Assembly: GCA_016209385.1 (NCBI GenBank)
Contig: JACQWB010000169.1
Span: 1-34,796 of the forward strand
Source: Candidatus Rokuibacteriota bacterium
GTDB lineage: Bacteria; Methylomirabilota; Methylomirabilia; Rokubacteriales; CSP1-6
Length of the DNA: 34,796 nt
Direction: 5' to 3'
A program made the position numbers and the translations under genes. Positions within the stretch are counted from its first letter, which is position 1, and each line of letters opens with the position of its first letter. The notes below the pieces were generated by a model. The model searched no databases, was not told where the DNA came from, and saw nothing but the letters and a program-made list of their open reading frames with translations. Below, piece after piece: positions 1 to 34,796 of the stretch.

Positions 1-823
1 CCTCCCGCGAGATCCCCTCGCCGTAGATCATGTCGAACTCGGCCTCGCGATACGGCGGCGAAAGCTTGTTCTTCACGACCTTGACTTTGGTCCGGGCCCC
101 CACCGACTCGGTCCCCGACTTGATCGCCTCCTGGCGGCGGATGTCCAGGCGCACCGAGGCGGAGAACTTCAGCGCGCGGCCGCCCGGCGTGGTCTCGGGG
201 TTGCCGAACATTATCCCTATCTTCTCGCGGATCTGGTTGATGAAGATCACCGCGGTCCCCGACCGCGAGATCGCGGCGGTGAGCTTCCGGAGCGCCTGGG
301 ACATGAGGCGCGCCTGGAGCCCGGGGAGGGAGTCCCCCATCTCGCCGTCGAGCTCGGCGCGGGGGACGAGGGCCGCGACCGAATCCACGACGACCACTTC
401 CACCGCGTTGGAGCGGACGAGCGCCTCCGCGATCTCCAGGGCCTGCTCCCCCGTGTCGGGCTGAGAGAGCAAAAGCTCGTCGGCGTTGACGCCGAGGTTT
501 TTCGTGTAGTTCGGGTCGAGGGCGTGCTCGGCGTCGATGAAGGCGGCCACGCCGCCCGCGCGCTGGGCCTCGGCGATGATATGGAGCGCCAGCGTAGTCT
601 TCCCCGACGACTCCGGCCCGAAGATCTCGGTGACGCGCCCCCGGGGGATCCCGCCGATGCCGAGGGCCACGTCCAGCGAGAGCGCGCCGGTCGGGATTAC
701 CGGCACCTCCTCCAGCGCCCCTCGCGCGCCCAGGCGCATGACGGCCCCCTTGCCGAACTGCCTCTCGATCTGAGCGATGGCGAGCTCCAGCGCCTGCCGG
801 CGATCGTGCTTCACTTCAGCCAT
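1..823 (-). CDS. recA: RecA recombinase, 3' end beyond window
   Basis: ATP-dependent DNA strand-exchange protein of homologous recombination and the SOS response. About 274 codons are visible, starting [20 protein letters not shown]. The Walker A motif GPESSGKTT lies near plus-strand 598-624, followed by the [10 protein letters not shown] segment, the [15 protein letters not shown] Walker B region and the [21 protein letters not shown] segment (loop 2 region). All are classical RecA landmarks. The ATG at 821-823 has a strong GAGGAGG ribosome site a few bases upstream. The gene runs off the left end, so its C-terminal domain is not seen. Upstream, thpR, cinA, pgpA and rimO lie in the same direction, a common recA neighbourhood, but the plus-strand YceI-like gene separates recA from thpR, so recA needs its own promoter. 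Confidence 0.98.
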
Positions 824-910
824 GCTCGCCTCCTCAAACGCGGGGGACTCGGTCTTCCAGGGTGGCCCGACGGATCAGGATAAACGCGCGCTTCCATCTG
901 AAGTCACGCC

Positions 911-940
911 ATTGTAGGGGTGAGACCCGCGCAAAGTCAA
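911..940 (-). promoter_or_regulatory. Probable sigma-70 promoter of recA
   Basis: On the minus strand TTGACT (935-940) and TACAAT (911-916) are separated by 18 bp, which gives five matches to each consensus hexamer. The leader to the recA ATG would be roughly 80 nt. I looked for LexA-type palindromes (CTGT-N8-ACAG or GAAC-N4-GTTC) between 824 and 1135 and saw none. Confidence 0.65.
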
Positions 941-951
941 TCGGCTCGGGC

Positions 952-980
952 ATGATGTCCGGGTCGCGAGAGCTTGTCAA
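952..980 (-). promoter_or_regulatory. Possible second, upstream recA promoter
   Basis: A perfect TTGACA (975-980) is followed after 17 bp by CATCAT (952-957), a 4/6 match to the -10 consensus, on the minus strand just upstream of the stronger recA promoter. The weak -10 makes this uncertain. Confidence 0.3.
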
Positions 981-1135
981 TGTCGCGAATCTGATACACG
1001 CGGCCAGACTGCTCGACCCGGGCTACGTACGCTTGACGCTTCCAGTTCCCCCGGCTTAAGCTTGGCGCACCGTTTGCCCTTTTTCACGGCCCCGACTCGC
1101 CGGAGGCCCGAACATCAGGTAAGGAGGGGTGCGTC

Positions 1136-1789
1136 ATGCCACGAACGACGTTTTTTATCGACGACCCGGTGGGACGCAATGGCATCCAGGTCCTGTCCCT
1201 GGCGCCATTGGAGACGATCCTGGTCCGCACCAATAACATCGCCGGGGAGGTCGAGATCGACACCGTCGATATTCTCCGGCAGCCATCCGTCAGGCTCTCG
1301 GTGCCCGTGGACTCCCTCGACACAGGCATCCCGCTGATGAACGAGGTCCTGAGAAGCGACCGGTGGCTTGATGCTGCGAAGTTCCCGACGATACGGTTCA
1401 GCCTGGACAAGGTCCTCTCCCCGGCAATGCCCACGGGGCTGGCTAACGGTACCACGATCGTCCTCGAGGCCATGGGAACGGTCGAGCTTCATGGGGCGTC
1501 CAACCCCTGCCCGATCCGGGGCGACCTCACCTGGCTCAGGGCCAGCGAGAGGACCGCCCGCCGTCTGCCCGGGGACCTCCTTCACCTCCGCGCCCGCTTC
1601 GATCTGCGCCTGCCGGACTACGGGATCGAATCCCATCTGAGCCCGCAGAGCCTGGACAAGGTGGCCGGGACGCTCCAGGTCGAAGCGAATCTTTTCGCCA
1701 GCACCGAGCGCCCCCAGGTGCCGGACAAGATGCGCCAGGAGCTGGCCCGGGCCCGACGGGAGCTGGCCGAGCGCCTGCTCCGGTCGTGA
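1136..1789 (+). CDS. YceI-like family protein without signal peptide
   Basis: A 217-residue protein. The central stretch, residues about 56-95, has the YceI-family signature: a VPVDSLDTG strand followed by VLRSDRWLDAAKFPTIRFSL. YceI proteins form a lipocalin-like barrel that binds isoprenoid or other long lipids and are usually periplasmic. This one has no N-terminal signal peptide (it starts MPRTTFFIDDPVGRNG) and carries an Arg/Leu/Glu-rich C-terminal helix, so a cytoplasmic place is likely. The AAGGAGG at 1121-1127, 8 nt before the ATG, fixes the start. It is the only confident plus-strand gene in the window and converges on thpR with a 13-nt gap. Ligand and role are unknown. Confidence 0.75.
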   Translation: MPRTTFFIDDPVGRNGIQVLSLAPLETILVRTNNIAGEVEIDTVDILRQPSVRLSVPVDSLDTGIPLMNEVLRSDRWLDAAKFPTIRFSLDKVLSPAMPTGLANGTTIVLEAMGTVELHGASNPCPIRGDLTWLRASERTARRLPGDLLHLRARFDLRLPDYGIESHLSPQSLDKVAGTLQVEANLFASTERPQVPDKMRQELARARRELAERLLRS

Positions 1790-1802
1790 CGAGGAACAAC
1801 CG

Positions 1803-2378
1803 TCAGCGACCCGGGAAAGAGGCCGTCGAGAGCTCGGTATAGCGGGCGCCGCTGGGGTGGAGGTCGCTCCGCATGAGGGAGATCGCGCTCACGCGCTGAT
1901 CGCCGAAGGTCTTCTGCGCATTCTGCGTAATGGCCTGCTGGAGCGCCACCAGGCCCCGCGGATCGCGCACGCGGCCGATCGTCAAGTGCGGCGTGTAGGC
2001 CCGCGCGTCCTTCGGGAACCCGCGACGGTTGAGCGCTGCGTCCACCTGAGCCTGAAGTGCCTGGCACTCCCGCCCGCCCCGAGCCACGCCGACCCAGATG
2101 ACGCGCGGCCGGGCCAGCCCCGGGAAGGCGCCGAGGCCGTGGAACGTCAGGGTGAACGGCTCCGCGGCCGCCACTCCCTCGACCAGCGCCTCTTTGACCG
2201 CCTCCAGCGCCTCCGCCTGGATCTCGCCCAGGAACTTGAACGTGAGGTGAAGGTTCTGGGTCGGCACCCAGGACACGGAGCGGGCCAGCGGCCTCAGTCG
2301 CTCGAGTTCGGCTGCGACCGCCTCACGGACCCCGCTGTCCAGGAGGATCGCGACGAAGGCGCGGATGCGCCCGCTCAC
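1803..2378 (-). CDS. thpR: RNA 2',3'-cyclic phosphodiesterase (2'-5' RNA ligase family)
   Basis: A 2H phosphoesterase of 191 residues. Both catalytic HxT motifs are present: HLTFKFLG near residue 45 and HLTIGRVRDP near residue 128. Family members hydrolyse 2',3'-cyclic phosphate ends of RNA and ligate 2'-5' bonds in vitro; the cellular role is unclear. The start chosen is the GTG at 2376-2378, which overlaps the cinA stop as GTGA; a GTG one codon earlier is equally possible. The open frame reaches 2444, but those residues are proline-rich and lie inside cinA. The cinA-thpR pair is translationally coupled and points towards recA. Confidence 0.9.
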   Translation of the reverse strand: MSGRIRAFVAILLDSGVREAVAAELERLRPLARSVSWVPTQNLHLTFKFLGEIQAEALEAVKEALVEGVAAAEPFTLTFHGLGAFPGLARPRVIWVGVARGGRECQALQAQVDAALNRRGFPKDARAYTPHLTIGRVRDPRGLVALQQAITQNAQKTFGDQRVSAISLMRSDLHPSGARYTELSTASFPGR

Positions 2379-3625
2379 CACCGCTCCTCGAGCTGGAGGA
2401 GGCGGCGACGGAGGATGTCCAGGGCGACCTGGGTCGACTCCCATTTGATCGCCTCTCGCCCCCCCGCGAAGCTGAAGCGCCGGGCGCGCGCCCCGTCGGC
2501 GGTCGCCAGCGCGACGTACACGGTCCCCACGGGCTTGGCCGGCGTGCCGCCGTCGGGTCCCGCGATCCCGGTGACGCCGAGCCCGAGGGGGGTGCCGGTC
2601 TTCCGGCAGATCCCGCGCGCCATGGCCTCGGCGACGGGGCCGCTCACGGCGCCGTGGGCGATCAGCAGCTCGCGCGGCACGTCCAGGAGCTCCTCCTTGG
2701 CCTGGTTACTGTACACCACGACGCCGCGCTCGAAGTAGGCGGAGGCCCCGGGGACGTTGGTGATCCGATGGCTCAGGAGGCCCCCCGTGCACGACTCGGC
2801 GACCGAGAGCGTGAGGCGTCGCTCGAGAAGCAGACGCCCCACGACGACCTCCAGGCTCTCCTGGTCGCGGCCGTAACAATCCGCGCCCAGGACCTCCACC
2901 ACCTGCGCCTCGACCTCCCCGAGCGCGGCCTCGGCCAGGGCGAGCGAGGAGTCGCGGGCGCGGAGCCGCACCCAGACCTCGCCCTCCATCGGGAGGCAGC
3001 TCACCCCCACCGGGCTCTCGGGCCTGAGCCAGTTCCCCAGTCGCGCCTCCGCATCGCCGGGCGCAACGCCCACGACGCGGAGGGTTCTGAGCAGGACCAC
3101 CTCCCGGCCGGCGAAGCGCTCCCGCGCGAACGGCACGAGGTTCCGGGTCACGACCACGGAAAGGGCAGCCGACGCCTGGGGAAGCACGGCAACAGCGCCG
3201 TGAGCGGTTTCGAGCAGCCAGCTCACCTGATCGTCGTCCACCGACCAGAGGGTCGCCCCCTGGGGGAGCAGGGCCAGCCGATCGAGCCGCCGTGGCATCG
3301 CCTGGCCGCGGCGCGCGCGCGCTTTCTCGAAAGCCGCGAGGAGCCCTTCGTTCAGGACCAGCCGTGTCCCGGTCAGCCGCGCCAGCACCCGGCGCACCGT
3401 CTCGCCCGCCGAGCCGCCGGTGGCGTTCAGGACGACCGTGAGCCGGTGCCCTTCGAGGCCCTGGCGGAGTGCGGCCTCCACCGCCGGTTCGTCCTCGTCC
3501 ACCACCTGGCGGGACGCGATCGGGACCCCCTCGCGCGCGACGGCGAGAGCGACGAGCCGCCCCGCCTCGTCAACCGGACCGAGCAGGGCGCCCGGGCTCA
3601 CGGTGAGGATAAGGCACCCGCTCAT
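2375..3625 (-). CDS. cinA: CinA-like protein: degenerate MoCF domain plus PncC amidase domain
   Basis: A 416-residue protein. The C-terminal part, from about residue 255, is a canonical nicotinamide-nucleotide amidase (PncC): VAESCTGGLLSHRITNVPGA, then VVVYSNQAKEELL, then TGIAGPDGGTPAKPVGTVYV. It would deamidate NMN to NaMN in pyridine-nucleotide salvage. The N-terminal part aligns by position with the MoCF/COG1058 ADP-ribose pyrophosphatase domain, but its signatures are eroded: GTELLLG is SPGALLG here and the GGLGPT motif is ATGGSAGE. The pyrophosphatase activity may therefore be lost. It overlaps thpR by 4 nt downstream. The start lies about 20 nt from the 229-bp repeat copy at 3645-3873, which separates it from pgpA. 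Confidence 0.88.
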   Translation of the reverse strand: MSGCLILTVSPGALLGPVDEAGRLVALAVAREGVPIASRQVVDEDEPAVEAALRQGLEGHRLTVVLNATGGSAGETVRRVLARLTGTRLVLNEGLLAAFEKARARRGQAMPRRLDRLALLPQGATLWSVDDDQVSWLLETAHGAVAVLPQASAALSVVVTRNLVPFARERFAGREVVLLRTLRVVGVAPGDAEARLGNWLRPESPVGVSCLPMEGEVWVRLRARDSSLALAEAALGEVEAQVVEVLGADCYGRDQESLEVVVGRLLLERRLTLSVAESCTGGLLSHRITNVPGASAYFERGVVVYSNQAKEELLDVPRELLIAHGAVSGPVAEAMARGICRKTGTPLGLGVTGIAGPDGGTPAKPVGTVYVALATADGARARRFSFAGGREAIKWESTQVALDILRRRLLQLEERW

Positions 3626-3644
3626 GGCACTACGCTACCCTCGG

Positions 3645-3873
3645 TCATGACTCGGCACCGTCCCTTCGAGCGCCGGCTCGGCCGGCGCAACTAACTCGGG
3701 CCTCGCCTCGTGGCTCTCCTCGCCTGCGGCTTGTCGGGAGCCCCTCGGCTCGAACTGCACGGGGGAGGTTCGGAAGGGGCGGGTACCCGCGCCGGGTACC
3801 CACCGCGAAGCGGTGGGTGCGCGCGGTAGCGCGGGGGGTCGGCGTGGGTGCGCCCCCCTCCGAGGAAGCTCAT
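3645..3873 (+). repeat. Dispersed 229-bp intergenic repeat, copy 1
   Basis: This stretch between cinA and pgpA matches 29825-30053 over most of its length. Shared blocks include tcatga, caccgtcccttcgagcgcc, aactcgggcctcgcctcgtg, gggagcccctcggctcgaac, gggggaggttcggaaggggc, gcggggggtcggcgtgggtg and ccctccgaggaagctcat. It contains GGGTACCC twice and a perfect hairpin at 3798-3818 (arms ACCCACCGC and GCGGTGGGT, loop GAA). The right edge includes the TGA stop of pgpA. Short frames inside it are low-complexity and look like by-products of composition. Confidence 0.85.
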
Positions 3874-4307
3874 CCGCCCCGTCCCAGGAGCGCGAGCAGC
3901 GCGCGGAGGCAGAGCAGCGTGTATACACCGGCGATCAGGTCGTCCAGCATGATGCCGAGCCCCCCGGAGAAGTTCTCGCTCTGGCGGATGGGAAAGGGCT
4001 TGACGATGTCGAAGAGCCTGAAGAGAAGGAACGCCGCGAGGAGCGGCCAGAGGGAGCGCGGGAGGGTGAGCACCGACAGCCACATGCCGGCGATCTCGTC
4101 AATGACCACGCGGCTCGGGTCCCGTGCGCCGAACAGGCGCTCGGCCCGCGTGGCCGCCCACGCGCCGAGAACCGTGACCACCAGGACGACCAATGCCAGC
4201 CCGCGCCAGGAAAACGGCAGCGCCCACGCGAGCAGCAGAGCGAAGAGGCTTGCCGCTGTGCCCGGGGCGACAGGGCAGTAGCCGATGCCGCCGCCGGTGG
4301 CCACCAC
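3870..4307 (-). CDS. pgpA: Phosphatidylglycerophosphatase A
   Basis: An integral inner-membrane enzyme that dephosphorylates phosphatidylglycerophosphate to phosphatidylglycerol. The 145 residues show the family motifs in order: GIGYCPVAPGTAASL (residues 8-22), DPSRVVIDEIAGMW (about 63-76), LFRLFDIVKPFPI and GIMLDDLIAGVY (about 118-129), the acidic residues being catalytic. Three to four hydrophobic segments lie between them. The GTG at 4305-4307 is the first usual start codon after the rimO stop at 4325. The family N-terminus is often a little longer, so initiation may be imperfectly placed. The last codons and stop sit on the edge of the 229-bp repeat, from which the TGA is formed. Confidence 0.9.
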   Translation of the reverse strand: MVATGGGIGYCPVAPGTAASLFALLLAWALPFSWRGLALVVLVVTVLGAWAATRAERLFGARDPSRVVIDEIAGMWLSVLTLPRSLWPLLAAFLLFRLFDIVKPFPIRQSENFSGGLGIMLDDLIAGVYTLLCLRALLALLGRGG

Positions 4308-4324
4308 GAGCGCGAAGCGGTCTG

Positions 4325-5662
4325 CTAGGGCAATCCCCGGTCCCCGGTGGCGAGGGGCTCGGCGATCAGCTCGTACCCCTCGACCTCAACGACCCGGACT
4401 CGCGCGAAGCTGCCGGGGACGAGGTCGCGGTGGCGCAGATAGACGACCCCGTCGATCTCGGGAGCCTGACCGGCGAGCCGTCCCTCCCACGCAAACGCCG
4501 GATCCTCGCTCGGCCCGTCCACGAGCACCGTCTGGACCGTGCCGACCAGCGCCTGCTGCCGTTCCCACGCGATCCGCTCCTGGTACTCCTGGACGATCCG
4601 CGCCCGCTCGTCGCTCACCTCCCGCGGGACCTGCGCCATGCCGGCCGCAGGCGTCCCTTCCTCGGGCGAGTAGGTGAAGACGCCGAGGCGGTCGAAGCGG
4701 ACCTCCTCGACGAACTCGAGGAGGTTCTCGAAGGCCGTCTCGCTCTCGCCGGGGAAGCCGACCAGCACCGTCGTCCGGAGCGTGAGGTCCGGGCTCGCGT
4801 CGCGAAAGGCCCGGAAGATCTCGCGCATCCGCCGGGCCGTCACTCCCCGCCGCATCGCCCGCAGGATGCCGTCGTCAGCGTGCTGGACCGGCATGTCGAG
4901 GTACGGGAGGACTCGCGCGCGCCGCCACTTGGCGAGGAGGCGGTCACTCACGTGGGCCGGGTGGAGGTACATCGGTCGGATCCACGGGATCGCCGTGTCG
5001 GAGAGCGCCAGCAGGAGATCGCCGATGTCACCGTTGCCGCGGAGGTCCTTTCCGTAAGCCAGGGTGTCCTGGGAGACCAGGATCACCTCCCGAATCCCGC
5101 GCTCGGCCAGCCCGTGGACTTCGCGAACGATGTCAGCGAGGGGCCGGCTCCGGTGGGCACCCCGAAACTGCGGGATCGCGCAGAAGGCGCAGCCCATGTC
5201 GCAGCCCTCGGCGATCTTCACGTAGGCGTACGGCACGGGCCGCGTGAGGAGGCGCGGCATCGCCGCGTCGTAGAGGTATCCGGGCGGGGCGTTCGTCGCC
5301 CAGTCCCGGCGGGCCTCGGTCTGGCCCACCAGGTCCAGGATCCGATCGAGCTCCGAGGTGCCCAGGATCGCGTCCACCTCCGGGATCTCGTCCAGAACCT
5401 CGCGGCCGTAGCGCTGGGAGAGACAGCCGGTGACGATGAGCGAGCGGCTGCGGTCCTGGCCCTTGAGCTGGGCCAGGTCGAGGATCGTGTGCACCGACTC
5501 CTCGCGCGCCCGGTCGATGAAGGCGCACGTGTTGACGATCAGGCAGTCGGCGGCCTCGGCCGTCGGCACGACCTCGTGCCCGGCCCGCGCCAGCATCCCG
5601 AGCATCAGCTCGGAATCCACCTGATTCTTCGGGCACCCGAGCGTGGTCAGGTGAATCTTCAT
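4325..5662 (-). CDS. rimO: Ribosomal protein S12 methylthiotransferase
   Basis: A radical-SAM enzyme of 445 residues that adds a methylthio group to the conserved aspartate of ribosomal protein uS12. The N-terminal UPF0004 domain begins MKIHLTTLGCPKNQVDSE with its cluster cysteines and continues with VNTCAFI. The radical-SAM CxxxCxxC is at CDMGCAFC, followed by IPQFRGAHRSRPL, which is typical of RimO rather than MiaB. The C-terminus is a TRAM domain ending near VEGYELIAEP. The start chosen is the ATG at 5660-5662; the open frame extends 15 codons upstream, but a clear promoter lies in that extension. Confidence 0.95.
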   Translation of the reverse strand: MKIHLTTLGCPKNQVDSELMLGMLARAGHEVVPTAEAADCLIVNTCAFIDRAREESVHTILDLAQLKGQDRSRSLIVTGCLSQRYGREVLDEIPEVDAILGTSELDRILDLVGQTEARRDWATNAPPGYLYDAAMPRLLTRPVPYAYVKIAEGCDMGCAFCAIPQFRGAHRSRPLADIVREVHGLAERGIREVILVSQDTLAYGKDLRGNGDIGDLLLALSDTAIPWIRPMYLHPAHVSDRLLAKWRRARVLPYLDMPVQHADDGILRAMRRGVTARRMREIFRAFRDASPDLTLRTTVLVGFPGESETAFENLLEFVEEVRFDRLGVFTYSPEEGTPAAGMAQVPREVSDERARIVQEYQERIAWERQQALVGTVQTVLVDGPSEDPAFAWEGRLAGQAPEIDGVVYLRHRDLVPGSFARVRVVEVEGYELIAEPLATGDRGLP

Positions 5663-5671
5663 GGGCAACCG

Positions 5672-5700
5672 ATTATACTCACCTCGACCCTGGTTTCCAA
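5672..5700 (-). promoter_or_regulatory. Strong promoter of rimO giving a near-leaderless mRNA
   Basis: On the minus strand TTGGAA (5695-5700) and a perfect TATAAT (5672-5677) are 17 bp apart. Transcription should start about 6-8 nt after the -10 box, near 5665, only a few bases from the rimO ATG at 5662. No Shine-Dalgarno sequence can then be present in the transcript. Confidence 0.65.
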
Positions 5701-5768
5701 TAGGCACTCGACGGGTTTTGTCCTCCTGAGTGGCTTGCTAAGCGCCCCTGCCAGCGTAACTTTCGTAG

Positions 5769-5807
5769 CCGCTGAAGACCTCCAGCGGTCTGGGGTCTGT
5801 AGCCCCA
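5769..5807. other. Two adjacent inverted repeats between defence pair and rimO
   Basis: CCGCTG (5769-5774) pairs with CAGCGG (5783-5788) around an 8-nt loop. TGGGG (5791-5795) pairs with CCCCA (5803-5807) around 7 nt. They lie just past the stop of the TOPRIM-like gene and could shape or end its transcript, but no T-run follows on either strand. The rest of 5663-5830 shows nothing recognisable beyond the rimO promoter. Confidence 0.3.
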
Positions 5808-5830
5808 AGATGACTTGCCGGCAACCGCTT

Positions 5831-6526
5831 TTACCAACAGTCAGGATCCCCGAGGATCTTGTCGCGATATTGATTTAGCTGTTCCGAAAACTGATTAAAA
5901 CTCTTAGAAAGCTGCTTGAGTTTCTCTACTTGTTCGGTTCCCAACGTGCGAATAAGCGGTAGCGAGACCGTCTCAATATCGGCGCGCGACACTTCCGGTT
6001 TTCCGTATAATCTCTGCTTAAATTGGCGACGACACTCGCGCTCCGCGTGCGCCGATCCCCGTTTAGGGTTCAACAAAAACTGGCTGATGAGCAGCCAGGC
6101 CTCGATCGCCTCCACTGGTACCGCGATTATAATCGGCCACTCAGCCCCATGTTTCTTTGGGAGCCAATACAAAGCAGGCCGCGTCGCTTCAATCTGACTA
6201 TGCAGTTGGCACCAGCGACAGCGCTCACATGTCGCTTTCACTGGAACATGTACCCAGTGCCTCGGATGGTTCGGGTCCTCGAGCAGTTTTCCATTCAGCA
6301 ACTCTAGATTCCCATCATTATCGATCGCCACCACCGCAAATTGAGCACACTTCCCGTAGAATCGTCTAAGCGCCTTTGGAATCATTCTGAGGACGAACTG
6401 CCATCCTGGACCGAGAGCTTCAATGCGGTCCGCTTCCAGCTCGTCCTCCGGACAGCCTAGAATCTTCCCCAGGTACGCGCGCAGGATAAGGTAATCCCAT
6501 CCCTCCACAAGGAATCCGACCAACAT
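5831..6526 (-). CDS. TOPRIM-like protein (RloB/DUF4276-like), partner of the ATPase
   Basis: A 231-residue protein. I see a TOPRIM-type arrangement: a first strand ending in the acidic residue of LVEGWD (E8), then AVVAIDNDGN with a DxD pair (D69, D71). A later PVEAIEAWLL (residues 137-146) resembles the conserved fE-x-WLL segment of RloB/DUF4276 proteins. Between them is a CxxCxxC cluster (C100, C103, C106). TOPRIM nucleases paired with ATPases act as effectors in several anti-phage systems, so a nucleic-acid nuclease role is likely but inferred. The ATG at 6524-6526 starts 7 nt after the ATPase stop, so the two form one operon. The open frame continues upstream only as a shadow inside the ATPase gene. 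GC content is clearly lower than in the surrounding genes, a sign of transfer. Confidence 0.7.
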   Translation of the reverse strand: MLVGFLVEGWDYLILRAYLGKILGCPEDELEADRIEALGPGWQFVLRMIPKALRRFYGKCAQFAVVAIDNDGNLELLNGKLLEDPNHPRHWVHVPVKATCERCRWCQLHSQIEATRPALYWLPKKHGAEWPIIIAVPVEAIEAWLLISQFLLNPKRGSAHAERECRRQFKQRLYGKPEVSRADIETVSLPLIRTLGTEQVEKLKQLSKSFNQFSEQLNQYRDKILGDPDCW

Positions 6527-6533
6527 GAGGACT

Positions 6534-7712
6534 TTAGAAACCCTCGTACAGTCCGCTCGCCCACAGATGTCCGATGCTCTCACCCGTCTCCGGCTCGTAG
6601 CGCAGCTTCTCCTTCTGGATCTCGGTGAGAGACATGATCCGGCTCCGCCCCTCTTTTTGTTCAACCACTTTGACCGCATCCAGCATGTCTTTAAAGAAGT
6701 CAACGAGATAGGGAGAGTGGGTGGATAATATCATTTGTGTCCGTGGCTGCCCCTCCGGTGGGTAAGCCAGCTCCATGAAACGGTCGAACAACCAGCGCAG
6801 TCTTCTAGGATGCAATCCGGTTTCTGGTTCCTCGATACACAGGACCGCTGGGCGTCGAGGACTCGCTGCGATGCATAGCATGCCCAGGGTGAACATCGTC
6901 CCATCACTGAGATCGGGAGCCGCGATGTAACCGCGATATCCGCTGAAGGACATGGCGAGCCCTTGCCTATCAGGCTGCACCTGAGTGACGAGTATGTCTT
7001 CCAGTTCCGGCAACAGCTCTCGCATTTGCATGAGGATTGACTCATACACCTTCGCACCCGGCTCGCCTTTCGCCCACGCGATGAAATCCGGCAAACGATC
7101 GCCATTGTATCCAATGCGCTCCCACGACTGACCCGTGCCCAAAGATTTGAGCTCTGATGCCTCTAAGTGGAAGTAGCCGAAGCGAGACAACACTTCCGCT
7201 ACGTCCCTCGCGAACAATGGGCCCGCCGCAGTTTGGCGAACTCTTGGATCCCGGTGCCACACTTGATTTAGGGTTGTAGGCCCGTAAGGATCCACATCCC
7301 CAAACTCTCCCATCGAATGCGGACGCGACCGTCTTTGAAAGACCCACTCCCAGGGCTCCCCAGCTATCTGTCTCTGCAGCGTTTCCTCCAGGACGTAGAT
7401 TCCGGCGGGGGAATCGGCAAGTTTGAGCGTGTACCGTGCGTGGTGATCGTTTGGCAGTTTCTCCAGATCGACTTCGAATCCAACTGGATCGGTCTCGCCC
7501 GCCCAGCGACTTCGAACCCAGTGAAACTCCCCGAGTCCCGGCGGAAACAACTCCTCCGGCGATCGATGCACAGAGTTTTGAATTAATAGCATCCCCTTGA
7601 ACACGTTTGACTTCCCCCCTGCAACTGGCCCAATCAACACAGTGAGGGGCTCCAGGTAGACTTCCGAATCCGCATGACTTCGATAGTTAATGAAGCGCAG
7701 ACGCTTGATCAT
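6534..7712 (-). CDS. ABC/AAA-type ATPase (AAA_21-like) of a putative defence pair
   Basis: A 392-residue predicted ATPase with an SMC/ABC-type head. The N-terminus MIKRLRFINYRS is typical of RecF/OLD-like ATPases. Walker A is GPVAGGKS (residues 28-35), with an unusual PVAG in place of the common NGSG. The signature region is LSDGT (268-272), Walker B with catalytic glutamates is AVLCIEEPETGLHP (289-302), and the H-loop is STHSPYLVDFF (330-340). No nuclease domain is fused; that role probably belongs to the TOPRIM-like gene 7 nt downstream. The ATG at 7710-7712 directly follows the TAA of a small frame and is preceded by GAGGTG. Lower GC than the core genes and lack of family-wide synteny suggest an acquired module. 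Confidence 0.85.
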   Translation of the reverse strand: MIKRLRFINYRSHADSEVYLEPLTVLIGPVAGGKSNVFKGMLLIQNSVHRSPEELFPPGLGEFHWVRSRWAGETDPVGFEVDLEKLPNDHHARYTLKLADSPAGIYVLEETLQRQIAGEPWEWVFQRRSRPHSMGEFGDVDPYGPTTLNQVWHRDPRVRQTAAGPLFARDVAEVLSRFGYFHLEASELKSLGTGQSWERIGYNGDRLPDFIAWAKGEPGAKVYESILMQMRELLPELEDILVTQVQPDRQGLAMSFSGYRGYIAAPDLSDGTMFTLGMLCIAASPRRPAVLCIEEPETGLHPRRLRWLFDRFMELAYPPEGQPRTQMILSTHSPYLVDFFKDMLDAVKVVEQKEGRSRIMSLTEIQKEKLRYEPETGESIGHLWASGLYEGF

Positions 7713-7982
7713 TTAACTCATCACCTCTTCTATCCCCTGGATCACTCTCATTTCGGAAACGAACCGGTAGTTCTCGCTCCAAGCTTCCAGCGCCCATTTG
7801 AGCAGGCCTGTGTCCAGGGTACTATAGCGTTCGGGACTTGTTATAAGCTGCATCTGGATGGAACAGACAATACGCTGGCCAAGGTTGGCTGGCATGCCAG
7901 AACGCCTTCCTAGGCAAGCTTCGGGTGATGGCGAAGGGTGTAGGGTACTCAGCGTTTCTTCACCCTTCGCGGGGATCGCCAA
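7713..7982 (-). CDS. Small unknown reading frame before the ATPase
   Basis: An 89-codon frame whose TAA directly abuts the ATPase ATG (TAAATG), suggesting coupling if it is translated. The second half, from MQLITSPERYSTLDTGLL on, is more protein-like than the first. If real it probably starts at an internal ATG (7893-7895 or 7851-7853). No domain is recognised. It may equally be a remnant or a leader, because a possible promoter for the ATPase lies inside it. Confidence 0.3.
   Translation of the reverse strand: MAIPAKGEETLSTLHPSPSPEACLGRRSGMPANLGQRIVCSIQMQLITSPERYSTLDTGLLKWALEAWSENYRFVSEMRVIQGIEEVMS
7840..7870 (-). promoter_or_regulatory. Possible promoter of the ATPase/TOPRIM operon
   Basis: TTGTCT (7865-7870) and TATAAC (7840-7845) on the minus strand are separated by 19 bp, longer than ideal. 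The hexamers match consensus at 4/6 and 5/6. It would place the transcript start about 120 nt before the ATPase ATG. Confidence 0.35.
7931..7970. repeat. 10-bp perfect inverted repeat
   Basis: GCGAAGGGTG (7931-7940) and CACCCTTCGC (7961-7970) are perfect reverse complements around a 20-nt spacer, upstream of the ATPase/TOPRIM pair. It could be an operator or an RNA stem. Apart from two weak minus-strand frames, 7983-8279 contains nothing else I can name. Confidence 0.4.
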
Positions 7983-8185
7983 ACTTCGCGGTGCGCAAGC
8001 GCTCGCGACGAATCAAACGTCCTCTCACGGTCCTCGGCAATCATGGCCAGCGCGAGATCTTCGTGGGCCTCCAGCGTGTTACGGATGAGGCCGCTTGCTT
8101 TCAGAGAAGGGGGGGGTCCGTCTCGCCACGCGAGGCGGTCGAGCACTTCATACAGCGGGTTCACTCTCGGATTCTTGCCTGGCAT
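7949..8185 (-). CDS. Small unknown reading frame
   Basis: A 78-codon frame starting ATG at 8183-8185. It has a reasonable mixture of charged and hydrophobic residues (PLYEVLDRLAW, EAHEDLALAMIAEDRER) and a basic tail. No clear ribosome site precedes it and no domain is recognised. It overlaps the next small frame by 34 nt. It lies in the lower-GC zone beside the ATPase/TOPRIM pair and may be an extra component, or a fragment left by insertion. Confidence 0.3.
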   Translation of the reverse strand: MPGKNPRVNPLYEVLDRLAWRDGPPPSLKASGLIRNTLEAHEDLALAMIAEDRERTFDSSRALAHREVWRSPRRVKKR

Positions 8186-8279
8186 GACAACGACAACTGT
8201 ATCACAGGTGCAGCACCGCAGAATGCACTGCGTGATCCACGGCCAGAGGGCACACCCATGAGAATCGGGTACCCTTACC

Positions 8280-8780
8280 TCAGGTCGACCGGTAGTTCAC
8301 GAACTGGAGGGCGATCCCGAGGTCTCTCTCGCGGAGCAGGGCGATGGCCGCCTGGAGGTCGTCCCGGCTCTTGCCGGAGACGCGCACCTGGTCCTCCTGG
8401 ATCTGGGCCTGGAGCTTCAGCTTGGTCTCCTTGATGAGCTTCACGATCTCCCGCGCTTTCTCGATCGGGATCCCCTGCTGGAGGGCGATCCGCTGGCGGA
8501 GAATCCCGCCGGCGGCCGGCTCGACGTTGCCGTAGCTCAGGGCCTTGAGCGGCACCCCGCGCCGGTGGAGCCTGGACTGGAGGATGTCGATCACGGCCTT
8601 GAGCTTCATGTCGTCGTCCGCCAGCACGATGATCTCCGTCTTTTCCAGCGTGACCTGGCAGCGCGAGCCCTTGAGGTCGTAGCGCTGCTGGATCTCCTTG
8701 GTGGTCTGGTTCAGGGCGTTGGCGACCTCCTGCATGTCCAGCTTGCAGGCGATGTCGAAGGAATTCTCGGCGGCCGCCAT
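8280..8780 (-). CDS. yajQ: YajQ family cyclic-di-GMP-binding protein
   Basis: A 166-residue cytoplasmic protein of the YajQ/UPF0234 family, made of two ferredoxin-like halves. Members bind nucleic acid or nucleotides, and in Xanthomonas and Pseudomonas the protein is a cyclic-di-GMP receptor. Family landmarks are [21 protein letters not shown] at the N-terminus, RYDLKGS, then [43 protein letters not shown] and the terminal ALQFVNYR. Length and ends fit the family exactly. It follows lolA by 38 nt and is probably the last gene of an ftsK-HAD-lolA-yajQ unit. Confidence 0.95.
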
Positions 8781-8818
8781 CGGACGTCCCCTCGTCTGAG
8801 ACGAGCGTACCCGAAACG

Positions 8819-9499
8819 TCAGCGCATTTCCAACGGGACCACGGCCGCGCCCCTGGGGGGCCTGAAGGCGAAGAGCGTGTCGGCGAGGCTCAGGTTCACC
8901 GCCACCTTCGTGAACTCCATCGTCACGGTATTCTCGAACTGGTCGTAGAGCACCGCCTTCCGCACCAGGGACGCCTTCGGGTCCACGGTGAGGATCAGCC
9001 GGGTCAGGACCGGCTCGGGACGCTTGGGCGTCAGGTCCAGGACGGGGTTCCCCGCGGCATCCACCTTCAGCGGGTTCAGAAAGCGCACGGTGAAGGTCTC
9101 ACGGAGCCGGCCGAGCCCGGCCAGGAAGCTTCCCGCCGGGCCGGCCAGGGCCCGCGGCGCCTCGCCCACGTTGACCTGGTTCAGCTCCGGCGTGTAGACC
9201 CAGAGGGACTTGCCGTCGGAGACGATCTGCTGGGGCGTCGGGGTCCGGTACTCCCAGCGCATCTTGCCGGGCTTCTTCAGATAGACGGTCCCCTCGGCTT
9301 TGATGGTCTGGCCGAGGCTCCGGTTGAAGGCGTTCTGGATGAACTCCGCGCGGAGGTCGCTGATCTTCTCGTAGGCGCCCTCCAACCCCGCCACGACGTC
9401 CTCCAGCGTCTGGGCGAAGGCCGGGCCGGCTGAGACCAGGAGAAATGTGGAGAGCGCCGCGATCCAGAGCATGCGGCAGCCGGCTTCAGCGCGCGCCAT
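8819..9499 (-). CDS. lolA: Outer-membrane lipoprotein carrier protein LolA
   Basis: Periplasmic chaperone that takes lipoproteins from the LolCDE transporter and delivers them to the outer membrane. The 226-residue precursor begins with a signal peptide (hydrophobic [19 protein letters not shown], likely cut before QTLEDV). The mature part has the LolA pattern [43 protein letters not shown] and a C-terminal [10 protein letters not shown] strand. The ATG at 9497-9499 overlaps the end of the HAD gene by 14 nt; an internal ATG nine codons in would also leave a good signal peptide. Together with LptD it shows a double-membrane envelope. Confidence 0.93.
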
Positions 9500-10163
9500 T
9501 CCAGCCCTCGGCTGTCCCGGCTACCAGGCGCAGCAGCTCCTCCGGACGCACGAAGACGAAGTCCGGTGACGGAGCTCCAGAGTCAAGCGGGAACGGCCTG
9601 GGCTGCCAGGCGGCGAGGCCAGTGCGGACGCCGGCGGCGCGCCCGGTCGCGATGTCTGCCGCCCAGTCTCCGACGTACAGCGTCTCGTTGGCCGAGGCCC
9701 CGAGCTCCGCTATCGCGCGCTGGATCCCTTCGGGGTGCGGTTTGAGGAACCGGACATGGCTGGCCGTCACGACGCTTGAAAAGGCCCGGGCGAAGGGGAG
9801 GCGCGCGAGCGTCAGCTCGGCGGTCTCGCGGACCTTGTTGGTGTAGATCCCGAGCCCGAGACCCCGGGCGCGGCAGCCCTCGACAAGCTCGGGCACCCCC
9901 GCGTAGGTCAGGGCGCCAGCACGCTCGAGTTCGCCCGCGTACTCGCGGCAGAAGCGCTCGAGATACATGCGCGCCGCCGCCTCGCCCACGATCCTCCTGA
10001 TCGTCAGGGTCTCGGCGGTCGGCCCGAGCGCGAAGACCTCCTCCGGGCTGAGCCGGCGGCCGAAATGCGCCTCGAAAAGAGCGCTGTAGATCCGGCCGTA
10101 GATCGCGAAGGTGTCGACCAGCGTTCCGTCGAGGTCGAAGACGACGGCCCGGATGGGCTTCAT
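9486..10163 (-). CDS. HAD-family hydrolase, phosphoglycolate phosphatase-like
   Basis: A 225-residue haloacid-dehalogenase phosphatase. Motif I is VVFDLDGTLVDT with the nucleophile and general acid aspartates (residues 8-19). Motif II is GIYTNK, motif III is the lysine of FLKPHPEG, and motif IV is YVGDWAADI. The helical cap between motifs I and II is of the Gph/PpaX type, so phosphoglycolate or another small phosphate ester is the likely substrate, but it cannot be fixed from sequence. It lies 19 nt after ftsK and overlaps lolA. Confidence 0.88.
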   Translation of the reverse strand: MKPIRAVVFDLDGTLVDTFAIYGRIYSALFEAHFGRRLSPEEVFALGPTAETLTIRRIVGEAAARMYLERFCREYAGELERAGALTYAGVPELVEGCRARGLGLGIYTNKVRETAELTLARLPFARAFSSVVTASHVRFLKPHPEGIQRAIAELGASANETLYVGDWAADIATGRAAGVRTGLAAWQPRPFPLDSGAPSPDFVFVRPEELLRLVAGTAEGWNGAR

Positions 10164-10182
10164 GGACGGTCGAAGCGTGGAC

Positions 10183-12321
10183 CTACCTTCCGCGCTTGGC
10201 CAGGTACTCGGGCCCGACCAGGATCTCGCGGGGCTTGGCCCCCTGGCCGGGCCCGATGACCCGGTCCTGCTCCATCATGTCGATGAAGCGGGCGGCCTTG
10301 GGGTAGCCGAGGCCCAGCCGCCGCTGGAGGAAGGAGATGGAGGCCTGCCGCTGAACGATCACGAGCTGGACGGCGTCCCAGTAGCTCTCATCGCGCTCGG
10401 CCGCCTCCCCGGCCTCCCCGGTACCCTCCTCGTCCGGGAGCTCCACCTCCTCGTAGGTCACCTTCCCCTGCTTCCGCAGGAAGTCACAGACCGCCTTCAC
10501 CTCGTCCTCGGCGACCCAGGAACCGTGGACGCGCACCTGGCGGGACCCGCCTGGCGGGACGAAGATCATGTCGCCGCGGCCCAGGAGCTGCTCGGCGCCG
10601 TTGCCGTCCAGGATCGTGCGCGAGTCTACCCGCGAGGCCACCTGGAAGGCGATCCGAGCGGGGAAGTTCGCCTTGATCAGCCCGGTGACCACGTCCACAG
10701 ACGGCCGCTGGGTCGCGACGATCAGGTGGATGCCGACGGCGCGGGCGATCTGGGCGAGCCGCACGAGCGAGTTCTGCACCTCACCGGCCGAGGCCATCAT
10801 GAGATCGGCCAGCTCGTCCACCACGATGACCAGGTACGCGAGCCGCTCGGCCGGCGGCACCTCCTTGTTGTAGCTCTCGACGCTGCGCGCGTGGCGGGTC
10901 GCGAGGAGCCTGTAGCGCTCCTCCATCTTCGCTACGGCCCACCGGAGCCGGGCCGCGGCCTCCCGCGCGTCAGTAACGACGGGGGCGATGAGATGCGGGA
11001 CCGCCTCGTAGACGCCGAGCTCGAGCCGCTTAGGATCGATCATGAGGAAGCGCACCTCGGCCGGCGTGAGCTTGTAGAGGATGGAGCAGATCATGGCGTT
11101 GATGCCCGCCGACTTCCCGGAGCCCGTCGCCCCCGCGATCAGGAGATGCGGCATCGCGGCCAGGTCCGCGACGTAGGGGTTCCCGATGGTGTCCTTGCCG
11201 AGGGCCAGCGGGAGCTTGCCCTTGGACTCGATGAACTCCTGAGACACCAGGATCTCCCGGAGGTAGACCGTCTCGGGCTCGGCGTTGGGGACCTCGACCG
11301 CGACCGTCCCGCGACTGGGGATCGGCCCCACCACGCGCACCGCCGCCGCCTTCATCGCCAGCGCCAGGTCATCGGCCAGGTTGACGACCTGATTGACCTT
11401 GACGCCCGCCGCGGGCTCGAATTCGTACGCCGTGATGACCGGGCCGGGGTTCACCTGGACGATCCGTCCCTCGACGCCGAAGTCGAGGAGTTTCCGCTTC
11501 AGGACCTCGGCGTTGGCCTGGAGCTCCTCGCGGGTCCGCCTGAGCTCGGCGGCGGCCGGCACCTTGAGGAGGCCGACCGGCGGGAGCTGGAAGTCCCGCT
11601 GGCGACCGCCGTCGAAGTCAAAGGTCTCCTGCCAGGCAAGCCCTCGTTCGGCGAGTCGGCTCTTGGGTCTGACCGGCTCAGCGACGACCGGTGGCGCCGG
11701 GTCACTCCGAGGCTCGGGCTCCGCGATCTTCGGAGGCTGGACCTCCTGCGTCTCGACGGCGACGGGCTCCCATCGAGCCAGCCTCTGTCGCGCGAGCCAG
11801 CCGAGCCGAGCCGTGAGGCTCCGCGAAAGGACCGCATACGACACCTGGGTGAGAAAGAGGAGCGCCACGGGAACGAGCGTCAGCAGCACCAGGAGCGTGC
11901 CGACCGCCCCAATCGAGCGCCCGAGGAGCTCAGCCTCCCAGTAGCCGAGCGTGCCTCCCCAATGGATCCTCGGCTCGGCCGCCGGGTCCGAGAGGTGCGC
12001 CAGGAGCCCCGTCGCGCTCAGGAGGAGGAGGGCGCCGCCCACGAGCGCCGAACGCCCGGTCAGGATGCGCGCCCGCAGGAACACGTTCACGCCGTAGAAG
12101 GCGAGCGACAGCGGGAGCAAGTAGCTCGCGTAGCCGAAGGCCCAGAACAACGCCCAGCCGAGCCAGAGCCCGACCGGCCCCACCGGGCTCACCTGCACCG
12201 CCGGCTCGGCGGCCGGATCGAAGAGGGCCAGCGTTGCGATACCGAACGCGGCGGCGAAGAGCGCCAGGATCCCCCTCACCTCGGCGATCCACCGACGGGC
12301 GTCGCGCTTCTTCCGCGCCAT
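10183..12321 (-). CDS. ftsK: DNA translocase FtsK/SpoIIIE
   Basis: Membrane-anchored, septum-located DNA pump that clears chromosome ends and supports dimer resolution. With the ATG at 12319-12321, preceded by GGAGACG, the protein is 712 residues. The first about 170 residues hold roughly four membrane segments. A short linker follows, then the alpha-beta motor with Walker A (GATGSGKSAGINA), Walker B (YLVIVVDELADLMM) and the LIVATQRPSVDVVTG segment. The C-terminal winged-helix gamma domain (about the last 70 residues, with ISFLQRRLGLGYPKAARFID) recognises KOPS-type sequences. It is short like SpoIIIE, without the long E. coli linker. The frame reaches 12384, but that extension falls in GC-rich hairpin DNA. 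Confidence 0.96.
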   Translation of the reverse strand: MARKKRDARRWIAEVRGILALFAAAFGIATLALFDPAAEPAVQVSPVGPVGLWLGWALFWAFGYASYLLPLSLAFYGVNVFLRARILTGRSALVGGALLLLSATGLLAHLSDPAAEPRIHWGGTLGYWEAELLGRSIGAVGTLLVLLTLVPVALLFLTQVSYAVLSRSLTARLGWLARQRLARWEPVAVETQEVQPPKIAEPEPRSDPAPPVVAEPVRPKSRLAERGLAWQETFDFDGGRQRDFQLPPVGLLKVPAAAELRRTREELQANAEVLKRKLLDFGVEGRIVQVNPGPVITAYEFEPAAGVKVNQVVNLADDLALAMKAAAVRVVGPIPSRGTVAVEVPNAEPETVYLREILVSQEFIESKGKLPLALGKDTIGNPYVADLAAMPHLLIAGATGSGKSAGINAMICSILYKLTPAEVRFLMIDPKRLELGVYEAVPHLIAPVVTDAREAAARLRWAVAKMEERYRLLATRHARSVESYNKEVPPAERLAYLVIVVDELADLMMASAGEVQNSLVRLAQIARAVGIHLIVATQRPSVDVVTGLIKANFPARIAFQVASRVDSRTILDGNGAEQLLGRGDMIFVPPGGSRQVRVHGSWVAEDEVKAVCDFLRKQGKVTYEEVELPDEEGTGEAGEAAERDESYWDAVQLVIVQRQASISFLQRRLGLGYPKAARFIDMMEQDRVIGPGQGAKPREILVGPEYLAKRGR

Positions 12322-12359
12322 CACTACGTCTCCTGGACGACTGCGTTGCACCGGTCCAG

Positions 12360-12490
12360 CGGGTGGCGCGGCGCCCCTCCCCACGCCTTCGGCGTCGGGG
12401 GCCCCGCCCCACCGGAGGGGCCGGGGGTCCCTACACCGGGCGCACCCACGCCTTCGGCGCGGGTACCCGGCCCCGACGGTGGGGCTCCTC
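12360..12490. repeat. GC-rich hairpin cluster related to the dispersed repeat
   Basis: The gap between rnj and ftsK contains ACCCACGCC (12444-12452), loop TTC, GGCGCGGGT (12456-12464) followed by ACCCGG. This is nearly the same hairpin and GGGTACCCGG tail as in the repeat copy at 29825-30053, with one mismatched pair. A second CCACGCCTTCGGCGT unit lies just to its left (about 12388-12402). No gene is supported between 12322 and 12517. Confidence 0.6.
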
Positions 12491-12517
12491 GCCGTGACAG
12501 GACCCGCTGGACCAAGT

Positions 12518-14215
12518 TCACACCTCCAGCACGATCGGCAATACGATCGGCTTCCGCTGGAAGCGCTGGTTGATGAAGCGTCGCACCGCGCTCCGCATCA
12601 ACGAGCCGAGCAGCTCCCGGTTCACGGGCGCCGCCGTGTCCCGCTCGGCCAGGGCTTCCCGCACGACCGTCTTGACCTCCTCCAGGATCTCCTCGGACTC
12701 CTTCACGTACACGAAGCCGCGCGACGCGATCTCGGGCCCCGCCAGGAGCTCGCCGGTCTGGCGATCCACGGTGAGGGCGACCACCACCATGCCGTCCTGG
12801 GCCAGGAGCTGGCGGTCACGGAGGACGACCGCGCCCACGTCGCCGATCCCCTTGCCGTCCACGAAGACCCTGCCGGCAGGGAACCGCCCGAGCACTCGCG
12901 CCGAGCTCTTGGTAAGCTCGACGCCGAGTCCGTCCTCGATGATGAAGATCCGCTCCCGCGGCAAGCCGACGGACTCGGCCAGGCGGGCGTGGGCGACCAG
13001 GTGCCGGTATTCGCCGTGCACCGGGACGAAGTAGCGCGGCCGGGTCAGGTTGAGCATCAGCTTCAGGTCTTCCTGGCAGGCGTGGCCCGAGACGTGCACG
13101 AAGGCCACGTCCTCCCAGAGGACCCCGGCCCCGAGGCGCATGAGCTGGTTGATGACGCGGCCGATGACGCGCTCGTTCCCCGGAATGATCCGGGCCGAGA
13201 GGATCACGAGGTCCCCCTCCTCCACCTGGACGTCCTTGTGCTCCCTGGCGGCCATCAGCGCGATGGCCGAATTGGGCTCCCCCTGGCTCCCGGTGGAGAG
13301 GATGACTTGCCGGCCAGCCGGTAGGTCGGCCAGCTCGTCGAGGGGCACCAGCGTCCCCTCGGGAACCCTGAGGTGGCCCAGCTCGGCCGCGATCCGGACG
13401 TTGTTCACCATGCTCATGCCGAGCAGCGCGAGCTTGCGGCCGAAGCGGACGGCCAGCTCGAGGACCTGCTGGATCCGGTGGATGTGGGACGCGAACGTCG
13501 CGACGATAATCCGTCCGCGCGCCTTCTCGAAGAGCGCGGCGAGGGAGCGTCCAACCTCGGACTCGGAGGGCGTGTGGCCCGGCCGGTCCACGTTGGTCGA
13601 GTCGGAGAGAAGCGCGAGGACTCCCCGCTCCCCCAGCTCGGCGAACTTCCGGTAGTCCGGGTGCTGGCCGTCGATCGGGCTCGGGTCCAGTTTGAAGTCA
13701 CCCGTGTGGACGATGGTCCCGACCGGGGTCTCGATCGCGAGGCCGATCCCGTCGGCAATGGAGTGCGTGACGCGCACGGCCTCGATCCGCAGCGACCCGA
13801 GCTCGATGGCCCCGCGAGGCTTGAGAGGCCGGAGGTCGGCCGTGTCCAGGAGCCCGTGCTCGCTCAGGCGGGAGGCGACCAACGCAAGGGTGAGCGGCGT
13901 GCCGTAGACAGGCGCGCGGACCTCGCGGAGGAGGTAGGGTAACGCGCCGATGTGATCCTCGTGACCGTGGGTCAGGACCACGGCCCGGAGCGATTCTCGC
14001 TTGGCGAGGAGGTAGGCGAAGTCGGGGATCACGTAGTCGATCCCGAGCATCTCGTCGTCGGGGAAGAGGAGGCCGCAGTCCACGGCCAGGAGGTCGTCGC
14101 CCGACTCGAGCAGCATCATGTTGAGGCCGATCTCACCGAGCCCGCCGAGCGGAATCAGGCGGACCGATGGTTCGCTGGCGGGCTCGATCGTACCGGACTC
14201 GAAGGCGGCGTCCAC
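12518..14215 (-). CDS. rnj: Ribonuclease J
   Basis: Metallo-beta-lactamase/beta-CASP exo- and endoribonuclease that acts in mRNA decay and rRNA maturation. The 565-residue product has IPLGGLGEIGLNMMLLES near the start, the zinc motif LTHGHEDHIGALPYL, VHTGDFKLDPSPID, the beta-CASP segment VATFASHIHRIQQV, STGSQGEPNSAI, and HVSGHACQEDLKLMLNLTRPRYFVPVHGEYRHL. I place the start at the GTG at 14213-14215 because AGGAG lies 10 nt upstream; a TTG at 14237-14239 would add eight residues but lacks a usable ribosome site. It follows rsmA. Confidence 0.94.
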   Translation of the reverse strand: MDAAFESGTIEPASEPSVRLIPLGGLGEIGLNMMLLESGDDLLAVDCGLLFPDDEMLGIDYVIPDFAYLLAKRESLRAVVLTHGHEDHIGALPYLLREVRAPVYGTPLTLALVASRLSEHGLLDTADLRPLKPRGAIELGSLRIEAVRVTHSIADGIGLAIETPVGTIVHTGDFKLDPSPIDGQHPDYRKFAELGERGVLALLSDSTNVDRPGHTPSESEVGRSLAALFEKARGRIIVATFASHIHRIQQVLELAVRFGRKLALLGMSMVNNVRIAAELGHLRVPEGTLVPLDELADLPAGRQVILSTGSQGEPNSAIALMAAREHKDVQVEEGDLVILSARIIPGNERVIGRVINQLMRLGAGVLWEDVAFVHVSGHACQEDLKLMLNLTRPRYFVPVHGEYRHLVAHARLAESVGLPRERIFIIEDGLGVELTKSSARVLGRFPAGRVFVDGKGIGDVGAVVLRDRQLLAQDGMVVVALTVDRQTGELLAGPEIASRGFVYVKESEEILEEVKTVVREALAERDTAAPVNRELLGSLMRSAVRRFINQRFQRKPIVLPIVLEV

Positions 14216-14263
14216 TCGGGATAAACTCCTATCGTTCAAACCCTTTTATCTTACCATCCGCGC

Positions 14264-15097
14264 TCAGCCCGCCGAAGGAATTTGGTCCCGACGCGCGATC
14301 TCGGCGAGGCGCGAAAACTCCTGAAGCGACAGCGTTTCCGCACGGCGCTCGGGATCGATGCCGGCCTCCCCGAGCCACCGCCGCGCCGTCGCCACAGTGG
14401 AGTGAAGCCCTCCGGCGAGGGCGTTGGCCAGGTGCTTCCGCCTCTGACCAAACGCCGCTTTCACGAGCCGGTGAAACCAGCGCTCATCGCCGACGGCCAC
14501 GCACGGCGCCGGGAGGACCCGCAGGTGGATGACAGCGGAGTCCACCTTGGGAGGCGGCCTGAAGGCGCCGGGGGGGACCGCCATGACGCGGCGACCCTCA
14601 CAGTAGATCTGCGTGAGCACCGAGAGCGCCCCGTAGCGCTTGCTCCCGGGCGCTGCGACAACCCGCTCGGCGACCTCCTTCTGAAGGGTCAGCACCATCT
14701 CGGAGACCGCACCCCGGGCGGCGACGAGGCGCTCCAGGATCGGCTTGGCGGCGCTGTAGGGGAGGTTCCCCACCACGACCACTCGGCCTTCGGGAGAGGG
14801 CCGGAGGGCCGGGAGAGCCGAATAATCGAAGCGGCGCGCGTCGGCCCGACGGACCTCCGCGTTGGCAATCGACCCGAGCCGCGGTTGAAGCTGGGAAATC
14901 AGCGCTCCGTCCACCTCGAGGGCGAGAAGGCGGCCGGCGCGCTCCGCGAGCAGAAGAGTCAGCGCGCCCTGCCCCGGCCCGATCTCGACGCAGAGGTCGT
15001 CCGGGGTCAGGCGCGCCGTGTCCACGATGGCCCGCGCGATGCGCACGTCTCGGAGGAAGTGCTGCCCGAGGGCCCGGCGGCGCCCGCTGGTGCTCAC
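14264..15097 (-). CDS. rsmA: 16S rRNA adenine-N6 dimethyltransferase (KsgA)
   Basis: SAM-dependent enzyme that dimethylates two adjacent adenines in the 3'-terminal helix of 16S rRNA. The 277 residues show ALGQHFLRD, SAM motif I VEIGPGQGALT, ALEVDGALI, the catalytic VVGNLPYSAAKPI (NLPY) and the FRPPPKVDSAVIHL block, followed by a helical C-terminal domain. The GTG start at 15095-15097 overlaps the coaE stop as GTGA, so translation is coupled. Confidence 0.96.
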   Translation of the reverse strand: MSTSGRRRALGQHFLRDVRIARAIVDTARLTPDDLCVEIGPGQGALTLLLAERAGRLLALEVDGALISQLQPRLGSIANAEVRRADARRFDYSALPALRPSPEGRVVVVGNLPYSAAKPILERLVAARGAVSEMVLTLQKEVAERVVAAPGSKRYGALSVLTQIYCEGRRVMAVPPGAFRPPPKVDSAVIHLRVLPAPCVAVGDERWFHRLVKAAFGQRRKHLANALAGGLHSTVATARRWLGEAGIDPERRAETLSLQEFSRLAEIARRDQIPSAG

Positions 15098-15732
15098 GCC
15101 GGGCTGGCCTGGAAGGCCTTGAGGTCGCCGAGGAGCGCCCGGTGGACCTCGCGCACCCGGCGCTCGGTCTCCTCCCGGGTTCCGGAGTTGTCCACCACGT
15201 AATGGGCCCGCTTCACCTTCTCGGCGAGCGGCAACTGGCTCCGGATCTTCGTGTCCGCCTCCGCCGCGGAGACGCCGTCCCGGAGCTCGAGCCGCTTCCG
15301 CTGAGCCGCGTCGTCAGCATAGACCACGACGAGCCGGTCCATGTTCCTGGCTCCGCCCGCCTCCACGAGGAGGGGGGCGTCGAAGATCACGATCCCGTCG
15401 AATCCCTCGGTGATGAGCTCGGCCAGGATCGCGGCCTGGCGCTTCCTGATCTCGGGATGCGTGAGCGCCTCGAGGCGCTTGCGCTTGGCTTCATCGTCGA
15501 AGACGAGCGCCCCGAGCTTCTTCCGATCGATCACACCGTCGGCCTCGAGGATCCCCCTGCCGAACTCCGCCACGATCTTCTCGTAGGCCGGCTCGCCCGG
15601 CTCGACCACCTCGCGCGCGAGCAGGTCGGCGTCGATGATGAGGCAGCCCAGATCCCGGAACATCCGGGAGACCGTGCTCTTCCCGCTCGCGATCCCCCCG
15701 GTGAGGCCGACCAGGAGGAATTTCCTAGACAT
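15094..15732 (-). CDS. coaE: Dephospho-CoA kinase
   Basis: Last step of coenzyme A synthesis, phosphorylating the 3'-hydroxyl of dephospho-CoA. The 212 residues include the P-loop GLTGGIASGKSTVSRMF (residues 9-25), IIDADLLAREVV, LEALTHPEIRKR, VIFDAPLLVEAG and the lid-region RKRLELRDGVSAAEADTKIRSQ. It overlaps rsmA by 4 nt. coaE commonly sits beside polA; here a block of about 2 kb with lower GC lies between the two genes. Confidence 0.96.
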   Translation of the reverse strand: MSRKFLLVGLTGGIASGKSTVSRMFRDLGCLIIDADLLAREVVEPGEPAYEKIVAEFGRGILEADGVIDRKKLGALVFDDEAKRKRLEALTHPEIRKRQAAILAELITEGFDGIVIFDAPLLVEAGGARNMDRLVVVYADDAAQRKRLELRDGVSAAEADTKIRSQLPLAEKVKRAHYVVDNSGTREETERRVREVHRALLGDLKAFQASPA

Positions 15733-15747
15733 TCGTAAGCTGGCAGC

Positions 15748-16137
15748 CTACCAGGTCTGAAGTCGAAGGCCTGCGACCGCTCCGAAGTGAGTGTCACGCG
15801 TCGCCAGGTCCAGATCCTGCTCCAGGGCGACTGCAGCGATCCAGATATCGTTCTCAGGAATTGGACGACCCTGCTGTCTCAGTCGGTCTTTCACTCGACC
15901 GTATGTTTCCGCCGTAGATGCGGTAACAGGGAGGACCGCAGTGGCCCGGACAAAATCTCTGATTTGGCGGATATTGCGCTCAGCTTGTCCGGATTTGATT
16001 GCTCCGTAGAAAAGTTCGCCCACCGCGATACTTGGTGCAAAGACTTCGGTAACCTCGGAAAGAGACGCGACGACTGCCCTGTCCCCATTGAACAGGGCGA
16101 TGATGACCGTGGTATCGAGGAGGACTCTACCAGGCAC
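15748..16137 (-). CDS. VapC-type PIN-domain ribonuclease toxin
   Basis: A 129-residue PIN-domain protein. The acidic active-site residues are in place: D8 in VLLDTTVIIALF, E41 in VGELFYGA, the D of PENDIWIAAVAL and the D of LATRDTHFGAV. VapC toxins cut tRNA or rRNA and are held inactive by the partner antitoxin. The GTG start overlaps the antitoxin by 11 nt, the usual tight coupling of such pairs. It ends 15 nt before coaE. Confidence 0.88.
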   Translation of the reverse strand: MPGRVLLDTTVIIALFNGDRAVVASLSEVTEVFAPSIAVGELFYGAIKSGQAERNIRQIRDFVRATAVLPVTASTAETYGRVKDRLRQQGRPIPENDIWIAAVALEQDLDLATRDTHFGAVAGLRLQTW

Positions 16138-16363
16138 TGCGATCTACTTGCTCGCAGTCTTCCTCTATCGCTCGAGCAATTTTACCGACATCGTTTGGTC
16201 CGATCGCTCCACTGAACACAAGCAAATCCTTACCTGGAGTGCCCTTGGGGACAGCGTCGGCCTCGGTCAAGCTCCGAGCGTATGCCAGCAGTTCCCGCTG
16301 CTTCTCGGGAGACAGCTTCTCGAAATGTCTGAGTAGTTCCTCACGATCTGAACGAGTCGCCAC
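16127..16363 (-). CDS. VapB-type antitoxin
   Basis: A 78-residue, highly charged protein directly upstream of and overlapping the PIN toxin. LEKLSPEKQRELLAYARSL-type residues 15-31 form a helix seen in small antitoxins of DUF2281-like type, followed by a disordered tail that would wrap the toxin. The GTG at 16361-16363 is preceded by AAGGAG at 8 nt, which overlaps the stop of the gene upstream. The assignment rests mainly on context, and the DNA-binding fold is not clear. Confidence 0.72.
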   Translation of the reverse strand: MATRSDREELLRHFEKLSPEKQRELLAYARSLTEADAVPKGTPGKDLLVFSGAIGPNDVGKIARAIEEDCEQVDRSAW

Positions 16364-16375
16364 CAGCCCATCTCC

Positions 16376-16666
16376 TTAAGGGGTGCTACCCCGGGTCTCA
16401 CGCACCAAGTCAGTCAGCGGAATGCCCAGTCCGGCGTCCAATTCATCAAGACTCCCAAGGATACCCCTTTCCTCGGGTTCTGTGAGCTGCGGGGCTTCGT
16501 CGATGGATTCGATCATATACTGGCCTGGCGGTAATTTTCGCAATCCTTCACGTATCCGGCTGCCATCCCACTCACTGTGATGGCCATTCTTTACCTCCAA
16601 ATGGCCAGCCGTCACACACGTAAGCACTTTAGTCCGATGTTCATCCGTTGCGTCAAACCATATCAC
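16376..16666 (-). CDS. Unknown small protein upstream of vapBC
   Basis: A 96-residue frame beginning GTG at 16664-16666, with residues such as EVKNGHHSEWDGSRIREGLRKLPPGQY and a tail SLDELDAGLGIPLTDLVRE. Tails of that kind are seen in small antitoxin or addiction-type proteins, but no family is recognised. Protein-like codons continue upstream in another frame (NFLTILLQHPRSQLAYSVERLV, ending at 16663-16665), so the present frame may be the 3' part of a frameshifted gene. It sits in the lower-GC insertion between polA and coaE and leads into vapB. Confidence 0.42.
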   Translation of the reverse strand: MIWFDATDEHRTKVLTCVTAGHLEVKNGHHSEWDGSRIREGLRKLPPGQYMIESIDEAPQLTEPEERGILGSLDELDAGLGIPLTDLVRETRGSTP

Positions 16667-16750
16667 ACCAGACGCTCAACCGAGTAGGCAAGCTGACTCC
16701 TCGGATGCTGCAGGAGGATAGTGAGGAAATTGGGAAACCCCGAACCCGGA

Positions 16751-17691
16751 TCATTGTCTCCTACCTGTAAGACTCTCCACCGCGGCCTTGAATAAGGGCG
16801 CCATGGATTCGACCGTGGTACTCCCCGGCTCGATCTTGAAAACGCCCTCCTTCCACTGGTCTTCATAGCGGGTCATCGTGACTCCCTTCGGACATAGACG
16901 TCTTGCCTCGGTCTCGGACAGCTTGAAGAAAAACGCAAACGACTTCGACCCGATCCATTTGATCCCGAAAGCGTTGAAAAATCCGTGCTTGAACCCGCAG
17001 TAGTGCTTAGCTTATTGAACTTCGGCTCCAGCGGCCAGCTGTTTTTGCGTACGAAAGCCGCGGTTTCCTCGATGTACCGGAAGAAATGTCCCACGCTAAT
17101 TTTGTTGTAGCCCTCCGTCTCGTAAAACACACGATCATACGTCTGAAGACCTCGGACCGGTCGAACCTTAGCAGGGATCTCAGGCTCCAAGCGATTGATC
17201 AGCAAAAACTCATTGTCATTTTGCAGCCACCTTTTGACCTCGATCAGGTCGACAGGATAGTTGATCTTACCTACAAGACTTAACGTCGAACGGTCGATAG
17301 AGGGCGCAATCACAATGATTCGCACGTCGTAATCGTCGAACGAAATCGGTACGTTTTCTGGTTGCTCCGGTGACTCAAGCCAGAGAGATTTGATTGAATC
17401 AGGATTCGACTCCGCCCAAAACGCATACTGCAACACTTGCGGCAGGATGGAAGCATCAACGGGAACGTCTTTCATCTCTACGATGCAGACGTTTCCATCG
17501 CTATCCACCCCGATGATATCAGGAATACCGGGCTTCTTTCCTCCCCGTACCTGGCGCTTGAGAAGGTAAACATCCTCCAGCAAGCCCTTGGTTTCAAATA
17601 CCACTCGCTCGAATTCTTCTTCTGAGGAAAATGGCACGGAGAGGAGGTTCGCTGGTGCTCCCGTCTTTTGTTTCCAGAAGAGGTTAATCAT
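16751..17691 (-). pseudogene. PD-(D/E)XK nuclease gene split by a 5-bp tandem duplication
   Basis: The intact first frame starts at the ATG 17689-17691 behind GGAGG and reads as a RecB-like nuclease: GIPDIIGVDSDGNVCIVEMKD (D58, E72, K74) and QVLQY (Q85, Y89). After FNK the frame degenerates to a Ser-rich tail ending at 16873. In the next frame the protein clearly continues as HYCGFKHGFFNAFGIKW and ends at the TGA 16751-16753. The break coincides with two tandem copies of gctta (17005-17014; TAAGC on the coding strand). Removing one copy gives an open 311-residue protein with a C-terminal DUF5655/DUF4268-like domain. It may be a pseudogene, a phase-variable gene or an assembly error. It lies 38 nt after polA in lower-GC DNA. 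Confidence 0.72.
17005..17014. repeat. Tandem duplication gctta x2 causing the frameshift
   Basis: Two abutting copies of gctta at 17005-17009 and 17010-17014. One copy would keep the nuclease reading frame continuous; two shift it. Confidence 0.75.
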
Positions 17692-17729
17692 AACCTTCCT
17701 CCACCGGCTGCGTATTCGCTACCTAACCC

Positions 17730-20700
17730 TCACACCTCGGACCAGTCGCGGCCGAGCTTGAGGTCCACCTTGAGGGGGACGGAGAGGGTCATGGCAGATT
17801 CCATGACCTCGCGGGTGAGGGGTTCCAGCGTCGCAAGCTCTGCCTCGGGCACCTCGAAGAGGAGATCGTCGTGGACCTGGAGCAGCATGCGGCTCCTCAA
17901 CCCACGAGCTCCGAGTTCCGCGGCCATCCGGACCATGGCGACCTTGATCAGGTCCGAGGCCAACCCCTGGATCGGGGCGTTCATGGCCATGCGCTCGGCC
18001 ATGCCGCGGGCGTTGGGGTTGCTGGACTTGAGCTCGGGGAGGTAGCGGCGCCGCCCGAGGAGCGTACTCACGTACCCCTTCTCCCGTCCCTCGGCGAGCG
18101 TCGCGTCCAGGTACGCCTTGACTTTGGGATGGCGGGCGAAGTAGTCGTCCAGGTACTTCTGGGCCGCCCGCTGGTCCACCCCCGCGGCCTGGGAGAGCCC
18201 GAAAGCAGATACTCCATAGATGACGCCGAAGTTCACCGTGTTATGACTCACGAGCGCGTTCGCCAAATAGCTATGGCCCTCCGGAACCGCGAGGTCGAAC
18301 GCCTCGATGAGTTCCTCGAAGACCCTCCTCACCGGCAGGAAAACGATATTGTTGTGGACAAAGAAGTCCATCTGCCTCGTCCACTTGTCTGACACTCCCG
18401 CTGACCTGAGCTGCTCCACGATCATGGCCGCGCGAGTCTGGTTTAATCTGACTGGGCATCGCTTGCGAATGATCTCGTAGGCTTTCTCCCTCCCCGTGCT
18501 GCGCAGGAAAGGCAAGTGCCGGGCAACTTCTGCTTCCTGCGAGGGAATGATTGTGTGGTCGTACCGGACGCCCTGAACGAGACGATTCTTCCTTCTTGAG
18601 ACGAACCCGATCTCGCGGACAAACCGCCTCACGTTCGGCATTCCGGTCAGGCTCAGGACAAACGCCCCATGCTCGCGACCTTTCCATTTCCTGGCTTCTC
18701 GCTTCAACGTGAACAGGTAGCCAAAGTTCAGCAGCAGCTGCTGGAGACGTTGGGCGAGGGCCCGAGACGTAGTGGTGTAGGTTATCTGGCGGCCGGCGGA
18801 CTTCATGGAGCCGTCGCCCGAGAAGAGTGCTCGCAGAAACTCGATCTGGACGTGGTACGGGGCCGCCAGAAGGCTGTCTGGGATGGTCTTCTCACTCGAC
18901 CGCCCGGCGGCGCCGATGCGTTCAAGCCAGCAGACGAGCTTGCCAGACCGGATCTCGACGGACACAGAGCCGCCCCGTTCCTTGATGACTGCTCTGTCTC
19001 CAAACAGATGGCGACTGACGCACACCATGTCGCCTGCCACTTCCGGCTCTTTCGTTGCCTGGCTGATCATAACGGCCCCGCTCCCAGGCTTGGCGGGATG
19101 CCGGTACACATAGCCCTCCGAGATTACATAGCCAAGAAATCGCGCAAGCTCAGCGGACCATCGCTCCGGCAACCCGATGTCCTTGAAGTTGGTTCTCTCC
19201 CATTCCTGAGGGTACCGAAGGTCCGGGAGGTGCTCTTCATGGCCGAATGCTCGAGTTCCCACTCTGACGGCCACGTAATCCCCCAAACGGAGGTCGCACG
19301 CCCGCTTCCAGACGTAATCCCCCTCTCGGTTGATCACCCGAACCCGATGGTCCCTGGTGCACGACACCTCCAGGCCCGTCCTGAGCGTGATCCGAAAGCC
19401 CGGCTGGTGGCCCCCGTAGTAGAGCTGCGTTGCCGTGCTCAAGCCGTTATCCGTCCAGACCTTCACGGCTTCGAGAGGGGCGAACTCTCCGCACGGAGGA
19501 GCCGGGCCGAGCGACTCTATCGGGCGGAGTCCCTCGGACGTGTAGACGAGAGTCCCGCGCGCCACGCACTTCGCCACCCGCCGCATCTCAGCGGTGACCG
19601 CCTCGCGCGCGACGCTGAACGCCTCAGAGGCCGTGCGCGTGTGGATGTCCTCACCACGCTGGAAGGACTCCATCAGCGTCTCCTCCCCTGAGAGATGCGC
19701 GAGGATCCGCAGCTCGATCTGGGAGTAGTCGGCCGCGAGGAAGGAGTGACCCGGCTCCGGGATGAAGGCCTGACGGATCCGGCGTCCCAGCTCGGTTCGG
19801 ATCGGGATGTTCTGCAAATTTGGTTCCGACGAGCTGAGCCTCCCCGTGGCGGTGACGAGCTGGTTGAACGAGGTGTGGATCCGCCCGGTGACGGGATGGA
19901 TCAGCCCCGGGAGAACGTCCGTGTAGGTGGACTTGAGCTTGGCCAGCGTCCGGTGCTCGAGGATCCTGGCGGGCAGCGGGTGACCCAGGGCCAGCTCGGC
20001 GAGCACGTCGGCATCGGTGGAGTAACCGGTCTTGGTGCGCTTGACCGGCGGGAGCTTCAGCTTCTCGAAGAGCACCTGGGCGAGCTGCCTGGGCGAGTTC
20101 ACGTTGAACGCCTCGCCCGCGAGCGCGTGGATCTCGCGGGTGAGGTTGTCCAGGTCCCGCTCGAGCTCCTTGGCGAAGAGCTCGAGCCGCTCGGGCGCGA
20201 CACGGATGCCGTCGAGCTCCATCCGGGCCAGGACCGGGACGAGGGGCCGCTCGATCTCCGCGTAGAGCGTCGTGAGGCCGTGCTCCTCGAGCAGGCACAG
20301 CGCGTGGGTCCAGTAGCGCCAGACCCAGCGGGCGCGCTCTCCGGCCCGTGACGCCACCTCGTCAGGCGCCGCTTCGGTAGGGGCCGCAGGCCCCGGGCCT
20401 TCGCCGAAGCTCTCGAGGCAGATCTCTTCGAGCTCGTAGCTCATCCGCGCCGAGTTCAGGAGGTAGGCCGCCACCGCGGAATCCTCGAAGCGCGGAAGCG
20501 CGGCGCCGTGCTTGAGGATCCACTGGAGCGGGAGCTTCACGTCGTGACCGATCAGGGTCCGCCTGCCGAGATCTGGAGGCGGGTCGCTGAGAGGGAGGTA
20601 CGCAGGGCCGGCGTCAGGGTGAAAGAGACCGAGAGCCTGGATCACGGGCTCTGGAGGGCGGCCGCCTCCCACCCACTCCACCGCCAGCGGCGCCTCCGTG

Positions 20701-21641
20701 GGGACGGACCTGAGATACGCTGCGAGGTCTTCAGCGGAGGACAGGACACCCACGGGCTCGGCCACCACCTGCACCGCGGGCTGGGGGATCTGGCGAAGCA
20801 GGCTTGAGAACTCCAGCTCCGACCAGATCGCGCGGAGCCGGGACCAGTCGGGCTCGCCGCGCCTGAAGGCCTCGAGCTCGAAGCCGAGCGGGACTCGCTC
20901 GCTGATCGTGGCGAGCTCGCGCGAGAGGAACGCCTGCTTCCGGTGCGTGGCCAGAGTCTCCCTGAGCTTCCCGCCGCTGACCAGCGGGAGGTTCGCGTAG
21001 AGCCGCTCCAGGCTCCCGAACTGGGCGAGGAGCTTCCGCGCCGTCGTCTCGCCGACGCCGGGCACCCCCGGGATGTCGTCGATCTCGTCGCCCATCAGGG
21101 CGAGGAGATCGGGGATCTGGGCCGGCGCCACGCCCCAGCGCTCCTGCACCTGGGCCTCCTCGTAGACGACGCGCTCTCCCGTGCGGCCAATCGCCGAGAG
21201 GACCCGGACCTTGGGGCCGACGAGCTGCAGCGCGTCCTTGTCTCCCGTGACCAGCACCAGCTCGACGGCCAGGTCGCGCGTACGCGCGACGAGAGTCCCC
21301 AGGATGTCGTCGGCCTCATAGCCCACGACCTCCAGAAACGGCATCCCGAACGCCTCGATCACCGCTTTCACGTGGGGGATCTGCACGGCCAGGTCGGCCG
21401 GCATCCCCGGGCGGCTCTCCTTGTAGGCCTCGAAGGCCGCGTGCCTGAACGTCGGCCCGGGCGCATCCCACGCGACCGCGATGTAGTCCGGCTCCTCCTC
21501 CCTGAGGAGCTTCCAGAGCATCGTGCTCATGCCGAAGACGGCGTGGGTGGGGACGCCGCGGGAGCTGGAGAGGTAGCCGAGGCCGTGGTAGGCCCGGTAG
21601 AGATGGGACGGGCCGTCCACCAGAAAGAAGCGCGGCATCAT
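17730..21641 (-). CDS. polA: DNA polymerase I interrupted by an in-frame intein
   Basis: Repair and Okazaki-fragment polymerase. The 1303-residue precursor holds a 443-residue intein (residues 692-1134), leaving an 860-residue polymerase, a normal length. The 5'-nuclease domain (about 1-290) has FLVDGPSHLYRAYHG, YEADDILG, VTGDKDAL and GDEIDDIPGVPGVGETTARKLL. The 3'-5' exonuclease domain (about 310-440) is degenerate: the DxE motif is replaced by VEW. Polymerase motif A is FLAADYSQIELRILAHLSGE, motif B is RRVAK then TVNFGVIYG, split by the intein, and motif C is LLQVHDDLLFEVP. The ATG overlaps the glnE stop as ATGA, so polA ends the glgA-glnB-glnE-polA run. Without splicing the O-helix is broken and polymerase activity should be absent. 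Confidence 0.97.
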   Translation of the reverse strand: MMPRFFLVDGPSHLYRAYHGLGYLSSSRGVPTHAVFGMSTMLWKLLREEEPDYIAVAWDAPGPTFRHAAFEAYKESRPGMPADLAVQIPHVKAVIEAFGMPFLEVVGYEADDILGTLVARTRDLAVELVLVTGDKDALQLVGPKVRVLSAIGRTGERVVYEEAQVQERWGVAPAQIPDLLALMGDEIDDIPGVPGVGETTARKLLAQFGSLERLYANLPLVSGGKLRETLATHRKQAFLSRELATISERVPLGFELEAFRRGEPDWSRLRAIWSELEFSSLLRQIPQPAVQVVAEPVGVLSSAEDLAAYLRSVPTEAPLAVEWVGGGRPPEPVIQALGLFHPDAGPAYLPLSDPPPDLGRRTLIGHDVKLPLQWILKHGAALPRFEDSAVAAYLLNSARMSYELEEICLESFGEGPGPAAPTEAAPDEVASRAGERARWVWRYWTHALCLLEEHGLTTLYAEIERPLVPVLARMELDGIRVAPERLELFAKELERDLDNLTREIHALAGEAFNVNSPRQLAQVLFEKLKLPPVKRTKTGYSTDADVLAELALGHPLPARILEHRTLAKLKSTYTDVLPGLIHPVTGRIHTSFNQLVTATGRLSSSEPNLQNIPIRTELGRRIRQAFIPEPGHSFLAADYSQIELRILAHLSGEETLMESFQRGEDIHTRTASEAFSVAREAVTAEMRRVAKCVARGTLVYTSEGLRPIESLGPAPPCGEFAPLEAVKVWTDNGLSTATQLYYGGHQPGFRITLRTGLEVSCTRDHRVRVINREGDYVWKRACDLRLGDYVAVRVGTRAFGHEEHLPDLRYPQEWERTNFKDIGLPERWSAELARFLGYVISEGYVYRHPAKPGSGAVMISQATKEPEVAGDMVCVSRHLFGDRAVIKERGGSVSVEIRSGKLVCWLERIGAAGRSSEKTIPDSLLAAPYHVQIEFLRALFSGDGSMKSAGRQITYTTTSRALAQRLQQLLLNFGYLFTLKREARKWKGREHGAFVLSLTGMPNVRRFVREIGFVSRRKNRLVQGVRYDHTIIPSQEAEVARHLPFLRSTGREKAYEIIRKRCPVRLNQTRAAMIVEQLRSAGVSDKWTRQMDFFVHNNIVFLPVRRVFEELIEAFDLAVPEGHSYLANALVSHNTVNFGVIYGVSAFGLSQAAGVDQRAAQKYLDDYFARHPKVKAYLDATLAEGREKGYVSTLLGRRRYLPELKSSNPNARGMAERMAMNAPIQGLASDLIKVAMVRMAAELGARGLRSRMLLQVHDDLLFEVPEAELATLEPLTREVMESAMTLSVPLKVDLKLGRDWSEV
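18240..19568 (-). mobile_element. LAGLIDADG intein in polA (443 residues)
   Basis: Protein-splicing element with homing endonuclease. Block A starts at Cys1 in CVARGTLVYTSEG. Block B holds T71-x-x-H74 (CTRDHRV). Block C is the first LAGLIDADG helix, FLGYVISEGY, with Glu151. Block E is the second, FLRALFSGDG, with Asp252. Block F is FDLAVPEGH and block G is SYLANALVSHN, ending in His442-Asn443; the +1 residue is Thr of TVNFG. All splicing residues and both metal-binding acids are present, so splicing and endonuclease activity both look intact. It sits between the invariant lysine of RRxAK and the following threonine. Bounds were fixed by codon register: first codon 19566-19568, last codon 18240-18242. 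GC content looks lower than in the flanking polymerase. Confidence 0.95.
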
Positions 21642-24511
21642 GGAGCGCGATCCAGACGCGGCGCGAGCGATACGGGCGACGATTCCTCGGCGAACACCCG
21701 GTCGTAAATCTTCCTGACCTCCGCGGTCCGCCGCCGGTACTCCGCGAGGAAGCCCGACCGGTCCGGGAAATCGAGGCCCCGGGCGACCCGCGCCGGCATG
21801 GGGCCCGCCACCTCAAGACCGTCAGGCGGGCGCGCGCCGAAGAGGCGGAGGGAGGCGCTGACCCTGCGGAGAAAACGGTAGTGATCGGCGAGCGCTGCCG
21901 CGTCGCGCTCGGCCAGGAAACCGTGGCGCCCGAGCGCGCGGAGGGCGGCCAGCGTGTTGGCCCGGCGGAGGGCGGGGAGCCGATGGCCGTGGGCGAGCTG
22001 AAGCGCCTGGACCACGAACTCGACGTCGACGAGCCCGCCCCGGCCATACTTCACGTGGAACCGCCCGGGCGTCTCTTTGCCCAGCTCGAGCTCCATCCGC
22101 TGGCGGATCTCGCGGATCCCCTTGAGCTCTGCCACCGAGAGGGACCGGCGATAGACGATCTCGCGGAGCGCGCGCCAGACCCGCCGAGCCAGCCGCGCGT
22201 CACCCCACACGACGCGCGCGCGCGCGAGGCTCTGGCGTTCCCAGAGGTCGGCCCATTCGCGGTAGTACCCCTCGAGCGCTGCCAGGCTCGAGGCGAAACC
22301 GCTCCCCTTGCTCCCGGGACGCAGGCGAAGGTCCACCGGAAAGACCGTCCCCGCTGCGGTGATGTCGCCCAGGACTCCCGCAAACCGCTCCACCGCCCGG
22401 TCGTAGAAGGCATGGGCCGCGTCGCCGCCCTCGTAGATGACGAAGAGATCGAGGTCCGACCCCGTCGTGAGTTCCCGGCCGCCGAACTTGCCGAGACCGA
22501 CGATCACGGCAGGGCCCAACGGCTTCAGAGTCCCGGGCGGCGCTTCGCGACCGTCGTCGAGCGGCGCGACGGCGATGGCCCAGGCGACGGCCACCGCGGC
22601 GTCGGCCAGCCCGGTCAGCTCGCGCGAGAACCCGTCCACGGTGGTCACGCCCAGGAGAAAACGCCAGATGATCCCCAGCTCCTCGCCCTGCTTGGCCCGG
22701 CGGAGCCGATCCTTCCTCTCGGCGAGACTGAGCCCGGGCTCGAGGGCAAGAGCCAGCTCGCGCCGGAAGTCGCCCTCCCGGCGCGGGGAGCGGAACGCGG
22801 TCGGATCGGCGAGCCGGGGAAGGAGGTCGGGCTGGGTCGTCAGGAGCTGGGCGAGTGGCTCGCCTCGAGCGCACAGCGTGACCAGGCTGGCGAGGAGGTC
22901 GGGGCTGTCAGCCAGAAGCTCCAGGTGAGCTGCGCGGGGGCCCATGGCGGCAACGAAGCGCTCGAACTGGTTGAGCGCCTCGTCGGGATCCGGGCTCTTC
23001 CAGAGCGCATCCAGGAGCACGGAAAAGATCCTGAGGAGGGCCTTCTGCGCGGGCTCAGGATACGGGATGAGCGGCCGCCCCTCGAGGATGAGGCGGAGGT
23101 TCTGGCGGGCCCTCTCGGGATCGACGAAGCCGGTAGCCCGGAGCGCCGCGACCGACGGGATGCGCGGACGCTTGACGGCGACCGGAGGCGCCTCGAAGAA
23201 GGCGCTGAAGGCTCGGTGGACCTCGTGCGTGACCGCCCGGTAGCGGGACCGAAACGTGCGGGCAGCCCGCTCGGGCGGGAGCTGAATCCCGGTTCGCCGG
23301 GCGAGCCGGCCGAGCTCCCCGGGATCGGAAGGCAGCGTATGCGTCTGAAACTCGTGGACGATCTGGAGCCGGTGCTCGACCGTGCGGAGAAACGTGTATG
23401 CCGCGCTCAGCCGGCGGGCGAGGACGGGAGAGAGATACCCGCGCTCGGTGAGGCGGAAGATCGCCCGGAGCGTGTTACGCTCCCTGAGCCAGGGATCGTC
23501 GCCCCCGTAGAGGAGCTGGAGGGCCTGGACCAGGAACTCGACCTCCCGGATCCCTCCCACGCCGAGCTTGACGTTGGCGCGCTCGCCACCCTTGGCGCGG
23601 AGCGACCGATCGATCTCGCGCTTCATGGCCCGGACCTGGCTGACGATCTCCGGGTCCACGCCCGGGCGGTAGACGAAGGGCCGGATCAGCTGGAGAAAGC
23701 GCTCGCCGACGCGCCGGTCGCCCCCGGCGGGGCGCGCTTTGATGAGCGCCTGGCGTTCCCACGGCTCGGCGCGCTCGGCGAAATAGGTGCGGTACCCATC
23801 CAGCGAGAGCACGAGCGGCCCCATCCGTCCCTCGGGACGGAGCCTCACGTCCACACGGAAGGCGTAACCCTCCTCGGTGACCGACTCGAGCGCTACCACC
23901 ACGCCCCGGGCGACGCGGGTGAAGTACTCGGCGTTGGAGAAACCCCGCTCGGCCTCACCGTCCTCGGAATAGACGAACACCAGATCGATGTCGGAGGAAT
24001 AGTTCAGCTCCTCCCCGCCCAGCTTCCCCATGCCGATGATGGCGAGCCCCGCCTCCTCCCCGCTCACGGTCAACGGCGCGCCGTACCGCGCGCGGCACTC
24101 CGCGTCGGCCATGCGCCAGGCCGCCTCCAAGCACGCGTCGGCGAGCCGCGAGAGTTCCTCGGTCGTCACGGTCAGGTCAGCGTCGCCGAGAAGGTCGCGG
24201 CAGCCGATCCGGAGGAGCTCGCGGTACTTGAAGCGACGGAGGACGTTCCAGCGCGCCTTCAGGCTGGAAAACGGCGCGAGGTTTGCGGCGAGCTCGGCGG
24301 CCAGCTCGTCCCGGAGGCGTGCGCGCATCGTGTCCGGCTCGAGTAGCCACGGAAGCACGGTGGGGTAGCGGCGGAGGGTGTCGGCGAGGAACTGGCTTCC
24401 CCCTCCCAGAACCGCAAGAAGGGGGACAGCGCCTGGATGCGCGCGGAGCGTGGCATAGAGGACGGAGCGATCGACCGACGCCGCTACGCGCTCCAGGTTG
24501 TTGAGCGCCAT
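21638..24511 (-). CDS. glnE: Bifunctional glutamine synthetase adenylyltransferase/deadenylase
   Basis: Adds or removes AMP on glutamine synthetase under control of P-II. Two nucleotidyltransferase halves are seen: the deadenylylase core IIGMGKLGGEELNYSSDIDLVFVY and the adenylylase core VIVGLGKFGGRELTTGSDLDLFVIY. Each is followed by a helical domain with GRGGLVDVEF or GVGGIREVEF. The first ATG (24509-24511) gives 957 residues. However, 82 sense codons upstream in the same frame look like GlnE N-terminus (LLAHLGFADPAAALANLASL, then TTSADPDMALNNLERV). They run to an ATA at 24755-24757, seven bases after GGAGG and overlapping the glnB stop, with no ATG, GTG or TTG between. The true start is therefore probably non-canonical. 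The stop overlaps polA as ATGA. Confidence 0.96.
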   Translation of the reverse strand: MALNNLERVAASVDRSVLYATLRAHPGAVPLLAVLGGGSQFLADTLRRYPTVLPWLLEPDTMRARLRDELAAELAANLAPFSSLKARWNVLRRFKYRELLRIGCRDLLGDADLTVTTEELSRLADACLEAAWRMADAECRARYGAPLTVSGEEAGLAIIGMGKLGGEELNYSSDIDLVFVYSEDGEAERGFSNAEYFTRVARGVVVALESVTEEGYAFRVDVRLRPEGRMGPLVLSLDGYRTYFAERAEPWERQALIKARPAGGDRRVGERFLQLIRPFVYRPGVDPEIVSQVRAMKREIDRSLRAKGGERANVKLGVGGIREVEFLVQALQLLYGGDDPWLRERNTLRAIFRLTERGYLSPVLARRLSAAYTFLRTVEHRLQIVHEFQTHTLPSDPGELGRLARRTGIQLPPERAARTFRSRYRAVTHEVHRAFSAFFEAPPVAVKRPRIPSVAALRATGFVDPERARQNLRLILEGRPLIPYPEPAQKALLRIFSVLLDALWKSPDPDEALNQFERFVAAMGPRAAHLELLADSPDLLASLVTLCARGEPLAQLLTTQPDLLPRLADPTAFRSPRREGDFRRELALALEPGLSLAERKDRLRRAKQGEELGIIWRFLLGVTTVDGFSRELTGLADAAVAVAWAIAVAPLDDGREAPPGTLKPLGPAVIVGLGKFGGRELTTGSDLDLFVIYEGGDAAHAFYDRAVERFAGVLGDITAAGTVFPVDLRLRPGSKGSGFASSLAALEGYYREWADLWERQSLARARVVWGDARLARRVWRALREIVYRRSLSVAELKGIREIRQRMELELGKETPGRFHVKYGRGGLVDVEFVVQALQLAHGHRLPALRRANTLAALRALGRHGFLAERDAAALADHYRFLRRVSASLRLFGARPPDGLEVAGPMPARVARGLDFPDRSGFLAEYRRRTAEVRKIYDRVFAEESSPVSLAPRLDRAP

Positions 24512-24753
24512 GTCGGGGTCGGCGGAGGTGGTGAGCGCGCGGAGGAGGCGCGCGAGAGCGGGCGTCAGCAGCTCCAGCTCGCGCGGGGTGGCGGTGAGGC
24601 TCGCCAGGTTCGCGAGGGCTGCCGCGGGGTCGGCGAAGCCGAGGTGAGCCAGCAGGCGCAGCGCGCGCTGATCGCCCGCCGGCGCGTCGCAGAGCCACCG
24701 CCCGGCCCCGACGCGCGCGAGGGCCCGCTCCAGCGCGCGGCCGGCCTGATCGT

Positions 24754-26564
<1,811 letters not shown>

Positions 26565-26591
26565 GACGCCTCCGGAGGGATCGGCGGTGCC

Positions 26592-26621
26592 ATTATCCCC
26601 GCCGGCCCGCAGCCTTGTCAA
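26592..26621 (-). promoter_or_regulatory. Sigma-70 promoter of glgA-glnB-glnE-polA
   Basis: A perfect TTGACA (26616-26621) and GATAAT (26592-26597), 18 bp apart on the minus strand. The leader would be about 20 nt and holds the GGAGG used by glgA. Confidence 0.75.
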
Positions 26622-26670
26622 CGGCCGGGGGCCCCGCGTTGGGACCGCGGCGGCCGTGGGGTGGGAGCGC

Positions 26671-28275
26671 TCAGACCTCCTCGAGGATCGGGAACACGAG
26701 CGCGGTGACGTGGGAGCTGATGCGCTTCAGGTTGGTCAGGACGTCGAGGTGGATCTCCGAGGTCTCGAGCGACTCGGCCAGGCCTGCCCGGAGCCGGGCG
26801 AGGTGGGACTCGCGCAGCTCGCGCTCGCGCTGGCGGACCACGGGCCGCTGGTCCAGCACCTCCTGGGCCAGGGTCCGGTCGTTGGCGGCGAAGGCCGCGA
26901 TGGCGCGCTCCAGGTTTTTGGCGATCATCGCGTGGAACTCGACGATCTCGGCCTCGCCCGCCTCCGAGAAGCGGCGCCCGTGGTAGAGCTTCTTCCGCGC
27001 CAGCTCCATCAGATTCTTGTCGATGATGTCGCCGATATTTTCCAGATTGCCGATGGAGGAGATCAGGGCGATCTCCCGGCGCGAGAGGTCGCCGGACATC
27101 GTCTCCCGTCTGAGGCGCGTCAGGAAGTGCTTGATCTCCCGCTCCAGGTAGTCCGCCTGGTCGTCGCGGCGCTCGACATCCTCCAGGAGCTCCTGGTCGT
27201 CGGCGCGGAAGACCACGATCCCGTCGCGCAGCATCCCCTGGACGACGTCAGCCATTCTGAGCGCCTCGCGCGTCGCCTGGCCCAGGGCGAGGGACGGCTG
27301 GTCCAGCGAACGCTCGTCCAGGTAGCGGGTCTTGAAGGGGTTGTCCCCCTTCTCCTCGTCCGGGACGAGGGCGGTGATGAGGCGCGCCGCCAGCGACGCG
27401 AAGGGGAGGAACACCGCGCTGATCCCGACGTTGAAGAAGGTGTGGGCGTTGGCGATCTGGCGGGCCGGGTCGCTCGCCGAAGCCCCGACCAGCTCGATGA
27501 AGGGTCCGACGAAGGGGAAGACCAGCGCGACCCCCAGCACCTTGAACGCGATGTGGGCGACGGCCACGCGCCTGGCGTCGGTCGTCGTGCCGATGGAGGC
27601 GGCGAGGGCGGTCGCGCACGTCCCGATGTTGGCCCCCAGGACGATGGCGATCGCCCCGGGGAGCGAGAGGAGCCCCTGGCTCGCCAGCGTGAGCGCGAGG
27701 CCGATCGTGGCCGCCGAGGAGTGGACGAGCGCGCTGAACGCCGCCGCCGTCAAGATGCCGACCGCGGGGCTCTCGGCGAGCGTGCTCAGGACCTGCTGCG
27801 CGAGCGCGTTCTCCCGGAGTGGCGCCATGCCGTCCAACATCACCTTGAGCCCGAGGAAGATCAGGCCGAAGCCCAGGAGCGCCTGCCCCATGTCGCGCAC
27901 CGCCCGGCGCCCTGAGACGAAGATGATGGTGAACCCGGCCCCCACGAGGAGCAGCGCGTAATCGGTCAGCTTGAACGCGATGAGCTGGACCGTGAACGTG
28001 GTGCCGATGTCGGCGCCCAGAATCACGCCCAGGGTCTGGGCGAAGGGCATGAGCCCGGCCGCGACGAAGCCGATGAGCATCACCGTCGTGGCCGAGGAGG
28101 ACTGGATGATCGCCGTGACCAGAGCGCCCGACAGAACGGCCGTGAGCCGGTTCCGGGTCAGCCCGGTCAGGAGGGTCCGGAGGCGCCCGCCCGCGGCGCG
28201 CTGGAGCCCCTCGCCGGTGAGCTGGATCCCGTACAGGAGGAGGGCCATGCCGCCGAACAGCGCGAGGATCACCAC
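26671..28275 (-). CDS. Na+/phosphate cotransporter with PhoU-like C-terminal domain
   Basis: An inner-membrane NptA/YjbB-type carrier of 534 residues. Two inverted Na/Pi repeats carry the family QSSSATTVMLIGFVAAGL motif (about residues 58-75) and its counterpart HSSAATIGLALTLASQG, among about eight hydrophobic segments. From about residue 340 a cytoplasmic helical PhoU-like domain follows (ISSIGNLENIGDIIDKNL and EIVEFHAMIAKNLERAI). It would take up or export phosphate, with the tail as regulator. The GTG at 28273-28275 is preceded by GGAGG at 7 nt and lies 25 nt after gltX. Confidence 0.92.
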   Translation of the reverse strand: MVILALFGGMALLLYGIQLTGEGLQRAAGGRLRTLLTGLTRNRLTAVLSGALVTAIIQSSSATTVMLIGFVAAGLMPFAQTLGVILGADIGTTFTVQLIAFKLTDYALLLVGAGFTIIFVSGRRAVRDMGQALLGFGLIFLGLKVMLDGMAPLRENALAQQVLSTLAESPAVGILTAAAFSALVHSSAATIGLALTLASQGLLSLPGAIAIVLGANIGTCATALAASIGTTTDARRVAVAHIAFKVLGVALVFPFVGPFIELVGASASDPARQIANAHTFFNVGISAVFLPFASLAARLITALVPDEEKGDNPFKTRYLDERSLDQPSLALGQATREALRMADVVQGMLRDGIVVFRADDQELLEDVERRDDQADYLEREIKHFLTRLRRETMSGDLSRREIALISSIGNLENIGDIIDKNLMELARKKLYHGRRFSEAGEAEIVEFHAMIAKNLERAIAAFAANDRTLAQEVLDQRPVVRQRERELRESHLARLRAGLAESLETSEIHLDVLTNLKRISSHVTALVFPILEEV

Positions 28276-28300
28276 GGGCGTGCCTCCGCGCGGTCGTGCA

Positions 28301-29728
28301 TCATCGCCGCCCGCTCTGCTCGATCGCCGCCTCGGCAGCCCGGAGACGCGCCAGGGTCTCGGCCTTCCCGAGGAGCGCCGCCACCTGGAAGATCGGCGGG
28401 CTCGCGGTCTTGCCCGTGAGCGCGAGCCGGCTGAGCTGGGCCAGGTCCACGAGCTTCACGCCCAGCTCGGCGGCCAGGCCGCGGTAGAGGAGCTCGAGGG
28501 GGTCGGGCTCGAAGGGCTCCTGCGCCTCGAGGCGCTTCGTCAACACTTTGAGCCGCACGAGGGCCTCCGGCGTGAAGAGCTTCTGCGCCGCGGCGGCCTC
28601 GTACGCGACGGGCGCCTTCCAGTAGAAGCGGCCGAGCTCGACCATCTCGACCAGCGTCTTCGCCCGCTCCTGGAGCGTCTCCACGACCCGGGCCAGCCAG
28701 GCGCGGTCCGCGGGCACCGGGAGCCCGGCGCGCTCGAGGAACGGGCCCAGGTCGCTGGCGAGCCGGTCTGCCGGCGCCTGCTTCATCCAGTAGTTGGAGA
28801 GCCACTCGAGCTTGGCCTGATCGAACACCGCCGCAGCCGAGCCCACGTGGGCCAGGTCGAAATGCGCGATCAGCTCCTCGCGGGAGAAGATCTCCTGGTC
28901 GCCGTGCGACCACCCGAGCCGCGCCAGGTAGTTCACCATGGCCTCGGGGAGGAACCCGGCGTCGCGGAAGGCCAGCACCGAAATCGCGCCGTGACGCTTG
29001 GAGAGGCGGGTCCGGTCGGGGCCCAGGATCATGGGGATGTGGGCGAAGACGGGTGTCGGGTATCCGAGGGCCGCGTAGCAGAGGATCTGCTTCGGGGTGT
29101 TGGAGAGGTGATCGTTGCCGCGGATGACGTGGGTGATCTTCATCGTGACATCGTCCACGACCACGCAGAAATTATACGTCGGCGTCCCGTCGCTCCGGAC
29201 GAGGATCCAGTCGTCGAGCTGCGAGTGGTCGAAGACCACCTCGCCGTGGACCAGGTCGCGGACCACGGTCTGCCCCGTGAGGGGGATCCGCAGGCGCAGG
29301 ACATGGGGAGCCGACGCGGGGACGGCCGCGTCGCGGCAGCGGCCGGAATAGCGGAAGGTCTCGCCCCGGGCCTGGGCGGCCTTTCGCTGAGCCTCCAGAT
29401 CGTCGGGCGCGCACCCGCAGCGGTAGGCCTTGCCCTCGGCCAGGAGGCGCTCGGCGTGGGCCCGGTACACCTCCATCCGCTCGGTCTGGCGATAGCCCGG
29501 CATCGGGGGGCCCTCGTCCCAGTCCAGGCCGAGCCAGCGCAGCGACTCGACGATCGCGGCGATGTACTCCTCGGCGGACCGCGAGCGGTCGGTGTCCTCG
29601 ATCCTCAGGATGAAGCTGCCCCGGTGACGGCGCGCGAAGAGGCAGTTGAAGAGGGCGGTCCGCGCCCCACCGACGTGGAGGTGGCCCGTCGGGCTCGGCG
29701 GGAACCGGACGCGGTCCTGATCAGACAT
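28301..29728 (-). CDS. gltX: Glutamyl-tRNA synthetase
   Basis: Class I aminoacyl-tRNA synthetase of 475 residues. The HIGH-type motif is FPPSPTGHLHVGGARTALFN, followed by FILRIEDTDRSRS. A zinc-type cysteine set is seen in YRCGCAPDD and SGRCRDAA. The KMSKS-type loop is RTRLSKRHGAISV. The C-terminal helical anticodon-binding region ends near RLRAAEAAIEQSGRR. The ATG at 29726-29728 gives the usual N-terminus; a TTG seven codons upstream is less likely. The 321-nt gap to the aminotransferase upstream is mostly the second 229-bp repeat copy. Confidence 0.95.
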   Translation of the reverse strand: MSDQDRVRFPPSPTGHLHVGGARTALFNCLFARRHRGSFILRIEDTDRSRSAEEYIAAIVESLRWLGLDWDEGPPMPGYRQTERMEVYRAHAERLLAEGKAYRCGCAPDDLEAQRKAAQARGETFRYSGRCRDAAVPASAPHVLRLRIPLTGQTVVRDLVHGEVVFDHSQLDDWILVRSDGTPTYNFCVVVDDVTMKITHVIRGNDHLSNTPKQILCYAALGYPTPVFAHIPMILGPDRTRLSKRHGAISVLAFRDAGFLPEAMVNYLARLGWSHGDQEIFSREELIAHFDLAHVGSAAAVFDQAKLEWLSNYWMKQAPADRLASDLGPFLERAGLPVPADRAWLARVVETLQERAKTLVEMVELGRFYWKAPVAYEAAAAQKLFTPEALVRLKVLTKRLEAQEPFEPDPLELLYRGLAAELGVKLVDLAQLSRLALTGKTASPPIFQVAALLGKAETLARLRAAEAAIEQSGRR

Positions 29729-29824
29729 TGGGCTTCGGCTCGACGTCAACGACTCGAGTGTACCAAGCCGAGCGCGCCGCGGTCACGCTCTTGCCTCCGG
29801 CCCCGCTCAGGCGACCATCTTCGC

Positions 29825-30053
29825 TCATGATTCAGCACCGTCCCTTCGAGCGCCCACCCACGCCTCCGGCGTGGGTACCCGGCCGGCGCAACCAACTCGG
29901 GCCTCGCCTCGTGACTCTCCTCGCCTGCGGCTCGTCGGGAGCCCCTCGGCTCGAACTGCCACGGGGGAGGTTCGGAAGGGGCGGGTACGCGCGGCACACC
30001 CGCGCGCCAGCGCGGGGGGTCGGCGTGGGTGGCCCCCCTCCGAGGAAGCTCAT
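29825..30053 (+). repeat. Dispersed 229-bp intergenic repeat, copy 2
   Basis: Same length and orientation as the copy at 3645-3873 and similar over most of it. It differs by a hairpin module near its left end (arms ACCCACGCC and GGCGTGGGT, loop TCC, 29856-29876, then ACCCGG) where the other copy has only a few bases. It also has different sequence where that copy has its own hairpin. Its right end gaggaagctcat includes the stop codon of the aminotransferase gene. The remaining gap 29729-29824 shows nothing I can name. Confidence 0.85.
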
Positions 30054-31165
30054 GCGACCCGCTGGAGGGCCTGCCGAACCGCCTTTCCGACGAACTCCAC
30101 CTCGGCATCGGTCAGCTCGGCGAAGCACGGGAGCGACAGCACCTCCCGGGAGGCCTGCCACGCGTACGGGAACCCCCGCTCCACCGCGCGGCCCCCGAAC
30201 ACCGGCTGGGCCGGCAGCGGGAGCGGGTAGTGCAGCGCGGTGCCCACCCCCTGCTCCGCCAGCGCCTTGGCGAGCGCATCGCGCTGGGGCGAGCGCAGCG
30301 TGTAGTGATGGTAGACATGGCGGGCCGGCGGGCGCTCGAGCGGAAGCGCGAGCGGGAGCCCGGAGAGCAGCGCGGTGTAGCGGGCGGCCAGGCGCCGGCG
30401 CGCCTCGATCCACTCGGGCAGGTGCCGGAGCTTCACCCGGAGGAGCGCCGCCTGGAGCTCGTCGAGCCGGCTCGACCACCCGAGCTCCAGGTGGTGGTAC
30501 TTCTCGCGCGCACCGTGGTTGCGCAGGCGCCGCACCCGCTCGGCGAGGTCCTCGCGGTCGGTCACGAGCATCCCGGCGTCGCCGCACGCCCCCAGGTTCT
30601 TGGTCGGGTAGAAGGAGAAGCACGCCGCGTCCCCCCAGCTCCCGACGGGTCTGCCGGCGTAGGCGGCCCCGATCGCCTGGGCGGCGTCCTCCACCACCGC
30701 GAGGCTGCGGTCGCGGGCGAGCCGCGCGAGCCGGTCCATGGGCGCCGGATGGCCGTACAGGTGAACGGCGATGACCGCCTTCGTCCGAGGGGTCAGCGCG
30801 CGCTCGACCAGCTCGGGGTCGAGCGCATAGGTATCCAGGTCGATGTCCACGAAGACCGGCGTCGCCCCGACATGGAGGACCGTCGTGGCAGACGCGACGA
30901 AGGAGAACGCAGCCGTGACCACCTCGTCCCCGGGGCCGATGCCAAGGGCCCGGAGGGCGAGCGCGAGCGCATCCGTTCCTGAGGCGACGCCGACAGCGTG
31001 GCGCACGCCGCAGAGCGCGGCCAGCTCACGCTCGAGGGCCTCGAGCTCGGGCCCCAGGATGAACTGCGCCGAGCCGAGCACGCGCTCCACCGCGTCCAGG
31101 AGCTCGGCCCTGAGCGCCAGGTGCTGGCGGGTTAGATCGGTCTGGGGTATCACCGGTGCCCGCAC
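30050..31165 (-). CDS. DegT/DnrJ/EryC1-type sugar aminotransferase
   Basis: PLP-dependent aminotransferase of 371 residues that typically aminates nucleotide-linked keto-sugars for surface glycans. Family features are IPQTDLTRQH at the start, FILGPELEALERELA, VASGTDALALALRAL, EVVTAAFSFVASATTVLHVGATPVFVDID, VVEDAAQAIGA, and FSFYPTKNLGACGDAGMLVT with the Schiff-base lysine. The chosen GTG at 31163-31165 is 2 nt after the lptD stop, with GGAGG 9 nt upstream inside lptD; a second GTG four codons later is possible. The exact sugar is unknown. Position after lptD suggests a role in LPS or another envelope glycan. The stop codon lies in the repeat edge. Confidence 0.93.
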   Translation of the reverse strand: MRAPVIPQTDLTRQHLALRAELLDAVERVLGSAQFILGPELEALERELAALCGVRHAVGVASGTDALALALRALGIGPGDEVVTAAFSFVASATTVLHVGATPVFVDIDLDTYALDPELVERALTPRTKAVIAVHLYGHPAPMDRLARLARDRSLAVVEDAAQAIGAAYAGRPVGSWGDAACFSFYPTKNLGACGDAGMLVTDREDLAERVRRLRNHGAREKYHHLELGWSSRLDELQAALLRVKLRHLPEWIEARRRLAARYTALLSGLPLALPLERPPARHVYHHYTLRSPQRDALAKALAEQGVGTALHYPLPLPAQPVFGGRAVERGFPYAWQASREVLSLPCFAELTDAEVEFVGKAVRQALQRVA

Positions 31166-31167
31166 CC

Positions 31168-33333
31168 TCAGCGCCCTCCGGCCGCTCCGCCGCCCCCGAC
31201 GCTCCCCAGCCCGAGGAGGTTGACCGAGAAGCGGAACTCGTCCTCGCCCCGCGTCCGATCGACGTACTCCAACCCGATCGTCCAGCACCGAACCGGGCAG
31301 CCGGGGTGAAGGTCAACGCCGACGCGGCTCTCGACCACGGTCCGGTTGCGGGTGTCCCAGTGGGTCGAGCCGCGGAGGTCGACGAAGCGCGACACCGCCG
31401 CCTGCAGCTCTCCGCGGATGAACTCGATCCGTTCCCGGTCGTTGAAGCGGGTCCCGACGCTGGCGGTGACGTCGCGGACCGTGGCCGTGACGTCCGTGTT
31501 GGCGGTCTGAAACCCGCGACCGTAGACGTCGTAGCTCGCATCGCCGCGAAAGCCGAAGATCCGGTTCGGCTGGACGCTCAGCTCGCCCCGGACCTCGCTG
31601 AAGGGCTCGACGGCCTCAGGCAGCAGGCTGAAGCTCTGGCCCAGCACGAAACGCACCAGCTCCCAGCGCACCGGCTCCTGCCCCGGCCCCGCGACGGTCT
31701 TGGCGTTCAGGCGGTTCGTGAGCGAGTAGGTCAGCTTGCTCACCTTGCCGATCCGGTCGATCCCGAGCGCGGCCTCCGGGAGGTCGATCGGGTTGACCAC
31801 CCCGCCGCTCGGGTCGAACTGGGGAAGCCCCTTCTGGTTCACGCCGCGGATCTCGGTGATGTTGACCCGGGGCTCGATGAGGTGCTGGAGCCGGTCGATC
31901 CCCGCCACCCCTCCGACCTCATAGATTCGGGAGGCGCGAGCCTCGACATCGGCCCCCACTTCGCCCTGGGCACGGATCCGCGAGGCATCCTCGGTCAGCT
32001 CGACCTCGATCGCGCCGTCTCGGGTCAGGCGCTTGCCGACGACGCGCTTATCGTAGTACGTCCCGCGGCCGCCGAGGAACGGCGTGACCGTCACGACCCC
32101 GCCGAGTGACAGCGGCAGGAAGACCCGCGGGTGGAGATCGAGCCTCGTGCCGTCGGAGCCCACATCGCGGACGAAGTTGACGAAGCTCGCATCGGTCTCG
32201 TAGAGGAGCCAGGATGCCCCGGGCACCGGCTGGCGCACGCCCTTCAGGCGCAGCTCGGGGAGCCGCTGGAGCTCGACCGGGCGGCGGGTGGTGAGGTCCT
32301 GGTACCAGAACGTGTTCGCGACGAAGTTCCAGGAGTCCCAGCGCCTGATCAGGGACACGTTGGATTCGGCGCGCTGGAGGCTTCGATCGTGGAGGCGGTC
32401 GGCGTACTCGCGGTAGTACTGGTCGTCAGAGACCATGTTGACATCGGCCTTGAGGGTCAGGCGCGGCGCGATCTCCCACTCGTGCTTCAGGCTTCCGGTC
32501 CCGCGGCCGTCGTCGTCCTTCAGCGTCTCCTGGATGAAGAAGCCGGAGACGGAACCACGGCTCGACTCCGAGAGGATGTACCGGTACTCCCCGCCCGCCC
32601 CCACGCCCCGCTTGGCGAAGACATCGAGCGAGGCGGTCAGGTCCTGGCTGTCCGAGATGGCCCAGAAGAACGGCAGCTTGGTGAAGAAGCCCTTCTGGTT
32701 CGAGGTCCCGAGGGTCGGCATGAGGAAACCGGTCTGGCGCTCGCGGCGGATCGCGGCGGCGAAAAAGGGGATCCACGGGATCAGCGGGATCCGTCCGACC
32801 CAGAACGAGGCATCCCGTCCCACCACGAAGTTGTCGAGGTCCGCGGTCGCGGTGCGAGCGTGGACGGACCAGGCCGGGAGATCGCCCTCGCAGGTCGTGA
32901 AGACACCCCGGTGGATCCGGTAGACCCGCTCCTCGATCCGCTCCATCCGTTCCCCGGTCAGCCGGTAGTAGGGCTCGGAAAAGGCTGAGGCGCTGTGCAC
33001 GACTCCCGTCTCGGTCTTGAAGTTGTAGTCGATCCGGTCCCCGAGGAGCCGATCCGGACCGTCGTACAAGACCACCCGCCCGTGGGCGACGGCCTCGCCG
33101 GTCTGCCGGTTGTACTCCACCCGGTCGGCGGTCAGGCGGCTCGCGCCGCGGGTGATCTCCACATTCCCCGTGGCAATCACGATGCCGTCCTCACCCACCT
33201 GCTCGAGCTGGTCAGCCAGGACCGTGATGTCGCCACGGGGGTCCGGGACGGTCAGGGGCGCCTGGGCCGCAGCCGGGAGCGTCAGGCAGAAAGTGGCCAG
33301 CGCCACGAGGGTCTTGACGGGGAGCTTCACCAT
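31168..33333 (-). CDS. lptD: LPS-assembly outer-membrane protein LptD
   Basis: Outer-membrane beta-barrel that inserts lipopolysaccharide into the outer leaflet with LptE. The 721-residue precursor has a signal peptide (KTLVALATFCLTLPAAAQA). It continues with an OstA/LptA-like beta-jellyroll (about residues 35-150: ADQLEQVGEDGIVIATGNVEI, LTADRVEYN, GDRIDYNFKTETG). A TTCEGDLPAWSV cysteine segment comes next, then a long barrel of alternating aromatic strands. Two cysteines near the C-terminus (GCPVRCW) could form the inter-domain disulfides known in E. coli LptD. It starts 19 nt after folC. Confidence 0.94.
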   Translation of the reverse strand: MVKLPVKTLVALATFCLTLPAAAQAPLTVPDPRGDITVLADQLEQVGEDGIVIATGNVEITRGASRLTADRVEYNRQTGEAVAHGRVVLYDGPDRLLGDRIDYNFKTETGVVHSASAFSEPYYRLTGERMERIEERVYRIHRGVFTTCEGDLPAWSVHARTATADLDNFVVGRDASFWVGRIPLIPWIPFFAAAIRRERQTGFLMPTLGTSNQKGFFTKLPFFWAISDSQDLTASLDVFAKRGVGAGGEYRYILSESSRGSVSGFFIQETLKDDDGRGTGSLKHEWEIAPRLTLKADVNMVSDDQYYREYADRLHDRSLQRAESNVSLIRRWDSWNFVANTFWYQDLTTRRPVELQRLPELRLKGVRQPVPGASWLLYETDASFVNFVRDVGSDGTRLDLHPRVFLPLSLGGVVTVTPFLGGRGTYYDKRVVGKRLTRDGAIEVELTEDASRIRAQGEVGADVEARASRIYEVGGVAGIDRLQHLIEPRVNITEIRGVNQKGLPQFDPSGGVVNPIDLPEAALGIDRIGKVSKLTYSLTNRLNAKTVAGPGQEPVRWELVRFVLGQSFSLLPEAVEPFSEVRGELSVQPNRIFGFRGDASYDVYGRGFQTANTDVTATVRDVTASVGTRFNDRERIEFIRGELQAAVSRFVDLRGSTHWDTRNRTVVESRVGVDLHPGCPVRCWTIGLEYVDRTRGEDEFRFSVNLLGLGSVGGGGAAGGR

Positions 33334-33352
33334 TGAGGTGTCTCGTGGGGGT

Positions 33353-34687
33353 CTAGGAAAAACGGGATTCTATGCTATCAGCCCCCCTTTCAATTTCGCA
33401 AGGAATATCACGACTTCCCGTGACTTTGGCGAGCGCGTCGGCGACGCAGAAGAGCGAGCCCGTGACACAAACCATAGGGGTCAGCGGCGGGGTCATGGCC
33501 ATGGATAGGGCTTGAGCGACGGTGGCCCTCATCGCGACCTGGCTCTCGGTCGGGGGAAGGAGCGCCCGTAGCTCCTCAGGCGGCGTGGCGCGGGGGTTGG
33601 AGGACGCCGTCAGGATGAGTCGGGTTGCCAGGGATGTCAGCGCTTTCAGGATGCCGGCCTTGTCCTTGTCCGAGGAGATCCCGACGATCAAGGTCTTGGC
33701 CACACCGGGGAAGTAGTCATCCAAAGCGGCGGCGAGGGCCTGGGCCCCGGCGGGGTTGTGGGCTCCGTCGAGAACGACCCAGGGATCACGCCGGATCAGC
33801 TGAAAGCGTCCGGGCCAGCTCACGCGGGCCAACCCCTGCCGGATCACCGCATCGGGGACCTCGACGCCGAAGTCGGTGAGCGCCTTCGCGGTCGAGACGG
33901 CGAGGAGCGCGTTCTCGGCCTGGAATCCTCCCAGGAGCGGGACGAAGCAGTCCGAGAGCTCCCAGCCCGGCCCGCGAAGGTCAAGCTGCTGGCCGGACAG
34001 GCCGCGGCTGCGAATGCTCACGGCGAGCTCCCGTCCTTGCAGCCAGATCGGCACGCCGGCCTGGCGAGCCTGCGCAAGCAGGACCTCGGTCACCTCCGGC
34101 GCCTGCGCCGCGGCCACGGCGTGACCGCTCCGGATGATGGCGGCCTTCTCCCGCGCGATCTGCTCCAGCCGCCAGCCGAGGAACGCCTGGTGATCGTGGG
34201 CGATGCGGGTGATCACCTCGGCCTTCGGGAACCCGACAGTCGTGGCATCGAGCCGGCCTCCCATCCCGACCTCGAGCACCGCCCACTCGATCCCCTCGCG
34301 CGCGAAGTGGTCGAGCGCCAGCGCGGTGACCGCCTCGAACATCGTCGCACCGAGCCGCGCGATCAGACTGCCGAGCCCCTCGACCGCGTCAGCCACCTCG
34401 TCCTCGGAGATGGCCCTGCCGTCCACCCGGATTCGTTCACGGAACGAGCAGAGGTGGGGCGAGGTGTAGAGGCCCACGCGGTGGCCCGCCGCCTTGAGGA
34501 TGGCGGCGATCATCACGGCGACCGAGCCCTTGCCGTTGGTGCCGCCGACCTGGACGATGGCGTACCGGCGCTCGGGATAACCGAGGGCCTCGAGGAGCTC
34601 CTCGACGCGCTCGAGCCCGGGGCGCATGCCGGCGTACTCCCCGCCGCGGAGGCCGAGGAGCCGACCAACGGCCTCGGCGTAGGTCAT
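33353..34687 (-). CDS. folC: Dihydrofolate/folylpolyglutamate synthase
   Basis: Mur-ligase-family enzyme of 444 residues that adds glutamates to folates. Motifs are the P-loop VQVGGTNGKGSVAVM, YTSPHLCSFRERIRVDG, EVGMGGRLDATTV, ITRIAHDHQAFLGWRLEQIAREKAAIIRSG with the carbamylated-lysine region, and VLDGAHNPAGAQAL. The ATG at 34685-34687 gives the family start. The open frame continues 18 codons further, but that peptide is encoded by the inverted repeat copy, whose edge lies 3 nt from the ATG. No good ribosome site is visible there, so initiation may be weak. Confidence 0.94.
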   Translation of the reverse strand: MTYAEAVGRLLGLRGGEYAGMRPGLERVEELLEALGYPERRYAIVQVGGTNGKGSVAVMIAAILKAAGHRVGLYTSPHLCSFRERIRVDGRAISEDEVADAVEGLGSLIARLGATMFEAVTALALDHFAREGIEWAVLEVGMGGRLDATTVGFPKAEVITRIAHDHQAFLGWRLEQIAREKAAIIRSGHAVAAAQAPEVTEVLLAQARQAGVPIWLQGRELAVSIRSRGLSGQQLDLRGPGWELSDCFVPLLGGFQAENALLAVSTAKALTDFGVEVPDAVIRQGLARVSWPGRFQLIRRDPWVVLDGAHNPAGAQALAAALDDYFPGVAKTLIVGISSDKDKAGILKALTSLATRLILTASSNPRATPPEELRALLPPTESQVAMRATVAQALSMAMTPPLTPMVCVTGSLFCVADALAKVTGSRDIPCEIERGADSIESRFS

Positions 34688-34690
34688 ACG

Positions 34691-34796
34691 CTCGGAGGGG
34701 GGCCACCCACGCCGACCCCCCGCGCTCGCGCGCGCACCCACGGCTCCGCCGTGGGTACCCGGCGCGGGTACCCGCCCCTTCCGAACCTCCCCCTTC
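34691..34796 (-). repeat. Dispersed intergenic repeat, copy 3 (inverted, cut by window end)
   Basis: The reverse complement of this stretch aligns with the right half of copy 1 (from the GGGAGGTTCGGAAGGGGCGG block to ccctccgag). It has the doubled GGGTACCC and a hairpin at 34736-34756 (arms ACCCACGGC and GCCGTGGGT, loop TCC). The other half lies beyond the window. Confidence 0.8.

Follow-up and report, generated by a model that had tools for sequence, protein, structure and literature searches.

A class 1 LAGLIDADG intein in motif B of DNA polymerase I of a Rokubacteria member, and the trace of homing at the same site in CSP1-6

The polA locus and its insert

The DNA analysed here, referred to as the window, is a stretch of 34,796 nucleotides from a Candidatus Rokuibacteriota bacterium. 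It carries a polA gene on the reverse strand (Table 1), the neighbours of which are ordinary chromosomal genes for GlnE, CoaE, a KsgA-type protein, RNase J, FtsK, a GltX-type (glutamyl-tRNA synthetase-type) protein and LptD. The polA reading frame has no internal stop codons across its 1303 codons and includes an insert of 443 residues (residues 692-1134), running from Cys692 (19566-19568) to Asn1134 (18240-18242). Excision of the insert in silico leaves a continuous DNA polymerase I of 860 residues that reads EMRRVAK-TVNFGVIYG across the junction. The dimensions of gene, insert and restored enzyme in the original prediction are exact to the base. The Pfam DNA_pol_A profile is matched on either side of the insert, over profile positions 3-216 and 212-381. 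A PIN-domain protein (PF01850) is encoded next to polA at 15748-16137 on the reverse strand, possibly a VapBC-type toxin together with a short region upstream to about 16365, and a 272-residue open reading frame without a Pfam match lies downstream of polA at 16873-17691 on the same strand.

Alignment with Taq polymerase places the insertion in motif B between Lys691 and Thr1135. These correspond to Lys663 and Thr664 of Taq, which we take to be residues of the O-helix. The O-helix binds the incoming nucleotide. To call the interrupted motif invariant is slightly too strong, as the +1 residue varies among relatives, where it can be Gly, Ser, Met, Val, Ala or Thr. The junction pattern N-[T/S]-x-N-F-G-x-x-Y-G has a single match in the window and none in 100 shuffles, therefore this match is not attributed to chance.

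The genome to which the window belongs is a draft of 310 contigs, 95% complete with 3% estimated contamination. A search of this genome found no second polA, both of its matches being the two halves of the interrupted gene. An intact second copy, which would have spoken against the original prediction, was thus not found in the 95%-complete genome.

Table 1. Positions of polA and of the intein blocks in the window
Feature	Position	Strand	Family match
polA, DNA polymerase I precursor, 1303 aa (5'-3' exonuclease, middle region, polymerase), intein-split	17730..21641	-	TIGR00593/PRK05755 over cut-off
N-extein, residues 1-691, C-terminal end ...EMRRVAK (Taq K663 equivalent)	19569..21641	-	
Intein, 443 aa, class 1, with LAGLIDADG homing endonuclease domain	18240..19568	-	
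Block A (Cys1 nucleophile, CVARGTLVYTSEG)	19530..19568	-	
Block B (TxxH: T71, H74)	19335..19376	-	
LAGLIDADG motif 1 / block C (ARFLGYVISEG, acidic E151)	19113..19145	-	
LAGLIDADG motif 2 / block E (FLRALFSGDGS, acidic D252); block D lysine K227 before it	18807..18839	-	
Block F (D425, H432)	18267..18308	-	TIGR01443
Block G (ANALVSHN; penultimate H442, terminal N443)	18240..18263	-	
C-extein, from Thr+1 (Taq T664 equivalent), TVNFGVIYG..., plus stop	17730..18239	-	

The features predicted for the insert, a Cys at the start, His-Asn at the end before Thr, blocks A, B, C, E, F and G and both acidic residues, were all located, and the residue set of a class 1 intein is present (Cys1, T71/H74, H442-N443 and Thr+1). 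The acidic residue of block C is Glu in this intein and Asp in most of the aligned relatives. In Pfam the insert matches LAGLIDADG_3 (E 6.5e-19, 68.4 bits) and Intein_splicing (E 8e-12; 45.6 bits against a cut-off of 35.8 for the insert alone). Of the NCBIfam models, TIGR01443 is over its cut-off, and TIGR01445, for the N-terminal region, is just below it (20.6 against 24.5). An AlphaFold model of the intein, made from 30 aligned inteins, has a mean pLDDT of 90.3 and a pTM of 0.91. Its top match in the PDB by Foldseek is the TliVMA intein with its endonuclease (7qss, E 6e-26), and the I-DmoI endonuclease and the GyrA intein are also matched over shorter stretches. The TliVMA intein and PI-PfuI (1dq3) share with the PolA intein a splicing fold into which a LAGLIDADG endonuclease is inserted; however, they have archaeal hosts and are only 14-22% identical to it. 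The profile matches, the block residues and the model agree with the predicted full-length LAGLIDADG intein in polA motif B. By all sequence-level tests the insert is a class 1 LAGLIDADG intein, with a small reservation for the TIGR01445 score.

The same site in CSP1-6 and other relatives

A polA match was found in 73 out of 95 genomes of the phylum, and the only motif-B intein besides that of the window is in the polA of Candidatus Rokubacteria bacterium CSP1-6 (LDXP01000102), a metagenome-assembled genome. This intein occupies the same site, is likewise 443 residues long and has 72% amino acid identity to that of the window. It keeps all of the blocks despite the 28% divergence, and it is located within an imported polA tract. 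No description of it was found in the literature search. A scan for the junction pattern over 84,980 species genomes, excluding the window's own, returned eight stretches; only the one in CSP1-6 proved to be a true case. The pattern is strict in requiring N-F-G and would miss hosts with N-F-A, N-F-S or N-Y-A, which are common among Rokubacteria. Of the rejected matches, five (L068, L071-L074) are chance occurrences outside polA and two (L070, L075) come from PolA of the Bacteroidales type, in which AKAN-T occurs naturally and no insert is present. The site is empty in G074, a congener of CSP1-6, and in the other relatives with a readable site, such that the intein-free alleles sought in relatives do exist. 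In a further genome, G080, the polA contig (C156, L114) ends a single codon past the Lys of motif B (AAA|TCT), precisely where the intein is inserted in the carriers, and another insertion may have broken the assembly there.

The splicing and endonuclease residues, E151 and D252 included, are kept in both copies. Between the two inteins dN is about 0.2, and no estimate of dS is given because third positions are saturated. Divergence of the inteins (72% amino acid identity) is about that of the exteins (74%). The GC3 of the inteins is 0.76 and 0.70, compared with 0.88-0.91 for the exteins.

CSP1-6 (G072) and G074 are assigned to the same genus, and at the amino acid level the exteins of their polA genes share 92% identity. 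The CSP1-6 gene reads AKTVNFG at the site, whereas intein-free G074 reads AKGIGFG. Over the 375 positions around the insertion (-300 to +75) nucleotide identity between these two genes is 75.2%, against 92.0% over 1920 positions elsewhere (Fisher p 3e-18, an optimistic value because the limits of the tract were chosen after seeing the profile). There is no dip at -300 to +75 in the pairs G074-G000, G000-G084 and G072-G000, where G000 is the genome of the window; small dips occur in the empty-allele pairs G074-G084 and G074-G082. In an extein tree from which the tract was left out, CSP1-6 is beside intein-free G074 (SH-aLRT 99) and inside a clade of empty alleles. The polA of the window is outside this clade of empty alleles, with its extein falling within the Rokubacteria. 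Two changes of state are needed on this tree for the motif-B site.

The tract of about 375 nt around the CSP1-6 intein thus has the signature of homing with co-conversion. A distribution that is patchy against the host phylogeny and co-converted flanks, by which a mobile intein is recognised, are found together for CSP1-6, a result that does not extend to the copy in the window. A recent transfer straight from the lineage of the window to CSP1-6 was rejected, the inteins being only 72% alike in amino acids and the tract only 77% alike in nucleotides. As the CSP1-6 tract is only 77% similar to the polA of the window, the donor would therefore have been an unsampled lineage.

The +1 residue is Gly in the nearest empty alleles (G074, G082, G084 and G094) and Thr in both of the carriers. 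A class 1 intein requires a +1 nucleophile such as Thr. The simplest account is that Thr+1 would have come in together with the intein, although in the lineage of the window it may be ancestral. Gain of the intein appears to change an O-helix residue, at the Taq T664 position, from Gly to Thr, and homing may in this way edit the host enzyme.

PolA as a host of inteins

A search for further PolA inteins at motif B, as proposed with the original prediction, found genes of five uncultured phages in addition to CSP1-6, each interrupted by an intein between the motif-B Lys and the Thr/Ser next to it. Four of these are IMG/VR sequences (L066, L067, L289 and L290) and one is LR745208 (L127). For L066 there is only the C-terminal junction, the sequence being cut off upstream. 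The inteins of L067, L127 and L289 are of another lineage, with about 23-27% identity to that of the window and 34-39% to each other; L067 and L127 group separately from the two Rokubacteria inteins, and L289 aligns with L067 and L127 over its full length at 35-39%. L290 has a mini-intein of 173 residues at the same PolA position, without an endonuclease and with Ser at +1. In its N-terminal splicing part, this mini-intein shares 37-40% identity with the Rokubacteria pair (37% with that of the window), and about as much with class II ribonucleotide reductase (NrdJ) inteins. A T7-type motif-B junction pattern had no viral matches, and a single-sequence viral search with the intein of the window found no relative. 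Queries made from alignments found many viral inteins, none of which is highly similar to it.

At least five further intein sites are present in polA beyond the motif-B Lys^Thr/Ser position, in phages and in other Rokubacteria. Inteins are found before an RLSS motif in Staphylococcus phage Romulus, Bacillus phage fHSPT3, L212 and L253, and other phage sites are in motif A (L139), further on in motif B (L221; L134, L207) and near motif C (L206). Four Rokubacteria genomes have an intein at a second site, TGRLS^S, about 90 residues upstream: L104 (G062), L105 (G061), L106 (G069) and L107 (G090). These inteins are 435-436 residues long, distantly related to the motif-B intein and patchy within genera. 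Those of Romulus, fHSPT3 and G061/G062/G069/G090 are of the LAGLIDADG type like that of the window; however, their sites differ and identities are roughly 22-30%. PolA is a multi-site intein host, and its motif-B position has been entered more than once. That other inteins, carried by phages, also occupy this position supports the idea of catalytic motifs as repeated targets.

The best-scoring other bacterial inteins are those of Rokubacteria NrdJ, which have the same domain layout and 28-34% identity. They differ in host protein and site, and one is in the window's own genome. A grouping of these with the PolA intein is unsupported, and an origin of the PolA intein from that of NrdJ is no more than possible, given the open forks of the tree.

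Bacterial PolA is listed among intein-containing proteins in Table 1 of a 2018 review (PMC5874633), phage PolA inteins are discussed for Remus, Romulus and relatives (PMC7497331), and the Romulus sequence record annotates one. The host gene is therefore not new, which qualifies the original impression that this gene and site had not been described for such a bacterium. No paper reporting an intein in the O-helix of Pol I was found in the open literature, a scope outside which subscription journals and InBase lie. Likewise, no paper joining Rokubacteria with inteins was found in the open literature. What was known is PolA as an intein host; what is new here is this Rokubacteria member at motif B.

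Proposed mechanism and the inteins of the genome

The insert is very probably a class 1 cis-splicing intein in the PolA O-helix, with a LAGLIDADG endonuclease that would drive homing. Cys1 would form the N-terminal thioester and Thr+1 would take over the N-extein, after which Asn443 would cyclise with the assistance of His442, leaving the 860-residue Pol I. The two-motif endonuclease would cut an intein-free polA at the same place, and repair of the break would copy the intein in along with flanking polA DNA. The anatomy, the failure to find a second polA, the patchy distribution and the imported tract can be read from the sequences; that the intein splices autocatalytically, and that its endonuclease cleaves the intein-free allele, we infer. 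The unspliced precursor is expected to be without polymerase activity, and with a single polA and an insertion within the O-helix it can soundly be argued that Pol I activity would depend on splicing.

An intein that still splices, but with an endonuclease that is dead or no longer cuts, could be kept only since it cannot be cleanly lost. This is possible though rather unlikely. The about equal divergence of intein and extein between the window and CSP1-6 would allow the window copy to be old and resident. However, conservation of both acidic residues, of the block D lysine and of the endonuclease region is similar in rate to that of the splicing blocks, and the horizontal gain with co-conversion in CSP1-6 is also against it. 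A regulatory intein, its splicing gated by redox, temperature or DNA damage to switch on Pol I when needed, is improbable. Conditional splicing is known for some inteins and provides a general precedent, and in a genome with inteins in DnaB, DnaE, PolA, ribonucleotide reductase and UvrD-like helicases such gating could reach many replication steps; however, no sensor is indicated by the sequence and patchiness among congeners suits a parasite better than a kept regulator. A broader form, in which the inteins of these same proteins are a shared post-translational gate on Rokubacteria replication and repair, with the O-helix interrupted until a signal, is less probable still. That the arrangement arose from faulty assembly or binning, or that the contig comes from a phage, is scarcely credible: the draft state of the genome, with its many contigs and estimated contamination, would allow for this, but the reading frame is uninterrupted, the neighbours are chromosomal, the extein belongs within the Rokubacteria and CSP1-6 is an independent genome with the same arrangement.

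We take the PolA intein to be a genuine mobile intein, rare but ordinary in its mechanism. It interrupts the helix that binds the nucleotide in a bacterial Pol I encoded on the chromosome, in a genome where no second polA was found. Its value is in the rarity of this site in bacterial chromosomes, in the fact that phage inteins have used the position repeatedly, and in the homing record, which in the Rokubacteria is a clear natural one: the site is filled in one genome and empty in a congener, and the imported tract spans about 300 nt on one side and 75 nt on the other. A motif-B intein could also serve as a tool to make Pol I conditional.

The genome of the window has about ten Hint/intein insertions. 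The hosts are DnaB, DnaE, PolA, class II ribonucleotide reductase (two), two UvrD-like helicases, a MoxR-type AAA ATPase, a radical SAM protein and a nucleotide-sugar epimerase-like protein, and the intein contigs are C73 (L116), C308 (L111), C59 (L108), C282 (L117), C122 (L118), C202 (L110), C139 (L119) and C247 (L288). Several core replication enzymes of this organism would need splicing. The helicase inteins L117 (C282) and L118 (C122) have YVYLM...G.RIG.T stretches in place of LAGLIDADG that are GIY-YIG-like by eye, with no Pfam match to GIY-YIG at E 0.01. In NrdJ, L108 (C59:1-5000) has a second small Hint domain, NP^CVTGDT...YVSRG^CGEQPLLPNE, the apparent end of which is Arg-Gly rather than His-Asn.
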